Shown one piece after another: positions 1 through 64,000 of a stretch of 64,000 nucleotides of DNA. Below the pieces are notes generated by a model. That model searched no databases and was not told where the DNA came from. It saw only the letters and a list, made by a program, of their open reading frames with translations. This DNA is from Nitrospirota bacterium. Its GTDB lineage: Bacteria > Nitrospirota > Nitrospiria > Nitrospirales > Nitrospiraceae. The DNA lies in NCBI GenBank assembly GCA_004296885.1, contig SCVN01000008.1, forward strand, positions 124,001 through 188,000. Direction: 5' to 3'. Position 1 is the first letter of the stretch, and the number at the start of each line of letters is the position of its first letter. Position numbers and translations under genes: made by a program.

Positions 1-607
1 GCGCAGGCTTTTCGGTGAAATGGACGCCCTGGGCGCGGCTGGCATAGACCGCCACCAGACTGGGCGCGATGTCGGCGATGCAGACCGGCGCGCACATGCC
101 GCACATCACGCAGTCCATGAACATCTCCGAGACGGCCTTGAAGTCCCCGAACACCGCCCGCCACACCCCTTCCCGCACGTCGATCTTCTGCGGGCAGGCT
201 TCGGTGCAGGCGTTGCAGTTGCGGCAGAGCGGGGCTTCCGGATAGAGATTGAACAAGTCCTGCTTGGGATCAGTGAGGACGGCCAGGTCGTAGGTGGCCT
301 TCCGCGCCGGGAACGGAGGCATCATCGAGAAAGACATCCCGTCGTGGACCGCTGTCTGGCAGGCCAGACAGGTCTTCACCTTGGGATCGTCCTTGGTCCG
401 ATAGTAGGTCGCGCAAGCGCCGCAGAAGCCGCCCAGACAACCGACCCCCCGGATGACTTCCTGCCCCGTGTACCACAGGGCCTTGAGCATGGTGATCCCC
501 TCCGGCACTTCATGCTTCTTGCCGGCGATCTCCACCGTCACCATGCGAGGATGGAGGACTTCTTCCTGGTCGATGACGTCTTTGGTATTGATGGTCTGAT
601 CAGCCAT
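1..607 (-). CDS. FrdB/SdhB-like iron-sulfur protein (3' end outside the window)
   Basis: The visible 202 residues look like the iron-sulfur subunit of succinate dehydrogenase/fumarate reductase. A plant-type 2Fe-2S motif (GCLGGFCGAC followed by a CLAC pair) is followed by two 4Fe-4S-type clusters of cysteines, CRNCNACTEACP and CVMCGMCAPVC. The family passes electrons between a flavin subunit and quinone or another donor at the membrane. The ATG at 605-607 lies only 6 nt after the aconitase stop and has no clear Shine-Dalgarno, so translation is probably coupled. Being last in an aclB-aclA-acn operon suggests the fumarate reductase step of the reductive TCA cycle. The flavoprotein partner is not in the window, so a related Fe-S adaptor (thiol:fumarate or heterodisulfide reductase type) remains possible. 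The gene runs off the left edge. Confidence 0.75.
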   Translation of the reverse strand, partial: MADQTINTKDVIDQEEVLHPRMVTVEIAGKKHEVPEGITMLKALWYTGQEVIRGVGCLGGFCGACATYYRTKDDPKVKTCLACQTAVHDGMSFSMMPPFPARKATYDLAVLTDPKQDLFNLYPEAPLCRNCNACTEACPQKIDVREGVWRAVFGDFKAVSEMFMDCVMCGMCAPVCIADIAPSLVAVYASRAQGVHFTEKPA

Positions 608-613
608 GTGTCT

Positions 614-2860
614 TTAGTTCAACGCGTTCAGCGCCGACCCGGCCTTGAACCACGCAAGCTGCTGCTCCGTCATGCTGTGGTTCGCCTGGATGGTGAGCAC
701 CTTCCCGTCCGTCTTGTGAATGGTCACCGACACCGGCTTGCCCGGAGCCAGATTCGCCAGCCCCGCCACGCTGATGCGGTCCTGCTGCTCGATCTTTTCA
801 TAGTCCTTCGGGTCGGAGAAGGTCAAGGCCAAAATCCCCTGTTTCTTCAGATTGGTCTCGTGGATGCGCGCGAAGCTCTTGACCAGGACGACTTTCACGT
901 TCAGGAACCGGGGCGACATGGCCGCATGTTCGCGGCTACTCCCCTCCCCGTAGTTCTCGTCGCCCACCACGACGGAGCCGATGCCCTTGGCCTTATACCG
1001 GCGGGCGATCTGCGCGATGGTCAGGCCTGATTCGCCGGCCAGCACGTCGGTGCCCTTGCCCGGCTCGGTGGAGAAGGCGTTCGTCGCGCCCAGGAACATG
1101 TTGTCGCTGATCTTGTCCAGATGGCCGCGGAACTTGAGCCAGGGACCGGCCGGGGAAATGTGGTCGGTCGTGGTCTTGCCCTTGGTCTTGAGCAGGAGCG
1201 GCAGCTTCTCGAAGTCCTTCCCGTCCCAGCGCGGGAAGGGTTGAAGCAGTTGCAGCCGCTCGCTGGTCGGCGGAACGTCCACGGTGAGGCCCTCGCCGTT
1301 CTCGGCGGGAGGTACCAGGCCTTCTTCGCCCTTGGCAAACCCCTTGGCCGGCAACTCCTCGCCCTGCGGCGGTTCGAACTTGAATTCCTTGCCGTCTGCG
1401 CCTGTGAGCTTTTGGTTCACCGGATCGAAAGTCAAATCGCCGGTGAAGGCGTAGGCGGTCACGATCTCAGGGCTGGCCAGGAACGAGAGGGTCTCGCTGA
1501 TCCCGTCGTTGCGGCCCGGGAAGTTCCGGTTGAAGGAACTGACGATCGAGTCGGCCTTGCCCTTGACCCCGTCGGCCCGTTTCCACTGGCCGATGCAGGG
1601 GCCGCAGGAGTTGGACAGGACCGTGGCGCCCATCTTCTCGAAATCCGCCATGAACCCGTCCCGCTTCATCGTGTGGTAGATGCGCTCCGAGCCGGGGCTG
1701 ACGAGAAACGCGGCCTTGGCCTTGAGCCCGGCTTTCAACCCCTGGCGCGCAATGTGCGCCGATCGGCTGATGTCTTCGTAGGACGAATTGGTGCAGCTCC
1801 CGATCAAGGCCGCCTTGAGTTCGACCGGGTAGCCATTTTCTTTGGCTTCGGCCGCCATCTTGGAGATGGGCCTGGCCAGGTCCGGCGTATGCGGCCCGAC
1901 GACGTGCGGCTCCAGCTTGGAGAGGTCCACCTCGACGACCTGGTCGTAGTACCTCTCCGGCGCCTGGAGCACCTCGGGATCGGCCGTCAGCAGGGCCTTG
2001 TTCGCTTCGGCCAGCTTGGCGAGGTCGTCCCGGTCGGTGATCGTGAGATAGGCCACCATCTTCTGGTCGAACTGGAACACGGAGGTCGTCGCGCCCAACT
2101 CGGCGCCCATGTTCGTGATCGTGCCTTTGCCGGTCGCGCTGATGGTCTCCGCGCCGGGCCCGAAGTATTCGACGATCTTGTTGGTCCCGCCCTTCACGGT
2201 GAGCAGACCGCAGAGGTAGAGAATCACGTCTTTCGGCGAGGCCCAGCCGCTCAACTTGCCGGTCAACTTCACGCCGATCAGCTTCGGATGCAACACTTCC
2301 CAGGGCAAGCCCGCCATCACTTCTCCCGCGTCCGCGCCGCCGACGCCGATGGCCAGCATGCCGAGTCCGCCGCCGTTCGGCGTGTGGGAGTCGGTCCCGA
2401 TGATGAGGCCGCCCGGGAAGGCGTAATTCTCCAGCACCACCTGGTGGATGATGCCGGCGCCCGGCTTCCAAAACCCGATGCCGTACTTCTTCGCCGCGGA
2501 GGCCAGGAAGTTATAGACTTCCTTGTTCTCGTCCATGGCGCGGAGCAGGTCCTTCTCGGAGCCCATCTCGGCGCGGATCAAATGGTCGCAGTGGATCGTG
2601 CTCGGCACGGCGGCCTTCTTCTTGTTGGCCTGCATGAACTGGAGCATGGCCATCTGCGCCGTGGCGTCCTGCATGGCCACCCGGTCCGGCCGGAGCGCCA
2701 ACATAGCTTTGCCCCGCTCCCAGACCTGGGTGCCGAAGTTGTCCGCATGCGAGACCAATATCTTCTCGGCCAAGGTCAGGGGACGGCCGAATTTCTTTCT
2801 GGCCTTGTCCACGATCCCGGGCATCTTGGCGTACAGATTTTTAACCATCTCGACCGACAT
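614..2860 (-). CDS. acn: Aconitate hydratase
   Basis: Aconitase interconverts citrate and isocitrate through a 4Fe-4S cluster. The 748-residue length fits the mitochondrial-type aconitases. Visible signatures are the cluster motif IGSCTNSSYED, the second cysteine motif SNSCGPCIGQW, and the swivelling-domain active-site loop GDENYGEGSSREHAA. I chose the ATG at 2858-2860 because GGGAGAG lies about 8 nt upstream; an in-frame start five codons earlier has no such support. The gene lies 126 bp after aclA and 6 nt before the frdB-like gene. In this operon it most likely works in the reductive direction, delivering citrate to ATP-citrate lyase, though the enzyme is reversible and also serves the oxidative cycle. 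Confidence 0.96.
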   Translation of the reverse strand: MSVEMVKNLYAKMPGIVDKARKKFGRPLTLAEKILVSHADNFGTQVWERGKAMLALRPDRVAMQDATAQMAMLQFMQANKKKAAVPSTIHCDHLIRAEMGSEKDLLRAMDENKEVYNFLASAAKKYGIGFWKPGAGIIHQVVLENYAFPGGLIIGTDSHTPNGGGLGMLAIGVGGADAGEVMAGLPWEVLHPKLIGVKLTGKLSGWASPKDVILYLCGLLTVKGGTNKIVEYFGPGAETISATGKGTITNMGAELGATTSVFQFDQKMVAYLTITDRDDLAKLAEANKALLTADPEVLQAPERYYDQVVEVDLSKLEPHVVGPHTPDLARPISKMAAEAKENGYPVELKAALIGSCTNSSYEDISRSAHIARQGLKAGLKAKAAFLVSPGSERIYHTMKRDGFMADFEKMGATVLSNSCGPCIGQWKRADGVKGKADSIVSSFNRNFPGRNDGISETLSFLASPEIVTAYAFTGDLTFDPVNQKLTGADGKEFKFEPPQGEELPAKGFAKGEEGLVPPAENGEGLTVDVPPTSERLQLLQPFPRWDGKDFEKLPLLLKTKGKTTTDHISPAGPWLKFRGHLDKISDNMFLGATNAFSTEPGKGTDVLAGESGLTIAQIARRYKAKGIGSVVVGDENYGEGSSREHAAMSPRFLNVKVVLVKSFARIHETNLKKQGILALTFSDPKDYEKIEQQDRISVAGLANLAPGKPVSVTIHKTDGKVLTIQANHSMTEQQLAWFKAGSALNALN

Positions 2861-2932
2861 AGCGCTCTCCCTCAAAGCATTATCAGTTTTCAGTGATCAG
2901 TTGAACCGAGAACTGACGACTGTCACTGACAG

Positions 2933-3013
2933 CTATTTCAGCGGCGGAACTTCCCGCGCCTATTTCAGCGACGGGACCTCCCGCGACTATTTTAACGGCG
3001 GCACTTCCCGCCT
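2933..3013 (-). repeat. 27-bp in-frame tandem repeat of the aclA 3' end including its stop codon
   Basis: Three consecutive units each encode R-E-V-P-(P/S)-L-K followed by TAG. The stop codons start at 2987, 2960 and 2933 on the plus strand, exactly 27 bp apart, so all units are in the aclA frame. Differences between units are mostly synonymous (GTG/GTC/GTT for Val, GAA/GAG for Glu, TTA/CTG for Leu); the exception is one Pro to Ser. Only the first unit is translated if termination is efficient. Confidence 0.9.
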
Positions 3014-4813
3014 TTTGGGCGCCGCGTAATTCACCAGATAATCGAAGAGGCGGATCAACCGGCTGTCTTGGCGCTTCTGGTCCACCCAGTGGCCGATCAA
3101 ACCGATCGTCCTGGCCAGGATGAAGAAGCCATTCAAACTGTCCACCGGGAAGCCGATGTCCACCAGCACGGCGGCCATGGTCCCGTCCACGTTCAGAATC
3201 AGGTTGTCTTTCTTCGCCGCCGTGACCTGTTCCACCTGCAGCGCAAAGTCCAGGCAAGGAGTCTTGATGTTCAGGCTCTTCACGTAGCCGACCAGCTCCT
3301 TGACCCGCTTGTCCGGGTTGCGGAGGCTCTTGACCCGATGGCCGATGCCGGGGACCGGCCCGACGTTCTTCTTCATGTAGGCCAGGAACTCGTCCACGGT
3401 CATTTTGTTGTCCACCGCATACTTGAACCAGCGACCTGCGTCGGTGACCGCGCCGCCAAACCGGGGGCCGATCATGATCATGCCGGCCGCCACCGCCTGG
3501 GACAGGCCGATGCCGGCGCAGGCCGCCAGGATCGTCGCATAGGCGCCGCTCACGCAGGGACCGTGGTCGGCTGAGAGCATGAGGATGCGCTTGACGATCT
3601 CGGCTTCCTGCTTGGAGATCAGCCGCTTGTCCCAGAGCAACCCGATGATGTGCGGAATTTCATAGCCCTTGTTGATCAATTCGGAGGCCGGATAGCCGTC
3701 ATAGCAGGGCTCGTCGCCCCGGTCGTCGCTGATCGTGGTGCGAATCAGCGGCATGACGGTGACTTCGTTGTCCCGCATCGCCTGTTCGACCGTCTTGGGG
3801 AGTTTGGGCACTTCCGAAGCCGGCACGTCGGCCACCGGCACGATCTGCCCGCTCTTCACGAACTCCTGGTAGGTCTCCTTGATGGCCGGCCCGAGCGCGC
3901 CGAAGGTGGGCGGCACGATGGCCCCGGCTTTTTTGAGCGCGTCCGACTTGGACCGGGCCGACCCTTCGCCCTTCATCCCTTCCTTGGCGCCGGCATGGCC
4001 GAACTTCATGCCCTTGGGGAGGCTCTCCTGGCAGAAGCCGGAGACCACGGCCAACAGCTTGATCCGCCGCTTCTTGGCCCCGTACCACTCGGCCGCCCGC
4101 TCTTCCAAATCGCCACCCATCTCGCCGACGATGACGACCGCTTTGGTCTTCGGGTCGTTCTCGAACATTTCCAGGTAGCTGACGTAATCCGTACCCGGAT
4201 AGGCGTCGCCGCCGATGCCGATGGCCGTGGTGATCCCGTCCGCAAACTGGGAGCAGATCCAGATGATCTCGTTGGAAAGTCCGCCGGACTTGGTGATGAC
4301 TCCGAACGAACCTTCCCGGTAGAGCTTGCAGGAAACCAAGTTGTCGTAGGCCCCGCCGATCACGCCCAGACGGCACGCGCCGGCGGAGATGATACCGATG
4401 GAGGAGGGGCCATTGAACACTTTCCCCAGCTTGGTGGCCTGACGGGCCAGCAGCTTGGCGTCCTTCTCCGGCACCCCCTCGGTGATCATGGACACGAGCT
4501 TGATGTGGGGATCGTTGAGAGCTTCCAGGGTGCCGGCGCAGGCCCGGTCCGCGCCGATGTAGACGAGGCTCGTGTTGATGCTGGGATGGTTCTTGGTCGC
4601 CTCGGCCACGGTTTTGTACACGGGAATGGCCAACAGGCCGCTGCCGTAGGGGACTTCGTTGGTCTTGCCCGCGTCCGGCGGATACACGAAGGCCTCGACA
4701 TAGAGCGATTTCTTGTTGAGGTAACAAAACTCCGCCATGCGGCGCGCGGCGTTCACCCCCGCAACTCCGCCCTGGATCACTACACGCGTGTCCTTGTTCG
4801 CCAGAATGCTCAT
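2987..4813 (-). CDS. aclA: ATP-citrate lyase, alpha (large) subunit
   Basis: ATP-citrate lyase cleaves citrate with CoA and ATP to acetyl-CoA and oxaloacetate, the diagnostic step of the reductive TCA cycle. This 608-residue subunit has a succinyl-CoA-synthetase-alpha-like N-terminal half and a citrate-synthase-like C-terminal half. The phosphorylated histidine is H273 in the motif FGHAGAKEG, and 608 residues matches my recollection of the Chlorobium AclA. Start: the ATG at 4811-4813 follows GAGGGAC; a longer frame extending 22 residues upstream runs through an AT-rich repeat spacer and is unlikely. The order aclB-aclA is as expected for the two-subunit enzyme. Its 3' end, including the stop codon, is triplicated as a 27-bp repeat. 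Confidence 0.97.
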   Translation of the reverse strand: MSILANKDTRVVIQGGVAGVNAARRMAEFCYLNKKSLYVEAFVYPPDAGKTNEVPYGSGLLAIPVYKTVAEATKNHPSINTSLVYIGADRACAGTLEALNDPHIKLVSMITEGVPEKDAKLLARQATKLGKVFNGPSSIGIISAGACRLGVIGGAYDNLVSCKLYREGSFGVITKSGGLSNEIIWICSQFADGITTAIGIGGDAYPGTDYVSYLEMFENDPKTKAVVIVGEMGGDLEERAAEWYGAKKRRIKLLAVVSGFCQESLPKGMKFGHAGAKEGMKGEGSARSKSDALKKAGAIVPPTFGALGPAIKETYQEFVKSGQIVPVADVPASEVPKLPKTVEQAMRDNEVTVMPLIRTTISDDRGDEPCYDGYPASELINKGYEIPHIIGLLWDKRLISKQEAEIVKRILMLSADHGPCVSGAYATILAACAGIGLSQAVAAGMIMIGPRFGGAVTDAGRWFKYAVDNKMTVDEFLAYMKKNVGPVPGIGHRVKSLRNPDKRVKELVGYVKSLNIKTPCLDFALQVEQVTAAKKDNLILNVDGTMAAVLVDIGFPVDSLNGFFILARTIGLIGHWVDQKRQDSRLIRLFDYLVNYAAPKRREVPPLK

Positions 4814-4889
4814 TGTCCGTCCCTCAATGATGAATGATGAGTGATGAATGTTCCGAAGAAGAGCGTGTTCGTTCATCATTCATCGTTCG
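4814..4889 (-). repeat. aclB-aclA spacer made of short GATGA/TCATC words
   Basis: The 76-bp gap is built from repeats of GATGAATGATGA and its complement TTCATCATTCATC, which can fold on each other in the transcript. A near-identical word mix recurs upstream of ispE (55400-55436). The aclA ribosome binding site follows it. Confidence 0.6.
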
Positions 4890-6089
4890 TCACTTATTTT
4901 GCAGCGCCATATCGACGATGTCGGTGAGCGGCGTGCTGCGATCGAAGACATTGATGTCGAAGCCTTCATCCTTCAGCTTCCGCATGAGTTCCAGGCCTTC
5001 CTTCTCGTTGGGCCCGCCCCGGCGCACCCAGATTTTCACGCCCTTGAGCTTGCCCTCGCTCTTGGCCTTGCGGAACCCGGCGATGATGCCGCCGAAGGTC
5101 TTCTTGACGTCGGTGAAGTTGGCGATCGCGCCGCCCACGATGATGTGTTTGATGTCAGGCAAGGACGCGACTTTTTCGGTGAGGACTTCCACCGCCCAGT
5201 CCGGCGGATCGCCGGAATATTCGGCATAGTTGGCGAGCTTGCCGCCGCGGGCCACGACTGCGTCCGAATAGTAGACGCTGGCGCCGCCGCCGGCCGGCAG
5301 CATCGCGATGTTGCCGCCGGGAATCTGGATAAACTTGACGGACCCCTTGATCTTGGAGTCCACCGCCATGACGTCAACCTCGTCCTTGGTATAGGCCCGG
5401 CCGAACTCCGCGGCAAACTGGAAGTTCCAGTCCGGATGGCGGAACTTGGCGTCTCCGTCGAGAAGCGTCACCGCGTCCAGCGCGATCAACTCCCCGTCGC
5501 TCTCGCGGACGACCACCGGATTCACTTCCAGATATTGGGCGTCCTCGTTGTCGAAACAGGTAAAGAGCTTGTTGGCGAATTCGGCCATCTTCTTGGCTAC
5601 CGGACCGGCAAACCCCGCCTCCTTGGCCAGTTTATCCAGATCGGCAGCGGCCGGCTTCTCGCCCACCTCCACCGTCAGCTTCTTGACCCGGTCCCAGTTG
5701 GATTCCACTTCGATGCCGCCGCAATTGGCCAGGAGAATTTCGCTCCCAGTTCTCGTGGACTTGACGGAGGCATAGTATTCTTCTTTGTGCGGAATCATTT
5801 CCGACACGATGACCTGGGTCACGGTGATGCTGCCCACCTGCTTCCCGAGCATCTCCTTGACCGCCGCCTCCGCGCCCTTCCGATCCAGGTCCACCTTGAC
5901 CAGGCCGAGCTTGAAGCGGGAGCCAAGCGCCTCATGGGCCTTGGCCACCAGCTTGCCCTTTTGAATCCAGTCATTGACCTTGGCGAGTTCGTTGAACTGC
6001 TCGACCGAAGTCACAACCATATAGTTGGGAACCGTGATGCCCCACTTCTTCATCAGGCCCATCCCGGGCCCTTCAAGCACCTTTGCCAT
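4890..6089 (-). CDS. aclB: ATP-citrate lyase, beta (small) subunit
   Basis: This 399-residue protein is the ATP-grasp, succinyl-CoA-synthetase-beta-like subunit that pairs with AclA. It begins MAKVLEGPGMGLMKKWGI and carries the glycine-rich stretch IPGGNIAMLPAGGGAS near residue 260 and IIVGGAIANFTDV near 335, both typical of the nucleotide and CoA part of the family. Its length agrees with the 398-residue family size known from green sulfur bacteria. The start at 6087-6089 is preceded by AAGGAGAGG with good spacing. It is the first gene of the operon, with a promoter at 6283-6312 and a roughly 187-nt leader. Confidence 0.96.
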   Translation of the reverse strand: MAKVLEGPGMGLMKKWGITVPNYMVVTSVEQFNELAKVNDWIQKGKLVAKAHEALGSRFKLGLVKVDLDRKGAEAAVKEMLGKQVGSITVTQVIVSEMIPHKEEYYASVKSTRTGSEILLANCGGIEVESNWDRVKKLTVEVGEKPAAADLDKLAKEAGFAGPVAKKMAEFANKLFTCFDNEDAQYLEVNPVVVRESDGELIALDAVTLLDGDAKFRHPDWNFQFAAEFGRAYTKDEVDVMAVDSKIKGSVKFIQIPGGNIAMLPAGGGASVYYSDAVVARGGKLANYAEYSGDPPDWAVEVLTEKVASLPDIKHIIVGGAIANFTDVKKTFGGIIAGFRKAKSEGKLKGVKIWVRRGGPNEKEGLELMRKLKDEGFDINVFDRSTPLTDIVDMALQNK

Positions 6090-6193
6090 GGGGTGTCCTC
6101 TCCTTAATAAATGATCGAAGCCGGCCGCGGCGACGGCTGATTCAAGCTAGAAGCCCTGGATTCTAGAGAGATTCCAGTCTCCTGGCAATCAAC

Positions 6194-6226
6194 CAAAAGG
6201 CCCATTTTTTCGGGACAATGGCCCTA
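6194..6226 (-). terminator. Hairpin plus T-tract in the aclB leader (possible attenuator)
   Basis: On the minus strand AGGGCCAT and ATGGGCCT pair with one mismatch and are followed by TTTT. The hairpin is about 50 nt downstream of the predicted aclB transcription start, so it could attenuate the operon. The stem is short and imperfect. Confidence 0.35.
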
Positions 6227-6282
6227 TCGCAGCTGGTCACGAGGGGATTGGCCAAGTTCCGCAGCCTGGATGGGAAAGGTTA

Positions 6283-6312
6283 ACTATAGGGAAAGACAGG
6301 CAATGGTGTCAA
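6283..6312 (-). promoter_or_regulatory. Sigma-70-type promoter of the aclB-aclA-acn operon
   Basis: On the minus strand TTGACA (6307-6312) is separated by 18 bp from TATAGT (6283-6288). It overlaps the stop codon of the upstream gene and would start transcription near 6276, leaving a leader of about 187 nt before aclB. Confidence 0.7.
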
Positions 6313-7055
6313 GGGTTGGCTGAGCCTGCCGGGCGCCAATCCCCGTCATCCGGCTCCAGGCCCAACAGCATCAACAACCGGTGCCAAGGCATTTGCCCGC
6401 GCGCCCGAGAAAAGCTGCGCATGAATACTCCCTGGACATCCTGAAAGTAGCTGATGTACGGTACCCCGCCGAGCAGTTCCGGGGCCTGCCCGCTCTGTCT
6501 CAACCGTTCCGGATGCTTGAAATCCTCGATCGTGGCGATCTGTCCGGACGGAGCTTCGAACCAACCGCCGTGCCAGACATCCAAGACCCACCACTTGCCC
6601 TCCGATTCGACGAAACAGAGGGCCACCCTGGCCGAAGCTCCGGGAGGCGAGTAGGCTTCCCAACGTCCCTCGTGCCCCGTATAGGTGGTCAGGGCCGTGA
6701 AGACTTCGGACAATTGGCCGTCGTTTCCATAGTGGCGCAGCACGATGTGCGAGATATGGTCATCCACAAAGGGCTGCCCCTGGGGGATCGGCTTGACCTG
6801 GATCCTCGTCCATTCCATCAGCCGCAGGACCCGCCGTTGCGGATCGGTCTCTCCGCCTGCCGCTTCCTCCGCCCATTGCTGAAACTCCCGATGCCGAATG
6901 TAAAACTTGGCCGCCTTCTCCCAGAGGGGCATCCGATGGACGATCATCCGATCGTCCACGCCCTCCAGCCCGGTGGTCGGAATCTGCCCGACCAGCAGGG
7001 CCAACAACAGGACGCCTGCCGCACCGGCAGCGGCGCCAATCATGAACCGTTTCAC
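6309..7055 (-). CDS. Membrane-anchored protein with a degenerate transglutaminase-like domain
   Basis: About 248 residues from a GTG at 7055 that follows CGAGG; earlier in-frame ATGs lie inside mutM. The N-terminus has one hydrophobic segment (FMIGAAAGAAGVLLLALLV), so the protein is probably tethered to the inner membrane and faces the periplasm. The rest has the rhythm of a transglutaminase/papain-like core: a conserved stretch LRHYGNDGQLSEVF, then EGRWEAYSPPG, then WWVLDVWHGGWF. The usual catalytic Cys position appears to be Gln, and no convincing His follows, so it is probably not a protease. It starts 13 bp after the mutM stop. Function unknown; the fold assignment is an inference. Confidence 0.55.
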   Translation of the reverse strand: MKRFMIGAAAGAAGVLLLALLVGQIPTTGLEGVDDRMIVHRMPLWEKAAKFYIRHREFQQWAEEAAGGETDPQRRVLRLMEWTRIQVKPIPQGQPFVDDHISHIVLRHYGNDGQLSEVFTALTTYTGHEGRWEAYSPPGASARVALCFVESEGKWWVLDVWHGGWFEAPSGQIATIEDFKHPERLRQSGQAPELLGGVPYISYFQDVQGVFMRSFSRARGQMPWHRLLMLLGLEPDDGDWRPAGSANP

Positions 7056-7068
7056 AAGGGACCTCGTG

Positions 7069-7902
7069 CTATTTCCGCTGGCAGCCGGGACAGTAAAACG
7101 AGCTGCGCTGGCTGCTTTCCATAATCCGTTTGATGGTTTTGCCGCAGCCGGCAGGACAGGGTTGGCCTTCCTTCCCATACACAAGATGTTGTCGCTTGTA
7201 CCGGCCCTCGCTCCCGTCCGGCGCGAAAAAATCCCGGACGCTGGAGCCGCCGGCCCGGATCGCCTCGGCCAGCACCTGCCGCATCACGTCATAAAAACGT
7301 CGGATCGCCGACACGCTCAAGCGGTTGGCCATCCGGGCCGGGTGCAGCCTGGCCCGATAGAGAATCTCGTTCGCATAGATGTTGCCGATGCCGGCGATCA
7401 CCTGCTGGTGCATGAGCAATGCCTTGAGCCGGCCACGGCGGGCCTGCATCACGTCGCGAAACTCTTCCCACGTAACCGTCATAGGGTCGCAGCCGAACCG
7501 CCTGGCCGTATACCGCTCCAGCCCCGCCCGGTCCAGGAGCGACATCCGTCCGAACCGGCGCGGATTCCAATAGAGCAGCTCCGGTTCTTTGCCCCCCTCC
7601 AGCGTCAGCCTGACGTGAATGTGCTTCGCAAACGACGGGGCGTGGAGACGAAACAACAGGAGCCCCGTCATCCCAAGTTCCGCCACGACGTACCGGCCCT
7701 CGCCCGTCTTGGTGCACGTGAGCACGACGCTCTTCCCTCTCCGCTCGACTGCCGTCACCGTCGCGCCCCGATACCAGTCCAGCGTCGAAAACCCTTCGCG
7801 GATAATGTCCCGGCGGCCGACCCAGCAATCAACCAACCTGGCTCCCACGATCCGCTCCCGGAGCTGGCCGGCCACGACTTCTGCTTCAGGCAATTCCGGC
7901 AT
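7069..7902 (-). CDS. mutM: Formamidopyrimidine-DNA glycosylase (MutM/Fpg)
   Basis: MutM removes 8-oxoguanine and other oxidised purines and cuts the abasic site. The 277-residue protein starts MPELPEAEVV, giving the catalytic Pro2 and Glu3. It has the helix-two-turn-helix stretch IGNIYANEILYRARLHP and ends in the C-terminal zinc finger CPAGCGKTI...CPGCQRK with four cysteines. It is followed at 13 bp by the membrane-anchored protein and preceded by a second base-excision glycosylase, so the cluster looks like a small DNA-repair operon. Confidence 0.96.
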   Translation of the reverse strand: MPELPEAEVVAGQLRERIVGARLVDCWVGRRDIIREGFSTLDWYRGATVTAVERRGKSVVLTCTKTGEGRYVVAELGMTGLLLFRLHAPSFAKHIHVRLTLEGGKEPELLYWNPRRFGRMSLLDRAGLERYTARRFGCDPMTVTWEEFRDVMQARRGRLKALLMHQQVIAGIGNIYANEILYRARLHPARMANRLSVSAIRRFYDVMRQVLAEAIRAGGSSVRDFFAPDGSEGRYKRQHLVYGKEGQPCPAGCGKTIKRIMESSQRSSFYCPGCQRK

Positions 7903-7934
7903 GGCTGCTCCACGTCCTTTTCACAATTACCATT

Positions 7935-8570
7935 TCACGCTCCACGTTTGATGCGGCGCGGCTTTCGGGTCTCCAGCCCGGCGATTAGGCCGCGAAAAGT
8001 CTTCGTTAACGCGGCTTCGAACGTCTGCAGCGATTCATAGCGGCTCAGGATCGTCCGTTGATTGCGCGGCGACGGATGGGGAAAGGCCATGAGCCGCACC
8101 GGGCTTTTCAATCCGACCTCCTGCCCGACCGCCTCCACCACGGCCCGCTCGGCCGCTTTCCCGAACGTCACGACGACCGCCGGCCGCAGGATGGCCAGTT
8201 CTCGGCTCAGATAGCAAGCGCAAGCGCGCACCTCGGCTCGTTTCGGCGCCCGGTTGGCGGAGGGATTGGCAAGCGCGGCAGGATGGCACTTGACCGTATC
8301 GGTCATGTAAAAGAGATCTTCCAGGTCCCGGTAGCGAGGGTGGCCGACTTGCCGCAAGGCCCGTCTGATCAACTGCCCGGCCGGACCGGTGAACCGCCGG
8401 CCGTGCTTCCAACTGACGTATCCCGGCGCTTCCCCCACGAGCAAATAGCCGGTACCGGCCGTGCCGGAGGCGTCGGGACCGAACCGCCGCCAGGGCTTCA
8501 TGGAGTCACAGGCAGTGCAGTGGTCGATCTGCTGCTGGAGAAGCGGGAGGCCTGGAGAAAGATGGGGCAT
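7935..8570 (-). CDS. Uracil-DNA glycosylase, family 4/5-like, iron-sulfur
   Basis: A 211-residue member of the Fe-S uracil-DNA glycosylase superfamily. Motif A is LLVGEAPG (residues 43-50) and the HPS motif is FPHPSPRNQ (H165). Four cysteines in the expected places (C18, C21, C95 and C117 or C119) would hold a 4Fe-4S cluster. The KRRIH insertion of UdgX is absent. It excises uracil from DNA and starts repair. It lies between mutM and the phosphatase gene with short gaps (32 and 12 bp) on the same strand, consistent with co-transcription. Sub-family assignment is uncertain. Confidence 0.85.
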   Translation of the reverse strand: MPHLSPGLPLLQQQIDHCTACDSMKPWRRFGPDASGTAGTGYLLVGEAPGYVSWKHGRRFTGPAGQLIRRALRQVGHPRYRDLEDLFYMTDTVKCHPAALANPSANRAPKRAEVRACACYLSRELAILRPAVVVTFGKAAERAVVEAVGQEVGLKSPVRLMAFPHPSPRNQRTILSRYESLQTFEAALTKTFRGLIAGLETRKPRRIKRGA

Positions 8571-8582
8571 GGGGGATGCCCC

Positions 8583-8993
8583 CTAACCGGATTGACGCAG
8601 AAGCTTGACCTGTTCGATCGTTTCCTGCAGATGGGGAATCGGGGTGGCGCCGGGACGGCGGGCCTTCAAGAGTTTTTCTGCATCCGCATAGCTCATGCCC
8701 TTCGCGCAGACCAGGTAGGCGATGGCCATCGACACCGAGCGCCCCATGCCGGCCCGACAGCAGACCAGCAATTTGTTGGTCGGCGGCTGCTGCACTAGCC
8801 AATCCACGACGGCTTTCACATCCTTGGGGTCGGCCTGGCCGAATTCCTTCAGCGGGATGTAGTGGTAGGCCACGCCCTTGGGGGGAGGGATCGTATGCTC
8901 CCCCGAGACAAACAACACGCTGCCGACGAAGGGCGGCGGCTTCTGCGCATCCTCGATATTGCCGACCAGCAGTTGTTCGTTCACGAAATGCAT
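8583..8993 (-). CDS. Dual-specificity protein phosphatase-like protein
   Basis: A 136-residue single-domain cysteine phosphatase. The P-loop reads VCCRAGMGRS, giving catalytic Cys79 and Arg85 in the C-x5-R arrangement; Asp55 is a candidate general acid. The residue before the nucleophile, normally His, is Cys here. Family members remove phosphate from Ser/Thr/Tyr proteins or from other phosphorylated molecules. GGAGG is only 2 nt from the ATG. It is probably the first gene of the udg-mutM group. Confidence 0.8.
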   Translation of the reverse strand: MHFVNEQLLVGNIEDAQKPPPFVGSVLFVSGEHTIPPPKGVAYHYIPLKEFGQADPKDVKAVVDWLVQQPPTNKLLVCCRAGMGRSVSMAIAYLVCAKGMSYADAEKLLKARRPGATPIPHLQETIEQVKLLRQSG

Positions 8994-9177
8994 GGCCTCC
9001 GTTATATACCGACTGTCGAGCGACCGTCAATGTGGCGCAGGAGGCCACCCGTTGCATGACACCACCCCTTCCGCAGCGGGATCGGACCATGCCTGATCCC
9101 GTCTGCCCAAACCCTGTCCCAACCCGCGCAAACGACCGCCGCATCTGACTGCCAATGCGCGCATGCGCGGCTGGTTG
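8994..9177. other. Divergent intergenic stretch without a recognised gene
   Basis: This stretch separates the minus-strand phosphatase from the plus-strand Fur-type promoter. I see no supported ORF or strong hairpin. It must contain the phosphatase promoter, which I could not identify with confidence. Confidence 0.4.
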
Positions 9178-9206
9178 TTGACACCAAGCCCTGGCTATGG
9201 TATTGA
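9178..9206 (+). promoter_or_regulatory. Sigma-70-type promoter at the head of the TonB locus
   Basis: TTGACA (9178-9183), a 17-bp spacer and TATTGA (9201-9206). This is a near-ideal arrangement; transcription would start near 9213. The -10 overlaps a Fur-like operator. Confidence 0.75.
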
Positions 9207-9218
9207 GAATAAGATTCA
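9204..9218 (+). promoter_or_regulatory. Fur-box-like operator
   Basis: TGAGAAT-A-AGATTCA has the 7-1-7 layout of Fur sites (consensus TGATAATnATTATCA); the left arm matches 6 of 7 and the right arm 4 of 7. It overlaps the -10, as expected for repression under iron-replete conditions. Another Fur-family regulator is possible. Confidence 0.55.
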
Positions 9219-9326
9219 CTTTCACTCGCTCACCAGCCGGTCCCCCCGATCGGACTCGGTCGAGCACAGGCCAGAGGACCCCAGTCCAGAGCCCATGTCG
9301 GCAATGCCGGCCTGGGCTTTTTGTTT
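9213..9326 (+). ncRNA. Candidate Fur-controlled small RNA or terminated leader
   Basis: The interval runs from the predicted start of the 9178 promoter to a strong terminator, giving an RNA of about 114 nt with no ORF. It contains GGCCAGAGGACC followed by GTCCAGAGCCC (9269-9294), a module repeated at 9711-9737. Size, operator and terminator resemble RyhB-type iron-responsive sRNAs, but there is no sequence relationship I can claim. Read-through would make it the leader of the com-like gene. Confidence 0.5.
9290..9326 (+). terminator. Intrinsic terminator
   Basis: AGCCCA (9290-9295) pairs with TGGGCT (9313-9318), with an inner GGC/GCC stem, followed by TTTTTGTTT. Confidence 0.85.
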
Positions 9327-9495
9327 GGGCAAATCGGCACTCCCGGCTCCGTGATCAAAACGGGCCGGAGCAAACTGGCGCGAAGACTCACGGAACCAGG
9401 AGGCCGGATGTGAAGGAGTTGCCCCGCGTCTCACGGCCCTCACAGTGCAGACGTGCCCGTCCGGGGCATAAACAGGAGAGAGAAGGAGAGCGTGC

Positions 9496-9669
9496 ATGGT
9501 GAATGAGGAGCAGTTCATATTGTCCCCCAGCGACATTCGTTGCCGATGCGGGCAACTCGTGGCCCGTTGGTACAAATCCGGCATCCAGATCAAGTGCAAG
9601 CGCTGCCGCCGACTCGTCAATATCAACTTTACGTCCATTCAGGGAGAACAGCCGGCGCAGCTCAGGTAG
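9496..9669 (+). CDS. Com-like small zinc-finger protein
   Basis: A 57-residue protein from an ATG with AAGGAG 8 nt upstream. The core IRCRCGQLVARWYKSG followed by IQIKCKRCRRLVNI matches the Com zinc-finger family, named after the phage Mu protein that binds mom mRNA and frees its ribosome binding site. The spacing here is C16-x-C18, then C34-x2-C37; the first pair is CxC rather than the usual CxxC. It lies between two terminator hairpins and directly upstream of the AraC-type gene. An RNA-binding regulatory role is inferred from the family. Many bacterial Com homologues are uncharacterised. Confidence 0.75.
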   Translation: MVNEEQFILSPSDIRCRCGQLVARWYKSGIQIKCKRCRRLVNINFTSIQGEQPAQLR

Positions 9670-9710
9670 AGACAATATGCCGCGCCAGCCGACGAGGGCG
9701 GCGCATACAA

Positions 9711-9737
9711 GGCCAGAGGACCGACCGTCCGGAGCCC
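9711..9737 (+). repeat. Second copy of the GGCCAGAGGACC leader module
   Basis: GGCCAGAGGACC followed by GTCCGGAGCCC closely matches 9269-9294. In both copies GGAC and GTCC can form a small hairpin and the final AGCCC is the 5' arm of a terminator. Confidence 0.7.
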
Positions 9738-9770
9738 GACACCGCCTAGGCAGTGTCGGGCTTCTTTTTT
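9733..9770 (+). terminator. Terminator abutting the araC-type ribosome binding site
   Basis: AGCCCGACAC (9733-9742) pairs with GTGTCGGGCT (9753-9762), followed by TCTTTTTT. The T-tract ends one base before GGAG, the ribosome binding site of the next gene, so the AraC-type gene needs read-through, or the hairpin also controls translation. Confidence 0.85.
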
Positions 9771-9779
9771 GGAGACACC

Positions 9780-10352
9780 ATGACGACTCGTGCACATGTC
9801 CAGGCACCATCCGATACGCGAATCCAGGTCATTGCGGCCATCCGCCGGCACTCTCCCCTTTGGGCCACACGGCTGGATCAAGCGGCCACCAAGCAACGCC
9901 CGATCGCAGACGAAGGGCGCGCGGCGGAACACGGCAACCTCTTCGAGGAGTTGAAACGACTCCTCACGCAACTCGAGGCGCAGCCGGCACCCGCTCAGGA
10001 CCTCACCCGCACCATCCGAGGGTTCATGGAAACGAATTTACATCGTGGGTTGACGCTGAAGGAACTCGCCAAATTCCTCGGGTACTCGGAAAAATATTGC
10101 TCCGACCTCTTTCAATCCTTGATGGACGAACCGTTTTCTCAATGCGTCAAACGGTTGCGGATCGAGCGCGCCGCGCAATTGCTGTTGGACACGAAGACCC
10201 CGCAAGCCGCGATCGCCGAGGCGCTCGGCTTCAGCGACCAATTTGCCTTCAGCCACTTCTTCAAACGGGAAGTGGGCTGCTCGCCCCGAACGTTCCGTAT
10301 CCGGTCCGGAAACCGGCCCTCCGCTCGCCACGGCGGCTCGGAACCCGAATGA
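9780..10352 (+). CDS. AraC-family transcriptional regulator
   Basis: A 190-residue protein with the AraC-type double helix-turn-helix at residues 75-175 (LTLKELAKFLGYSEKYCSDL for the first helix pair; IAEALGFSDQFAFSHFFKRE for the second). The N-terminal 70 residues are short and show no cupin domain, so the effector-binding part is atypical or absent. ATG 9780 follows GGAG closely. Its stop overlaps the HlyD-type gene start (ATGA), which ties it to the exporter and TonB genes; it probably regulates this locus. Confidence 0.85.
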   Translation: MTTRAHVQAPSDTRIQVIAAIRRHSPLWATRLDQAATKQRPIADEGRAAEHGNLFEELKRLLTQLEAQPAPAQDLTRTIRGFMETNLHRGLTLKELAKFLGYSEKYCSDLFQSLMDEPFSQCVKRLRIERAAQLLLDTKTPQAAIAEALGFSDQFAFSHFFKREVGCSPRTFRIRSGNRPSARHGGSEPE

Positions 10353-11608
10353 GCACCGCGCCGAAGAACCGTCCCCATGACAGCGACCTCTCGGTCCTCT
10401 CTATTCCCCGTCCGGAAGAACCGGTCCCTCCTCCCCGCCCGGCGGGCCGGCAACGATGGTGGCTATGGGCTTGCGGCGGCGGCGTTCTCGCGCTGGGCGG
10501 ATATGCCGCTCTGGTCGCGGTTCCGAACGCCACGCCCGTGGACGTCGTAACCGTAACAGGGCTCCGGTCCGCAGAGGCGCCCGGCACCGTGAGCGCAAGC
10601 GGGTACGTCGTGGCGCAACGCCAGGCCCAGGTGGCGTCCAAAGGAACCGGGCGGCTGGAGTATCTCGGCGTCCAGGTCGGGGACCATGTGCAAACCGGCC
10701 ACGTGATCGCCCGGATCGAACAGGCCGACGTGGCGGCCAACGTTCGCGAGACCCAGGCGAGACTGGACGTCGCCAAAGCCGCGCTCGCGAACGCCAGACC
10801 GGAACTCCAGGACGCCGCGTTGAATCACGGCCGCCTGCAGGGACTGCTGGCTAAGACCTTCGTCACGCAGGCGGAATTCGATGTGGCCGTGGCGCGCCTG
10901 CGCCGAGCCAGGGCGTCCGTTCGCTCTGCGGAGGCCGCCATCATGGCAGCAACCGCCGAACTCCAGGCCGCGGAGGTGCAGATGGAGAGCACGAATATCC
11001 GGGCGCCGTTCGACGGCACGATCGTCAAGAAGTATGCGGAGGTCGGCGAGGTTGTCGCCCCGCTGGCCGCGTCCTCCGTCTCGCGGGGGGCGGTCGTGCT
11101 CGTCGCAGACCTGACCTCCTTGATGGTGGAAGCGGAAGTGTCCGAGTCCATGATCGGCACGATCCGCCAGGGGCAAACCGCCGAGCTCACGCTCGACGCG
11201 ATTCCCGGCAAACGGTACGGCGGGGCCGTGAGCCAGATCGTTCCCACGGCGGATCGGTCCAAAGCCTCCATCCTGATCAAGATCCAATTCCTGGATTTGG
11301 ACGAGCGCGTACTGCCCGAGATGAGCGCCAAAGTCGTCGTGCAAACCGGCGGCCCCCAGGAACTGCGCCCGAATGCCCCTCTCGGCGTCGGCCTCCCCAA
11401 GGCGGCCCTGATCGTCCGGGAAGGCCGGCACCTGGTGCTGGCGGTGAAGGACGGGATCGTGGTCGAGCGGACAGTGCAGGTCGGACAGGACCTCGGCAGC
11501 CTGGTCGAAGTCCGGGGAACCCTCGAGCCGGGGGATAACGTGGTCATCAACCCGCCGCAGCACTTGAAGGCCGGCGACGCCGTGCGGGCCATACGAAAGG
11601 AATCCTGA
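10349..11608 (+). CDS. HlyD/MacA-type periplasmic adaptor of an ABC exporter
   Basis: A 419-residue membrane-fusion protein. One transmembrane helix (about residues 36-57) anchors it, followed by a biotinyl-lipoyl half-motif (LEYLGVQVGDHVQTGHVIAR), an alpha-helical hairpin and the second half-motif (STNIRAPFDGTIVKKYAEVG), then beta-barrel domains. Such adaptors link an inner-membrane ABC transporter to an outer-membrane channel. It overlaps the AraC-type gene by 4 nt and lies 4 nt before the ATPase gene. No TolC-type channel is encoded in this cluster. Confidence 0.9.
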   Translation: MSTAPKNRPHDSDLSVLSIPRPEEPVPPPRPAGRQRWWLWACGGGVLALGGYAALVAVPNATPVDVVTVTGLRSAEAPGTVSASGYVVAQRQAQVASKGTGRLEYLGVQVGDHVQTGHVIARIEQADVAANVRETQARLDVAKAALANARPELQDAALNHGRLQGLLAKTFVTQAEFDVAVARLRRARASVRSAEAAIMAATAELQAAEVQMESTNIRAPFDGTIVKKYAEVGEVVAPLAASSVSRGAVVLVADLTSLMVEAEVSESMIGTIRQGQTAELTLDAIPGKRYGGAVSQIVPTADRSKASILIKIQFLDLDERVLPEMSAKVVVQTGGPQELRPNAPLGVGLPKAALIVREGRHLVLAVKDGIVVERTVQVGQDLGSLVEVRGTLEPGDNVVINPPQHLKAGDAVRAIRKES

Positions 11609-11612
11609 ACCC

Positions 11613-12287
11613 ATGCCGTCCTCGATCGTGGAACTGCATCACGTGTGCAAATCCTACTACCGAGACCGCCGCGAAATTCCCATCCTCCGGAACCTCTCGC
11701 TGACCATCCCTGCGGGAACGTTTCTGGCCGTCATGGGTCCCTCCGGATCCGGGAAAACGACCCTTCTGAACCTGCTGGCCGGCATCGACAGGCCGACCTC
11801 CGGTGCGATCCGCGTGGCGGGCACCGGCGTGTCAACCCTCTCGGAATCGGCGCTGGCCCGGTGGCGCACGCGGCACATCGGCTTCATCTTCCAATTCTAC
11901 AATCTGATTCCGGTGCTCACGGCGGCGGAGAACGTGGAATTGCCGCTGCTGCTCACCCCGCTGTCCCGGCGGGAGCGGACGCAGCACGTCCATGCGGCGC
12001 TCGCCCTCGTCGGACTCGCGGATCGCATGCAGCACTACCCGCGTCAGTTGTCGGGCGGGCAGGAGCAGCGGGTCGGCATCGCGCGGGCGATCGTGAGCGA
12101 TCCCACGCTCCTCCTGGCCGACGAGCCGACGGGCAACCTCGACAAGGACTCGGCGAACGACATCCTGACCTTGCTCGCGCGACTGAACCGAGAAATGGCC
12201 AAGACCATCGTCATGGTCACGCACGACCCGCAAGCCGCGGAACGGGCGCATTCGGTCCAGCGGCTCGAAAAAGGCGTGCTGGCCTAG
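11613..12287 (+). CDS. ABC transporter ATPase (MacB/LolD type)
   Basis: A 224-residue ATPase with Walker [10 protein letters not shown] (42-50), Q-loop Q94, signature LSGGQ (146-150), Walker B LLLADE (166-171) and switch His204. It belongs to the MacB/LolD/FtsE group that works with FtsX-type permeases. Two such permease genes follow, so the likely complex is an ATPase pair with a permease heterodimer plus the HlyD-type adaptor. Substrate unknown. Confidence 0.93.
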
Positions 12288-12314
12288 CCGGCGCGCAGGC
12301 AGGAGGCCATCGGC

Positions 12315-13484
12315 ATGACCCTCTTTCATCTGGCATACAGGAATGCATGGCGGCAGAAAGCCCGCACTATCCTCACCGTGGCGGGCCTCGCCGTCGTCGT
12401 GCTGGGGCTGGGGCTGCTCCGAACGACCGTGACGGCCTGGTATGCAGGCGTAGAGGCCTCGGTGCAGAACCGGCTGATCACGCGGCATGCCGCGTCCCTG
12501 TCCATCCACCTCCCGCTGGCTTACCGGGACCGTATCGCCGCCCTCCCCGGCGTGACCGGCGTGTCCTATGCCAACTGGTTCGGCGGAGTCTATCGCGACG
12601 CCAAGGGATTCTTTCCGCAATTCGCCGTCGAGGCGCGGTCGTATCTGGACCTGTATCCTGAATTTCGGCTGACCGCGGCGGAACGGGACGCGTTTCTCGG
12701 CGATCGCCAAAGCTGCATCGTCGGCCGGAAACTCGCCGCTCAGCACGGGTGGAAGATCGGCGACCAGATCCCGCTCAAGGGCAGCCTGTATCCCGGAGAC
12801 TGGGAATTCGTCGTGCGCGGGATCTACCAGGGCGCCGAACGCGCCACCGACGAGACGCTCTTGCTGTTCCACTGGGACTATTTGAACGAACGGCGTCGGG
12901 CGACTGATCCCGACCGCGCCAACACCGCCGGATGGTTCGTCGTGCAAGTCACGGAGGCCTCGCGAGCCGCCACGCTCGCGAACGCCGTCGACGCCGGTTT
13001 CGCAAATTCGGCGGCCGAGACCAGGACGGAAACCGAGCAGGCTTTTCAAATGGGATTCGTCGCGATGGCCGGCACGCTGATCCTGACGTTGGACCTCATG
13101 GCCGTGCTCCTGAACGGCATTACGCTGCTCGTCCTGGCCAATGCACTGGCGATGTCCGTCCGGGAACGGACCCGGGAGTACGCCGTGATGAAGACGCTCG
13201 GGTTCCGTCCCATCCACCTCGCCGGGTTGATCGCCGGAGAATCGCTCCTGATCGCGGCCCTGGGCGCGGCCGTCGGCGCGACGCTCACGATTCCGGCGTG
13301 CAAGGCCTATGGCGCGCTGTTGACGAATCGCCTGGGGAATTTCTTCCCGGTGTTCGCGCTGCAACTGCGGACCCTGTGGCTCATCATCGGCGCCACCCTG
13401 CTGGTCGGGCTCATGGCCTCGGTCGCGCCGATCCTGCGGGTGACGCGCATCCGCATCACGGAAGGGTTGAGGCACATCGGCTGA
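12315..13484 (+). CDS. FtsX/MacB-type ABC permease, first subunit
   Basis: A 389-residue permease with an N-terminal transmembrane helix (TILTVAGLAVVVLGLGLL), a periplasmic MacB-like domain of about 220 residues, and three C-terminal helices starting near residue 255 (FVAMAGTLILTLDLMAVLLN). The cytoplasmic loop contains RERTREYAVMKTLGF, typical of FtsX-domain proteins. It is separated from the ATPase gene by 27 bp and from the second permease gene by 2 bp. Confidence 0.88.
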   Translation: MTLFHLAYRNAWRQKARTILTVAGLAVVVLGLGLLRTTVTAWYAGVEASVQNRLITRHAASLSIHLPLAYRDRIAALPGVTGVSYANWFGGVYRDAKGFFPQFAVEARSYLDLYPEFRLTAAERDAFLGDRQSCIVGRKLAAQHGWKIGDQIPLKGSLYPGDWEFVVRGIYQGAERATDETLLLFHWDYLNERRRATDPDRANTAGWFVVQVTEASRAATLANAVDAGFANSAAETRTETEQAFQMGFVAMAGTLILTLDLMAVLLNGITLLVLANALAMSVRERTREYAVMKTLGFRPIHLAGLIAGESLLIAALGAAVGATLTIPACKAYGALLTNRLGNFFPVFALQLRTLWLIIGATLLVGLMASVAPILRVTRIRITEGLRHIG

Positions 13485-13486
13485 CC

Positions 13487-14659
13487 ATGCGGCTGCTCTT
13501 CGCCTACAGCGTTCGGAACCTGCTGGCCAGGCGCCTGACGACCGGCCTCACCGTCGCCGGGCTGAGCCTCGTGGTCTTCGTCTTCGTGGCCGCGCTGATG
13601 CTGGCCCGCGGCCTCGAGACGACCCTCGTCGGCACGGGCCTCCCGGACAACGTCCTGATCCTCCGGAAAGGCGCGACGACGGAGATCGCCAGCGGCATCT
13701 ACCGGGACCAAGCCAACATTCTGCAAATCCAGCCGGAGGCCGCCCTGGGAACGGCCGGCCGGCCGCTGGCGTTCGGCGAACTGGTCGTGCTGATCACACT
13801 CACCAAGCGCGGCGAGGCCAGCACGGCGAACGTGATCCTGCGGGGTACCGCTCCGGAGGCCTTGCGTCTGCGCCCGCAAGTCCGCCTGACCCGGGGACGC
13901 GCCTGGCGGCCGGGCACGACCGAAGTGATCGCAGGCACGCAGGTCGCCGGACGATTCGAACGCGCCGGGTTGGGACAGCGCCTCCGCTTCGCCAAACGGG
14001 ACTGGACCATCGTCGGCCTGTTCGACGCGGCCGGAAGCGGGTTCGAATCGGAGATCTGGGGGGACGCCGACCAATTCATGGCGGCTTACGGCCGCGACTC
14101 GTTTTCCTCCTTCACGCTGCGGCTGTCCCATCCGGCCCTGTTCGACGCGTTGAAGACCCGCCTGGAAAACGATCCGCGTCTCTCCTTCCAGATCAAACGG
14201 GAACGGGACTACTACGCCGAAAAATCCGCGATGCTCTCCGCGTTCATCACCTTGCTGGCCTCGGTCCTGACGATCATCTTCGGCATCGGGGCGATTTTAG
14301 GCGCCGCCATGACCATGCACGGATCCGTGTCGAACCGCACGGCGGAAATCGGGACGCTGCGCGCGCTGGGATTCGCCCGCCGCCACATCCTGGCCGCGCT
14401 GATCGCAGAGTCGCTCCTGATCGGAGGCGCGGCGGGGCTCTGCGGCATAGCCGGCGCCTCGCTGTTGCAGACCGTGACCGTGTCCACGATGAATTGGAGC
14501 ACCTTCTCGGAATTGGCCTTCGGATTCGCTCTGTCGCCCGGCATCGTAGCCCGCGGGCTGCTGTTCGCGCTCATCATGGGATTCCTGGGAGGGCTGGCGC
14601 CGGCGACCCGCGCCGCCCGCCTCCCGATTGTCGCCGCGCTGGGGACCCGCAACGGCTGA
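13487..14659 (+). CDS. FtsX/MacB-type ABC permease, second subunit
   Basis: A 390-residue paralogue of the preceding permease with the same layout: N-terminal helix (TTGLTVAGLSLVVFVFVAAL), large periplasmic domain, and C-terminal FtsX domain with NRTAEIGTLRALGFARRHI. ATG 13487 is 2 bp after the previous stop. The pair suggests a heterodimeric exporter. No convincing terminator follows, but a new Fur-like operator precedes tonB. Confidence 0.88.
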   Translation: MRLLFAYSVRNLLARRLTTGLTVAGLSLVVFVFVAALMLARGLETTLVGTGLPDNVLILRKGATTEIASGIYRDQANILQIQPEAALGTAGRPLAFGELVVLITLTKRGEASTANVILRGTAPEALRLRPQVRLTRGRAWRPGTTEVIAGTQVAGRFERAGLGQRLRFAKRDWTIVGLFDAAGSGFESEIWGDADQFMAAYGRDSFSSFTLRLSHPALFDALKTRLENDPRLSFQIKRERDYYAEKSAMLSAFITLLASVLTIIFGIGAILGAAMTMHGSVSNRTAEIGTLRALGFARRHILAALIAESLLIGGAAGLCGIAGASLLQTVTVSTMNWSTFSELAFGFALSPGIVARGLLFALIMGFLGGLAPATRAARLPIVAALGTRNG

Positions 14660-14781
14660 CGTCGGGCAGCTCTTCGACCACCGGACATGCCTCCTCTCCT
14701 GATTTTCCGGCCAAAAAACATACGGCTCCAAGAATTCGAACATTCTCAAATAAACGATAAGTCATTAACTTGTCACTTTGA

Positions 14782-14796
14782 CGAGAACGTTTCTCA
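14782..14796 (+). promoter_or_regulatory. Fur-box-like operator upstream of tonB
   Basis: CGAGAAC-G-TTTCTCA is a near-palindrome with the 7-1-7 Fur layout in an AT-rich stretch 29 bp before tonB. TTGACG (14778-14783) could be a -35, but no -10 at standard spacing is clear. Confidence 0.5.
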
Positions 14797-14824
14797 ATAT
14801 CATTTTAAACGGACTGCCGACACG

Positions 14825-15871
14825 ATGATTATTCAAGTTCTGCCGCGCACGGAGGAAGCGCCCCTCCTTGTTCACAGTTGGGTTTTCTCATTCGCGCTCC
14901 ACGGTCTGATGGTCGGAGCCGCGGTCGCCTTCTTGTCCGAGGTCCAGCCGCGTCCCCAACCGGAACCGTTCACCTGGAAGGTTGCCCTCACAAACGCGTC
15001 GATTCAGCCGCCGCTGGAACCCGAACAGCCTGCGCCGGACGAGGCAAAGTCGAGCCAAACCGCCACTCCTGTCCGGAACCAGCAACCCCCGACGCAACCG
15101 GCGACGCGATCGTCCGAGCAAGCCATCGCGACGATGCCACCGCAAGTGGTGCCGGCACATGCGCCCGAGCCGCCCAGCGCCACAGTGCAATCGAGCGAGC
15201 CACAGCGGCCCGCAGAGGCGGACGTGGCGCCACTGAACCAGGCGGTCCAGTACGTCGCCCGGCAGGAACCGGTTCAGGAACAACAGCCTGAGACTCGGGA
15301 GAGCCAGCAACCGATCCAACCGGCCCAGGTAGCCGGCCTCTCGACCACCCCGGTTGAGCAGACTCATCAAGCAGCGCCTGCCGAAGCCCAACCAACGATC
15401 TCGACGTCCCCCGGGCCGGCGTCCGCCGAGCCGGAGCCGCCTGTTCCGTCCGTGACCGCAGCCTTCCCGTCGAACCGTCCGACTGATCCGGCTCAGGCAA
15501 GCGTGCCGGGGACAAGTACGTCCGCCGCTCCCGCTCTCGTGAAGGCCAACGCGGCTGCCGCCTCCGCCCGAACGGGCAAGGCGGATCATCGGTGGCTGGC
15601 CGAGACCCTCTGGCACCGGATCCAACGGCTCAAACAGTATCCCAAGCTGGCTCGAAACCAGGGATGGGAAGGGCGGGTCGTCGTCCGGGTGTTGATCAAA
15701 GAAGACGGCAGTCTCATGGACGCAAACGTCGTCGAAAGCTCCGGCTTCGAGATCCTCGACCTCGACGCCGTCGACCTCATCCGGCAGGTGTGCCCGCTGA
15801 CGCTCAAACAGGCCCTGGGCCAAACTCACGTGGCCATCCACATTCCCATCCAGTACCGACTCGATCAATAA
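14825..15871 (+). CDS. tonB: TonB energy-transducing protein
   Basis: A 348-residue TonB. It has one membrane helix (about residues 18-38), a long Pro/Ala/Glu/Gln-rich linker of about 200 residues that spans the periplasm, and a C-terminal TonB domain (WLAETLWHRIQRLKQYPKLA; then GWEGRVVVRVLIKEDGSL; ending HIPIQYRLDQ). TonB carries proton-motive energy from ExbB/ExbD to outer-membrane receptors. The ATG at 14825 was chosen because the helix then sits at the N-terminus; no strong Shine-Dalgarno is visible. ExbB and ExbD are not in the window. Confidence 0.92.
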   Translation: MIIQVLPRTEEAPLLVHSWVFSFALHGLMVGAAVAFLSEVQPRPQPEPFTWKVALTNASIQPPLEPEQPAPDEAKSSQTATPVRNQQPPTQPATRSSEQAIATMPPQVVPAHAPEPPSATVQSSEPQRPAEADVAPLNQAVQYVARQEPVQEQQPETRESQQPIQPAQVAGLSTTPVEQTHQAAPAEAQPTISTSPGPASAEPEPPVPSVTAAFPSNRPTDPAQASVPGTSTSAAPALVKANAAAASARTGKADHRWLAETLWHRIQRLKQYPKLARNQGWEGRVVVRVLIKEDGSLMDANVVESSGFEILDLDAVDLIRQVCPLTLKQALGQTHVAIHIPIQYRLDQ

Positions 15872-15886
15872 GCAAAGGAGACCAAC

Positions 15887-17575
15887 ATGAACACCCCTAC
15901 CCTGCTTCGCATCGTGCTGATCGCCATGGCCTGGGCTCTCCCGACCGCCGCTCTGGCGGAGGGGGGCAAGCCGGGCTTCCTGATCGTGGCCCCGGATCGC
16001 GGATTCCTGGGCAATCAGGAAATCCAGGCCCTCGTCCAGGACTTCAAGAAAGACTACCTCGGAGCACTGGCCCTGATCGGCCGGGATTATGCTGGCCCGG
16101 AAAACGAATATGCCGCCTATGCGACCAAGGCCATTCAGGAGTTGAAGCAGGCCGGGGCCACGGAGATCGTAGCCGTGCCCCTCTTCCTCTCGGCCTCCGA
16201 TCCGCTGTTGAAGCGGGTGGCGCCGGCGCTGCCGGCCTACGCCGGCGGCCTGGCCGTCCGCTGGGCTCCGGCCATGGCGGACGATTACCTGATCGGGCAA
16301 GTCCTGCTGGACCGGGTCGCCGCAATCAGCCAGCAACCGGCCGCCGAGCGTCTGATTCTGATCGGCACGGGCGCCATGGACGACGAGAACCAGAAAGCGC
16401 TGAAGACGGACATCGAGAAGCTGCTGGCCTACGTACAGCGCTACAAACGCTTCCGGGAGGCCGAGGCCGTCGTCTACTTCGACCGCGAGGCCGAGGGAGC
16501 GGAGAAGAAAAACCAGGAGATCAAGGCCCGCGTCCTCGCCCAGATCGCCAAGCAGGGGCGGACGGTGATCGTCCCCGCCTTCATCGGCCCCAAGTTCGAC
16601 AACGCCATGGCGCTCAGTTCCTGGCTCGAGCAGCAGTTCAAACCCCTTCAAGTGGCCTATCAGCAGTCGGAGTTGCTGCCCCACGCCAACGTCCTGCTCT
16701 GGCTCAAGAAGACCGCGAACCGTTCGGTCGCCGCCGCGCCCGGCGAGATCGGCGTCGTCATCATGCCCCACGGCTCCACGCAACCGTGGAACGACGCGGT
16801 CGAGCGGACGATCGCGCCGTTGAAAGCCAAACATCGCATTGAGATGGCCTACGGGATGGGCGATCCCTGGATCATCCAGGACGCGGTGACGCGCCTCGAG
16901 CAGCAGGGCGTGAAGCGCATCGTGTTCGTCCGGATGTACGCGCTGGAATCCCACATGAAACCCCTAACCGACTACATTCTCGGCCTCTCGGACCGCCCGC
17001 CGAGCGACGGGCAGGGGCACGGATTCGACCACGAGGCGGTCCCGCCCCATCAGATCCGCAGCGCCGCCCTCTTCTCGACCTTCGGCGGCTACGAAGAGTA
17101 TGCCGGTATCAGCCAGGTCATGTGCGACCGCATGATGGAAGTGAGCAAAGACCCGGGCAAAGAGACCGTGATCCTGCTCGCCCACGGGGAAGGCACCGAC
17201 GAGGGCAACAGCAAGTGGCTGGCGATCATGAACGGCAACATCGAACGGATCAAAAAGGACCCGCGGTGCGCCAGGTTCAAGACCATCCGGGCGGCGGCGG
17301 TCCGCGAGGACTGGCCGGACAAGCGCAAAGCGGCGGTGGAGGAAGTCAGACACATGATCGAAGAGGACGGAAAGAACAGCCGGGTAATCGTGATCGCCAA
17401 TCGCCTGTACGGCTCGGGGCCGTACAGGAAAATGCTCAAAGGACTGCAGTATGACCTCAACGAGAAGGGATTGGTCCATCCCGTGATTACCCGCTGGCTC
17501 GAGGAAGGCATCGGCCAGGTCGGCACCGCGCTGGCAAGACCGAGCGACTCGTTTCAGCGGCTCGCCCAGCAGTAA
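15887..17575 (+). CDS. Secreted CbiX-like chelatase with three homologous domains
   Basis: A 562-residue protein with a signal peptide (cleavage likely after LPTAALA, residue 24), so it should act in the periplasm. Residues 285-400 resemble CbiX/SirB-type chelatases, which insert Co or Fe into sirohydrochlorin: PHGSTQPW (H295) and a second His in YALESHMKP (H356) match the metal-binding pair. The first domain (about 29-150) has APDRGF in place of HGS and no second His. The third (about 425-545) keeps LAHGEG but lacks the second His. It lies 15 bp after tonB and just before the receptor, suggesting metal or tetrapyrrole handling after import. Substrate not known. Confidence 0.75.
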   Translation: MNTPTLLRIVLIAMAWALPTAALAEGGKPGFLIVAPDRGFLGNQEIQALVQDFKKDYLGALALIGRDYAGPENEYAAYATKAIQELKQAGATEIVAVPLFLSASDPLLKRVAPALPAYAGGLAVRWAPAMADDYLIGQVLLDRVAAISQQPAAERLILIGTGAMDDENQKALKTDIEKLLAYVQRYKRFREAEAVVYFDREAEGAEKKNQEIKARVLAQIAKQGRTVIVPAFIGPKFDNAMALSSWLEQQFKPLQVAYQQSELLPHANVLLWLKKTANRSVAAAPGEIGVVIMPHGSTQPWNDAVERTIAPLKAKHRIEMAYGMGDPWIIQDAVTRLEQQGVKRIVFVRMYALESHMKPLTDYILGLSDRPPSDGQGHGFDHEAVPPHQIRSAALFSTFGGYEEYAGISQVMCDRMMEVSKDPGKETVILLAHGEGTDEGNSKWLAIMNGNIERIKKDPRCARFKTIRAAAVREDWPDKRKAAVEEVRHMIEEDGKNSRVIVIANRLYGSGPYRKMLKGLQYDLNEKGLVHPVITRWLEEGIGQVGTALARPSDSFQRLAQQ

Positions 17576-17708
17576 CCGCGAGCACAGGTCGCCGTGAGAA
17601 CAGGCCGCCGGGCCTGCGGGATTCGTACGCCCGCAGCCCGGCACAGGAGACGTGTTGTCGCAACGAGCCCGGTCGAATATGGGCATCCACACAGAAGGAG
17701 CAGTGACA
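17576..17708 (+). promoter_or_regulatory. Hairpin-rich leader before the TonB-dependent receptor
   Basis: A long GC-rich hairpin at 17608-17641 pairs CCGGGCCTGCGGG with CCCGCAGCCCGG around an 8-9 nt loop. No T-tract follows, so it is not an intrinsic terminator. AGAAGGAG then provides the receptor ribosome binding site. It may limit read-through or stabilise mRNA. Confidence 0.4.
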
Positions 17709-19820
17709 ATGGAACCGAGAAAACGAACGCCGTCCCGTGTTTTCCGCGCGTTGGCGCTGGCCTGGTGTCTGACGGCCGGCACGCAACCCGGCGCCCTGTG
17801 GGCCCAGACCAGGATGCCGCCGTCGATGCCGCCGTCGACGCCCACCATTTCGCAGCCTGATTCCTCCGGTCAACAGGACCCTGGCGCCTCCCAGGAAACC
17901 ACCGGCCCGCAGGGGGCTGGCGCGCCGGTGGAGAGCCCGGACTATCTGCTCCCGATCGAAGGCAACGAAACCGTCATCACCGGCACCTGGACGCCCCACG
18001 CCCAGCGGGACTCGCCGGTGGAAATCGAGCGCATCACCGGCAAGATGCTGGAGCAGGCCGGCGCGACGAACATCGGGCAATCCCTGCAGGACGTGCCAGC
18101 GGTCCAGCCCGGCCGCGGCGGAGGCGGCTTCCCCCAGTTCCAGATTCAGGGGCTCCCGTCCATCAATACGCTCTTCCTGCTCAACAGCCAGGAAGTGATC
18201 GGCACGATCGAGGGCGCCACGTTCACGCGCGACATTCTGGCCTCGCCGGAAATCGACTCCATCGAAATCGTGAAAGGCGCGGCGGCGGTGCAGTACGGGA
18301 GCGATGCGATCGCCGGCGTCATCAACATCCGCACGAAATACGCGACTAAAGAGGCGGGGGCCACCATGTTCGGCCAATACGGCCGATTCAACACGGCCAC
18401 CGTGTTCGGCGCGCCGCAATTCAAGGTCGGGAAATTCAGCGGATTCTTCTCGGCCGGCACGCAATCGACCACCGGTTTCGACCTGAACCAAGCCACCCCT
18501 CAGACGGACGGCCCAGCCCAGGCCAACACGAAAAGCCTGAGCGGGAACCTCGCCTACGAGTTTTCGCCCCGCTCGAAGCTCTCCTTTTACTCGCGCTACT
18601 CGGACGACGAACGCAAGACCCGACAGAATCCCTCTCCGGCCGGCACCAGCATCCGCGAAGTGAAAGCCGACGTCCAGCGCTCACAGAACATCCTCCGATG
18701 GGATTATCAACCGGACGCGGTCTCGAACCTGATCGTCTGGGGCCACTACCAAAATTTCCTGAGCGACTCGTCCACCTTCCGGCTCGGCGACAACACCAGG
18801 ACCCGCTACTCCAGCTTTACGCAGGAACTGTTCGAACCGCAATTCCAGTACAGCCGGCAGGTCGGCAAGGAGCACCTCCTCACGGGCGGCGGCGAATACG
18901 ATATCCGGCGGGGCCGGGGGGTGAATCTGAAGGGAGGCGCCACGCAGTTGAACGAGTCCGCCCTCTGGGCTCAGGACGAAATCACCCTGATGAAGGACGT
19001 GGAAATCATGATCGGCGGACGCTACACGTCCAATAGCAAGTACGGCGGGTTCTTCAGCCCGCAGACGACGATCCTGGTCAAGCCGGGCGACTTCCGCGGG
19101 CGCTTTACCTATACCAGGGGGTTCCGAAGCCCCGACCTGGTCGAAACCGGGGGCGCCTTCGTGGAAGGCGGAGGAGTCGGCATCGTCGGCCGGGAGAACC
19201 TGCAGGCGGAAAAGTCCGTTAGCTACACGACGAACTTCGAATACTATTGGGAAAAGGCCAAGATCGGCGCGAGCTTCTTCCGGCACCAGGTCAGCAATCA
19301 GATCCAGTTCCTGGCCGGGGGCTGCTCGGCCGCCGAAGCCGCCGCGCTCGGCGTCACACTGCCGCTGTGCTTCAAGGGCACGAACGTGAGCGCGGTCCAG
19401 AGCCAGGGATTCGAGCTCGAGGCCGGCGGCAAACCGGCCAATTGGCTGTACGTCGAAACCGGCTACATGTACCTGGACGCGTACGACCAGAACACGGGTT
19501 CGCAACTGTTCCAACGATCGCCGCACTCGTTCAAGTCCAGGGTCGTGGTGGAACATGACGGCTGGAGCCTGACGACCCGCCTTCGCTGGTACTCTTCATT
19601 CGGGTTCGGCGACCTCAATACCAACCAGAAGATCGACCCGAACGAGAAAGCGCCGTCCAACTTGCAGCTCGACATGCGGCTGGCCAAGACGCTCAAGAAC
19701 GGCATCGAAGTCTACGGCGGTGGAGAAAACATGACGTCCTCCCGGATGAATTTCAGTTCGGGACTGATTCCGCAGACGGGCGTCATGCTCTGGTTCGTGG
19801 GTATGCGGATGACCCTGTAG
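17709..19820 (+). CDS. TonB-dependent outer-membrane receptor
   Basis: A 703-residue receptor from ATG 17709 with AAGGAG about 9 nt upstream. It has a signal peptide (about 30 residues, ending LWAQT), a possible TonB box (ETVITGTWTP), a plug domain with IGQSLQDVPAVQPGRGGG and IEIVKGAAAVQYGSDAIAGV, and a 22-strand-type barrel ending with an aromatic-rich strand (VMLWFVGMRMTL). Overall it is closest in style to BtuB/FecA-like receptors. Ligand is not evident; Fur-like sites and the CbiX-like neighbour favour an iron, cobalt or tetrapyrrole compound. Confidence 0.93.
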   Translation: MEPRKRTPSRVFRALALAWCLTAGTQPGALWAQTRMPPSMPPSTPTISQPDSSGQQDPGASQETTGPQGAGAPVESPDYLLPIEGNETVITGTWTPHAQRDSPVEIERITGKMLEQAGATNIGQSLQDVPAVQPGRGGGGFPQFQIQGLPSINTLFLLNSQEVIGTIEGATFTRDILASPEIDSIEIVKGAAAVQYGSDAIAGVINIRTKYATKEAGATMFGQYGRFNTATVFGAPQFKVGKFSGFFSAGTQSTTGFDLNQATPQTDGPAQANTKSLSGNLAYEFSPRSKLSFYSRYSDDERKTRQNPSPAGTSIREVKADVQRSQNILRWDYQPDAVSNLIVWGHYQNFLSDSSTFRLGDNTRTRYSSFTQELFEPQFQYSRQVGKEHLLTGGGEYDIRRGRGVNLKGGATQLNESALWAQDEITLMKDVEIMIGGRYTSNSKYGGFFSPQTTILVKPGDFRGRFTYTRGFRSPDLVETGGAFVEGGGVGIVGRENLQAEKSVSYTTNFEYYWEKAKIGASFFRHQVSNQIQFLAGGCSAAEAAALGVTLPLCFKGTNVSAVQSQGFELEAGGKPANWLYVETGYMYLDAYDQNTGSQLFQRSPHSFKSRVVVEHDGWSLTTRLRWYSSFGFGDLNTNQKIDPNEKAPSNLQLDMRLAKTLKNGIEVYGGGENMTSSRMNFSSGLIPQTGVMLWFVGMRMTL
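18057..18097 (+). repeat. 41-bp direct repeat, copy 1 (in the receptor plug)
   Basis: Identical over 41 bp to 20119-20159. It encodes AGATNIGQSLQDV in both genes and marks the duplication that produced the truncated receptor copy. Confidence 0.9.
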
Positions 19821-19851
19821 GGTGGCCATTCAACTGGAGAGGAGGTGCGCG

Positions 19852-20181
19852 ATGGCGAAGCTTGAACCGGCGGTGTGGGCTCCCTATTGCATCATCGCCG
19901 GCACCTTGATCGTGTCGATCCTTGCGGGCAAGGGCTGCGCCGCCGCTCCGGACGGCCCCACGGAGGCACGGCAAGAGAACGGCCGTGCACAGGCCGAAGC
20001 CGGGCCGTCTGCGCCGGTGCTGGGGAAGGATACCGTCTTCACCGGCACCAGGACGCAGCACAAACAAAAGGACTCCCCCGTGAAAATCGACCGGATCACC
20101 GGCACGACCTTGGAACAAGCCGGCGCGACGAACATCGGGCAATCCCTGCAGGACGTGCCCGGTCTTCAGCCGGGAAGGTAG
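19852..20181 (+). CDS. Truncated receptor copy: secreted plug-start fragment
   Basis: A 109-residue ORF with a hydrophobic N-terminus (YCIIAGTLIVSILAGKGC). Its last 50 residues (KDTVFTGTRTQHKQKDSP through IGQSLQDVPGLQPGR) copy residues about 85-136 of the receptor just upstream, then stop exactly where the receptor continues with its glycine-rich turn. The N-terminal 60 residues differ from the receptor's. It starts 31 bp after the receptor stop with GAGAGGAGG upstream. It could be a decaying duplicate or a small periplasmic protein carrying a TonB box. Identity at the protein level is clear; function is not. Confidence 0.6.
   Translation: MAKLEPAVWAPYCIIAGTLIVSILAGKGCAAAPDGPTEARQENGRAQAEAGPSAPVLGKDTVFTGTRTQHKQKDSPVKIDRITGTTLEQAGATNIGQSLQDVPGLQPGR
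20119..20159 (+). repeat. 41-bp direct repeat, copy 2
   Basis: Exact match to 18057-18097, near the 3' end of the truncated receptor copy. Confidence 0.9.
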
Positions 20182-20216
20182 CGATGGGGCGTCAACCAGC
20201 GAAAGGAGGGGGCACG

Positions 20217-20420
20217 ATGTCTTGCCCAAGATGCAAAGGCTTGATGGTCACCGAACCCTTTTCGGATTTTTATGCGATCGGCATTCCCCGGAGGTGCGTG
20301 AACTGCGGAGCCTTTCCCTATCTCAGCACCGTCTGGCCTGGCCCTTCGGGACACCAGCTCCAAAAGCGGAAGAGGTTGCTGCGACTCGCGCCAGGCCGCA
20401 CGCTGCCCAACTCCCGGTGA
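20217..20420 (+). CDS. Small zinc-ribbon protein
   Basis: A 67-residue protein starting MSCPRCKGLMVTEPF, with a second cysteine pair RCVNCGAF around residue 27, giving a CxxC-x20-CxxC zinc ribbon, and a basic tail (QKRKRLLRL). AAAGGAGG precedes the ATG by 7 nt. It follows the truncated receptor copy by 35 bp and may be co-transcribed with it. No function recognised. Confidence 0.65.
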   Translation: MSCPRCKGLMVTEPFSDFYAIGIPRRCVNCGAFPYLSTVWPGPSGHQLQKRKRLLRLAPGRTLPNSR

Positions 20421-20468
20421 CCGGAACAGACTGCGTCCAAACTGCCAACCGATTCCCCGCCTCCTTCG

Positions 20469-20498
20469 TTGCGGAAGCACGGCTCCAGCCGCTATACT
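20469..20498 (+). promoter_or_regulatory. Sigma-70-type promoter
   Basis: TTGCGG (20469-20474), an 18-bp spacer and TATACT (20493-20498), with a start near 20505, upstream of the double zinc-ribbon gene. Confidence 0.6.
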
Positions 20499-20536
20499 GC
20501 GGGGGAACGATTTCACGGAGGAAGCAACGCGGCACC

Positions 20537-20896
20537 ATGGCAGCCCTCACCGTCGAACAGGTCGAATCCCGATTGAGTTCGGTCCGCTGCGCCATCTGCA
20601 AGACCAGCGGGTTCTCGATCGACCGCCGGACCATGCAGGCGGATGGCGACTGGAAGGGCGCCTGCCAGAAGTGCCGCTACAGCTTTCCCGTCTACACCAA
20701 CATGGAGTTCTACCTGCGGACCCAGCCGGACGTGCCCTACCGGCTCAAGGAGATCACCTGCCCCGCCTGCGAGCACCGGGGCGTGGACCTGGACTTCCGC
20801 ATCGTCATGTCGGTCCGCGAAGCCATCTATTTCGTGACCTGCGCCGCCTGCGGGCACAAGTTCCCGGAACAGTCTTCCCTGGAAGCCTTCGAATAA
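20537..20896 (+). CDS. Double zinc-ribbon protein of unknown function
   Basis: A 119-residue protein with four CxxC pairs: CAIC (18-21), CQKC, CPAC and CAAC. These suggest two zinc ribbons, with hydrophobic strands such as EAIYFVTCAACGHKF between them. The ATG at 20537 was chosen because the similarity-rich part starts there; GGAGGAAG is rather far upstream (about 15 nt). No transmembrane segment. It has its own promoter at 20469-20498. Not recognised as a named family. Confidence 0.7.
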   Translation: MAALTVEQVESRLSSVRCAICKTSGFSIDRRTMQADGDWKGACQKCRYSFPVYTNMEFYLRTQPDVPYRLKEITCPACEHRGVDLDFRIVMSVREAIYFVTCAACGHKFPEQSSLEAFE

Positions 20897-20921
20897 CCAA
20901 ACCCGCCCCGCCCGATTGGTG

Positions 20922-20927
20922 TATACT
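20922..20927 (+). promoter_or_regulatory. -10 element six bases before an ATG (possible leaderless transcript)
   Basis: TATACT ends 6 nt before the ATG at 20934. A start at the normal distance would fall on the A of ATG. No good -35 was found. Confidence 0.45.
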
Positions 20928-20933
20928 GTACCC

Positions 20934-21107
20934 ATGGATAAGCCCAAGACCCAACAGCCGCCGGAAGTAGAGCAGAAATCCCGCAAAGAGATTCCGCTCA
21001 TCTCCGTTCCCAACGACCGGGACATGATCGCGTCTGAAATGGAAGAACTCTTCGACGAAGACAAGGTGACACACAAGCACGGTTCAGCAGAACCCGAAGC
21101 AGACTAA
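20934..21107 (+). CDS. Small acidic protein, unknown
   Basis: A 57-residue hydrophilic protein (MDKPKTQQPPEVEQKSRKEI at the start; acidic middle MIASEMEELFDED). No cysteine motif or membrane segment. There is no Shine-Dalgarno, but a TATACT element 6 nt upstream suggests leaderless expression. It lies 37 bp after the double zinc-ribbon gene. Coding status rests on codon use and this promoter. Confidence 0.5.
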   Translation: MDKPKTQQPPEVEQKSRKEIPLISVPNDRDMIASEMEELFDEDKVTHKHGSAEPEAD

Positions 21108-21159
21108 TTCCCAGCCTCAGTTCTCAGCCTTCACACACCATATCTTCTGTGCTGATCCG

Positions 21160-21367
21160 TTTAGCAGGCTGACCGTTCCTGCCTGCTCAGACGCTTCGGC
21201 TTGACCGCAGTAAGCGTCGCATCTGCTGGCCTGCGCAACTTGCTGGCTTCCTGCTCCGCAAAGCCAGCTTCAAACAGTGCTCGGCCTCCTTCGGAACGCA
21301 TCTGCTCGCTAACTCCCGGTGCCCTCGCCTCCGCGATTCGCGACGCAGGACCGGTCAGCCTGCTAAA
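21160..21367. mobile_element. 208-bp element bounded by 16-bp perfect inverted repeats (MITE-like)
   Basis: TTTAGCAGGCTGACCG (21160-21175) is the exact reverse complement of 21352-21367. The interior has no supported gene. No target-site duplication was seen at the ends, so it could be a MITE relic or a long-range hairpin. It lies between convergent genes at the edge of a low-GC segment. Confidence 0.5.
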
Positions 21368-21380
21368 TGCTAACAAAGGG

Positions 21381-21420
21381 GAAAGGCGACGAGTCGCTTG
21401 CAGACCCGTCGCCTTTCTGT
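21381..21420. terminator. Strong hairpin between convergent genes
   Basis: GAAAGGCGACG (21381-21391) pairs with CGTCGCCTTTC (21408-21418). With A/T-rich outer pairs it can terminate in both directions. Beyond it, up to 21567, I see no gene; base composition drops towards the orphan gene. Confidence 0.65.
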
Positions 21421-21567
21421 CGCGGTGAAGCATCGCTCCTCACGGAGAGTGCCTTGTTGGCTAACCCTTTTGAGCAACCTATAGGGTTCCGCCCAGCTAT
21501 CCCAACCCAGTGCCGAGAAAAGACTCCCACCACCTTTCAAGCAGCCTTCGCCACATATTCTCAACTG

Positions 21568-22347
21568 CTACAACTTCGTGATTTTGATTTCTTGAACCAT
21601 CGCATCGGGGGTTTCGCGACGAGTTCCAGGCCACTCCAGTTCAAGTTTTATCTCAGCCGGAGGTCCCTTCTCAAAGAAGACTTGAACTTTGAAGCGGTGC
21701 GTGCCAGGCGGAATATGAGAGGTCATCTTCCTTGGCCATGTACCTGGCTGAACGATAAAGCGAAGCTGTGGAGTATCCACACCCCCCGAAAGTAATCCGT
21801 CGGTTATTCTTTGAAGTTCTGGTGGATAGATACGAGCAAATGGAATGAGGACTTTGTCCTGGGGTGGGATTTCCGTCGACTTGGTGCCGTCCCATTCTAG
21901 ATAAACTGGCTCAGCATTCATCCAGGCCTTGAAGGCATTGCCCTCTAGTTGCTGGAGATCTACAAGTTTCACATGTTTGACTATAAGAGTGGTTTCAGAA
22001 GATTTGTTTTCGATTTGCACTCGAAATCTATAACCTCGGAACGATTCATTCCCAAGAACAACTTGCTCCACAAATGGCTTTTCGTTCTTAAACTCGATGC
22101 CAGCGATCTGTTTCTTGGGCAGAAGTTTCTCCGCAGATGGAGCATGAACAGAGCGGTCCGTCCCGATATTAATGTTCACATCCCGGCCAGCCTGGATTGA
22201 CTGTGGCGAATCTTTCATTTCCTGAACGACGTTGCCACTGTCGCCACCCCCCTTGCTGAAAAGCGAGAATACACCACTTATAACCGCAGCAAAAACAACA
22301 GCGACCGCCCCAATCCAGGCCGTTTTGACAGCGACTGACTTAGGCAT
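21568..22347 (-). CDS. Low-GC orphan: single-pass membrane protein with QAGRDVNI motif
   Basis: A 259-residue protein with one N-terminal membrane helix (TAWIGAVAVVFAAVISGVF), then a linker with SPQSIQAGRDVNINIG, a short motif I recall from many mobile-island membrane proteins, then a soluble beta-rich domain of about 190 residues. The gene is clearly poorer in GC than its neighbours, suggesting recent transfer. It lies alone on the minus strand between the 21160-21420 repeats and the 22448-22714 repeats. Function unknown. Confidence 0.65.
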   Translation of the reverse strand: MPKSVAVKTAWIGAVAVVFAAVISGVFSLFSKGGGDSGNVVQEMKDSPQSIQAGRDVNINIGTDRSVHAPSAEKLLPKKQIAGIEFKNEKPFVEQVVLGNESFRGYRFRVQIENKSSETTLIVKHVKLVDLQQLEGNAFKAWMNAEPVYLEWDGTKSTEIPPQDKVLIPFARIYPPELQRITDGLLSGGVDTPQLRFIVQPGTWPRKMTSHIPPGTHRFKVQVFFEKGPPAEIKLELEWPGTRRETPDAMVQEIKITKL

Positions 22348-22447
22348 ATACTTACCCCTACCTCACGTGACGATCCATACTCACCGCCGCGAATCCTATG
22401 CGCTTTTTCAGAGTAGAGCAAGAACGTTGTGCGTGATCCATTCCGAG

Positions 22448-22496
22448 CAGGGACAGGTCCCTCAGCGGCCTGTCCCTGCCACCCCCTCTCTCTTTT
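22448..22496 (+). repeat. GGGAC-type repeat hairpin, copy A
   Basis: CAGGGACAGG (22448-22457) pairs with CCTGTCCCTG (22469-22478), followed by a C/T-rich tract and TCTTTT. It is preceded by TTCCGAGC. Copies B (36163) and C (62241) share the CCGAGC flank, the GGGAC stem and the CTCTCTTTT tail. It resembles a REP-type or terminator hairpin on the plus strand. Confidence 0.75.
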
Positions 22497-22521
22497 GCCT
22501 CGGCTGGAATCTTTTCCACAA

Positions 22522-22714
22522 GGAGGCATGTGGCGGCGAGCGATGTCCGCCGGAGCGGCGGGGTCCCCGCCCGGCGTCAGGAGAAGGAAAGCTGGAACTG
22601 ACCGAGGCGTCGCAATTGAAAATCGTGGCCGAGGGAATTCCAGAAGGTTTCCGCTCCTGACCGCCGTGGAAGGGGTGCCGTGGGAGGCGCGGAAGCGAGA
22701 GGCCGCATGCCTCC
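22522..22714. repeat. 193-bp dispersed palindromic element, copy A
   Basis: The ends GGAGGCATG and CATGCCTCC form a 13-bp terminal stem; an inner stem pairs GTCAGGAG with CTCCTGAC and CTGGAA with TTCCAG. About 30 nt in the centre differ from copy C at 62309-62499, while both arms are nearly identical. It ends 25 bp beyond the stop of the Rsm22-like gene. No supported protein. Confidence 0.85.
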
Positions 22715-22739
22715 GCCCTCTCCTCGTCAATCGCGCTCT

Positions 22740-23951
22740 TCAAACCGATCTGATGATTTCGACTGTGGCTTCGGATGGAATGCGGCCGATGGTGGACTCC
22801 CGGCCTTTCCGTTCTTTCCGGACAATCTGATCGATCCTGACGATCGCGCCGCGGTGCCAGTCGTCCACGGGCGCATTCGAGTCCGACCGCAGCCGATCCT
22901 GCCGACCCACTTCAGGCCGCCCCATCTCATTACACAGCCAGGCCCTCTTCTCCCCCTTCATGATGCGCAGCTCGCTCACCACCCGATAGACCTCCGGACT
23001 GCGCAGCACGATGGTCTGTCCGTCTTTTCTGAGGAGAAGGTAGGAAAACTTCAGCGCGTCTTTGATAAAGCCCACCCTCCGGTCGATGGCCGCAACGACC
23101 GGCGGCGGCTCCCAGAGCCGCTCCTCATGGCACCAGTCCTCTGCCTTGACGAGGGCTGGGCAGGGTCGCTCGTGCAGGCAGGGGCTGTAGACGTTGCAGG
23201 CCCCGTCCGTCACCAACTGGTCACGAAGCTGGAGCAGAGGCCTGGAGGTGTCGCGCAAGGCCGGTTCCACGATCATCATGGTGCCCTGCGGATGCAGGAG
23301 GCCGAGGAGGTCGCGGAGCAATTGGACCCGTCTGGTGATCGGATCACGGGCGTCCGGGAACAGTTCGTTCACGACGTTCCCCAGGACGATCAAATCGTAG
23401 GGTCCATTGGCCACGCTCGTCGGAAACCTGCCTGCGCCCCACCCGCCCATGTCTCCTTTGACCGTGACCAGACGCAGGCTTGGCCCTAGCTCGATTGCCT
23501 TGTACGCATTCCACAGCCGTTCGCACAGGCCCAGGGCCAGAGCCGACCGTTCCACGGTCACGACTTCGCCTTCGACGTCGCGCAGGGCCTCGGTGGAGTT
23601 CAGCCAATCCAAGACCGCGAGCCCCGTAGTGCCGATCCCGCCACCGAGATCCAGGACCCTAAACTGCCCCTTGGCTCCCTGTCCTGCCGCAAGGGGTGGC
23701 GGCATCTCTTCCAGCAGGGCTTGGACTTTGGCGAGATTCACCGGAAGGTAATAGGCCAGGTAGGCGGCTCGAAGCTGATCCTGATCCAGGTAGGACGTCC
23801 GGAGGTCTTGCCGGTCCTTGGTGAAGAGTTGCGAGAGCGATTCCACCCCGTGGCAGAGCTGTGGCAGTCGGGCTTCCAGGACGTCCTGGTCCGTCAATCC
23901 GGATGCCTCGGCGAGGACTTTCAGTAAGGGAGTTGAGAGGGATTGGGCCAT
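22740..23951 (-). CDS. Rsm22-like SAM-dependent methyltransferase
   Basis: A 403-residue protein with a class I methyltransferase core: motif I VLDLGGGIGTTGLAVL (about residue 100), acidic motif VVTVERS and motif IV DLIVLGNVVNELFP. The C-terminal half has the cysteine-rich stretch of the Rsm22/METTL17 family (CPALVKAEDWCHEERLWEPP). That family acts on the small ribosomal subunit and can bind a 4Fe-4S cluster. It is divergently placed relative to the small gene at 24022. Bacterial members are poorly studied; a role in ribosome assembly is inferred. Confidence 0.8.
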   Translation of the reverse strand: MAQSLSTPLLKVLAEASGLTDQDVLEARLPQLCHGVESLSQLFTKDRQDLRTSYLDQDQLRAAYLAYYLPVNLAKVQALLEEMPPPLAAGQGAKGQFRVLDLGGGIGTTGLAVLDWLNSTEALRDVEGEVVTVERSALALGLCERLWNAYKAIELGPSLRLVTVKGDMGGWGAGRFPTSVANGPYDLIVLGNVVNELFPDARDPITRRVQLLRDLLGLLHPQGTMMIVEPALRDTSRPLLQLRDQLVTDGACNVYSPCLHERPCPALVKAEDWCHEERLWEPPPVVAAIDRRVGFIKDALKFSYLLLRKDGQTIVLRSPEVYRVVSELRIMKGEKRAWLCNEMGRPEVGRQDRLRSDSNAPVDDWHRGAIVRIDQIVRKERKGRESTIGRIPSEATVEIIRSV

Positions 23952-23958
23952 GCGCCGG

Positions 23959-23988
23959 TTGACCGTTAGAAAGGTCGTAGTGTATCTT
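23959..23988 (+). promoter_or_regulatory. Sigma-70-type promoter
   Basis: TTGACC (23959-23964), an 18-bp spacer and TATCTT (23983-23988), with a start near 23995, serving the gene at 24022. Confidence 0.6.
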
Positions 23989-24021
23989 GAACTACCCTCG
24001 AACTACTAGGGAGCCACGACC

Positions 24022-24270
24022 ATGACAGACCCGATCATGCAAGCCTATCTCGCGGTCGAACGGGCCATGGAGCAATACAACCAGGCGCTCGAAGACCATG
24101 TCAAAATCCTCCGGTCGGCCGAATCCACCGACGCCGCCAAGCTCGAACGGATGACCCACGGAGCCAGGGCCATGCGCGACAGCAGCTCGATCTATCTCAC
24201 CTACGCCAAGTTTATCGCCTACGGCATGCCCGAGAGCGAAGAGACGATCCAGGACGATCTTCAATCCTGA
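24022..24270 (+). CDS. Small helical protein, unknown
   Basis: An 82-residue, mostly alpha-helical soluble protein (VERAMEQYNQALEDHVKILR near the start). GGGAG precedes the ATG, a promoter lies at 23959-23988 and a strong terminator follows at 24294-24327, so it is a complete single-gene unit. No family recognised. Confidence 0.75.
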   Translation: MTDPIMQAYLAVERAMEQYNQALEDHVKILRSAESTDAAKLERMTHGARAMRDSSSIYLTYAKFIAYGMPESEETIQDDLQS

Positions 24271-24293
24271 AGAGCCGGCCGGCGAAAAAACAA

Positions 24294-24327
24294 AGAGCCC
24301 AATCCTACAGAGGATTGGGCTCTTGTT
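24294..24327. terminator. Bidirectional terminator
   Basis: AGAGCCCAATCCT (24294-24306) and AGGATTGGGCTCT (24311-24323) pair perfectly around ACAG. T-rich on the plus strand and A-rich before it, so it serves both the small gene and the oxidoreductase operon that converge here. Confidence 0.93.
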
Positions 24328-24347
24328 TTGCAAACCTCGCCGGCCGA

Positions 24348-25694
24348 TCAGATATTCTGCATGAAGTGGGATACGCTCGCCTGATCCACGTCCGTGCCCA
24401 TAATGGCCGACAGCGGCACGTTGGTTGACTTCTTGCCGGTCAGGCCGGACTCCACTTCATCCACGATCAATTCCACTGGCATGGACTGCCCGCCGTAGAC
24501 GTGCGGCCCGGCGATAATTTTCGCCTTGGAATGGCCGTAGATCGCCGTCGCCACGTCCTTGGCCAACCAGCCGACGTAATTGAATTCGGGCACCACGATC
24601 AGCTTCACATCCTTGCAGAGATCGCGCAGTTCCTGCGTGGGGAACGGGCGCAGCGACCGGATCTTGATCAATCCGACCTTGATGCCCTTCTCGGCGCAGA
24701 GACGGACCGCTTCTCGGGATTGCGCGGCCGCGCTGCCGGAGGCGATGATCACCGCATCCGCCTTGTCCACGTTCTCCGCCGTGCACAGTCCGCCCATATA
24801 CTTGGTGATGTATTTCCTGGACCGCTCGACCGCCGCCCACACTTCCTGCTGCCAGACCGCGTGGATGTTGTAGGCCATGAAGTTCGACTTCTGCACCGGG
24901 GCGTCACGCGACAACCGGGCGGGAGGATTTTCCGCGTCTAGCACCGGCACCGCGCCGCGCCACGCTTCACGGGGCGGCAGCTTCATGCTCTTGTCCTGCA
25001 TGCGCACGTACCCGCGGGCGTGGGTGACGAAAAAGCCGTCGCAGCAGACGCCGACCGGCAGGGTCACATCGTTCATCTCGCTGATGATGAACCCCTTCAT
25101 GATGAAGTCGAACATGTCCTGCTGGTTTTCGGCGTGGAAGACGATCATCCCGCAGTTCAGTAGATATGCAATCTCGATGTTGTCCGGCTGGATGGCCAGC
25201 GGCGCATTGACCACCCGGCAGGTGAACATCGCCACCGCCGGCAGCCGATGGCCGGGCCAGGAGGCGATCCCTTCGAGGCCGCGCAGCGTCCCCGGCCCCG
25301 CCGTGGCGGTGAAGCAGCGCACGCCGGCCCGGGACCCGCCTGCGATCGCCGCCATGACGCCGACTTCTTCCTCGCCCCGGTAATATTCCTTGACGTAGCC
25401 TTCGCCGTACAGCACGCCGACCAGTTGCATGGTTTCGCTCTGCGGCGTGATCGGATAGGCGATCGCCATATCCACGTTCGACCGGCGAATGGCTTCCTTG
25501 GCCGCTTCGCTCCCCGTGATAAACTCCTTGGTCCGCGGCGCATCGAAGAACATGTATTCGGGCGTGACCACGCGCTGTTTCTTGGCCTCCGCGTGCGGGT
25601 CCTTCTTGACCTCGGTCTTCGGAGCCGCCGCGACGCTGGTGATCGGATCGCCCTGCGGATTGGTTTTGACTTCGGTGTCCAGGGATTCGCTCAT
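24348..25694 (-). CDS. porA: 2-oxoacid:ferredoxin oxidoreductase, alpha subunit
   Basis: A 448-residue alpha subunit with the pyrimidine-binding N-terminal domain after a 50-residue charged extension (MSESLDTEVK...). Signatures include AYPITPQSETMQ and GGSRAGVRCFTATAGPGTL. The complex interconverts a 2-oxoacid with an acyl-CoA and CO2 using ferredoxin, fixing CO2 in the reductive TCA cycle. It is the last gene of a five-gene operon, 37 bp after the epsilon subunit, and GAGAGGTG precedes the ATG. Pyruvate and 2-oxoglutarate enzymes cannot be told apart safely here, so the symbol is tentative. Confidence 0.88.
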   Translation of the reverse strand: MSESLDTEVKTNPQGDPITSVAAAPKTEVKKDPHAEAKKQRVVTPEYMFFDAPRTKEFITGSEAAKEAIRRSNVDMAIAYPITPQSETMQLVGVLYGEGYVKEYYRGEEEVGVMAAIAGGSRAGVRCFTATAGPGTLRGLEGIASWPGHRLPAVAMFTCRVVNAPLAIQPDNIEIAYLLNCGMIVFHAENQQDMFDFIMKGFIISEMNDVTLPVGVCCDGFFVTHARGYVRMQDKSMKLPPREAWRGAVPVLDAENPPARLSRDAPVQKSNFMAYNIHAVWQQEVWAAVERSRKYITKYMGGLCTAENVDKADAVIIASGSAAAQSREAVRLCAEKGIKVGLIKIRSLRPFPTQELRDLCKDVKLIVVPEFNYVGWLAKDVATAIYGHSKAKIIAGPHVYGGQSMPVELIVDEVESGLTGKKSTNVPLSAIMGTDVDQASVSHFMQNI

Positions 25695-25731
25695 CGTTGC
25701 ACCTCTCTGTATATCGGTCAGGTCTGCGACC

Positions 25732-26496
25732 TTACCCTTCGCGCTTCATCTGTTCCGGGTTGTGACCAAAGGCTGTGGCGCCTGCCGTGCCGCCCGGCGT
25801 GGGCATGAAGGCCAGCGGATTCGTGTGGGTCTTACCCCCATGCACCTTCGACTGGGTGCCGGTGAAGCGGACGTTCTCGCCGTTCGCCGGCAGCTTGAGG
25901 CCCATCTCCTCGCGCACCCGCTTGAAAATCTGGGCGACCTTCTTGAGCTTGGCCGTGTCCGAATCGCGGATCGTGAGCATGGCGTCCTCGTGCCCCTGCT
26001 CCGCGCAGACCGCGCCCGTGCAGCAGTTCGTGCCGGCCCGGATCATTTTCAAGGTCAGGTTGGCATAGTGACAATGGACGCCGATGAAGATGCAGGCTTC
26101 GATCTTGTTGCCCCAGATCGTCAGATTCGGATGGTTCGGATTGATCACTTCCTCATGGTCGATCTTCGGATACTTGGGCCGGTAGTCCGGCATGGGGATG
26201 ATCAACACGTCCGGGATCTGCGCCGCAATCTCCAGCACCGCCTTGGCCTTCTCCACCGCGTGATCGTTCCAGGCCCAGAGCACCATCGGGCCGGGAAAAA
26301 GCGTGGCGTTCGGGCTCGTCAGCATCTTCCGCGCCATCTCCTCGATCACCAGGTCCTCATTGGGCTCCAGCAGCCCGTACATGAGCCCCTGGCCGGGATC
26401 GGGCAACATCACGCCCAACTGCGCGGCCGAGGGAGGATGGAACCCGGCCGGGCCGGGGACAATAATGCGTTCTGGCTTCTGTTCCGTCGTCTTCAC
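25732..26496 (-). CDS. porE: 2-oxoacid:ferredoxin oxidoreductase, epsilon subunit
   Basis: A 254-residue protein from a GTG at 26496 with GGGAG 9 nt upstream. It has no large family I can name beyond the fifth subunits (PorE/ForE) of the Hydrogenobacter-type five-subunit enzymes. Visible features are a Cys/His stretch (IFIGVHCHYANLTLKMIRAG; NCCTGAVCAEQGHEDAM) that may bind metal. Its place between delta and alpha subunits supports the assignment. Confidence 0.75.
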   Translation of the reverse strand: MKTTEQKPERIIVPGPAGFHPPSAAQLGVMLPDPGQGLMYGLLEPNEDLVIEEMARKMLTSPNATLFPGPMVLWAWNDHAVEKAKAVLEIAAQIPDVLIIPMPDYRPKYPKIDHEEVINPNHPNLTIWGNKIEACIFIGVHCHYANLTLKMIRAGTNCCTGAVCAEQGHEDAMLTIRDSDTAKLKKVAQIFKRVREEMGLKLPANGENVRFTGTQSKVHGGKTHTNPLAFMPTPGGTAGATAFGHNPEQMKREG

Positions 26497-26514
26497 GCGT
26501 TCTGTCTCCCTTAA

Positions 26515-26838
26515 CTAGCCGACGACCGGACTGGCCAGCACGGCGGTGGTGCTCTTCTCGCCGTACACCACGTTGTCGGTAATAGCCGCATTCGGCAGCT
26601 GGTCGATCATGATCATCTTGATCGCGTTATGTTTGGCCATGTTGTCGCACACCCATACGCACTGAGCGCAGCCCTTGCACCGATCCACCGCCACGTAGGC
26701 CGCGCCGTACTTGTAGCCTTTGTCCTTCCCGGCCTGGTCGTTGTAGAGGATCGTGTTTGCCTCGGGACAGAACTGGGTGCAGAGCTTACAGCTCGTCTGG
26801 GCACAAATGTCAACGTTGATATCGGCCACAAGATACAT
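26515..26838 (-). CDS. porD: 2-oxoacid:ferredoxin oxidoreductase, delta (ferredoxin-like) subunit
   Basis: A 107-residue subunit with two 4Fe-4S motifs, CAQTSCKLCTQFCPE (C12-C24) and CKGCAQCVWVC (about C54-C64). It carries electrons between the thiamine-diphosphate centre and external ferredoxin. AGAGGA precedes the ATG. It is 24 bp after the gamma subunit gene. The long first spacing (C-x4-C-x2-C-x3-C) is unusual. Confidence 0.88.
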   Translation of the reverse strand: MYLVADINVDICAQTSCKLCTQFCPEANTILYNDQAGKDKGYKYGAAYVAVDRCKGCAQCVWVCDNMAKHNAIKMIMIDQLPNAAITDNVVYGEKSTTAVLASPVVG

Positions 26839-26862
26839 GGAGATTCCTCTTTTTTATGGCGG

Positions 26863-27582
26863 TCAGACTCTCGCCGCGGCGGCCGCTTCCGCCTTCTTGG
26901 CGGCCTTGCTGATTTCGTCCCAACCGTGCGCAGCCGCAAAATCCCAGCCGGCCTTGATCACCGCCACGTTCTTATCGATCAGTTCCTGCTTCTTCTTGAA
27001 CTTCCGCTCGACCACGCTGTCCAGGGCCGCGGTGCCGCCCGACACGACAAACCCCTTGCCGAGGAACCGGTCCTTCACCGCCTGCTCCAACGCGGCGATG
27101 GTGGTCAGGCCGGTGATGCAGCCGATCGCACCCATCAGCGCCATATTGGTCGCCAAGTCCATCCCGGCCACCTCCAGCGAGATCTTCGTCGCGGGCAGAT
27201 AGTAGAGTTTCGCGCGGCGCTCCTCCAACTCGCGGGCCTGATCCTTGTGCAGCTTCATCGGCCCGTCGTTGTTGATCAACGCGACCCCGTCCTCTTTCAG
27301 CCCGAAGTAGAAGGGCATCGTGTAGGACTTGCCGTGCGTGATGACCTGCGGGTGGAAAATGATGATGATGTGCGGGAACGTGATCTCCCCGATCTCGTAG
27401 ATCGGCTCATCGGACACCCGCACGTAGCTCTCCACCGGCGCCATCCGCTTTTCAGAGCCGTAGAACGGGACGATCGTGCTTTCCCCGCCCGCGTTGATGA
27501 CCGCCGTGCTCAGGATGTGCGAGCCGGTGACGACCCCCTGGCCCCCGACGCCGGCCATCCGAATGTTGAAGCGTTTCGCCAT
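26863..27582 (-). CDS. porG: 2-oxoacid:ferredoxin oxidoreductase, gamma subunit
   Basis: A 239-residue gamma subunit that binds CoA, beginning MAKRFNIRMAGVGGQGVVTG, the typical glycine-rich start. GGAGGGCG precedes the ATG. Just upstream, in the gap after the beta subunit, lies a twin-hairpin leader element also found upstream of rplY. Confidence 0.9.
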   Translation of the reverse strand: MAKRFNIRMAGVGGQGVVTGSHILSTAVINAGGESTIVPFYGSEKRMAPVESYVRVSDEPIYEIGEITFPHIIIIFHPQVITHGKSYTMPFYFGLKEDGVALINNDGPMKLHKDQARELEERRAKLYYLPATKISLEVAGMDLATNMALMGAIGCITGLTTIAALEQAVKDRFLGKGFVVSGGTAALDSVVERKFKKKQELIDKNVAVIKAGWDFAAAHGWDEISKAAKKAEAAAAARV

Positions 27583-27584
27583 CG

Positions 27585-27638
27585 CGCCCTCCGTACCAAC
27601 CTTCGGTTGAGCCGCCGCGTTCGATCACATCGCGGCGG
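27585..27638 (-). promoter_or_regulatory. Twin-hairpin leader element, copy 1 (before porG)
   Basis: Hairpin 1 pairs CCGCCGCG (27612-27619) with CGCGGCGG (27631-27638); hairpin 2 pairs CAACC (27597-27601) with GGTTG (27605-27609). The ribosome binding site follows. The element is repeated at 53224-53267. Confidence 0.75.
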
Positions 27639-27694
27639 ATAGTGACTTTGCCTCCAGTAGGCTCAAATTCTTCCAGCTTGCGAGAACCGCCGGC

Positions 27695-28585
27695 TTAGGC
27701 CTTGGTCACCGCCGGAGCCGGCTTCGGCAGAAACTCCTTGTAGCCGTAGCGATCTGCGAGGAATTGCTTGGCTTCGTCGGTCACGTACTCGGTGAACTGG
27801 TAGCGGTCGCCTTCGACGTTCTTGGCGTCTTCCATGACTTTGTCCGTGGGAATGGCGTATTCGATGTTGCAGGAGGTGTAGGCTTGAATGTAGCTGGAGC
27901 CGACTTCGCGCGCGATCAGCACCGCCTTCTTGATCACCGCTTCGACCCGCCGCGGATTGTTCGGCACGACGGTGGCGACATAGGCACAGCCCGCCAGCTT
28001 GGCCAGGCTCACCATGTCCATCTTCTCGAACTTTTTGCCGAGCGGGGCCATCTTGAGCACGGCGCCCTTGTTGGTCATGCCGCTCTCCTGGCCACCGGTG
28101 TTCCCATACACTTCGTTGTCCAGCATGATCGTCGTGAACCGCTCGTGACGAAACCAGGAATGCACCACCTGCTGGAAGCCGATATCGGCCGTGCCGCCGT
28201 CGCCGGCCATCACGACCACATCCTTGGGCTTGTCGCCGAAGCGCAACCGCAGCCCGCGAGACAGTCCGCTCGCCACGCCGTTCTGGTCTCCGTAGTTGCC
28301 GTAGACGAAGGGAATGGCGGCCTGCGAGATCGCCAGGCGGCCGCATCCGGCCGTGCCGACCGTGATCGTATCTTCCGGATTCGGGAAGGAGATCATAGCC
28401 AGACGGATGAAGAGCGTCATGGCGCAGCCGGCGCACATGGGATGCTCCTCCAGAATTTCCTTGAAGCTCCCCATCTGCGATACGGTCGTCTTCTTGCCGA
28501 AGGGACCGTGCTCAACCATGTCCTTGTATTCCTTGGGCATGAACTTGTCGAAGCCCGGCGAGAACTTCACATAATCGAGACTCAT
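27695..28585 (-). CDS. porB: 2-oxoacid:ferredoxin oxidoreductase, beta (TPP-binding) subunit
   Basis: A 296-residue beta subunit. The thiamine diphosphate motif is GDGGTADIGFQ (128-138) with N157. Cysteines at CAGC (51-54) and C81 match the proximal 4Fe-4S cluster ligands. ATG 28585 follows GGGAGGTG with 6-nt spacing; a longer frame 17 residues upstream is not supported. It is the first gene of the operon B-G-D-E-A, with a promoter at 28767-28796 and a leader of about 175 nt. Confidence 0.92.
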   Translation of the reverse strand: MSLDYVKFSPGFDKFMPKEYKDMVEHGPFGKKTTVSQMGSFKEILEEHPMCAGCAMTLFIRLAMISFPNPEDTITVGTAGCGRLAISQAAIPFVYGNYGDQNGVASGLSRGLRLRFGDKPKDVVVMAGDGGTADIGFQQVVHSWFRHERFTTIMLDNEVYGNTGGQESGMTNKGAVLKMAPLGKKFEKMDMVSLAKLAGCAYVATVVPNNPRRVEAVIKKAVLIAREVGSSYIQAYTSCNIEYAIPTDKVMEDAKNVEGDRYQFTEYVTDEAKQFLADRYGYKEFLPKPAPAVTKA

Positions 28586-28766
28586 GTGGACACCTCCCAA
28601 TCTATAGCGACCACCGGACTTCATCCGGCCGGCCAACAGTCTTGTTTGATCGACTCTATTGTGAACTGATCGTTTATTGAACGACGCCCACGATGCGTAA
28701 GATACCGTGAGCCGGCTGATAGAAACGGCCTAAAACCTCGTCTTCCCACAGACTTGGACGCGATCG

Positions 28767-28796
28767 AGTCTAGCAAAGCGTCCCGAAGATTGTCAA
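28767..28796 (-). promoter_or_regulatory. Sigma-70-type promoter of the oxidoreductase operon
   Basis: On the minus strand TTGACA (28791-28796), an 18-bp spacer and TAGACT (28767-28772). Start near 28760. The leader between 28586 and 28760 has no supported ORF. Confidence 0.65.
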
Positions 28797-28998
28797 TCGC
28801 TAAAGTCCCCCCTTCGAGGGCTTCACGCAAGCGTAGCTGGACCGTATAACATGTCGGATATTAATGCAACTTGGCAGAAGACCCACCTGAGACGAAAGAA
28901 GGCCTAGAGGCCCTTTTCGCGCTAGGCCATTTGGGCTAAACCAGGGGCAAAAAGACCGTAAAAAATTCAAAAAACCAGGTAAAATCCCCCACTTTGGC
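28797..28998. other. Divergent promoter region with A-tracts
   Basis: No supported gene. GGCCTAG (28904-28910) and CTAGGCC (28922-28928) form a small hairpin. Runs of A at about 28950-28985 upstream of the 28999 promoter look like an UP element. Confidence 0.4.
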
Positions 28999-29028
28999 TT
29001 GACGCTCCAGGCAGCCATTCCCTATAAT
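28999..29028 (+). promoter_or_regulatory. Sigma-70-type promoter of the tldD/pmbA pair
   Basis: TTGACG (28999-29004), an 18-bp spacer and a perfect TATAAT (29023-29028). Start near 29035, about 106 nt before the first gene. Confidence 0.75.
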
Positions 29029-29140
29029 GACGAGACTTTGCAGGCTGGGCCTGCGTTTGGCCATCTACTCATCATGTCATGCGGGAAGAAGAGTGGTCGG
29101 TTCCTGAGCACTGCACCCTGACTCGATAAGGCCGGTCGGC

Positions 29141-30721
29141 ATGGCTCGTACGTTGGGCGTCAAGCCGCTCACAGTCGAAAGCCTCGACAGGATCAAACGC
29201 ACCGCGTCTGATCTTGTCCGCCAAGCCAGCAAGAGCCTGCGACACTGTCATTACGCAGACCTGCGCATCGAACTCGTCGAAATCAAATCCGCCCGATCAG
29301 AGAACGGATCCGGAAAATCCGCGTCCGACGACTATACCTTCGGCTTCGGCATCCGGGTCCTGGCCGGCGATCCCCTGCCGGCCCCTGGCTATTTCGGCCA
29401 CCGCCTGGGGAGCGCAGACCTGCCCAAATTGGCCCCCCTCATCAAAACCGGACTGCGCCAGGCCTATGAACGGGCCATGGCCAATGCACGCTACAAGGCC
29501 GAGATGCGCAAGTGTTTCAAGGAGTTGGGCGACAGCCTCGCCGGCTTGCCCCTGGCGCCGATCGAAACCCACCAGGATACCGTCAAGGCCGAGTATGGGA
29601 TCGACCCCCGCTCCGTCCCCCTGGCCGAGGTCGCCCGGTACACAACCGAGGTGTCTCGGGCCGTGAAAGGCCTGGGCCAGCGCATCCGGTTCAATGCCAT
29701 TGCGACCAGCACGAGCTTCAGCCGAGAACTCTTCGCCAGCTCGGAAGGAACCCTGATCGACCAGTCCTTCGCCACCACGTTGGGCTTCTGCTCCGTGGTC
29801 GCGGAAAACGACCAGGCGGAACAGTCCCTCTACGACTACATCGGCCACCAGCGCGGCTGGGAAGTGGTCACGGAAGGGACCAGGACCGAGTTGATCCGCC
29901 ACTTGGATCTGCTCACGTTCTCGACCAGCTTGGCCCATGACTGCCTCAAGCTGATCGATGCGCCGCCGCTCAAAGCAACGGACAAGGACGTGGTGGTGGT
30001 CACGGACCCGCACTACAACACGCTGAAGGCCCATGAAATCATCGGGCACCCGACCGAGCTGGACCGGGCTCTCAAGATGGAAACGGCCTATGCCGGACGC
30101 AGTTGGTTGCTGCGGTCGCTGAAAGAGACCCAGCTCGGCAAGCCGGTGGCCTCTCCGTTCGTCACCGCCTATTCCGATCCAAGCCTGCCGGGGCTCGGCC
30201 ATTACGCCTATGACCATGAAGGCACGCCGGCGCACAAAGTCATGCACATCGAGAAGGGGGTGTTCAAAGGATTCATGAACAGCCGCCAGACCGCGGCCAT
30301 CCTGGGCGTGGAGCCCAACGGTTCATACAAAGCCATCGAGGCCTCTCTAGTCCCGTTGATTCGAATGTCCAACACGGTCTTCGGCGCCGGCTCGCAGGAC
30401 CCCCAGAAGATCATCGGCGAGGTGGATCGCGGTTACTACCTGGTGGGACACCGGACCCCGTCCATCGCCGAGTCCCGCGAAAACTTCAGCATCTCGGCCC
30501 AAAAGGTGTACGAGATTCGGAACGGACAAATCGGCCAACTCTATCGCGGCGGAGGCATGACCGCCGATACCAAAGACTATTTGATGAAGGTGGATGCGGT
30601 TGGAAAGGACTTCCGCCTCTTCCCCATCCCCAATTGCGGCAAGGGCCAGCCCATGCAGACAAAGCGGCTCGGCAACGGAGCCCCGACCATGCGCAGCCGT
30701 GCCCGCCTGACCGGCCTATGA
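29141..30721 (+). CDS. tldD: TldD-like metallopeptidase
   Basis: A 526-residue member of the TldD/PmbA (peptidase U62) family with the zinc-binding motif HEIIGH (about residue 299). TldD/TldE pairs degrade unfolded peptides and mature some ribosomal peptides such as microcin B17. The stop codon overlaps the start of the second subunit (ATGA), matching a heterodimer. Somewhat longer than E. coli TldD (481). No peptide precursor gene is visible next to it. Confidence 0.82.
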   Translation: MARTLGVKPLTVESLDRIKRTASDLVRQASKSLRHCHYADLRIELVEIKSARSENGSGKSASDDYTFGFGIRVLAGDPLPAPGYFGHRLGSADLPKLAPLIKTGLRQAYERAMANARYKAEMRKCFKELGDSLAGLPLAPIETHQDTVKAEYGIDPRSVPLAEVARYTTEVSRAVKGLGQRIRFNAIATSTSFSRELFASSEGTLIDQSFATTLGFCSVVAENDQAEQSLYDYIGHQRGWEVVTEGTRTELIRHLDLLTFSTSLAHDCLKLIDAPPLKATDKDVVVVTDPHYNTLKAHEIIGHPTELDRALKMETAYAGRSWLLRSLKETQLGKPVASPFVTAYSDPSLPGLGHYAYDHEGTPAHKVMHIEKGVFKGFMNSRQTAAILGVEPNGSYKAIEASLVPLIRMSNTVFGAGSQDPQKIIGEVDRGYYLVGHRTPSIAESRENFSISAQKVYEIRNGQIGQLYRGGGMTADTKDYLMKVDAVGKDFRLFPIPNCGKGQPMQTKRLGNGAPTMRSRARLTGL

Positions 30722-32277
30722 TCTCTCTCGCCACATTGAAAAGCGCCGTCCAGCGTGCGCTCCGACAGGCCGCCCAGGCCAAGGATGTCCAGGAAGCAGA
30801 GGTCTATGCTTCCAGCACGGGGCATCTGCTCTGCCGGCTGAATTACACCTCTGCCATCCCCTGCAACGGCGTCGAAGAACCGAAATCGTCCGAGGCCTTC
30901 GGCCTCGGCATCCGGGCGGTCTTCTCCGGAACGGACGGCCCGCGTATCGGCTTCGGCAGCGAGGCCAGAGACCTCTCGCCGACCGGCATCAAACGGGCGC
31001 TGGAGAAGGCCAGGCAGAATGCCGTGCCCGACCCGGAATTCATGTCCTTTCCGGCTCCGCCACAGGCCCGGTCTCCGAAGCTTGCCCCCTCCCATGACCG
31101 CGCGATCATGGACCTCAAAGACGGCACGCTGGTAGAAGCCGGGTGGAAAGTTCTCCAGGAAGCGCTGAAGACCTTCGCATCTTCGGAGCCGCTCGCCAAA
31201 CTGGCCGGCTCCAAGGAGAAGCTGGCCAACCTGGGCCTCATCGTGGGCGGCGACGTCAGTCTCTTCCGGCAACGCATCGCCATCGGCTCCACCCGGATGC
31301 CCAAGGTCCAGACCGACGAATCCACCTATATCACTTCGTCCGTCACCTCCATGGTGGAACGGAAAGCCGCTAAGGGCAGCGGCTATGCGGCGGCTACCCA
31401 TCTGGCTAAGTTCAAAGGAGAGGCGGGCGCCGACGCGGCCCGCAATGCCATCCTCGGCGCGGGCGGGCAGCGTCTGCCCAGCGGCACCTACAACGTGGTC
31501 CTGGGCCCGCAGCCGGTGGCAGACCTCATGACGAATCTCCTCCTCCCCAGCTTGAGCGCCGACGCCTTTTACAGTTGCAAGTCGGCCTTCCTCGGGGAAG
31601 TGGGCCGCCCCGTGGCTGCCGATCTCCTGACCATCTACGACCATGGAGCCGCCAAGGGCTTTGTCGGCACCAAACGCCTCACCTGCGAAGGCCTGCCGAC
31701 CGGCCGGACCAACCTGATTCAGGCCGGCGTCCTGCAAGGCCTGCTCTCGAACCACTATGAAACCCAGCGGCTCCTGAAGGACCCGCGCGCGCGGGAGAAG
31801 CTGGGCCTGAACCCGCAGGAACACCAGGAGGTACTGATTCCGCGCAACGGCTTCCGCCTCTCCAACAGCGGCGGACGGCAGTTCGATGCGCTGCCTTCGA
31901 TCGCCGCGACCAACCTGTTCATCGAAGGCTCCGCACCCCACAGCAGAGAGAGCCTGCTGGCGTCGGTCGGCACCGGAGTCTACATCGGCCGCATCTGGTA
32001 CACCTATGCGATGAACGGGCTCCGGGCCGGGGACTTTACCTGCACCGTCGTGGGCGATTCCTTCCTGATTCAAGACGGACGCCTGACCGCTCCTTTGCGC
32101 GGCAATACCATTCGCATCACGGGCAACATCCGGTCCCTCCTGCGGCAAGTGACCGGCGTCACCAAGCAGGCCCAGCCGATCATCGGCTGGTCGGCCGATG
32201 AAGTCATCTACGCCCCCGAGATCGCCGTCCGCGGCCTCCACCTCGCCGAGATTGCCCAATTCATGGAATCCGTGTAA
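30718..32277 (+). CDS. pmbA: TldE/PmbA-like partner subunit
   Basis: A 519-residue paralogue of the preceding protein. It shares the family end pattern (AGDFTCTVVGDSFLIQDGRL) but has no HExxxH zinc motif, as expected for the TldE/PmbA partner. Start chosen at 30718, overlapping the tldD stop by 4 nt. Translation is probably coupled. Confidence 0.82.
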   Translation: MISLATLKSAVQRALRQAAQAKDVQEAEVYASSTGHLLCRLNYTSAIPCNGVEEPKSSEAFGLGIRAVFSGTDGPRIGFGSEARDLSPTGIKRALEKARQNAVPDPEFMSFPAPPQARSPKLAPSHDRAIMDLKDGTLVEAGWKVLQEALKTFASSEPLAKLAGSKEKLANLGLIVGGDVSLFRQRIAIGSTRMPKVQTDESTYITSSVTSMVERKAAKGSGYAAATHLAKFKGEAGADAARNAILGAGGQRLPSGTYNVVLGPQPVADLMTNLLLPSLSADAFYSCKSAFLGEVGRPVAADLLTIYDHGAAKGFVGTKRLTCEGLPTGRTNLIQAGVLQGLLSNHYETQRLLKDPRAREKLGLNPQEHQEVLIPRNGFRLSNSGGRQFDALPSIAATNLFIEGSAPHSRESLLASVGTGVYIGRIWYTYAMNGLRAGDFTCTVVGDSFLIQDGRLTAPLRGNTIRITGNIRSLLRQVTGVTKQAQPIIGWSADEVIYAPEIAVRGLHLAEIAQFMESV

Positions 32278-32328
32278 AATCAGCCTTTCTTATTCATTCG
32301 ATGTCCATGAGCAACCAGAACTAACCCC

Positions 32329-32586
32329 ATGCCATCGCGCGTCATCATTCCCGGCGAAGAGGACGGAGCCAACCACGTGGGCGGGGTGCACAATCGCCCC
32401 CCGATCCCGATCGTCCCGGACGGAGCCCCAAAGGCGGAGTGTCCCAAGTTCATGAGCCACGGACCTTGCGGCGGGGTGCGCAAAGGCGGCTTCTGCGAGG
32501 TCTACCCGGAGATGATGTGTCCCTGGGTCACTCTGTACTTTCAACTGGAGAAAATCGGCCAGGTTGAGTGGATGACACGCGTGTGA
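32329..32586 (+). CDS. Stand-alone MTHFR_C/MetV-like zinc-binding protein
   Basis: An 85-residue protein with the pattern CPKFMSHGPCGGVRKGGFCE followed by MMCPW. This is the C-terminal domain found with methylenetetrahydrofolate reductases in acetogens (MetV or fused MTHFR_C). Four cysteines could hold zinc or a cluster. The metF gene lies 5 kb away on the other strand and encodes only the catalytic domain, so the two may form a complex. Assignment is by motif. Confidence 0.7.
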   Translation: MPSRVIIPGEEDGANHVGGVHNRPPIPIVPDGAPKAECPKFMSHGPCGGVRKGGFCEVYPEMMCPWVTLYFQLEKIGQVEWMTRV

Positions 32587-32683
32587 ACGCCGTGAAGCGT
32601 TCCTCGTAAAGCGTGAAGCGTCCAAACTCCAAAACGAGATACGCTTCACGAGATCTGAACGACGACGCGGCGAGGAGTTGTGA
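32587..32683 (+). repeat. Spacer built of GTGAAGCGT words
   Basis: GTGAAGCGTT, GTGAAGCGTC and the complement ACGCTTCACGA recur within 65 bp and can form a stem. The queF ribosome binding site GAGGAG follows. Confidence 0.5.
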
Positions 32684-33085
32684 GTGAAACGTAAGGCGAA
32701 CAAGACACGGCTAGGCTATGACGAGCGGCACGCCAGGAGCGGCGTATCGGCCAAACTCCCCGAGATCGAGACCTGGCCCAACCAATATAAGGGCTATGAG
32801 ATCACGATCGAGATTCCGGAATATACGGCCATCTGCCCGAAGACCGGCCTGCCGGACTTCGGAACGATCCGTCTGCGCTACATGCCGGACAAGGCCTGCC
32901 TGGAACTGAAATCGCTGAAGATGTACATCCATGCCTACCGGAACCTCGGCATCTTCTACGAGAACGCCGTCAACCGCATTCTCCAGGACGTGGTCGCCTC
33001 CTGCCGGCCGGTCTGGGCCGTCGTCACCGGCGAGTTCACCGCCCGCGGCGGGCTCCACAGCCGGATCGAAGCAAAGTATCCCTGA
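32684..33085 (+). CDS. queF: NADPH-dependent 7-cyano-7-deazaguanine reductase
   Basis: A 133-residue short-type (YkvM-like) QueF, which reduces preQ0 to preQ1 in queuosine synthesis. Catalytic Cys and Asp are in AICPKTGLPDFG, and the family motif reads ELKSLKMYIHAYRN. GTG start at 32684, with GAGGAG 6 nt upstream. No other queuosine gene is in the window. Confidence 0.93.
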   Translation: MKRKANKTRLGYDERHARSGVSAKLPEIETWPNQYKGYEITIEIPEYTAICPKTGLPDFGTIRLRYMPDKACLELKSLKMYIHAYRNLGIFYENAVNRILQDVVASCRPVWAVVTGEFTARGGLHSRIEAKYP

Positions 33086-33138
33086 TTCCACCCCCTTGTT
33101 TTCGCCCAACGCCCAGCGCCTTTATGCCGCTTCCACGG

Positions 33139-33144
33139 TAAAAT
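33139..33144 (+). promoter_or_regulatory. -10 element six bases before the apaH ATG
   Basis: TAAAAT ends 6 nt before ATG 33151 and no Shine-Dalgarno is present, consistent with a leaderless transcript. No clear -35. Confidence 0.4.
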
Positions 33145-33150
33145 GACGAC

Positions 33151-33978
33151 ATGGCAATCTACGCGATCGGAGACGTGCAGGGCTGTTTCTCCGCGCTGGA
33201 GCGTCTCGTCGAGCAGATCCGGTTCGATCCGGCCCGCGACCGACTCTGGTTCGTCGGCGATTTAGTCAACCGGGGGCCCGATTCGCTCTCGGTCCTGCGC
33301 TACATCAAGAGACTCGGCCCGGCGGCGGTCGCAGTGCTGGGCAATCACGATCTGCACCTGCTGGCCATCGCGGCCGGCATCACCAAACTGGGTCGCAAAG
33401 ACACGGTCCAAGACGTGTTGCAGGCGCCGGATCGTGACGAGTTGATGATCTGGCTCCGTCATCAGCCGCTGGTCCACGTCGCCGACGGCCATATCCTGTT
33501 GCATGCGGGGCTCTTGCCCCAATGGACAATCGCCCAAACCCAGCAGCTCGCACGGGAGGTTGAAGCCGTGCTTCGTTCGCCTCGCTATCCTGAATTCCTG
33601 GGTTACTTGTATGAAGTGGGCTACAGGGAGAACAGCGGTCCGCGCCGCTGGACCGACAGCCTGGCCGGCCGCGAGCGCCTCGGGGTCATCGCCAATGCCT
33701 TGACCAAGCTGCGGGTCTGTTCCGCGGAAGGAGACATGGGGCTCTCGTACAAAGGCGCCCCGCAAGCTGCGCCAACGGGACTCATCCCCTGGTTTCACGT
33801 CCCGGACCGGAAAAGCACCGAGGCCACCGTCGTCTGCGGCCACTGGGCCGCCCTGGGACTGCACATCCAGGACAACCTGCTCGTGCTGGACAGCGGCTAC
33901 GTTTGGGGACAACAGTTGACGGCAGTCCGGCTCGAGGATCGGCAAGTCTTTCAGGTCCACAACGGGGGGCCGGCGTGA
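33151..33978 (+). CDS. apaH: Symmetrical bis(5'-nucleosyl)-tetraphosphatase
   Basis: A 275-residue ApaH that splits Ap4A into two ADP. Metallophosphatase motifs are all present: GDVQG (7-11), GDLVNRGPDS, GNHDLHL, LLHAGL and VCGHWA. Single gene on the plus strand, 65 bp after queF. No Shine-Dalgarno is visible; see the -10 element directly before the start. Confidence 0.95.
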   Translation: MAIYAIGDVQGCFSALERLVEQIRFDPARDRLWFVGDLVNRGPDSLSVLRYIKRLGPAAVAVLGNHDLHLLAIAAGITKLGRKDTVQDVLQAPDRDELMIWLRHQPLVHVADGHILLHAGLLPQWTIAQTQQLAREVEAVLRSPRYPEFLGYLYEVGYRENSGPRRWTDSLAGRERLGVIANALTKLRVCSAEGDMGLSYKGAPQAAPTGLIPWFHVPDRKSTEATVVCGHWAALGLHIQDNLLVLDSGYVWGQQLTAVRLEDRQVFQVHNGGPA

Positions 33979-34129
33979 TCGAACCGCAACCGCCCAATCC
34001 CTTATCGGCCAAGCCAAACGGCCGGTCCTAATCCGGTTGATCGGGCTAGTCGAGCTGCGGGAATGACGTCGCAATCCAGTCCTTCGCAAACCGTGTATGA
34101 GTTCGTTCGACGGTCAAGAATTAGAGGCG

Positions 34130-34438
34130 CTATCGGTCCTTCGGCCAGTAGGTGCGTGAAAACTCCCGGAGCACTCCGTCCGGGGAAAACGTCAGTGTTT
34201 TTCGCCAACCCTGCGCGCCGCCGTAGGCCTTCTGCTCCCAGATGATGGTCTCCCCGCCGTTCGCCAGCTCCTCGCGCCTGGCCGACCGTCCCCATTCGCG
34301 GTAGTAATAGTCCTTCGTCTTGACACCGATCTCCTGCTGCATCTGCGCATCAATCGCCTGCCACCGCTGCTCCATGGTCTGGTAACAGCCGGCAGTCATG
34401 AGCACGATTACGACCAAAAGCATCCATGCATATTTCAT
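34130..34438 (-). CDS. Small lipoprotein, unknown
   Basis: A 102-residue protein with a lipoprotein signal peptide (YAWMLLVVIVLMTAGC; lipobox MTAGC, Cys18). The mature part is short and polar with an aromatic-rich end (EFSRTYWPKDR). Probably anchored in the inner or outer membrane. The 150 bp between apaH and this gene hold nothing I recognise. Confidence 0.7.
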   Translation of the reverse strand: MKYAWMLLVVIVLMTAGCYQTMEQRWQAIDAQMQQEIGVKTKDYYYREWGRSARREELANGGETIIWEQKAYGGAQGWRKTLTFSPDGVLREFSRTYWPKDR

Positions 34439-34469
34439 AGACGGCTCTCCCGCAAGATCGTCTAATTCA

Positions 34470-35891
34470 CTAACGCCTGAACCGGCGACGGAGTGCCAGC
34501 AAAAGCAGCGCCACTTGAGCGGGAATCAGGACCCGTTCAAGAATTTCAAGAAACCACGCAACCCCATTTCCTGCAATCGCATGGGTTTCACCCTTGAACG
34601 TCGCCACCTCGACCGCATGAACGAGGCCAATAGGCTCCAAGACAGTTTGCTTAGGCCTCGGTGTCAGCCCCACAAGCGAATAGAGAAGTCCGAATACCAC
34701 CACCATGAGCGCCAATACTACCAAGGCTTGCCAATAGTTACTGCCATAATTACTGGCCCATCGATAGAGGTTAACGGCTACGCGAACAAAGATCGGCTGA
34801 GCTGGATCGAGCCGTTTCATTTCCATGACGCCGATCGAAAAATCTTCAGCTGAGTCATACTCACGCACTTTCTCGAAGTTATCAACGAGCTTCCGATACC
34901 CAACTGCTACCAGCTCATATCGTGTTGGAGGTTTACCCATAGCTTGCTTAAAGAATTTTTCCGTCTCTGATTCCTCATTTTTAAGCGGCGAAACGATATC
35001 GAGTTCGTCTTGCAACACTTTTCGCCCATGCCACCGATGCCAATTAACATCTACAAACCGTACTGCCTCCATGTTGCAATTAACGAAGCGTGCCCGAAGC
35101 CCTCCCTGGATATCTCTATTAACCTGATAAAAACTCACATGAGATGGCTTTTCATATCTCGCTCCAGAAAAGTCAGCAATGACATGTGGAACGTTTGCAC
35201 CGTCCGCCGCGGGCTCGCCAGTTGACGCAAAAACAGCTGAAGCGAAATTGGCGCCTTCCCTAAAAGTAGCCCCCTTGAAATTGCCGCAGAAGGCAAATCG
35301 GGCACCACTAAAATCCACATTACTCTCAAATGTCGCCATGGAGAAATTTGCTTCCTTCGAGAAATTCGATTGAGCAAAACTTGCATTCCCCTTGAAATTT
35401 ACCGCTGGCCACCAACCCTCCCCCCTACACACCACTTGCCTGAAGTTCGCTTCCCCTGAAAATTGTGCGCTATCAAATCGAACATCCTCGGCGAATACTG
35501 CCGTCTGGAAATCAACGGAGTTTTCAAACAAGGTGTCCGTGAAATCTGCGCCGTGCGCAAACCACATAGAAGAAAAGTGCGCGCCGCACAAGAATCGTGC
35601 TGAGCGAAATATGGTCTTGCGCTCAAAGCTCATACGGCCAAAGTGATAATCGAGGAAGACAAACCAGGAGAAATCAAATGTCTCCGCCCGACGACTGTGT
35701 ATGGACTCACCTGCCAATATCTCGACAATTTCTTGATGAAATCGGCTGAAATCTTTCTCTGGATCACTGGAGTGCATGATACAGACGGGGCGATCATTTA
35801 GTTTGCTCTCATACGAATGGACTTCCCTCCCGCAAGGTTCATTATTTGACATCAAAATTGTGCAGACGAGCGATTTCGAAGGCGTAAGCAT
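34470..35891 (-). CDS. Low-GC orphan: pentapeptide-repeat protein with C-terminal membrane helices
   Basis: About 473 residues. The N-terminus has a cysteine/histidine zinc-like knot (CTILMSNNEPCGREV then RPVCIMH). Residues 85-260 contain pentapeptide repeats of the A(D/N)FxxA type (e.g. ANFSMATFESNVDFSGARF), predicted to fold as a right-handed beta-helix. The C-terminus has two hydrophobic segments (ALVVLALMVVVFGLLYSLVG and LIPAQVALLLLAL) around a pore-like loop. ATG 35891 follows GAGG; an earlier TTG is less likely. GC is far below that of the neighbours. Such proteins are common in islands; a channel-like role is only a guess. Confidence 0.75.
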   Translation of the reverse strand: MLTPSKSLVCTILMSNNEPCGREVHSYESKLNDRPVCIMHSSDPEKDFSRFHQEIVEILAGESIHSRRAETFDFSWFVFLDYHFGRMSFERKTIFRSARFLCGAHFSSMWFAHGADFTDTLFENSVDFQTAVFAEDVRFDSAQFSGEANFRQVVCRGEGWWPAVNFKGNASFAQSNFSKEANFSMATFESNVDFSGARFAFCGNFKGATFREGANFASAVFASTGEPAADGANVPHVIADFSGARYEKPSHVSFYQVNRDIQGGLRARFVNCNMEAVRFVDVNWHRWHGRKVLQDELDIVSPLKNEESETEKFFKQAMGKPPTRYELVAVGYRKLVDNFEKVREYDSAEDFSIGVMEMKRLDPAQPIFVRVAVNLYRWASNYGSNYWQALVVLALMVVVFGLLYSLVGLTPRPKQTVLEPIGLVHAVEVATFKGETHAIAGNGVAWFLEILERVLIPAQVALLLLALRRRFRR

Positions 35892-36162
35892 AGCTTCAGA
35901 CCTCAAGGGTGCTTTGGAAAGCTTCCTCGCCAGAGATTCTAGTTACGAGCTGTCGAGGGTGCAACCCCTATATGGCACATCACAACAATGAGCCCTGAAC
36001 TGAGCTTACCAGCGGAATGGATGGACCTGTGTCGCGAATCGCACTAAAACTAATTTTGCAATTCAAGGGGACAGGCAAGCGACCTAGCCCACCTCCTCAT
36101 TTTGATAGTTGCTGATGAAACGGATGCGAGTTGAGGCGCGGGGCGGGGCGGAAAGCTCCGAG
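35892..36162. other. Spacer upstream of the pentapeptide gene
   Basis: No supported gene. Contains one extra half-site, AAGGGGACAGGCAAGC (about 36065-36080), similar to the GGGGAC hairpin arms nearby. The promoter of the orphan gene must lie here. Confidence 0.35.
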
Positions 36163-36209
36163 CGGGGACAAGTCGCTTAAAGACTTGTCCCCGCCACCCT
36201 CTCTTTTTT
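36163..36209 (+). repeat. GGGAC-type repeat hairpin, copy B
   Basis: CGGGGACAAGTC (36163-36174) pairs perfectly with GACTTGTCCCCG (36182-36193) around 7 nt, followed by CCACCCTCTCTTTTTT. CTCCGAG precedes it. Same flank, stem and tail as copies A and C; the long palindrome of A and C is absent here. Confidence 0.8.
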
Positions 36210-36452
36210 CTTAGCCGTGGCGGGAACGGATGGGCAGGGAGGCGGAGGCACAGCGGGAACGAGGGTTCGAGTGGGAGAAAGGGTGCCGGGCGCCGTTCTG
36301 CTGATCCGATAAGGCGACCGGCCAACAGTGTGACACGAATAACGGTGAGGACTCAGCGCATGATGCCGACGCCGACGATGCCCACCGTTCGTCAGCCGCG
36401 GCCTCACCAACGCTTTCCTTTAGTAAAAAGGAGAAAGACGGGAAGAGGAGAC
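36210..36452. other. Spacer downstream of panB
   Basis: No supported gene. GGTGAGG (about 36344) and CCTCACC (about 36404) can pair. A CTTTCCTTT/AAAAGGAGAAAG palindrome at about 36412-36436 may act as a weak panB terminator. Confidence 0.35.
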
Positions 36453-37241
36453 TCAGTGGTAACTTTCCGAATCCGACGGAAACTTCCCCTGCTCGACTTC
36501 TTCTTTGTAACGGCGGAGGGCTTGTAAGGCGTCGGCCTTGAGGTGGGCATAGGGTTTCACGAACTTCGGCGTAAAGTCGTCGAAGAGGCCGAGCAGATCA
36601 TAGAGGACCAGCACCTGGCCGTCGCAATGAGGGCCGGCGCCGATGCCGATGGTCGGAATGGTCAGGGCTTCGGTCACCGTCTTGGCCAGTTGCGCCGGGA
36701 TTGCTTCCAGCACGATGGAGAAGACGCCGGCCGCTTCCAGGGCTTTCGCATCCTCGATCAGCGTCTCCGCCTGGTCCTTCTGTTTGCCTTGCACCTTGTA
36801 CCCGCCGTAGCGGTGGACTGACTGCGGCGTCATACCCAGGTGCCCCATCACCGGAATCCCGAACTTGGTCATGGCCTCCACCCGGTCCAGGACCGCCGCC
36901 CCCCCTTCCAGTTTCACTGCCGCCGCACCGACTTTGAGGAATCGGCCCGCATTCCGAACCGCCTCCTCGATGCCGGCCTGATAGGAGAGAAACGGCATGT
37001 CGGCGATCACGAGCGCCCGCTGCGCGGCCCCGGCCACCAGCTTCGTATGATAGAGCATCTGTTCCATCGTGACGGCCAGGGTGTCCTTCTTCCCCTGCAC
37101 CACCACGCCGAGCGAATCCCCGACCAGGATCGCCTCGATCCCCGCCCGTTCCACGATCCTCGTGAACAGAGCGTCGTAGGCCGTGACGACGATCAGCTTC
37201 TTGCCGTCCTGCTTGTGGCGCTGGAATTCAGGGACTGTCAT
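36453..37241 (-). CDS. panB: 3-methyl-2-oxobutanoate hydroxymethyltransferase
   Basis: A 262-residue PanB, first step of pantothenate synthesis, using 5,10-methylene-THF. Motifs: VVTAYDALFTRI, GDSLGVVVQG (metal ligand Asp), GIPVMGHLGMTPQ and TIGIGAGPHCDGQVL. It lies 29 bp after metF, a folate enzyme group with folD. A TACAAT element ends 8 nt before the ATG and there is no Shine-Dalgarno, so it may also be expressed from its own leaderless promoter. Confidence 0.96.
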   Translation of the reverse strand: MTVPEFQRHKQDGKKLIVVTAYDALFTRIVERAGIEAILVGDSLGVVVQGKKDTLAVTMEQMLYHTKLVAGAAQRALVIADMPFLSYQAGIEEAVRNAGRFLKVGAAAVKLEGGAAVLDRVEAMTKFGIPVMGHLGMTPQSVHRYGGYKVQGKQKDQAETLIEDAKALEAAGVFSIVLEAIPAQLAKTVTEALTIPTIGIGAGPHCDGQVLVLYDLLGLFDDFTPKFVKPYAHLKADALQALRRYKEEVEQGKFPSDSESYH

Positions 37242-37249
37242 TATACGTT

Positions 37250-37278
37250 ATTGTACCCGATGCTCCGTCCTTAGCCCA
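37250..37278 (-). promoter_or_regulatory. Possible promoter just before panB
   Basis: On the minus strand TTGGGC, about 18 bp, then TACAAT (37250-37255), 8 nt before the panB ATG. The -35 overlaps the metF end. Confidence 0.35.
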
Positions 37279-38158
37279 AGCCCGCCTTCGTGAGAATTTC
37301 CGGCAGCCGATCCACGGCCTTGATCGCCATGATATGGACGCCGTCGCAATGGGGCCGCACCGCCTTGATCGTGCGCACCGCGATCTCCACGCCCACATCC
37401 AGCGCCTTCTTGTCTCCGGCTTCCCGCAATTCCGCAATCATGTCCTCCGGCACCGACACGCCGGGAATGTTGGCGTTCATGAATTCGGCCATCTTGGCGG
37501 AGCGCAACAGGAGAATCCCCGCCAGCACTTTCACCTTGAACTTCCGCACGGCGCCCATGAAGGAGCCGAACGACTCCGGATGGTAGATCGCCTGGGTCTG
37601 GAAGAACTGCGCGCCCGCATTCACCTTGGCCGCGAACTTGGCCAGCATCGGACCCTGGGGGTCCATTTCCGGCGTGACGGCAGCGCCGATCATATAGTCC
37701 GTCGTCCCGTCCAGCTTGTTGCCGGCCAGGTCCTGCCCCTGGTTCAGCTTCTGGACCAGTTGCATGACCTGGACCGAGTCCAGGTCATAGACCGGCTTGG
37801 CGTCCTTGTGATCGCCGACCGTGGGATAGTCGCCGGTCAGGCAGAGGATGTTCCTGATGCCCAGGATGTGCGCACCCAGTAAGTCCGACTGCATACCCAG
37901 GCGGTTCCGGTCTCGGCAGGTCATCTGCATGACCGGATCGTGGCCCATCTCATAGAGCATGCGGCAGATCGAGAGAGAACTAGCCCGCATGACCGCCGCC
38001 GTGTTGTCCGTGACGTTGACCCCGTGCACGCGCCCCACCAGCGCCTTGGCGTTGGCCAGCAGCGCCGCAATGTTGGTGCCCTTCGGAGGATTGTACTCGA
38101 CGGTGACGGCAAACTCGCCCCGGTCCAATACCTCTTTTAATCGTCGCGGTCCGCTCAT
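37271..38158 (-). CDS. metF: Methylenetetrahydrofolate reductase
   Basis: A 295-residue TIM-barrel reductase that makes 5-methyl-THF from 5,10-methylene-THF. Family stretches: VTVEYNPPKGTNIAALL, NVTDNTAAVMR, MQMTCRDRNRLGMQSDLLGA and ILCLTGDYPTVGDH. It carries no C-terminal extension; a separate MTHFR_C-like protein is encoded at 32329. ATG 38158 overlaps the folD stop by 4 nt (ATGA); the longer frame upstream lies inside folD. Confidence 0.93.
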   Translation of the reverse strand: MSGPRRLKEVLDRGEFAVTVEYNPPKGTNIAALLANAKALVGRVHGVNVTDNTAAVMRASSLSICRMLYEMGHDPVMQMTCRDRNRLGMQSDLLGAHILGIRNILCLTGDYPTVGDHKDAKPVYDLDSVQVMQLVQKLNQGQDLAGNKLDGTTDYMIGAAVTPEMDPQGPMLAKFAAKVNAGAQFFQTQAIYHPESFGSFMGAVRKFKVKVLAGILLLRSAKMAEFMNANIPGVSVPEDMIAELREAGDKKALDVGVEIAVRTIKAVRPHCDGVHIMAIKAVDRLPEILTKAGLG

Positions 38159-39021
38159 GTCGTCTTCGCCCCCGCCGTACGTTTGGCTGACTCCAGCGTG
38201 TTGGCCAGAAGCATCGTGATCGTCATCGGCCCGACCCCGCCGGGAACCGGGGAAATCCACCCAGCCTTTTGGCTCACGGGTTCGAAATCCACATCACCCA
38301 CGAACTTCCCGTCCGCCAGCCGGTTGGTGCCCACATCGATGACCACGGCGCCCTCCTTGATCATGTCGGCCGTGACAAATTTGGCCTTGCCGATCGCCAC
38401 GACGAGAATGTCGGCCTCGCGACAGACGGCGGGAAGATCTCTGGTCTTGCTGTGACAGACCGTGACGGTGGCATGCCGGTGCAGGAGCATCAACGCCACC
38501 GGCTTGCCGACGATCGTGCTCCGCCCCACTACGACCGCCCGTTTCCCTTCGATCGCCACCCCCGTGGAATCGATCATCGCAATGATGCCCTTCGGCGTAC
38601 AAGCCTCGAACACCGGGCTGCCCTCTACCAGACGCCCGAGGTTGTAGGGATGAAACCCGTCGGCATCCTTCATCGGAGTTACGGCATTCAACACCACCTG
38701 GGTGTCGATGTGTTTGGGCAGCGGAAGCTGCACGAGGATGCCGTGAATTTTCGGGTCGTGATTCATCTTCTCGACCAGGGCCAGCAGCTCGGCCTGGCTG
38801 GTCGTGGCCGGGAGCTTGAAGTCCTCGATATAGATCCCCGCGGCTTCGCAGGCCTTCTGTTTGCTGCGCACGTACAGGGCCGACGCCGGGTCCTCACCGA
38901 CAAGAATCGTCGCCAATCCCGGCTTAACGCCGGTCTTGGCCTGCAAGTCCTTCGTCTCTGCCGCGATCCGGTCGCGAATGGTCTGCGCCAATGCTTTCCC
39001 GTCGATTAATCGTGCCGCCAC
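38155..39021 (-). CDS. folD: Methylenetetrahydrofolate dehydrogenase / cyclohydrolase
   Basis: A 288-residue bifunctional FolD interconverting 5,10-methylene-, methenyl- and 10-formyl-THF. It has the catalytic-lysine region YVRSKQKACEAAGI, QLPLPKHID, the nucleotide-binding GRSTIVGKPVALMLL and the end motif PVPGGVGPMTITMLL. First gene of folD-metF-panB. Confidence 0.97.
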   Translation of the reverse strand: MAARLIDGKALAQTIRDRIAAETKDLQAKTGVKPGLATILVGEDPASALYVRSKQKACEAAGIYIEDFKLPATTSQAELLALVEKMNHDPKIHGILVQLPLPKHIDTQVVLNAVTPMKDADGFHPYNLGRLVEGSPVFEACTPKGIIAMIDSTGVAIEGKRAVVVGRSTIVGKPVALMLLHRHATVTVCHSKTRDLPAVCREADILVVAIGKAKFVTADMIKEGAVVIDVGTNRLADGKFVGDVDFEPVSQKAGWISPVPGGVGPMTITMLLANTLESAKRTAGAKTT

Positions 39022-39254
39022 GGTTTCCTCCGTAATAGAAGCCTTCAGCTATCAGCTTTCAGCTAAAATGCAAGCCAATCCGCACCTGCCCGTTGCGTCG
39101 CATTGTCTGGCTAACAACTGATTGCTGACGGCTGATGGCTTCATTCAAAACCGCCGCAGAATAGCAATGCTTTTGAACGTCCGTCAAGCGATTCGCACCT
39201 CGACCAACGGCGGCGATCCGGCTCCGAATCGGCCCGGACCGAGGGCGCCGTTCC
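39022..39254. repeat. Divergent spacer with CAGCTATCAGC-type words
   Basis: CAGCTATCAGCTTTCAGC near folD and CTGATTGCTGACGGCTGATG about 70 bp further are complementary and could pair. The rest up to 39254 shows no gene. Confidence 0.45.
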
Positions 39255-39284
39255 TTGACAGGCCGACAAACGGTCCTTTACCAT
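39255..39284 (+). promoter_or_regulatory. Sigma-70-type promoter
   Basis: TTGACA (39255-39260), an 18-bp spacer and TACCAT (39279-39284); start near 39291, 76 nt before the propeller gene. Confidence 0.6.
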
Positions 39285-39366
39285 CGGCTCATAGCCCCGC
39301 GACAGGGACTGATTGCGCACATTCCCATTGGGCCCCGTACCTCCGCACGAGAAAGCTTCGATCCTC

Positions 39367-40407
39367 ATGCGATCTCCAACGCCCTTGCGGTCCCGACTCC
39401 GACAGCCCTGGCTATTCGGTTGGGCGATCATCGGCGCGATCATCGGATGGAGTGCCGCGCTCGCGCTGGCACCCCTCCCGGCGCATGCCCTGCAGGTCAC
39501 CGGGCTTCAGACCCCCGAGAGTTTCCTGGCCGACCCTTCCGGCAACGGGTATTTCATCTCGAACGCCAACGGCGACCCGGATGTAAAGGACAACAACGGA
39601 TTCATCACCAAGCTGGACAAGGCAGGGGCTATCGCCACGTTGCAGTTCATCAAGGGGGGCGAGGGGACGACGGTGCTCCACGCGCCGAAGGGTATGGCCA
39701 TTGTCAAACAAACCCTCTACGTGGCCGATTTGGACTCGCTGCGCGCGTTCGATACGGTGACCGGCCGGCCTCTGCTCACCCTGCCCTTTCCCAACCGGCA
39801 GAACGGACAGGCGACGGCCTTGGCCGACGTGGCGTATGACGGACACAGCCTGTTGTACGCCTCGGACACCGCTGCCAATACGATCTATCGCATCGACATG
39901 GCCAAGCAGCACGCGATCTCCGTGCTCGCCCGGGACCAGGCCCTGGCCGGACCGCGCGGACTGGCGGTCCATCCCAAGACCGGCCACCTGATCGTGGCCA
40001 GTTGGGACAAAGGCAAGATTCTCGAGGTCACGCCGGACGGGAAAATCAGTGAGCTGGTGTCCAACGGCTTCTTCACGGCCCGCTTTCACAATCTGGACGG
40101 CGTGGACTTCGATAGCTGGGGCAACCTCTACGTCTCCGACTTCACGGCCGGCAAGGTCTGGCGCATGAGGCCCGACCAACATTTTGACGTGATCGCCGAA
40201 TACCTCCCCTCCCCGGGCGACATCGGCGTGGACCGGGAGAACCATTTGATCCTCGTCCCCTACCATTATGGCAACGCCGCGGAGATGAACGGGCTGGAGG
40301 CGCCGGTGAAGGCCAACCAGAAGAAACGCACGCTGGCCGACTATGGCTTCAGCGGGTCGAGCAGCCTGCAGGAATCGGAAGCGAAGAAAGGACAAGCGCC
40401 GAAATGA
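39367..40407 (+). CDS. Secreted SMP-30/NHL-type beta-propeller protein
   Basis: A 346-residue protein with an N-terminal membrane/signal segment (WLFGWAIIGAIIGWSAALAL, then PLPAHA as probable cleavage site) and six-bladed propeller repeats (GPRGLAVHPKTGHLIVASWD; NLDGVDFDSWGNLYVSDFTA; PGDIGVDRENHLILVPYHYG). Such proteins act as lactonases or binding scaffolds. ATG 39367 was preferred over one 18 codons upstream because the signal peptide then has normal length. Its stop overlaps the next start (ATGA). Confidence 0.8.
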   Translation: MRSPTPLRSRLRQPWLFGWAIIGAIIGWSAALALAPLPAHALQVTGLQTPESFLADPSGNGYFISNANGDPDVKDNNGFITKLDKAGAIATLQFIKGGEGTTVLHAPKGMAIVKQTLYVADLDSLRAFDTVTGRPLLTLPFPNRQNGQATALADVAYDGHSLLYASDTAANTIYRIDMAKQHAISVLARDQALAGPRGLAVHPKTGHLIVASWDKGKILEVTPDGKISELVSNGFFTARFHNLDGVDFDSWGNLYVSDFTAGKVWRMRPDQHFDVIAEYLPSPGDIGVDRENHLILVPYHYGNAAEMNGLEAPVKANQKKRTLADYGFSGSSSLQESEAKKGQAPK

Positions 40408-41120
40408 CCAAGTGCGTTTATTGTCACGAACGCAAGGGCAAGCGTCCCTGCCCCGCGTTGGACGGGTCCATCTGCAGCCAGTGCTGCGGCGAACATCGGA
40501 TCGTGCGGGTGACCTGTCCGCCCGATTGTTCGTACCTGGACGCCAACAGCGAGTACCAACAAAAACGGATCGGGGATCGGTTTGCGGTGGCGCGGCGGGA
40601 CTTCTACAGGGAACTGTTCGAGGTCGGAGGCGACAAGGCCGCGGCCCTGTTCAACCTGATCGAAGTCGTCGCGTTCAGTTACTTTCAGAGCCGGCGCGAC
40701 GGGCAGGACGGCGAGGTCATCGCCGCCATCCAGGCGCTCCGGCGGACCCTCAGCCCGTTGCACATCCCGGCCGCGCCGCTTCCCGTCTTCGCCGAACACC
40801 TCAAAAAGGAATACGACACGTTCGTCAAGCAGCAGGGCCAGCAGGCGATCGACCAGCAGGCGGCGCCGGAGGTGCTGGATCGCGCAATCAAGTTCGTGAC
40901 GGAGTTTTCAGGCGGAGGGTTGCAGGCCCAGCGGTTCCTGATGGGCCTGATCGGATACATCAAGACCCACCATCCGGAAGTCGCCGAGCACCTGGCCAAA
41001 CAACAGGAAGGGGGGCGGATCGTGCTCCCCGGCCAGCTCACCCCCGGACAAGGGCTCGCGCAACCGCCGCAGCATCTGCAGGGCCATCAGCATACCCACG
41101 GCCCCGGCTGCCGACACTGA
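40404..41120 (+). CDS. Cysteine-rich zinc-binding protein with His-rich tail, unknown
   Basis: A 238-residue cytoplasmic protein. Its first 45 residues have eight cysteines (CVYCHERKGKRPCPALDG; CSQCCGEHRI; CPPDCSYL), suggesting two zinc sites; the middle is helical; the end is histidine-rich (HLQGHQHTHGPGCRH). It is translationally coupled to the propeller gene. I recognise it only as a conserved hypothetical type. Metal handling is a reasonable guess. Confidence 0.7.
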   Translation: MTKCVYCHERKGKRPCPALDGSICSQCCGEHRIVRVTCPPDCSYLDANSEYQQKRIGDRFAVARRDFYRELFEVGGDKAAALFNLIEVVAFSYFQSRRDGQDGEVIAAIQALRRTLSPLHIPAAPLPVFAEHLKKEYDTFVKQQGQQAIDQQAAPEVLDRAIKFVTEFSGGGLQAQRFLMGLIGYIKTHHPEVAEHLAKQQEGGRIVLPGQLTPGQGLAQPPQHLQGHQHTHGPGCRH

Positions 41121-41138
41121 CGCCGAGCGCCGGCAGCC

Positions 41139-41405
41139 TCACCTGGAGAACTGACAGAGGTTGAGAATCCAGCAGGCGGGCTTACTGTTCTCGCTGCTGT
41201 CAACGATGCGCTGGGTCCGCTTATCGATGACGACCCAGTTCTTATCCGCCCCTTCCCCCCAGGTGGCCGTGACGGTTTTCTCGTCTTGGGAGAGCTCCGT
41301 GGGGCGACCGTTGCGTGCCACGATTTTGTCATAGGACTCCTGATGCATGCACCCGCTCAGGGAGCCCAGCAGACACAGGCCTAACGTCACCCTTTTCCAC
41401 ATCAT
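41139..41405 (-). CDS. Small lipoprotein, unknown
   Basis: An 88-residue protein with lipobox LSGC after a short hydrophobic signal (RVTLGLCLLGSLSGC). The mature part (YDKIVARNGRPTELSQDEKT) resembles the small SmpA/BamE-like or DUF lipoproteins that start with a G-x-P turn, but the match is weak. GGGGGG lies 5 nt before the ATG pair. Confidence 0.65.
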   Translation of the reverse strand: MMWKRVTLGLCLLGSLSGCMHQESYDKIVARNGRPTELSQDEKTVTATWGEGADKNWVVIDKRTQRIVDSSENSKPACWILNLCQFSR

Positions 41406-41489
41406 ACGCGCCCCCCTTATGATGCCAGCTTGGGGCTCCCGCCCCGATCCACGAATCGGAGCACGTCCGTCGGTCGCCCCGCTCACCGC

Positions 41490-42149
41490 CTACTCCACGA
41501 TTTTGACCGTCATCTCGATCCGGTTCAGCGGGTTGTCCTGCGCGTCGCGGGGTTCGTTCACGATCTTATCGGCCACGCCGATCCCGCGGATGACTTCCCC
41601 GAACACCGTGTACTTGCGGTCCAGGAACCGTGAGTCCTCCACCACGATAAAGAACTGGGAGCCGGCCGTGTCCGGCTCACCGGCTCGGGCCATGGACACG
41701 ATGCCCCGCTTGTGCGGCGTGTCGCTGAACTCGGCCTTGATCATGTAGCCGGGCCCGCCCTGCCCGTAGAGTTCCTTCTTCTTGTGATCCTTCGTGTTCG
41801 GGTCCCCGCCCTGAATCATAAAATTCGGAATCACGCGGTGGAAAATCGTGCCGTCGTAGAAGCCCTCCTTGGCCAGCTTGATGAAATTCTCGACGTGCTT
41901 GGGCGCCAGCTCCGGGTAGAACTTGAATTCGATCTCCCCGTGTTTGGTCTTGATGATTGCCCTGGGGCCTTTGGGCACCTCCACCTTTGGAGCCGGAGCC
42001 TGGGGCTGAGGGGGCGGCGGCGCGGGCGCCTGCTGCCTGGCGGCCCAAGCCGGGCCTGGCATCACATTCGCCAACCCGTACAACAATACCGACAGGCCGA
42101 TCACGATTGCCGGCCGCGCTCCGTGCTTGCTTGCGCTCCTAGACGACAT
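41490..42149 (-). CDS. Secreted cyclophilin-type peptidyl-prolyl isomerase
   Basis: A 219-residue protein with a signal peptide (PAIVIGLSVLLYGLANVMPG, likely cleavage after AWA), a Pro/Ala/Gln linker (about residues 40-60) and a complete cyclophilin domain. Active-site stretches are FHRVIPNFMIQGGDP, the GSQFFI motif and FGEVIRG. It should assist folding in the periplasm. It lies 26 bp upstream-wise of rnc on the same strand. Confidence 0.93.
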   Translation of the reverse strand: MSSRSASKHGARPAIVIGLSVLLYGLANVMPGPAWAARQQAPAPPPPQPQAPAPKVEVPKGPRAIIKTKHGEIEFKFYPELAPKHVENFIKLAKEGFYDGTIFHRVIPNFMIQGGDPNTKDHKKKELYGQGGPGYMIKAEFSDTPHKRGIVSMARAGEPDTAGSQFFIVVEDSRFLDRKYTVFGEVIRGIGVADKIVNEPRDAQDNPLNRIEMTVKIVE

Positions 42150-42175
42150 GGTCCCCTCCTACCGTAGATGACTGG

Positions 42176-42880
42176 TCAGGTTCGTTTGGCGATCTGTTCC
42201 ACCGCCTGCTTGGCGGCCACTTGCTCCGCTTCTTTTTTCGTCCGCCCCGCGCCCGCGCCCGCGATGTCGCCCTGGATCGTCACCTGCACTTCAAAGAGCT
42301 TCTGGTGGTCAGGGCCCGACTCCCGCACCGTGACATACTGGGGCAAGGCCTCATAGCGTTTCTGGCACCATTCCTGTAACTGCGTCTTGTAGTCTCCCTG
42401 CGCCTCCGCGGCATTGCCGACTTGCGCCAATTCGCCCGCACAGGCGCGGATGGCGAAGGCGCGCGCGGCAGCCAGCCCCCCATCCAGATATATCGCCGCG
42501 AGCACCGCTTCAAACGCATTGGCCAGCAGCGAATTCTTGTCGCGCCCTTGATTGAGTTCCTCTCCCCGGCCGAGCCGCAACAGAGGCCCCAATCCCAGGC
42601 TTCGTGCCGCCTTGGCCAGGGACACTTCGCTGACGAGCCTGGCTTTCAGTTTCGAGAGCTCGCCCTCGGACGCATCGGGCAAGGCCGCCACGACATGCTC
42701 GCTGATGAGCAACGACAGGACGGCGTCGCCGAGGAACTCCAGCCGCTCGTTGTCCTGGCTGTCCCTGTCCTTCTGTTCGTTGACATACGATTTGTGGGTG
42801 AGCGCTTCGTCGAGGAGGGCCGGACGGCTGAACCGATACCCGACCGCCTGCTGGGCTTCGTCGATGAGCGATGGCGCCAT
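42176..42880 (-). CDS. rnc: Ribonuclease III
   Basis: A 234-residue RNase III that cuts double-stranded RNA in rRNA and mRNA processing. The catalytic signature is NERLEFLGDAVLSLLIS (Glu/Asp), the second acidic site ANAFEAVLAAIYLDGG, and a C-terminal dsRNA-binding domain ends in KKEAEQVAAKQAVEQI. ATG 42880 has only a weak AGG upstream; it lies 29 bp after fabF, a conserved pairing. Confidence 0.95.
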   Translation of the reverse strand: MAPSLIDEAQQAVGYRFSRPALLDEALTHKSYVNEQKDRDSQDNERLEFLGDAVLSLLISEHVVAALPDASEGELSKLKARLVSEVSLAKAARSLGLGPLLRLGRGEELNQGRDKNSLLANAFEAVLAAIYLDGGLAAARAFAIRACAGELAQVGNAAEAQGDYKTQLQEWCQKRYEALPQYVTVRESGPDHQKLFEVQVTIQGDIAGAGAGRTKKEAEQVAAKQAVEQIAKRT

Positions 42881-42909
42881 CCTGCCGGCCCCCGATCCGA
42901 CCCGAGGGG

Positions 42910-44160
42910 TCAGGCGTCGTACCGCTTGAACAGCACGCAGGCGTTGACGCCGCCGAATCCGAAGGAGTTGGACAGGGCCACCTGCACCTTCGCCTCCCGC
43001 GCTTTGTTGGGAATGTAGTCGAGGTCGCACTCCGGATCCGGCTGCTCGAGATTGATCGTCGGGGGCAGGGTGCCGCGATGCAGCGCCAACACGCTGAAGA
43101 CGGCCTCGATCCCGCCGGCCGCCCCGAGCAAGTGGCCGGTCATGGACTTGGTCGAACTCACGGGAATGCGATAGGCCCGCTCCCCGAACACCTGCTTGAT
43201 GGCTCTGGTTTCGATCGCGTCGGCCATGGTCGAGGTGCCGTGCGCGTTGATGTATCCAACGTCGTCCTTGGACACGCCGGCATCCTTGATCGCCAGGTCC
43301 ATGCAACGGACCGCTCCCTCGCCGTTTTCCGAGGGCGCCGTAATGTGGTAGGCGTCGGCGGTCATCGCGTAGCCGACCATCTCGGCGTAGATTCTGGCGC
43401 CGCGCCGCTTGGCCGATTCCAATTCCTCCAGCACCACCACTCCCGATCCCTCTCCCAGCACAAACCCGTCCCGATCCTTGTCGAAGGGACGGCTGGCCCG
43501 CTCGGGTTCATCATTCCGTCTCGACAGGGCGCGGGCCGCCGCAAAGCCGGCGACGCACAGCGGCGTGAGCGCCGCTTCGGTCCCGCCCGCCACCATCGCA
43601 TCCGCTTCGCCCCACTGGATCAGGCGAAACGCGTCGCCGATGCAATGGTTGCCGGTCGCGCAGGCGGTCACCGCGCAGGAATTGGGCCCGCGCGCACCGA
43701 TCCGGATGGCCACCTGGCCGGAGGCCAAGTTAATGATCACCATCGGGATGAAAAACGGCGAGACCCGATCGGGCCCCTTCTCCTTGAGCACATCGTGGTA
43801 ATGCTCGATCCCCGGCAGGCCGCCGATCCCGGCGCCGATATAGACTCCGACCCGATCCGCATTCTCGGGGCCGATTTTCAGCCCCGCGTCCGCCACCGCC
43901 ATCTGGCTTGCGCCGACGGCATAGTGGATGAACGTATCCATCTTTTTGATTTCTTTTTTCTCGATAAAGTCGGCGGGGTCGAAGTCGCGGACTTCGCCGG
44001 CGATCTGCACCGGCAGGTTGGCGGGATCGAACCGCGTGATGCGGTGGATGCCGGAGGTGCCCGCGCAGATCGCCGGCCAGGTCTTCTCAAGGCCGGTCCC
44101 GAGGGGTGTAATCACCCCCAGGCCGGTCACCACTACCCGTCTGCGCGTGCGCTCACTCAT
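42910..44160 (-). CDS. fabF: 3-oxoacyl-[ACP] synthase II
   Basis: A 416-residue condensing enzyme elongating acyl-ACP with malonyl-ACP. The catalytic Cys-His-His triad is in VTACATGNHC, INAHGTSTMADA and KSMTGHLLGAAGG. It sits in the order plsX-fabH-fabD-fabG-acpP-fabF-rnc and starts 19 bp after acpP. Confidence 0.97.
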   Translation of the reverse strand: MSERTRRRVVVTGLGVITPLGTGLEKTWPAICAGTSGIHRITRFDPANLPVQIAGEVRDFDPADFIEKKEIKKMDTFIHYAVGASQMAVADAGLKIGPENADRVGVYIGAGIGGLPGIEHYHDVLKEKGPDRVSPFFIPMVIINLASGQVAIRIGARGPNSCAVTACATGNHCIGDAFRLIQWGEADAMVAGGTEAALTPLCVAGFAAARALSRRNDEPERASRPFDKDRDGFVLGEGSGVVVLEELESAKRRGARIYAEMVGYAMTADAYHITAPSENGEGAVRCMDLAIKDAGVSKDDVGYINAHGTSTMADAIETRAIKQVFGERAYRIPVSSTKSMTGHLLGAAGGIEAVFSVLALHRGTLPPTINLEQPDPECDLDYIPNKAREAKVQVALSNSFGFGGVNACVLFKRYDA

Positions 44161-44179
44161 CGTTCAGCAGACAACCTCG

Positions 44180-44410
44180 TCACATCTTTTCCTTGATGTA
44201 CTCCATGGCCCGCCCGACCGTGAGGATCTTCTCGGCATCCTCGTCGGGGATCTCAATGTCGAATTCTTCCTCGAACGCCATCACGAGCTCGACGGTGTCG
44301 AGGGAATCGGCCCCAAGATCGTCCACAAACGAAGCCTCCGGCACCACTTCGTCTTCCTCCACGCCCAGTTGCTCGGCGATGATTTTCTTGATTCGATCCT
44401 CGGTCGCCAT
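44180..44410 (-). CDS. acpP: Acyl carrier protein
   Basis: A 76-residue acidic ACP with the phosphopantetheine serine in [10 protein letters not shown]. Start chosen at 44410 ([10 protein letters not shown]), preceded by GAGGAGG 10 nt upstream. A second ATG eight codons earlier (44434) has its own AAGGAGG, so the message carries two nested start sites giving proteins that differ by GEEVKKP-type residues. Confidence 0.96.
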
Positions 44411-44517
44411 CGGTTTTTTTACCTCCTCGCCCATGCTCTTCCTCCTTTATGCTGGGAACGCGCCGTTGCGAGAGGGCCTCGGCCCTCCGACTGGCGCCTG
44501 TGCGTCTCGAATTCGCG

Positions 44518-45261
44518 TCACGCCATCAACATGCCGCCGTTCACGTGCAGCACGTGCCCGGTAATATACCCCGCCGCATCGGACGCCAGGAAGCTGACCG
44601 CTTCCGCCACGTCCGACGGTTGCCCCAAACGGCCCAGGGGAATTTGCTTCTGCAAGGTCTCCTTCACATCCGCCGGGAGCCCCTGGGTCATGGCCGTATC
44701 GATGAACCCCGGCGCGACCGCGTTGACGGTCACCTGCCGGCTGGCGTATTCGCGCGCCACCGTCTTAGTAAAGCCGATCACCGCCGCCTTGGACGCGGCG
44801 TAGTTGGCCTGGCCGGCATTCCCCATGGCCCCGACGATCGACGCGATGTTGACGATCCGGCCGTAGCGTTGCTTGGTCATCGGCGACAGGACGGCTTTCG
44901 TGCAGTGAAAGGTGCCGTTCAGGTTCACCTGCATGACCAGATTCCAATCCTCTTCCTTCATCCGGAGCAACAGCCCGTCGCGCGTGATCCCGGCGTTGTT
45001 CACCAGGATGTCGATCTTCCCCCAATCCTTCATCACCTGATCGACCATGGCTTTCACGTCGGCAAAATCGGCCACGTTCACCTTGACGTTGAGCGCCCGC
45101 CGGCCCAATTTAGTGACCGCCGTGACCGTGTCCTGGGACCGGCCTGGGTCGAGATCCGCGACGGCGATATCCGCCCCATGCCGTGCCAACATCTCAGCGA
45201 TGGCCCGACCGATGCCTTGGGCCGCGCCGGTGACAATGGCTGTTTTGCCTTCTAGTGACAT
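44518..45261 (-). CDS. fabG: 3-oxoacyl-[ACP] reductase
   Basis: A 247-residue short-chain dehydrogenase reducing 3-oxoacyl-ACP with NADPH. Cofactor motif TGAAQGIGRAIA, NNAGIT, and the catalytic Ser-Tyr-Lys in NIASIVGAMGNAGQ/YAASK. The 107-bp gap to acpP holds a second ribosome binding site but no ORF I support. Confidence 0.97.
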   Translation of the reverse strand: MSLEGKTAIVTGAAQGIGRAIAEMLARHGADIAVADLDPGRSQDTVTAVTKLGRRALNVKVNVADFADVKAMVDQVMKDWGKIDILVNNAGITRDGLLLRMKEEDWNLVMQVNLNGTFHCTKAVLSPMTKQRYGRIVNIASIVGAMGNAGQANYAASKAAVIGFTKTVAREYASRQVTVNAVAPGFIDTAMTQGLPADVKETLQKQIPLGRLGQPSDVAEAVSFLASDAAGYITGHVLHVNGGMLMA

Positions 45262-45321
45262 GATTTCTCACCGTCCTCAAGTCTATAAAGTCAAAAAGTC
45301 TGGGAATTTCGCCCTAAGACT
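45262..45321 (-). repeat. Spacer with AAGTC/GACTT words
   Basis: AAGTCTATAAAGTCAAAAAGTC and its complement-like AAGACTTTACGACTTTTGAA-type words face each other within 60 bp (slightly extending into the fabD end) and could form a stem in the fabD-fabG message. Confidence 0.4.
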
Positions 45322-46269
45322 TTACGACTTTTGAACTTTCAAACCTTCCAGCGTCGTTTCGAATGACTTGGAGTCCTGTACGTTCAAGAGCACCGCGTCC
45401 GGCAGGATCCGTTTAATCAGCCCTGTCAGCACCGTGCCCGGCCCCACTTCGATGAAGGTCGTGACCCCCATCCCGCGCATCGTCCGGACCGAGTCCTCCC
45501 ATAAAACCGACGAGGGCAGCTGCCGGATCAACGACGCCTGGACCTCCGCGGCCGTGCGCAAAGCCCGCGCCTCCGCATTATTGACCAGGGGCACGGTCAG
45601 ATCCGACCATGCCGTCGCCGCCACATCCTTCGCCAGGCGATCCGCCGCCGATTGCATGAGCGGCGTATGCACCGGCACGCTGACCGGCAGGGGAATTGCC
45701 TTCCGGCATCCCTTGGCCTTGGCCAGTTCAATCGCCCGTTCGACGGCCGCCTTCTCTCCGGCGATGACCACCTGGCCGGGACTATTGAAATTCGCGGCGG
45801 CGACCACGCCGACGGCTCCGGCTTCCCGGCAGGCGGCCTTCACCGCCTCGCCGTCCAATCCCAGAATGGCCGCCACCAACCCGCTGCCCGGTGGAACCGC
45901 TTCGGCCATGTAACGGCCCCGCTTCTGCACCAGCCCCACGGCGGCGGCAAAACTCACGCCACCCGCCGCCACCAGCGCCGAATATTCGCCGAGACTGTGA
46001 CCGGCCACCGCCACAGGCCGCAGACCAACTGGTTCAAGAAGGCGATAGGCCGCGATACTGGCCGTAAGCAAGGCGGGCTGTGTGTACTCGGTCAGGTTGA
46101 GGCGGTCAGCCGGTCCGTCGAAGCACAGCGCGGCGACGTCATACCCGAGGATCGCCCCCGCTTCCTCATACACCTTCCGGACAGCCGGGTGGGTCTCGTA
46201 CAACGCCCGTCCCATCCCGACCGACTGAGACCCTTGGCCGGGAAACACCAACCCGATTCCGGAAGCCAT
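45322..46269 (-). CDS. fabD: Malonyl-CoA:ACP transacylase
   Basis: A 315-residue transacylase loading malonyl onto ACP. Active-site Ser in GHSLGEYSALVAAG, catalytic His in VSVPVHTPLM, N-terminal FPGQGSQSVGMG. I start at ATG 46269 where the family normally begins; no Shine-Dalgarno is present and a TATCAT element ends 8 nt upstream, suggesting a leaderless start. A longer frame begins 13 codons earlier. Confidence 0.95.
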   Translation of the reverse strand: MASGIGLVFPGQGSQSVGMGRALYETHPAVRKVYEEAGAILGYDVAALCFDGPADRLNLTEYTQPALLTASIAAYRLLEPVGLRPVAVAGHSLGEYSALVAAGGVSFAAAVGLVQKRGRYMAEAVPPGSGLVAAILGLDGEAVKAACREAGAVGVVAAANFNSPGQVVIAGEKAAVERAIELAKAKGCRKAIPLPVSVPVHTPLMQSAADRLAKDVAATAWSDLTVPLVNNAEARALRTAAEVQASLIRQLPSSVLWEDSVRTMRGMGVTTFIEVGPGTVLTGLIKRILPDAVLLNVQDSKSFETTLEGLKVQKS

Positions 46270-46277
46270 GGCGGGGT

Positions 46278-46308
46278 ATGATATGAGGGAATTGGTTTCC
46301 ATTGTCAA
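46278..46308 (-). promoter_or_regulatory. Promoter before fabD
   Basis: On the minus strand TTGACA (46303-46308), 19 bp, TATCAT (46278-46283), then 8 nt to the ATG. The spacer is slightly long. Confidence 0.45.
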
Positions 46309-46444
46309 CGAGAAAAAAGTTCCATCAGCGATCCGCTTTCAACGGTCCGCTCTCAGCAATCAGCCCTCAGCAAACAGCAAAACATTTGCTCCCGATACCC
46401 ACAAGCTGATCGCTGACGGCTGACGGCTGACAGCCCCCTTCGTG
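46309..46444 (-). repeat. fabH-fabD spacer of CTGA/TCAG words
   Basis: CAGCAATCAGCCCTCAGC on one side and GCTGATCGCTGACGGCTGA on the other are complementary; the 136-bp spacer could fold into a long, imperfect stem. No ORF. Confidence 0.5.
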
Positions 46445-47419
46445 TCACCAGCGGACGATCGTCGAGGCCCAGGTCAGCCCGGCCCCGAAGGCCTCCATCA
46501 AGACCAGACTGCCCTCGGTAATGCGCCCTGCCTTGACCGCTTCATCCAGCGCCAACGGAATGGAGGCGGCTGAGGTGTTGCCATACCGCTCCAGATTCAG
46601 CATGACCTTCTCCAGCGGAAGCCCCAGCCGGGAAGCCACGGCTTTGATGATCCGCATGTTCGCCTGGTGCGGCACCAACAAGTCCAGATCGGCCGCCGTC
46701 AGATTGTTGGCCGCCAGGGCCTCGCGGACGCTGTCCTCCAAGGTCTTCACCGCCACCTTGAAGGTCTCGTTGCCTTTCATCTTGATGTACTGTTGCCGCT
46801 CCGCCACCATCTTTTCTGAGGGAGGCATCCGTGAGCCTCCGCCATGCACCGCAATGAGGTCCCAGAGCCCGCCGTCGGAATGGAGGTGGGACGAAAGGAT
46901 GCCCCGATCGCCTTCCGAGGGACCCAACACCGCGGCCCCGGCTCCGTCGCCGAACAGCACGCAGGTGTTCCGATCCGTCCAGTCCGTCACGACCGACATG
47001 ACCTCGGCCCCGATCACCAGCACGTGCCGCGTGCCGGTCCTGACGTAGGCATCGCCCACCCCCAGCGCATAGAGAAACCCGCAACAGGCCGCCGAGATGT
47101 CACAGGCCGCCGCGCGGACGGCGCCCAGCCGGTGTTGGACCAGGCAGGCCGTGGAGGGCACGGGGTAATCGCCCGTGCAGGTCCCCAAGAGAATGAGGTC
47201 CAGATCGGCGGCCGCGACGCCGGCCGCCGCTAGCGCCCGCTCCGCCGCCTTCACGGCCAAGTCGGAACAGGCCTCGCCCGGCGCCGCGAGACGGCGCTCG
47301 CGGATGCCGGTCCGTTCCATGATCCAGGCATCCGACGTCGCCACCATCCCTTCCAGATCGGCGTTCGTCAAGACCCGCTCCGGCACGTAGGACCCGGTGC
47401 CGAGGATGCGGGCCCTCAC
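46445..47419 (-). CDS. fabH: 3-oxoacyl-[ACP] synthase III
   Basis: A 324-residue enzyme starting chains from acetyl-CoA and malonyl-ACP. Catalytic Cys in DISAACCGFLYAL, His in VPHQANMRII and Asn in YGNTSAASIPLAL. GTG start at 47419 overlaps the plsX stop (GTGA), which explains why a simple ATG search misplaces the N-terminus. Confidence 0.96.
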   Translation of the reverse strand: MRARILGTGSYVPERVLTNADLEGMVATSDAWIMERTGIRERRLAAPGEACSDLAVKAAERALAAAGVAAADLDLILLGTCTGDYPVPSTACLVQHRLGAVRAAACDISAACCGFLYALGVGDAYVRTGTRHVLVIGAEVMSVVTDWTDRNTCVLFGDGAGAAVLGPSEGDRGILSSHLHSDGGLWDLIAVHGGGSRMPPSEKMVAERQQYIKMKGNETFKVAVKTLEDSVREALAANNLTAADLDLLVPHQANMRIIKAVASRLGLPLEKVMLNLERYGNTSAASIPLALDEAVKAGRITEGSLVLMEAFGAGLTWASTIVRW

Positions 47420-48450
47420 GCGGGCGCTCCCGGATTGGTCGTCCGCTCGTGCTGAGCCAGACTCTCTTCGATGTCGCGCTGGATGAGCTGGTTCACGGAG
47501 CTGTCCACCAGACTCTTGGCCCGGCGGATGGCATTCTTGATGGCCTTGGACGAGGAGCGGCCGTGGCAGATGATGGTGATCCCGTTGACGCCGAGGAGGG
47601 GCGCGCCGCCGAATTCCGCATAATCCATCCGCCGGCGCAGCCGCAGCAAGGGCGCGGCGATGAACGGATATGAGAGCCGCCCCAGGAACGAGCCGGCGAT
47701 CTCTTTGAGCAGCAACTTCTTGATCGTGTCCGCCAACCCTTCGGAGATCTTGAGCGCGACGTTGCCGATGAACCCGTCGCAGACGATCACATCGGCGCCT
47801 CCGCTGTACACATCCCGGCCCTCCACGTTTCCGACGAAATTGATCGGGCTGGCCTTCAGCAACTTGAACGCTTCCTTGGTGACTTCGTTGCCCTTGCTGT
47901 CCTCCTCCCCGATACTGAGCAGGCCGATGCGCGGATTGGGTGTGCCGAACACGGACTTCCCATATTCGTTGCCCATCAGGCCGAATTGGTGCAAGTGTTG
48001 CGCGTTGCAGTCCACGTTGGCGCCCACGTCCAACATGATGGCGCTGCCATCCAGCGTGGGCAAACTGACGGCGATGGCCGGCCGCTCCACGCCTTTGATC
48101 ACGCCCAGGACGAAGAAGGCCGCCACCATGCTGGCCCCCGTGTTGCCGGCGCTCACGACCGCGCTGGCCTCGCCCGCCTTGACCAGCTCCGTGGCCACCC
48201 AAATCGAGGAGTCCCGCTTCTTGCGGGCCACCAAGGCCGGCGACTCGTGCATACCGACGGTTTGCGGCGCATGGACGACGGTCACACGACGATCATCGGA
48301 CGCACCCAGCCGGCGCAACTGGTCTCGGATCTGGGGCTCGTCCCCCACCAGGACCACGTCGAGGGCCAGTTCCTTGGCCGCTTGCAGGGCGCCTTCGACG
48401 TTCGGAGCCGGTCCGAAGTCTCCGCCCATCGCATCTATGGCGATTTTCAT
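47416..48450 (-). CDS. plsX: Phosphate acyltransferase PlsX
   Basis: A 344-residue PlsX making acyl-phosphate from acyl-ACP for phospholipid synthesis. It begins MKIAIDAMGGDFGP and contains NTGASMVAAFFVLG and DGFIGNVALKISEG. It is separated from rpmF by 190 bp holding a nested inverted repeat, and overlaps fabH by 4 nt. Confidence 0.96.
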   Translation of the reverse strand: MKIAIDAMGGDFGPAPNVEGALQAAKELALDVVLVGDEPQIRDQLRRLGASDDRRVTVVHAPQTVGMHESPALVARKKRDSSIWVATELVKAGEASAVVSAGNTGASMVAAFFVLGVIKGVERPAIAVSLPTLDGSAIMLDVGANVDCNAQHLHQFGLMGNEYGKSVFGTPNPRIGLLSIGEEDSKGNEVTKEAFKLLKASPINFVGNVEGRDVYSGGADVIVCDGFIGNVALKISEGLADTIKKLLLKEIAGSFLGRLSYPFIAAPLLRLRRRMDYAEFGGAPLLGVNGITIICHGRSSSKAIKNAIRRAKSLVDSSVNQLIQRDIEESLAQHERTTNPGAPA

Positions 48451-48515
48451 GGCAACAATTGGCTCGCGCTGCGCCCCAACGGCATCTGCGAGCTAGAAAG
48501 AGAAGAACTGCGGTT

Positions 48516-48641
48516 GCAGGATGGTCAAACAGGAACGCCGACGAAGCCGCAGCGAGCAAGGAGGTTCCGCGCGCGCTTTACCGTACGTGGGACCTCCGAG
48601 CGACGCGAGAACAAAGCAGGCGGCCTGTTTCACCATCCTGC
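48516..48641. repeat. 126-bp nested inverted repeat between rpmF and plsX
   Basis: GCAGGATGGTCAAACAGG (48516-48533) pairs with 48624-48641 with one mismatch over 18 bp. Inside, GGAGGTTCC and GGGACCTCC form a second stem. The right end touches the rpmF stop codon. It could act on rpmF-plsX expression or be a small mobile-element relic. Confidence 0.7.
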
Positions 48642-48826
48642 TAGGACTCTTCGACGGCGATGACCGCATTGCCTTTATAGGTCCCGCAGTTGAGGCAGGT
48701 ATAATGTGGGCGCTTGGGTTCATGACACTGCGGACACACGGACAAGCCCGGAGGCGTGATCTTGGACTTGCTCGTCCTCCGCTTGTCCCGCCTGGCTCTG
48801 GATAGCTTATGTTTTGGATTTGGCAT
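48641..48826 (-). CDS. rpmF: 50S ribosomal protein L32
   Basis: A 61-residue L32 (MPNPKHKLSRARRDKRR) with a zinc-binding set CPQC (31-34) and CLNC (44-47). It lies 39 bp after yceD, the usual yceD-rpmF-plsX order. Confidence 0.96.
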   Translation of the reverse strand: MPNPKHKLSRARRDKRRTSKSKITPPGLSVCPQCHEPKRPHYTCLNCGTYKGNAVIAVEES

Positions 48827-48865
48827 CGTGGCTCCTCACTCGTTGCGCTGGCTTCGACTCACACC

Positions 48866-49450
48866 TCACACCCTCGGACGTTTGGGTGCACTCTCCGTCA
48901 GTTTCTTCAACACCGCGAAAGGGCTGTCCTGCCGCTCTCCGGGACAGTCGCACTGACGCTCGTTCAAATCCTGCCCACAGGTCGGGCAGAGTCCCCGACA
49001 ATCTTCACGGCAGAGCGGCTGCATGGGCGTGGCCAGGATGATCTGCTCCCGCAGCATCTCGGCCAACTCCAGCCGGTCCCCCACCAGCGAGTAGGGCTCC
49101 TCTTCCGCCTCGAGGGAGGCCTCGGATTCCTCGTCCTCGCTGCGCGGCTTCGCCCGCTTCGGCTGCGACTTCGCCGGCGGCTCTTCGCCCCGATAGTCGG
49201 CCGTGAACGGGATGCGGGCCGGCTCGTCATAATCGTTCAGACAGCGGACGCACTGGCGCACGAACGTGCCGGCCAACAGGCCGCTCACATGCACGGTCCG
49301 GCCGGCCTTCGCGATCTCGACCGCCAGGTCGAACTCCCCGCGCACGCGGGCGTCGCCGGGTTCCAGTTGCAGCTCATCAGGCTGCGTCGTGCAGGTCAAC
49401 TGCAACCCTTCAGCCGGAATCTCTGAGAGGTACGGGCTGGGTAACGCCAT
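48866..49450 (-). CDS. yceD: YceD/DUF177-family protein
   Basis: A 194-residue protein of the YceD family linked to 23S rRNA/ribosome assembly. Cys pair CVRC near residue 74; acidic/basic low-complexity middle (about 90-120); C-terminal cysteine cluster CREDCRGLCPTCG. Start at ATG 49450; the GAGGAGG site is 13 nt away, so a GTG four codons earlier is a possible alternative. Confidence 0.87.
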   Translation of the reverse strand: MALPSPYLSEIPAEGLQLTCTTQPDELQLEPGDARVRGEFDLAVEIAKAGRTVHVSGLLAGTFVRQCVRCLNDYDEPARIPFTADYRGEEPPAKSQPKRAKPRSEDEESEASLEAEEEPYSLVGDRLELAEMLREQIILATPMQPLCREDCRGLCPTCGQDLNERQCDCPGERQDSPFAVLKKLTESAPKRPRV

Positions 49451-49551
49451 GAGACTCGTCACGCCTCCTCGACGCACCGTGACCGCTCTATACCCGGTCG
49501 CCATCGAGAAGTCAAACCACAGCGGGGCGCGCGCCCCGCCGGTGATCGTGC

Positions 49552-49779
49552 CTACCGCTCCTCGGCGAACGCCAGCATGGCGATCGAGCGCGCGCGCTTG
49601 ATCGCGATCGTCAACTCCCGCTGGTGCCCCATGCAATTGCCGGAAATCCGGCGCGGAACGATCCGGCCACGCTCTGTGAGAAAATTTCGCAACAGACCGA
49701 TATCTTTAAAATCAATCGGCATCTTCTCGTGGCAGAACCGGCAAACCCGCCGGCGCTGAAATAACCGTCCTCGCTCCAC
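49552..49779 (-). CDS. rpsR: 30S ribosomal protein S18
   Basis: A 75-residue S18 with CRFCHEK near the N-terminus, [19 protein letters not shown] and [12 protein letters not shown]. Third gene of rpsF-ssb-rpsR, 33 bp after ssb. Confidence 0.96.
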
Positions 49780-49812
49780 TCGTCCCTCCGTTGTCGTTCC
49801 AACCGCGATCAG

Positions 49813-50205
49813 TTATTGGGGTATGTCTTCTTCGTAGCCCGGCTCTTCCGCATGCGCCGCCTCCCCGCCCGCCTCCTGCCGCTTGGGCAGGAAGTTGACG
49901 GTCTGGGCCACGACCTCGTGCTTGCTGCGCTTCTGTCCGTCTTCCGTTTCCCAGCGGCGCTGCTGCAGCCGACCGTCCACGATCACGCCGCTGCCCTTGC
50001 TCAAGTACTGTCCGCAGTGTTCCGCGGTCTTCCCGAACACCACGATGTCGATAAAACAGACCTCTTCTTTGAGCTCCTCACCCTGGCGAAACTTGCGATT
50101 GACCGCCAGGCCGAAACTGGCCACCGGCGTCCCGCTGGGCGTGTAGCGAAGCTCGGGGTTCTTCGTCAGGTTCCCGATCAGGATGACCTTGTTGAACCCG
50201 GTCAC
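49813..50205 (-). CDS. ssb: Single-stranded DNA-binding protein
   Basis: A 130-residue SSB with one OB fold (NKVILIGNLTKNPELRYTPS; FIDIVVFGKTAEHCGQYLSK; GSGVIVDGRLQQRRWET) and an acidic tail ending EEDIPQ instead of the usual DDIPF. GTG start at 50205 overlaps the rpsF stop (GTGA). Confidence 0.94.
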   Translation of the reverse strand: MTGFNKVILIGNLTKNPELRYTPSGTPVASFGLAVNRKFRQGEELKEEVCFIDIVVFGKTAEHCGQYLSKGSGVIVDGRLQQRRWETEDGQKRSKHEVVAQTVNFLPKRQEAGGEAAHAEEPGYEEDIPQ

Positions 50206-50534
50206 GCCGCCGGCTCCTTGACGTCGTTCGCCGGCTTGTTCGCGGCGCCCAACTCCTGCTTGACCGTCAAGAACTTGAGAATGGAGTCTTCGAGACGGTA
50301 GGACCGTTCCAGCTCGTTCACGACCCCGCCCGCGGACTTGAAATGGAAATAGACGAACGTACCCTTGCGCTCGCGCTTGACCTCGTAAGCGAGCTTCTTC
50401 TTGCCCCAATTCTCAAGCTTGAGAAGCGTGGCCCCGGACTTCTCCAGGACGCTCTTCATCTTTTCGATGAGCTTGTTGGTGTCTTCGTCGGAAAGCGTGG
50501 TGCGGACGACAAAAATAGACTCGTAGATCGACAT
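50202..50534 (-). CDS. rpsF: 30S ribosomal protein S6
   Basis: A 110-residue S6 (MSIYESIFVVRTTLS; ENWGKKKLAYEVKRERKGTF). First gene of rpsF-ssb-rpsR, with AGGAGGT 8 nt before the ATG. Confidence 0.96.
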   Translation of the reverse strand: MSIYESIFVVRTTLSDEDTNKLIEKMKSVLEKSGATLLKLENWGKKKLAYEVKRERKGTFVYFHFKSAGGVVNELERSYRLEDSILKFLTVKQELGAANKPANDVKEPAA

Positions 50535-50673
50535 ACTCAGACCTCCTCATGGACCATTGCGCACATGGGCCCCAGGGCCTGGCCTGGAGCGAGGGGCACG
50601 GAAATCCCGTGCGGAGGATCGGACCCTACCACAGCCCCGGAGAAGCTGTCAAATACGGCAGCCGGAGCGCCCC

Positions 50674-51765
50674 TCATACGTTGAACCGGAAATAGACGAT
50701 GTCCGCTTCCTTGATCACATAATCTTTGCCTTCCAGCCGGAACAGGCCCTTTTCCTTGACGCGGGCTTCCGAGCCGCAGGCGAGCAGATCGTCATAGTGG
50801 TAGACCTCGGCCCGGATGAACCCCCGCTCCATGTCGGAGTGGATCTTCCCGGCCGCCTGCGGGGCCTTGGTCCCCGTCACGATCGGCCAGGCGCGAGACT
50901 CCGTTTCCCCGGCGGTAAAGAACGTCGTGAGGTTTAGCAAGGCATAGGCTTCGCGCGTCAGCCGCACGAGGCCGGACTCCGCCAATCCCATTTCCTTCAA
51001 ATAGTCGGTCCGCTCGGCCTCCGGCAGGGATGCCAGCTCCGCCTCCAGTTGGCCGCAGATCGTCACCACCCGCGCCCCGCGACGGCCGGCAAACTCGCGC
51101 ACCTGGTTGACCAGCGGCTCGTCGGCCACGGTCTGTTCCGACACGTTCGCCACAAACAACACCGGTTTGGCGGCAAGCAACTGACAGTCGTCGAGCATGG
51201 CCCGCTCTTCCGGCGTGAAGGACAAGTTGCCGAGCCACTCTCCCTTGTCGAGCCGCTCCATGAGCACCTGCATAAAGGCCATCTCCGCCGCCGCCTTCTT
51301 ATCGCCCGCCCGCACCTTCTTCTCGGTCTTCTGCTTGCGGCGATCGAGCGTTTCCAGATCGGCCAGGATCAGCTCCGTTTCGATCGTGCCGATATCGCGG
51401 AGGGGATCCACGCTGCCGCTCACATGCACCACGTCGGTGCCTTGAAAGCACCGGACCACGTGCACGAGGGCATCCACCTCACGGATATGCCCCAGAAACT
51501 GATTGCCCAGCCCCTCCCCCTTGCTCGCCCCTTCGACCAGGCCCGCAATGTCGCGCACTTCCAGAGTGCTGGGCGTCGTCTTCTTCGAGGAAAAGATCTC
51601 CGTGAGTTTCAGCAAGCGAGGATCCGGCACCGGTGCGATCCCGGTGTTGGGGTCCACCGTCGCGAACGGATAATTGGCCGCGAGCGCAGTGCCGCCCACG
51701 AGCGCGTTGAAGACGGTCGTCTTCCCCACGTTCGGCAGCCCGATCATTCCGCAACACAAACCCAT
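50674..51765 (-). CDS. ychF: Ribosome-binding ATPase YchF
   Basis: A 363-residue Obg-family ATPase. P-loop GLPNVGKTT (9-17), DIAGLVEGASKGEGLGNQFL, and NVSE in place of the GTP-specific NKxD, which is typical of YchF. C-terminal TGS domain (TFFTAGETESRAWPI). The order pth-ychF is conserved in many bacteria. Confidence 0.96.
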   Translation of the reverse strand: MGLCCGMIGLPNVGKTTVFNALVGGTALAANYPFATVDPNTGIAPVPDPRLLKLTEIFSSKKTTPSTLEVRDIAGLVEGASKGEGLGNQFLGHIREVDALVHVVRCFQGTDVVHVSGSVDPLRDIGTIETELILADLETLDRRKQKTEKKVRAGDKKAAAEMAFMQVLMERLDKGEWLGNLSFTPEERAMLDDCQLLAAKPVLFVANVSEQTVADEPLVNQVREFAGRRGARVVTICGQLEAELASLPEAERTDYLKEMGLAESGLVRLTREAYALLNLTTFFTAGETESRAWPIVTGTKAPQAAGKIHSDMERGFIRAEVYHYDDLLACGSEARVKEKGLFRLEGKDYVIKEADIVYFRFNV

Positions 51766-51790
51766 TGAGACTCCTCGTCCTTACGATCGG

Positions 51791-52396
51791 CTATTCGCCA
51801 TCAGCCATCGGCTCTTTGGCGTTAAATTGATTCATGGCCACCGCAACGCCCTCGGCCAGCAGACACTCCAGCGCCAGCACGGCTTGCTCGATCATCGCGT
51901 CGACTTGAGGCCCTTCGTCCGCCAAAAATGGAGCCAGCACATAGTCGGCCGCCTCGATCCCGACGGGCGGGCGTCCGACGCCGAGCTTCACCCGACAAAA
52001 CTCGTCCGTGTCCAGGGTGGTGATGAGGGAGAGGATGCCGTTATGACCGCCGGGACCTCCACGGCACTTGATGCGCAGGCGCCCCAGCGGCAGATCGAGG
52101 TCGTCGTGGACGACAATCACGTGGTCGGGCAACTGCTCGGCGGAAAGACCGAGGGCCTCCACCATCGCCTTGACGGCGGGCCCGGATTGATTCATCCAGG
52201 CGAGGGGCAAGGCCAGGGTCACGTCTACCCGCTTGTCCGGCGGCCCAACCAGGCCGCGGCCTTGGCGTGCAACTCCGATCGGCTTGAGCGGGATCGCCCA
52301 GCGTGCCGCCGCGCGCTCCAACGTCCGAGACCCGACATTGTGCCGGGTCTGCGCATAGCGATCGCCAGGATTGCCGAGCCCTACAATCAGACGCAA
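51791..52396 (-). CDS. pth: Peptidyl-tRNA hydrolase
   Basis: A 201-residue Pth that recycles peptidyl-tRNA. GLGNPGDRYAQTRHNVG holds the catalytic His; WMNQSG and HDDLDLPLGRLR complete the site. It lies 2 bp after rplY. Confidence 0.96.
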   Translation of the reverse strand: MRLIVGLGNPGDRYAQTRHNVGSRTLERAAARWAIPLKPIGVARQGRGLVGPPDKRVDVTLALPLAWMNQSGPAVKAMVEALGLSAEQLPDHVIVVHDDLDLPLGRLRIKCRGGPGGHNGILSLITTLDTDEFCRVKLGVGRPPVGIEAADYVLAPFLADEGPQVDAMIEQAVLALECLLAEGVAVAMNQFNAKEPMADGE

Positions 52397-52398
52397 GT

Positions 52399-53187
52399 CT
52401 ACTTCTTCTTTTCCTCCTTGCCCCCTTCTTTCTTCTCACCGGCCTTGGCGCCGGCGGCCGCTTCCTTCTTCTCGCCCTTCTCACCGGCCTTGGCTTCACC
52501 ACCGGGCGCAGCCGCCTTCTCGGCCCCTTCCGCCCCTTCTTCCTTGCCCTTGCCGATGACTTCCGGCTCCTTGCCTTCTTCCGCCCCGGCGCCGCTGGTC
52601 AACAACGCTTCCAGCTTGGCTTCGGAGATCGGCGCGACCACGCTCACGACCATCTGTTCGGCCTCGTCCAGAACCTTGACGCCTGCGATCACCGTCAACT
52701 CCTTCACGTGCACGCCCTGGCCGATGGCCAGGTTCGAGGCGTCCACTTCGATCGCGTCCGGCAGCGCGGCGGGCAAGCACTCGATGTGCAACTCGCGCAA
52801 ATTGTGGTGCAGCACCCCGCCTTCCTTCACGCCGGCCGGCATGCCCCCCACGACGCTGACGGGCACCTTGACCCGGATCGGCTTGCTCATGGAGATTTCG
52901 AACAGGTCCACGTGCAACAACTCGCCGGACACCGGATCGACCTGATACTCCCGCAGGAGCGCGGTCCGATTGGGTTTGGACGCAGCCCCTGTGAGGCTCA
53001 GGTTGATAAGCGCCGTGCTGCCGGCATGGCCGCGCAGAACCTTGATCACCGCCGTCGGGTCCAGCGTCAGCAGGAGACATTCCCCTTCACCGTAGAGCAC
53101 GGCCGGCACCTTGCCGCTCCGCCGCAACTGACGGGCCGCCCCCTTACCCGCTTTTTCTCTGACCTCTGCCGTCAAGTCGAATTTCAT
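52399..53187 (-). CDS. rplY: 50S ribosomal protein L25 (general stress protein CTC type)
   Basis: A 262-residue long-type L25/CTC binding 5S rRNA: N-terminal L25 domain (1-95) and TL5 C-terminal beta domain (96-190). The last 60 residues are a Lys/Glu/Ala/Gly tail (AAAGAKAGEKKEGGKEEKKK end), longer than in many homologues. GGGAGGAAG precedes the ATG. A twin-hairpin element lies 37-80 bp upstream. Confidence 0.95.
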   Translation of the reverse strand: MKFDLTAEVREKAGKGAARQLRRSGKVPAVLYGEGECLLLTLDPTAVIKVLRGHAGSTALINLSLTGAASKPNRTALLREYQVDPVSGELLHVDLFEISMSKPIRVKVPVSVVGGMPAGVKEGGVLHHNLRELHIECLPAALPDAIEVDASNLAIGQGVHVKELTVIAGVKVLDEAEQMVVSVVAPISEAKLEALLTSGAGAEEGKEPEVIGKGKEEGAEGAEKAAAPGGEAKAGEKGEKKEAAAGAKAGEKKEGGKEEKKK

Positions 53188-53209
53188 GATCTTCCTCCCA
53201 CTCGAGGCG

Positions 53210-53267
53210 CAACCGGCCTCCCTACCAAACTTTGCTTGAACCGCCGCGTACGATCATACCGCGGCGG
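53210..53267 (-). promoter_or_regulatory. Twin-hairpin leader element, copy 2 (before rplY)
   Basis: Hairpin 1 pairs CCGCCGCG (53241-53248) with CGCGGCGG (53260-53267) around a loop holding CGATCA, as in copy 1. Hairpin 2 uses CAAAC (53226-53230) and GCTTG (53234-53238), which pairs fully only in minus-strand RNA (G-U). A GGAGG follows. Confidence 0.75.
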
Positions 53268-53406
53268 AGAATTCTTGTACCGCCCGTGACGTTCACCCGC
53301 TCCATACCCCGCCTAGCCCAAGCCTGTTCCCCTCCCGTTGAGGCAGTGACGCTCCAGGCAGCTTAAAGTGGAGGTGGGGCACATTGGCTGCCCCTTGTGG
53401 CGGGCG
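53268..53406 (-). other. prs-rplY spacer
   Basis: GGGGCA and TGCCCC (about 53375-53395) form a hairpin after the prs stop without a T-tract. No ORF or tRNA seen. Confidence 0.35.
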
Positions 53407-54348
53407 TTACGCAAAGAGCGAGCTGACTGATTCCTCCGCGTGGATTCTGGTAATGGCTTCGCCCAATAGGGGCGCTACCGACAGCACCCGCAACTTGGGG
53501 CACTGTTGTTCTTTCCCGTTCAACGGGATCGTATTCGTCACCACGACTTCCGTCAGACACGAGGCCTGCAACCGCTCCAACGCCGGACCGGACAGGACCG
53601 GATGGGTACAGCCGGCCCAAACGTTTCGAGCTCCTTTGTCCGCGCAGGCCTGGGCGCCCTGCACGATCGTGCCGGCCGTGTCGATCATATCGTCCAGCAA
53701 CAAGGCATTGCGTCCTTCGACGTCGCCGATGATGTTCATGACCTGGGCGTTGTTCGGCCCCTCGCGCCGCTTGTCGATGATCGCCAGTTGTGCCTGGAGA
53801 CGCTTGGCGAAGGCCCGCGCCCGCTCCACTCCGCCGGCGTCCGGCGACACCACGGTCAAATCCTCGCCCCCCTGTTTGCTGATGTAATCCAGCAAGACCG
53901 GCAGGGCATAGAGATGATCCACCGGGATGTTGAAAAATCCCTGAATCTGCCCCGCGTGCAGGTCCATCGTCAGTACCCGGTCGGCGCCCGCCGTCGTGAT
54001 CAAATCCGCCATCAACTTGGCGGTGATCGGCACCCGCGGCTGATCCTTGCGGTCCTGCCGGGCGTAGCCGAAGTAGGGAATCACCGCCGTGATCCGATAG
54101 GCCGAGGAGCGCTTGAGCGCGTCGATCATGATCAAGAGTTCGAGGATCGCCGTATTGACCGGGGGGCAGCAGGACTGCATGACGAATACGTCGGCGCCCC
54201 GGACGTTTTCCTCGATCCGGACCCGAATCTCTCCGTCGCTGAAGGAGGAGACCGTCGCCTCACCGAGGGCGATGCCCAGATACCCGCAAATTTCCTTGGC
54301 TAAAGCCGGGTTCGAGTTCCCGGAAAACAACTTCAGCGTCTTTTCCAT
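53407..54348 (-). CDS. prs: Ribose-phosphate pyrophosphokinase
   Basis: A 313-residue PRPP synthase. Pyrophosphate/ribose loop motifs are [30 protein letters not shown] and [20 protein letters not shown] feeds nucleotide, His and Trp synthesis. It follows ispE, an order seen in many bacteria. Confidence 0.97.
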
Positions 54349-54417
54349 GACACCCCTCCTTCAAATCGGCGCACCAAAGCCGCCCTCCCTCATTGGGTGG
54401 TCATGACAAGAATCGCC

Positions 54418-54447
54418 ACTGTATCGGAAAAGAAAGGAGCCTGTCAA
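54418..54447 (-). promoter_or_regulatory. Promoter of prs
   Basis: On the minus strand TTGACA (54442-54447), an 18-bp spacer and TACAGT (54418-54423); start near 54411. Confidence 0.65.
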
Positions 54448-54481
54448 CCGACCGGCAGGCGCTGGGCGGTTCGATCCGAGT

Positions 54482-55396
54482 CTAGCCGCAGGTCAGAGGG
54501 CCTATTCCGGCCGGAGCCGCAAAGGCCCGGCGGCCCTCGGACCGGCCCACCAGATCCCTGGCGCGAACCGCCGTCGCCTCGTCATGAAAAATGCCGAAGA
54601 CGGTGGCTCCGCTTCCGGACAGCAACGCCCCTTCCGCCCCGGCGAGCAGCAACTCCGTCTTGAGCGCGGAGAGGGCCGGGTGGGCCGGGGCCAAGGCGCC
54701 TTCGAAATCGTTCTCCATCAGCGGCACCACCTCGCTCCACGACAGCCGGTCGCGCCCCACGAGCTTGACGAGCGCCGCCGAGAGCGGCCGCACCCCGCGG
54801 CGCGACTCGGCCAGGCGCTGGTAGGCCCAGCGCGTCTCGATGGGAAACCCCGGGTTCACCAACACGACCCATCGCGTACCGGCCAGCGTCAACGGGGCCA
54901 CGTCCTCGCCCCGACCCCGCACCCGGGCGCAAGGCGCAAATAAAAAGAACGGCACATCGCTGCCCAGCGACTCCCCCAGCTTGGCCATTTCGCTGACGGA
55001 CCAGCCGAGGCCCAGCAGGTGATTCAACGCCACGATGGTTGCCGCGGCGTCGCTGCTGCCCCCGCCGAGCCCCCCGCCCATCGGAATCCGCTTGGTCAGA
55101 TGAATGTCCACCGCCTGGATCGGGCGGCCCTGCGCCGCCGCCTGCTCCAGCACCATCTCGGCGGCGCGCCGGACCAGATTGCGCCCGTCCGTCGGCAGAG
55201 TCGGATCGTCGCAGGCAAGCTGGACCAGGGATGCACCAGCGGGCTCCGTCATGAGCCGAACATGCAGGTCGTCCTCCAAGCCCACCGTATGCATGAGGGA
55301 CCAGAGGTTATGGTATCCGTCGGGCCGCCGGTCCAGGACCCGGAGGATTAGGTTCACCTTGGCCGGAGCCCGGACCAGCACCGTTCGCTCGCCCAT
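54482..55396 (-). CDS. ispE: 4-diphosphocytidyl-2-C-methyl-D-erythritol kinase
   Basis: A 304-residue GHMP kinase of the MEP isoprenoid pathway. RAPAKVNLILRVLDRRPDGY at the start, the ATP-binding loop PMGGGLGGGSSDAAA and GSGATVFGIF near the end. Start at 55396 (MGERT) or five codons earlier; neither has a clear Shine-Dalgarno because the spacer consists of GATGA-type repeats (55400-55436). Confidence 0.95.
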   Translation of the reverse strand: MGERTVLVRAPAKVNLILRVLDRRPDGYHNLWSLMHTVGLEDDLHVRLMTEPAGASLVQLACDDPTLPTDGRNLVRRAAEMVLEQAAAQGRPIQAVDIHLTKRIPMGGGLGGGSSDAAATIVALNHLLGLGWSVSEMAKLGESLGSDVPFFLFAPCARVRGRGEDVAPLTLAGTRWVVLVNPGFPIETRWAYQRLAESRRGVRPLSAALVKLVGRDRLSWSEVVPLMENDFEGALAPAHPALSALKTELLLAGAEGALLSGSGATVFGIFHDEATAVRARDLVGRSEGRRAFAAPAGIGPLTCG

Positions 55397-55444
55397 GCTG
55401 CTATTCATCATTCATCGCTTATCGTTCAGCCTTGTAGCCGTGCC

Positions 55445-56830
55445 TCACTCGTCCCGGCCGCCTTTGATGGCATACTTCTCGAGGCGATAGCGGAAGGAAC
55501 GGGTATTGAGTTTCAACAGCCGCGCCGCTTTCTTCTTGACCCACCGGGCCCGTTCCAGGGCTTTGAGCAAAAGATCCTTTTCGATACGGTTGATCAGCTC
55601 TTCCAAATCCAGCCCGTCCGTCGGCAGATCGGTGGGATAGCCGGCCTGGGGCTGGGCCGCCGGCCGGTGGAGCCAACTGTTGATGTCCTCCTCCGTAATC
55701 TGAGGGCCGGAGGCGAACGCGACCGCCCGCTCGATGAGGTTTTCCATCTCCCGCACGTTGCCCCGCCATTCATGTTCCAGCAGCAGATGCATGGCCCCGG
55801 AGGTCAGCTCCGGGACCGGCTTGCTGCTCGCCTTGGCGAACCGCTCCAGAAAATGTTTGGCCAGCAAGGGGATATCTCCCGCGCGCATGCGCAAGGGCGG
55901 TAAATTGATCGGGATCACGTCCAGCCGGTAATAAAGGTCTTCGCGGAAGCTGCCGTCCGCCACCGCCTTCTCCAGATCCTTGTTGGTGGCCGCGACGATG
56001 CGCACGTCCACTTTCAGGTCGCGGGTCCCGCCGACCCGGCGAAACTCGCGCTCCTGAATGACCCGCAGGAGCTTGACCTGCATGGTCGGCGTGGTTTCGC
56101 CGATCTCGTCCAAAAAAATGGTCCCGCCGTTGGCGACCTCGAACAAGCCGGCCTTGTTGGACACCGCCCCCGTGAACGAGCCCTTCATGTGTCCGAACAA
56201 CTCGCTTTCCAACAACGGCTCCGGCAAGGCCCCGCAGTTGATGGCGACGAAGGGGAGCCGGCTGCGCGCGCTGTTGTAGTGGATCGCGCGGGCCACCAAC
56301 TCCTTGCCCGTCCCGCTTTCTCCGCAGATCAGCACGTTGCTCTTGCTGTCCGCCACCTTGCGGACCATGTCGAACACCTTCTGCATCGCATCGCTCTGCC
56401 CCACGATCTGGGCAAACGAGGACTGGCTGGCCAGTTCCCGCTTGAGCAACATGTTTTCGGTCGAGAGCCGCCGCTTCTCCAGGGCATTGCGGATGATCAA
56501 CTGGACTTCGTCCACCTGGAACGGCTTGGTCAGGTAGTCGTACGCGCCCCGCTTCATCGCCTCGACCGCGGTCTCGGTGGACGCAAACGCGGTGATGACC
56601 AGCACCACCGTGTCCGGGGACGAATCCTTGACGGCCTTGAGCACGTCCAACCCGCCCACCTTCGGCATCTTGAGGTCGGTGATGACCAGGTCGAAGATGT
56701 CCTTGCCCAACTGGGCAACGGCTTCCTCCCCGTCGGCGGCGACCGTCACGGCATACCCCGCGCGCTTGAGCATGATGCTCAGCACATCCCGCATACTCTG
56801 TTCGTCGTCAACGATCAGGATCTTTTCCAC
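55445..56830 (-). CDS. pilR: Sigma-54-dependent response regulator, PilR-like
   Basis: A 461-residue NtrC-family activator: receiver domain (1-120; phospho-Asp in VITDLKMP), AAA+ domain with Walker A GESGTGKE and sigma-54 loop GSFTGA (as in PilR, rather than GAFTGA), and a Fis-type HTH (AARLLKLNTRSFRYRLEKY). It overlaps pilS by 16 nt and probably controls type IV pilus genes such as pilA, which is not in the window. Confidence 0.9.
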   Translation of the reverse strand: MEKILIVDDEQSMRDVLSIMLKRAGYAVTVAADGEEAVAQLGKDIFDLVITDLKMPKVGGLDVLKAVKDSSPDTVVLVITAFASTETAVEAMKRGAYDYLTKPFQVDEVQLIIRNALEKRRLSTENMLLKRELASQSSFAQIVGQSDAMQKVFDMVRKVADSKSNVLICGESGTGKELVARAIHYNSARSRLPFVAINCGALPEPLLESELFGHMKGSFTGAVSNKAGLFEVANGGTIFLDEIGETTPTMQVKLLRVIQEREFRRVGGTRDLKVDVRIVAATNKDLEKAVADGSFREDLYYRLDVIPINLPPLRMRAGDIPLLAKHFLERFAKASSKPVPELTSGAMHLLLEHEWRGNVREMENLIERAVAFASGPQITEEDINSWLHRPAAQPQAGYPTDLPTDGLDLEELINRIEKDLLLKALERARWVKKKAARLLKLNTRSFRYRLEKYAIKGGRDE

Positions 56831-58524
56831 GGTTCCCTACTCCATGGTTCTCGTCCTTCGTGCCAGAGGCGCGGCCCCTCCTGGGCCGACACCGGCAGGC
56901 ACACCACGAAACGCGAGCCCTTGCCCTCCTGGCTGTCCACTCGAATCCAGCCGCCGTGCAGATCCACGATCCGGTGCACGGCGGCCAGCCCAAGTCCGGA
57001 TCCATCTCTCTTGGTCGTGAAGAACGGCAGGAAGATCTTGTCCAGCGCGTCGCTCTTGATGCCCTCCCCCGTATCGTGGAAGGCGATTTCGATCACGTCG
57101 CCGCTCCGTGCGCCGGCCCCGACCCACCGACGCCCCGTCGAGATCGTGAGCTGGCCGCCCGCCGGCATGGCCTCGAAGGCGTTGGTGGCCAGGTTCCAGA
57201 ACACCTGCTTGATCTGATCCGGGTCGACGCGGGCGGTCATCGGGCCCGGTCGCAGATGCGGAGTGATCTGGATATCCGTCCGCGAGGCCGCTTGATGACG
57301 GACCAAATCCAGCGTTTCGCTCAGCACCTCGTTCACATCGCACTCCTTGAGATTGAGCGCCGGGGGCCGCGCATAGAGCAGGAACTCCGTAATGATGGCG
57401 TCCAGCCGCGTCGCTTCGCGTACGGCGATGTCCATGAGGCGCGCGTTCGTTTCCTCCAGCACGACATCCCGCCGCAGCATTTGCATCGCGCCGGCCAGCG
57501 CAGCCAGGGGATTGCGGATCTCGTGCGCCATGCCGGCCGACATTTCGCCCAGTGTGGCCAGCCATTCCCGGCGGCGCATCTCCTCCTCCATATCCCGGAT
57601 CTGGGTCAAATCCTTGAACATCCCGACCATGCCGGTCTGGACCCCCTGCTCCGTCAGAGGCGACAGGGTCATGCCCAGCACCAGCCGGGTGCCGTCGGCG
57701 CGCTTCCCCTCCGCTTCGAACGTGTGCGGCGCAGCCAGGGTGGCCGGGACCGTGTCGAAGAGATCTCCCTGTTGCCAATCAAAGACCTCCCACCAGGGCC
57801 GGCCCAACACCGCCTCCAGAGTATACCCGGTCACCTCCCGCGCCGCGCGGTTGAACGAGGTGATTCGTCCCTCCGGATCTGCGGCAAACAAGCCGCTGCT
57901 GATGCTTTGCACGACGTTTTCGTGGAATGCCTGCAGGCGGAGCAGCCCTTGCTCCTTTTCGATCAGCGATTGGCCGGTGCGCCGGAGCTGTTCGGCCAAC
58001 GTCCCGCTGAGCCAGCCCACCAGGACCAGGGCCAGGCCGTTCAACGACAGCGTCTGGATGGCTTCCGCCGCGGACAGCCGGCTGTGCAGCAGCCATCCGC
58101 GGCCCGCCAGGAGCCCGTAGAGCTGGATGTTGGTGAGCACGCCGAACAGAATCACCGAGACCCCGGCCGTGATCAGTCCGCCCCGGCGTCGGAGGATCAA
58201 GCTTGCCAGGGCGACGGTGATGACGTACAGCGGGGAAAACGGGCTTTCGATGCCCCCGGTGCTGGCGACCAGAAACGTCTCCAGCAGCAGATCCATCCCC
58301 ACCTGAAAGGAGGCGAAGGGCCGGAGCGCCTGGGGTTCGGTCACATACCGGAGCGCCAGCGCATAGGCGATCGTGATCGCATAGGTGAAGACGATCAGGG
58401 CGTAAAACGTGAACACCAGCTCGCCCTTGGCGATCTGGAAGGCCAGCGAGAGCCCGAGCAGCAGCGTCACCACCACCACCCGCAGGCCCATCAACCAATG
58501 CAGCTTGCCCCGCAGGTCTTCCAT
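56815..58524 (-). CDS. pilS: Membrane sensor histidine kinase, PilS-like
   Basis: A 569-residue kinase with about six N-terminal membrane helices (residues 10-190), a PAS domain (about 200-310), the phospho-His in MAHEIRNPLAALAGAMQML and an ATPase domain (GLGLAAVHRIVDLHGG). Layout and the downstream PilR make PilS the best call. Input signal unknown; in pseudomonads PilS senses pilin. Confidence 0.88.
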   Translation of the reverse strand: MEDLRGKLHWLMGLRVVVVTLLLGLSLAFQIAKGELVFTFYALIVFTYAITIAYALALRYVTEPQALRPFASFQVGMDLLLETFLVASTGGIESPFSPLYVITVALASLILRRRGGLITAGVSVILFGVLTNIQLYGLLAGRGWLLHSRLSAAEAIQTLSLNGLALVLVGWLSGTLAEQLRRTGQSLIEKEQGLLRLQAFHENVVQSISSGLFAADPEGRITSFNRAAREVTGYTLEAVLGRPWWEVFDWQQGDLFDTVPATLAAPHTFEAEGKRADGTRLVLGMTLSPLTEQGVQTGMVGMFKDLTQIRDMEEEMRRREWLATLGEMSAGMAHEIRNPLAALAGAMQMLRRDVVLEETNARLMDIAVREATRLDAIITEFLLYARPPALNLKECDVNEVLSETLDLVRHQAASRTDIQITPHLRPGPMTARVDPDQIKQVFWNLATNAFEAMPAGGQLTISTGRRWVGAGARSGDVIEIAFHDTGEGIKSDALDKIFLPFFTTKRDGSGLGLAAVHRIVDLHGGWIRVDSQEGKGSRFVVCLPVSAQEGPRLWHEGREPWSREPWKRS

Positions 58525-58667
58525 AGGCTCCTGGGTTCAGCCGCTGTCCGGGGACAACGACGCTCACGTGAGAGACGGTCGCCGACAGCTGAGGCGCACG
58601 CGCGGACGATACGTTGACGCGTTGAGTGAGGCGAACCTGCCGCTGGCGACCGTGGGCGACATGCCGG

Positions 58668-59879
58668 CTAGCCGACGACCGATGCCATCTTGAAGATCGG
58701 CAAATACATGGCGACCACGATAAAACCGATCGTAGTGCCCAGAAACACCATCATCATGGGTTCCAAGAGTGCGGTCAGCGAGGCCACCGCCGCATCCACC
58801 TCGTCGTCATAGAAATCGGCGATCTTGTTGAGCATGGTATCCAAGGCGCCGGTGGACTCCCCGACAGAGATCATGTGGATGACCATCTTCGGAAAGACAT
58901 CGCTTTTCGACAGGGGTTCCGCCACCGTTTTCCCCTCGCTGATACTGCTGCGCGCCCCGATGATCACTTCCTCCACCACCTTATTGCCCGATGTCTTGGC
59001 GGTGATGCTGAGACCCTCCAGAATCGGCACGCCGCTGCTGATCAAGGTGCCCAACGTCCGCGTGAACTTGGCCACCGAGGCCTTGCGGATCAGGTCTCCC
59101 ATGACCGGGATCTTGAGCGCCAGCTTGTCGATGTTGTAGCGTCCCTTGGGCGTCGCATAATATTTTTTCAGACCGGACACCCCGGCCGCCCCGCCGATCA
59201 CCATATAGACGATATAGGCCTGCACAAAATCGCTGGCGTCGATGACCAGCTGGGTCGGCCCCGGAAGGCCGGCCTTTCCGCCGGACAGATCCGTGAACAT
59301 TTTGGCAAAGATGGGAATGACCCAGACCATCAGCACGGCGATCACGATGATCGACACGCCCAGGATGGCGGCCGGATAGACCATCGCGGACTTGATCTGG
59401 GCCTTGAGCTTCATGGCTTTTTCCATGTGCACCGCCAGGCGCACCAGGACCGTATCCAGCAACCCGCCGATTTCGCCGGCATGGATCATGTTCGCATACA
59501 GCTCGTCGAAGGCTTTCGGCTTCTTCTTGATCGCGTCGGCAAACGTGGAGCCGCCCTCCACGTCCAGTTTGATTTCCCCGATGACTTTTCCGAACACCTT
59601 GTTCTCGGACTGCGTGGAAAGGATCTCCAGGCACTGGATGAGGGGCAGCCCGGCGTTGATCATGGTGCCGAACTGACGGGTAAAGATCACCACGTCCCGG
59701 TCGGTGATACCGCCGCCGCCGAACCCGAACTTGCCGCCTTCTTTTTTTTCCTGGAGGGACGACACGACGATGCGCTGTTGGCGGAGCTGTGCGGCCGCCT
59801 CCTCCTTCGTCTTGGCGGCCACGTCACCCTTCTTGGTGACGCCCTGCGCGGTTCGCCCGACATACGTGAAGACAGCCAT
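58668..59879 (-). CDS. pilC: Type IV pilus inner-membrane platform protein
   Basis: A 403-residue GspF/PilC-family protein with two cytoplasmic T2SSF domains and membrane helices near residues 170-190, 220-240 and 375-395 (e.g. ILGVSIIVIAVLMVWVIPIF). Signatures: FTRQFGTMINAGLPL and FTRTLGTLISSGVPI. It anchors the pilus assembly/retraction ATPases. ATG 59879 follows GGGGGA; longer frames are unsupported. The 143 bp to pilS hold nothing recognised. Confidence 0.93.
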   Translation of the reverse strand: MAVFTYVGRTAQGVTKKGDVAAKTKEEAAAQLRQQRIVVSSLQEKKEGGKFGFGGGGITDRDVVIFTRQFGTMINAGLPLIQCLEILSTQSENKVFGKVIGEIKLDVEGGSTFADAIKKKPKAFDELYANMIHAGEIGGLLDTVLVRLAVHMEKAMKLKAQIKSAMVYPAAILGVSIIVIAVLMVWVIPIFAKMFTDLSGGKAGLPGPTQLVIDASDFVQAYIVYMVIGGAAGVSGLKKYYATPKGRYNIDKLALKIPVMGDLIRKASVAKFTRTLGTLISSGVPILEGLSITAKTSGNKVVEEVIIGARSSISEGKTVAEPLSKSDVFPKMVIHMISVGESTGALDTMLNKIADFYDDEVDAAVASLTALLEPMMMVFLGTTIGFIVVAMYLPIFKMASVVG

Positions 59880-59958
59880 CAGTCCCCCATCCTTGCAAGC
59901 CGGCCCGCGACAGACGCCGGAGCCACGTGAGGCCGTTGCATTCGCCGCCCGCACCGGC

Positions 59959-60507
59959 TCATGCTTCTCTCGTCCTCACAGGCACCGCGCCTCGGAAGAG
60001 GTAGCGATAGAGGTAATGGCCCCCGGAGAGAAAGGTGACTCCGACCATGAGATAGAGGAGCGGCGCCAGCATCTGCAGGTCCATGCGGCGGGAGGACAGG
60101 GCCACGACCAGGAGCAGATAGGATAGTTGAAACAGGGTCGTCGCCTTGCCCCACACCGAGGGAGAGATGTCCACGCGCTGGACGGTCCACCGGGCCAACA
60201 GCGTGGCGGTCATGAGCAGCAGATCGCGGCTGACGATCAGGATCGTCACCCAGACCGGCACGAGGTGGAGCAGGGACAGGGTCACAAACCCTGCGGTCAG
60301 GAGCAGTTTGTCGGCCAAGGGATCCAGGTAGGCGCCGACCTTGGTCTGCTGATTGGCGACCCGCGCGATGGTCCCGTCCAGGCTGTCCGTCAAGCCGGCA
60401 ATCACCAACACCACCAGCGCCGCGTCGAAGCGCTGATCGCCGAGCAGGCTCACGAAGACCGGAACGAGGAGAATGCGCAGGAGGGTCAGGCTGTTCGGCA
60501 CGTTCAT
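59959..60507 (-). CDS. pgsA: CDP-diacylglycerol--glycerol-3-phosphate 3-phosphatidyltransferase
   Basis: A 182-residue membrane enzyme with the CDP-alcohol phosphotransferase motif D-x2-D-G-x2-A-R...G-x3-D-x3-D, seen as LTDSLDGTIARV and GAYLDPLADK. It makes phosphatidylglycerophosphate. Start MNVPNSLT at 60507; the longer frame upstream overlaps the divergent promoter. Confidence 0.93.
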   Translation of the reverse strand: MNVPNSLTLLRILLVPVFVSLLGDQRFDAALVVLVIAGLTDSLDGTIARVANQQTKVGAYLDPLADKLLLTAGFVTLSLLHLVPVWVTILIVSRDLLLMTATLLARWTVQRVDISPSVWGKATTLFQLSYLLLVVALSSRRMDLQMLAPLLYLMVGVTFLSGGHYLYRYLFRGAVPVRTREA

Positions 60508-60603
60508 GACCGAATTGGCAGACACAAACGCCCTCCCGCGGAATTCCGTTGAGGAACAAGCTGGAGAATAATATGAATAGGGGCCGCACGTTGTCAACAA
60601 AGG

Positions 60604-60632
60604 TTGAACTCCGGCGAGGGCCTGACTATAAT
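60604..60632 (+). promoter_or_regulatory. Sigma-70-type promoter
   Basis: TTGAAC (60604-60609), a 17-bp spacer and TATAAT (60627-60632); start near 60639. Confidence 0.7.
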
Positions 60633-60686
60633 CACAGCTGGCGACTCAAGCGACCGAATCACGGACGGAGCGAGACGGAGGCTGGC

Positions 60687-60998
60687 GTGACTCTTCCCCT
60701 GACCTTCAAAAAAGAGGGTGTTGTCGAGCGGCATCAGATCGAGGGGACCGACCCCAGCGATCGCTACTTCAACCGGTCGGTGCTGGTCAGCCGCGTGGCG
60801 CAAGGCTATGCGGGGAAGGTGATGTACGAGGCCCTGACGGTCGACGGGGACACCCAGCCCACGATCGGCGCGGCCGTGAAAAGCCTCGTGGAGAAACTGC
60901 AGGCCTTTGGCTTCCGCCGCATACGCACCCGCCCCAATTTCAAGGGCCGCCGGTACCTGGCCGAGAAAGAAACCTGGACCGACTACCCGGACGCGTAA
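60687..60998 (+). CDS. Small conserved-type protein, unknown
   Basis: A 103-residue protein from GTG 60687, supported by GGAGG 5 nt upstream and a promoter at 60604-60632; the frame is open further upstream but that part lies in and before the promoter. It has FKKEGVVERHQIEGTDPSDR and AFGFRRIRTRPNFKGRRYLA. No family recognised; soluble. Confidence 0.65.
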   Translation: MTLPLTFKKEGVVERHQIEGTDPSDRYFNRSVLVSRVAQGYAGKVMYEALTVDGDTQPTIGAAVKSLVEKLQAFGFRRIRTRPNFKGRRYLAEKETWTDYPDA

Positions 60999-61079
60999 CG
61001 CAGACGATCTGCTGCCGCGGCTATCCAAAGTCCATCCCCATCCGAGGCCGCGGTCAGCAGAATCGAATGGTTAAACCTC

Positions 61080-62057
61080 CTAATCCCATTGATGAAACGT
61101 AACACTCTTTGGATGCACGATTCTGAAGCTTTTGGACACACCATCGCCAGCATATCCACTAGTAGAGGAGCCAAACTCCGGCGCGCCATTTTGGGGCCAT
61201 CCGATAAGGATTGACCCATACAAATTGGAATCCAATAGTTTCCGATTAGGGGCCGCATTTGTCAGCCGTAGCGTAGCCCGAGCGAAGGGGTGCTCCTCCC
61301 CAAACGTATAATTCGGCAGCCGAGCGGCGGCAATCACCGCCTTGCCTAATACCTCGCATTGGATATCTTTTGCCTCGATTGATGCCGGGGAAACCGCTTT
61401 CAGAAATTGACTCAAATCACGAGAACAGTTCAGCACAAACATCACGATTTCCCAAGCGAGTGCCGTAGCGGAGAGTACTGGATAAGTGTGATGGAAAGTG
61501 GTGCTTGGGCAGATAACTCCATCCTCAACACCCTCAATGAAATACCCGTGGAGGCAACCGGATACTCCTGAGTATGCAAACTCAGTTGAAAATATTCTGA
61601 TCCGCGACTGCTGATGCTTTATCGCATTCGCAGCCGCAGAAACCAGCCGCTTGTGCTTTTTTATCCCACTTTGAAGATTCCGATAATCTGCTTCCTTCGT
61701 CCCCGCATTTGAGCGTGCCAAGAACGCGGTTGCGATTGAATCGATGTCGTCAACATGCTCAGCTGCGGCGTAGAACGCCGATTCGATATAGTCGATGAGC
61801 TCCTGCATGACGTCATCATTTGCCTTGGAAGGCGTTACGGTGCCCGAAGCACGGAAATATTGTTCGAGACGAGTGCAGAAACGAATCACGCGATCACACA
61901 CTCGTGAGACAGAGACGTTGTAAATGCCCATAGGCGGCCTGAGATTGCTTACTTGCTTGAAAAATGTCTCATCCATCATCGCGGCCAACAACGAGTGCGC
62001 TTCCAGGCTCGATTGCGCATTCGGAGCGATATCTACTTTAAAAATTGGCTTCACCAC
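61080..62057 (-). CDS. Low-GC orphan protein, unknown
   Basis: A 325-residue protein, lower in GC than its neighbours. The first 190 residues are mostly helical, with ANAIKHQQSRIRIF about residue 147, faintly HEPN-like, and the rest is mixed. No signal peptide or clear membrane segment. It stands alone on the minus strand next to the repeat hairpin C and palindrome C, as the other two orphans stand next to hairpins A and B. Probably acquired. Defence or stress roles are possible but unsupported. Confidence 0.6.
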   Translation of the reverse strand: MVKPIFKVDIAPNAQSSLEAHSLLAAMMDETFFKQVSNLRPPMGIYNVSVSRVCDRVIRFCTRLEQYFRASGTVTPSKANDDVMQELIDYIESAFYAAAEHVDDIDSIATAFLARSNAGTKEADYRNLQSGIKKHKRLVSAAANAIKHQQSRIRIFSTEFAYSGVSGCLHGYFIEGVEDGVICPSTTFHHTYPVLSATALAWEIVMFVLNCSRDLSQFLKAVSPASIEAKDIQCEVLGKAVIAAARLPNYTFGEEHPFARATLRLTNAAPNRKLLDSNLYGSILIGWPQNGAPEFGSSTSGYAGDGVSKSFRIVHPKSVTFHQWD

Positions 62058-62240
62058 GATCTCCAGTAGGTCGAACTATTGAATATACTGACCGACGTAG
62101 CACACTCGTGCAGACTACACATTATCGAGTAGTTTTCCGCTGATTTCAGTGACTTGTCAACGAAGCCCACAGCGCAGAGGTCGCGTACTATGCTGGTCGG
62201 CATAGTCCCATTTCTCAATTTTGAAACGTGCTCCGAGCAA
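62058..62240 (-). other. AT-richer upstream region of the orphan gene
   Basis: No ORF supported. It should contain the orphan's promoter; no clear hexamer pair could be fixed. Confidence 0.35.
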
Positions 62241-62287
62241 CGGGGACCGGCCTACAAGCGGTCGGTCCCCGTCACTCTCTTTTTTTA
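62241..62287 (+). repeat. GGGAC-type repeat hairpin, copy C
   Basis: CGGGGACCG (62241-62249) pairs with CGGTCCCCG (62263-62271), followed by TCACTCTCTTTTTTT. CTCCGAGC precedes it, as in copies A and B. Confidence 0.8.
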
Positions 62288-62308
62288 GAGCCGCAGAACC
62301 TTCCACAA

Positions 62309-62499
62309 GGAGGCATGTGCCTGGAGCGAACGTCCGCCGGAGCGGCGGGGTCCCCGCCCGGCGTCAGGAGAAGGAAAGCTGGAACTGACCACCGCACCGT
62401 GGTCGCAGGCCACGGCGACGGGAATTCCAGAAGGCTTCCGCTCCTGACACCGTGGAAGGGGTGCCGCGAGAGGCGCGAAAGCGAGAGGCACATGCCTCC
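62309..62499. repeat. 191-bp dispersed palindromic element, copy C
   Basis: The ends GGAGGCATGTGCCT and AGGCACATGCCTCC pair over 14 bp; the inner stem GTCAGGAG/CTCCTGAC matches copy A (22522-22714). The centre carries CCGTGG/CCACGG, absent from A. It ends 24 bp beyond the stop of the serine-hydrolase gene. Confidence 0.85.
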
Positions 62500-62523
62500 G
62501 TCCATCCTTCGCCGGAAGAGCCA

Positions 62524-63645
62524 TCAGCCCTCGGCCACCAGCTCTTTATAGATGATGTCGTGAATCTTCGGGCGAAACTCCCGGATCTTGTCGTTCTTCC
62601 GCGTCGGGTGGACGCGGTTCGACAGCAGGACCACCTCCAATTCCCGCTCCGGATCGACCCAGAGGGACGTGCCAGTAAATCCGAGGTGGCCGAACGACTT
62701 GGGCGAGAACTTCGTGCCGGATGAGGACGGCGGCGAGGGACTGTCCCACCCCAAGCCCCAGCTCGATCCAGGCACGATCTCCTGCCTGCTGGTGAACCGC
62801 CGCGCGAGGTCCGCCCGCAGCAAGGACGGCTTGCCCGTCACTGCATCCAACCAACAGCCGGAGACGGCCAGCACCGCCTCGGCTGTCCCGAACAGGCCTG
62901 CATGGCCGGCAATCCCCCCCAACGCGTAGGCATTTTCGTCATGCACTTCCCCCCGCAGCATCCGGCCCCGCCAGGGATCGTCCTCCGTCGGCGCGATCGT
63001 CTCGACCGCGACACGAGCAGGCCCTCCCGTTGTCGGCAGGAAGCAGAGCGGTTCCGCATTGATCGGACCATAGACCCGCTCCCGGATGAAATCCGCCAGC
63101 GACCGGCCGACCAGCCGTTCCACCAGCAGGCTCAAGAGCATAAACCCCAAATCGCTATAGATCGCTTTGGTTCCGATCGGCGCCGCGAGTGCTTCCGCTC
63201 CGATCAATTGCAGAACATAGTCCTTCGCCGCCTGGCTGCCGAGAAAACCCGGCTGGAGCTTGTCTTGTTCGGCAATCCGTTCGTAAAAGGGGCACCAGGC
63301 GGGAAGCCCGGAACTGTGGGTCAAGAGGTGCGCGATGGTCGCCCGACCGACCGGACAGCTTTGAAGTTCAGGAAGATAGCCCTGGACCGTAACGTCCAGG
63401 TCGAGTCGCCCGTCTTGAACCAGGCACAGGAGGGCGGTGGCGGTGGCGAGGGGCTTGGTCAGCGAGGCCAGGTCATAGATCTGGTCACGATGAAGCGGCT
63501 CCGGCGTTGGCACGGTAGCTGCGAGGCCGAAGGCCCGATGGTACCGGACCGCGCCCCGGAACCGGACCAGCAACACCGCCCCGGGGAAGACACCGGCCTC
63601 CACCGCAGATTGCATGGCGCCGGCAATCGGATCGGACGCATCCAT
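62524..63645 (-). CDS. Serine hydrolase of the beta-lactamase/DD-peptidase class C family
   Basis: A 373-residue protein with S-x-x-K in LASLTKPLATATA, a Tyr motif YSDLGFM in place of Y-x-N, and a C-terminal GHLGFTGTSLW region standing for the KTG box. Family members are esterases, DD-peptidases or beta-lactamases; no signal peptide is obvious, so a cytoplasmic esterase or peptidoglycan-recycling role is possible. ATG 63645 chosen; a GTG two codons earlier is also possible. Confidence 0.85.
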   Translation of the reverse strand: MDASDPIAGAMQSAVEAGVFPGAVLLVRFRGAVRYHRAFGLAATVPTPEPLHRDQIYDLASLTKPLATATALLCLVQDGRLDLDVTVQGYLPELQSCPVGRATIAHLLTHSSGLPAWCPFYERIAEQDKLQPGFLGSQAAKDYVLQLIGAEALAAPIGTKAIYSDLGFMLLSLLVERLVGRSLADFIRERVYGPINAEPLCFLPTTGGPARVAVETIAPTEDDPWRGRMLRGEVHDENAYALGGIAGHAGLFGTAEAVLAVSGCWLDAVTGKPSLLRADLARRFTSRQEIVPGSSWGLGWDSPSPPSSSGTKFSPKSFGHLGFTGTSLWVDPERELEVVLLSNRVHPTRKNDKIREFRPKIHDIIYKELVAEG

Positions 63646-63743
63646 CGTCACCCATCAGGGACACAAGGCATTGAGAGGCACAAGGCAGGTACGCGGGTAT
63701 AGCAGGGGCAGGCCCCGGAACGGCCGTCAGGAAGGCGGCACGG

Positions 63744-64000
63744 TCAGCCGCCGATCAGCTTTTCCGCCTGGTCCGCGTGCGCCTCGTCGCCCATCTCGAT
63801 CTCCACCATCCGCTCAAACGAACGCAGGGTCGAGCGCAGCCGCTCGATGGCCATAAGCCGTTGTTTGCGCAGGTCCAGAATCTCCCGCTGGGTGCCGGCA
63901 AGTTCGGCCTGAGCTTCACGGACCAGCTCCGCCGCCTTCAACTCCGCTTCCTTCATGATGAGCTCGGCATCCCGCTGCGCCGCCTGCTTGAGATCGTCCG
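63744..64000 (-). CDS. DivIVA-family coiled-coil protein (5' end outside the window)
   Basis: The visible 85 codons form a continuous coiled coil (DDLKQAAQRDAELIMKEAEL; then KAAELVREAQAELAGTQREI) typical of the C-terminal half of DivIVA/GpsB-like cell-pole and division proteins. The conserved membrane-binding N-terminus lies beyond position 64000. An internal Met at 63956 is not the likely start because the frame is open and coding-like upstream of it. Confidence 0.8.
   Translation of the reverse strand, partial: DDLKQAAQRDAELIMKEAELKAAELVREAQAELAGTQREILDLRKQRLMAIERLRSTLRSFERMVEIEMGDEAHADQAEKLIGG

Follow-up and report, generated by a model that had tools for sequence, protein, structure and literature searches.

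A four-lobe, predicted-secreted class II chelatase-like protein encoded at a TonB and receptor locus of Nitrospirota

Several class II chelatases have been described outside the cytoplasm. CbiK-P of Desulfovibrio vulgaris (2xvx/2xvz) is a periplasmic cobaltochelatase that has a His metal ligand of its own (PMC4063343), FetB of Porphyromonas gingivalis is reported to make Mn-protoporphyrin (PMC13402209), and for IhtB the removal of iron from haem has been proposed (PMC6460266). Removal of iron from imported haem with the ring left intact was long an open problem and is now credited to HmuS of gut Bacteroidota, a class I enzyme that takes the metal from haem after a TonB-dependent receptor has brought it in (PMC12583661). 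On the export side, MacAB exports protoporphyrin (PMC4263509), and during pyoverdine uptake the iron is freed in the periplasm and the ligand recycled, with PvdRT-OpmQ and MacAB exporting siderophores (PMC8891985).

The window analysed here, a 64,000-nucleotide stretch of a Nitrospirota genome, encodes a 562-aa protein that resembles each of these systems in part. Its closest fold is that of Bacillus SirB/CbiX-L (Z 20.7 for the whole model), which is also the best PDB profile match of its family (E 0.0025), but SirB is a two-lobe, cytoplasmic, biosynthetic enzyme with a full His pair, whereas the window protein is fused, carries a signal-like N-terminus and has an incomplete pair. The first-pass annotation had regarded CbiX/SirB enzymes as normally cytoplasmic, which holds for SirB and overlooks the extracytoplasmic class II chelatases CbiK-P (PMC4063343) and FetB/IhtB (PMC13402209, PMC6460266). 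Like CbiK-P (Z 16.8 for the whole model, 16.0 for its C-half), the window protein is a class II chelatase-type protein of predicted periplasmic location; like FetB/IhtB (Z 16.4 and 15.4 for FetB), it joins a class II (CbiK-type) fold, predicted to lie outside the cytoplasm, to a haem/iron-uptake setting. However, CbiK-P and FetB/IhtB are single two-lobe units, the latter on the outer membrane, whereas the window protein comprises two homologous units with four lobes in all, is about 12 % identical to FetB/IhtB, comes from another phylum and is encoded with TonB and a MacB-type exporter. HmuS receives haem via a TonB-dependent receptor and the HmuY haemophore (PMC12583661), and HmuY genes flank three relatives of the four-lobe protein; HmuS is nonetheless of class I (CobN-type), and the window genome is without a CobN-family match. 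The genes upstream recall the tripartite MacAB/PvdRT exporters in encoding an HlyD adaptor with a MacB-family ATPase and permeases, but in the window separate genes encode the ATPase and each of the two permeases.

In the literature searched, neither a class II chelatase with four lobes in tandem nor its Nitrospira operon is described, and a search combining Nitrospira, TonB and CbiX returned one general review, in which the four-lobe protein is not described. The four-lobe form and its operon appear to be undescribed; extracytoplasmic class II chelatases and haem de-chelation by HmuS are already known. Nitrite oxidisers have high haem and iron needs. If the function proposed below is correct, a secreted double class II chelatase would represent a second, independent solution to haem de-chelation and would account for some of the iron that these organisms obtain.

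Fold, lobe pairing and conserved residues

The gene follows the ribosome-binding sequence AAGGAG and starts 15 bp past the tonB stop codon. Its product has a Pfam CbiX match (27.6 bits against a cut-off of 22) at residues 80-104, covering part of lobe 1 only, and the four-lobe relatives L017 and L057 also exceed this cut-off. A Pfam Ferrochelatase match at residues 302-356 (19.4 bits) falls under the cut-off, NCBIfam gives weak CfbA (nickelochelatase) matches at residues 289-377, and no Pfam match to CobN-type sequence appears at E up to 1. A phmmer search of the PDB with the single 562-aa sequence returned nothing useful, and CbiK-P was absent from PDB sequence searches made with the four-lobe family. 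AlphaFold2 (AF2) modelling of the full protein from a 28-sequence alignment (mean pLDDT 89.8, pTM 0.88) yields four consecutive alpha/beta lobes. In the structural comparison (VIA), the neighbours of the whole model include, besides SirB, CbiK-P and FetB, the coproporphyrin and protoporphyrin ferrochelatases CpfC/HemH (Z about 18), and matches of the N-half to ferrochelatases span residues 28-282. Foldseek ranks SirB first for the whole model, and for the C-half it also returns periplasmic binding proteins. Fold and sequence profiles both place the protein in the class II chelatase superfamily (CbiX/CbiK/SirB/HemH). The chelatase-like similarity read from the sequence in the first-pass annotation is thereby borne out, and the structure prediction suggested there as a check returned this fold and not a different one.

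Comparison of the N-half profile (residues 28-282) with the C-half profile (residues 286-552) by hhalign aligned 218 columns (probability 99 %, E 2.4e-18), identifying the halves as homologous. Modelled separately, the C-half (pLDDT 90.1) folds alone as a complete two-lobe chelatase unit, and it matches Bacillus SirB from end to end (Z 17.7, residues 1-266 of the C-half model). The four lobes, the homology of the halves and the full-length match of the C-half to SirB together make the protein, on these models and alignments, a tandem in which two class II chelatase units of the CbiX/SirB/ferrochelatase type are fused. A cross-half pairing of lobe 1 with lobe 4 was also weighed, since some whole-model VIA ranges reached residue 558; the models lead us to prefer the tandem pairing (1+2, 3+4), as the C-half modelled on its own already gives a full chelatase fold. 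Three domains had originally been counted, a reading ruled out by the four lobes of the AF2 model together with the half-against-half alignment. The signal peptide proposed at the same time is consistent with the alignment: in each of its 28 sequences the N-terminus is hydrophobic and contains A-x-A-type cleavage motifs, as judged by a simple hydropathy and motif check, and nothing pointed to a cytoplasmic protein.

Residue conservation was assessed over these 28 sequences, the most distant of which share 33 % identity with the window protein. Among the positions that never vary are D37, R38 and H266 in the N-half, and H295, D326, E403, H433, E474, D475, W476 and R506 in the C-half. H295, in lobe 3, corresponds in alignments to the first of the catalytic histidines of CbiX/CfbA, and its counterpart in lobe 4 is the 'HG' histidine H433; the N-half has neither 'HG' histidine, their places being occupied by D37-R38 and G162. 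Of the metal-binding pair H295/H356 put forward in the first-pass annotation, H295 is retained in 28/28 sequences, but position 356 is His in only 16/28 (with His at 355 or 356 in 22/28) and is not His in the three relatives adjoining HmuY, so the pair as such is not conserved. Its placement in the middle one of three domains likewise did not survive, H295 belonging to lobe 3 of four, and the invariant H433 and H266 had been overlooked. As judged from the alignment, the C-half, which also contains a variable His-bearing loop at about residues 374-387, retains one 'HG' histidine per lobe, and the classical pair within one lobe that marks active CbiX/SirB sirohydrochlorin chelatases is not conserved. 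Catalytic activity of the four-lobe protein is plausible.

The locus and its neighbourhood in relatives

Pfam matches confirm that the chelatase-like gene lies between a TonB gene and the gene of a TonB-dependent receptor, as had been noted from the sequence (Table 1). The upstream genes encode, by Pfam, the HlyD adaptor, MacB-superfamily ATPase and FtsX permeases of a MacAB-type exporter; it is not a fused MacB, with the NCBIfam MacB model under its cut-off, and no outer-membrane factor turned up beside these genes. In a PDB search, the solved structures nearest to the window receptor belong to the colicin I receptor (CirA) and to ferric enterobactin receptors (FepA/PirA), and its best NCBIfam model, TonB-hemin, falls under the cut-off. 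Behind the receptor gene, a remnant of a second receptor copy occupies the place where relatives carry genes for a two-lobe chelatase and PepSY, both missing in the window. Further along, on the minus strand (24348-28636), the translations of clustered ORFs resemble 2-oxoacid:ferredoxin oxidoreductase subunits, as a Nitrospira-type carbon-fixation pathway would lead one to expect.

Table 1. Features of the island in the window, with positions and supporting evidence
Feature	Positions	Strand	Evidence
AraC-type regulator, first gene of island	9753..10352	+	Pfam HTH_18 2.3e-21
HlyD/MacA-like periplasmic adaptor	10349..11608	+	Pfam HlyD_D23 9.7e-20; start ATG 10349; conserved order
LolD/MacB-type ABC ATPase	11613..12287	+	Pfam ABC_tran 1.1e-35; NCBIfam best LolD, MacB, both under cut-offs
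FtsX/MacB-type permease 1	12315..13484	+	Pfam FtsX 6.6e-14, MacB_PCD 4.4e-7
FtsX/MacB-type permease 2	13487..14659	+	Pfam FtsX 4e-14, MacB_PCD 1.3e-13; start inferred from frame
Fur-box-like inverted repeat GAGAACGTTTCTC, 23 bp upstream of tonB start	14783..14801	+	Fur consensus 14/19
TonB protein	14825..15871	+	Pfam TonB_C 2.6e-16
Four-lobe (tandem) class II chelatase-like predicted-secreted protein	15887..17575	+	Pfam, AF2, structural comparison, hhalign, alignment
Signal-peptide-like N-terminus, about residues 1-24 (...PTAALA/EG, slash at predicted cleavage)	15887..15958	+	Hydropathy and A-x-A motifs
N-half, lobes 1+2, residues about 28-284	15968..16738	+	AF2 model, VIA, alignments
C-half, lobes 3+4, residues 286-552	16742..17542	+	Separate AF2 model, SirB match, conservation
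Codon of H295	16769..16771	+	Invariant, alignment
Codon of H433	17183..17185	+	Invariant, alignment and hhalign
TonB-dependent outer-membrane receptor	17709..19820	+	Pfam barrel 8.9e-34, Plug 2.4e-18
Truncated second copy of receptor N-terminus (plug start), remnant	19822..20181	+	Matches window receptor (L063 12814-13179); weak Plug match with stop

A neighbourhood survey of 30 loci found the setting to be conserved. The commonest order is AraC, HlyD, ABC ATPase, FtsX, FtsX, TonB, four-lobe protein, receptor, two-lobe CbiX and PepSY, with ferritin genes further along on the opposite strand. A TonB-dependent receptor is present at 27/30 loci, PepSY at 17/30, AraC at 14/30, the exporter permeases at 13/30, ferritin at 10/30, Fur at 4/30 and FecI/FecR at 2/30; TonB lies directly upstream of the chelatase gene at 14 loci, and ExbB/ExbD occur at some. 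The association with a receptor is not attributable to chance, because it recurs at this frequency although the window genome (3.26 Mb) has only six TonB-dependent receptors and one fragment. In L012, L013 and L017 an HmuY-family haemophore gene directly follows the receptor gene (Pfam E 1e-18 to 2e-19); across the phylum HmuY occurs in 5/296 genomes, among which only G173, the genome of L017, also has the four-lobe protein, and this phylum-wide search did not find it in the window genome. The locus of TonB, four-lobe protein and receptor is a conserved iron-uptake island. The tie to TonB-dependent metal uptake that the first-pass annotation had suspected thus holds across the class, where the same gene order recurs with ferritin, PepSY, Fur, FecI/FecR and HmuY.

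The second chelatase of these islands, found at 12/30 loci (L052:16525-17466 and 11 equivalents), is a two-lobe CbiX protein (Pfam CbiX 1.1e-15), about 310 aa long, whose N-terminus is signal-like. It has the full catalytic His pair as invariant H45 and H115 together with a MEYTEP motif, its profile matches a CfbA/CbiX-S-type chelatase (5e-11), and it is related to the N-half of the four-lobe protein (E 2e-14). It occurs in 9/296 genomes, and all nine also have the four-lobe protein (Fisher p 2e-12, not corrected for phylogeny). The two-lobe protein is possibly the actual catalyst in relatives; activity in the window organism cannot depend on this partner, because it is absent from the window genome.

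The Fur-box-like repeat upstream of tonB is the best Fur-consensus match between 8 and 22 kb of the window (14 kb scanned), yet is weak, scoring 9/12 on the stricter 7-1-7 pattern. At the same position upstream of tonB, L004, L018, L019 and L050 score 15/19, and the stricter scan finds good Fur boxes near chelatase, receptor or tonB starts in L004, L013, L015, L018, L050, L055 and L057 and none in the window; a general test over tonB upstream regions gave a mixed outcome. We treat the site as supporting evidence only, its position being conserved and several relatives having good sites, with that of the window weak.

Proposed function and alternatives

We tentatively favour, as having slightly less than an even chance of being right, the reading that the predicted-periplasmic four-lobe protein helps to remove metal from a TonB-imported complex, probably a tetrapyrrole, and that the ligand is re-exported. 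This reading fits best because a receptor and TonB for import, a chelatase fold and an adjoining MacAB-type exporter are all encoded together. The receptor, powered by the co-encoded TonB, would import complexed iron, haem or some other metallo-tetrapyrrole being the likeliest form, and the N-half, which lacks 'HG' histidines, may hold or dock the ligand. The C-half, where lobe 3 contains the invariant H295/D326 and lobe 4 H433/E474-D475, would take part in metal extraction, that is, in reverse chelation, presumably assisted in relatives by the neighbouring two-lobe CbiX with its full His pair and by the PepSY membrane protein as a possible reductant. The HlyD-ABC-FtsX-FtsX exporter would then expel the stripped ligand, and the iron would pass to ferritin.

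In favour of metal removal we count the class II fold and its tandem duplication, the signal-like N-terminus, the iron context, HmuY at three loci, the restriction of the two-lobe CbiX to genomes with the four-lobe protein, and the precedents of MacAB (PMC4263509), HmuS (PMC12583661) and IhtB (PMC6460266). The rest of the window genome adds to these: no match to haem oxygenase (PF01126) and no member of the CobN/HmuS family were found there, and a separate CbiX-family protein and HemH are encoded elsewhere, which makes a biosynthetic role unlikely. Against metal removal stand the unconserved His at position 356, absent in the three HmuY-adjoining relatives, the lack of HmuY in the window genome and a receptor nearest to catecholate-siderophore receptors. 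Additionally, searches of the window genome for FeoB, ZIP and NRAMP gave no match and thus no identified route for released Fe2+, and the resemblance of the fold to periplasmic binding proteins would allow pure binding. It is doubtful, if conceivable, that a class II chelatase has been reversed into a dedicated periplasmic haem/porphyrin de-chelatase that replaces HmuS, with the emptied porphyrin pumped out by the MacAB-like exporter; the four-lobe protein would then act alone or with the two-lobe CbiX, and HmuY would form part of the uptake system in some members.

A non-catalytic periplasmic carrier, in which the chelatase fold is reused to bind and shuttle haem or another tetrapyrrole with the metal kept, strikes us as somewhat unlikely. 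It would suit the Foldseek matches of the C-half to periplasmic binding proteins, the N-half without 'HG' histidines and the homologues in which the full CbiX catalytic pair is missing, and the two-His CbiX partner adjoining at 12/30 loci could be the enzyme. However, the invariance of H295, D326, H433, E474 and D475 over 28 diverse sequences exceeds the needs of a scaffold, and no haem ABC importer adjoins the locus, the sole FecCD matches in the window genome lying elsewhere.

The kinship of the receptor with CirA/FepA/PirA, and the PepSY_TM proteins and MacB-family exporter co-encoded in relatives, recall the pyoverdine precedent of periplasmic iron release and ligand recycling (PMC8891985). 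On such a siderophore reading, the receptor would import a ferric siderophore, PepSY would reduce its iron, the chelatase-like protein would take and pass on Fe2+, and a MacAB/PvdRT-like exporter would recycle the emptied siderophore. We judge this quite unlikely, given that HmuY adjoins three family members, that the listed solved class II relatives are tetrapyrrole enzymes or haem proteins, and that the window genome has no PepSY gene at this place. Insertion or exchange of Co, Fe or Mn in an imported or secreted tetrapyrrole would follow the ordinary activity of class II chelatases, which insert metals, as reported for FetB (PMC13402209) and as in the periplasmic cobaltochelatase CbiK-P (PMC4063343), yet the ferritins and Fur-like sites point to iron gain and the His pair is incomplete, making it improbable. 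That the Pfam CbiX match denotes an ordinary sirohydrochlorin chelatase, working in the cytoplasm in cobalamin or siroheme synthesis and beside TonB by chance, is scarcely credible in view of the signal-like N-terminus in all homologues, the separate CbiX-family and HemH genes, the conserved TonB/receptor synteny and the incomplete catalytic pair.

Distribution across the phylum

The window genome is Nitrospira-like: the 18 relatives in the genome collection all come from MAGs of Nitrospirota, for the most part Nitrospira sp. Among 296 genomes sampled evenly across the phylum, a clear copy of the four-lobe protein (E below 1e-90) is present in 19, and three more (G060, G153 and G224) have fragments only. 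One genome of Nitrospiria, G137 (L057, L058), has three diverged copies, two of them close together and one with an in-frame stop. Given these diverged copies and the fragments elsewhere, the gene seems to have been gained and lost repeatedly. A search of plasmids found four-lobe relatives only in Candidatus Manganitrophus, where the 199-kb plasmid CP114559.1 (L067) carries the gene, annotated as 'hypothetical protein' (CP114559), in the order chelatase, sigma factor, receptor, PepSY and ferritin, beside a PRTRC system.
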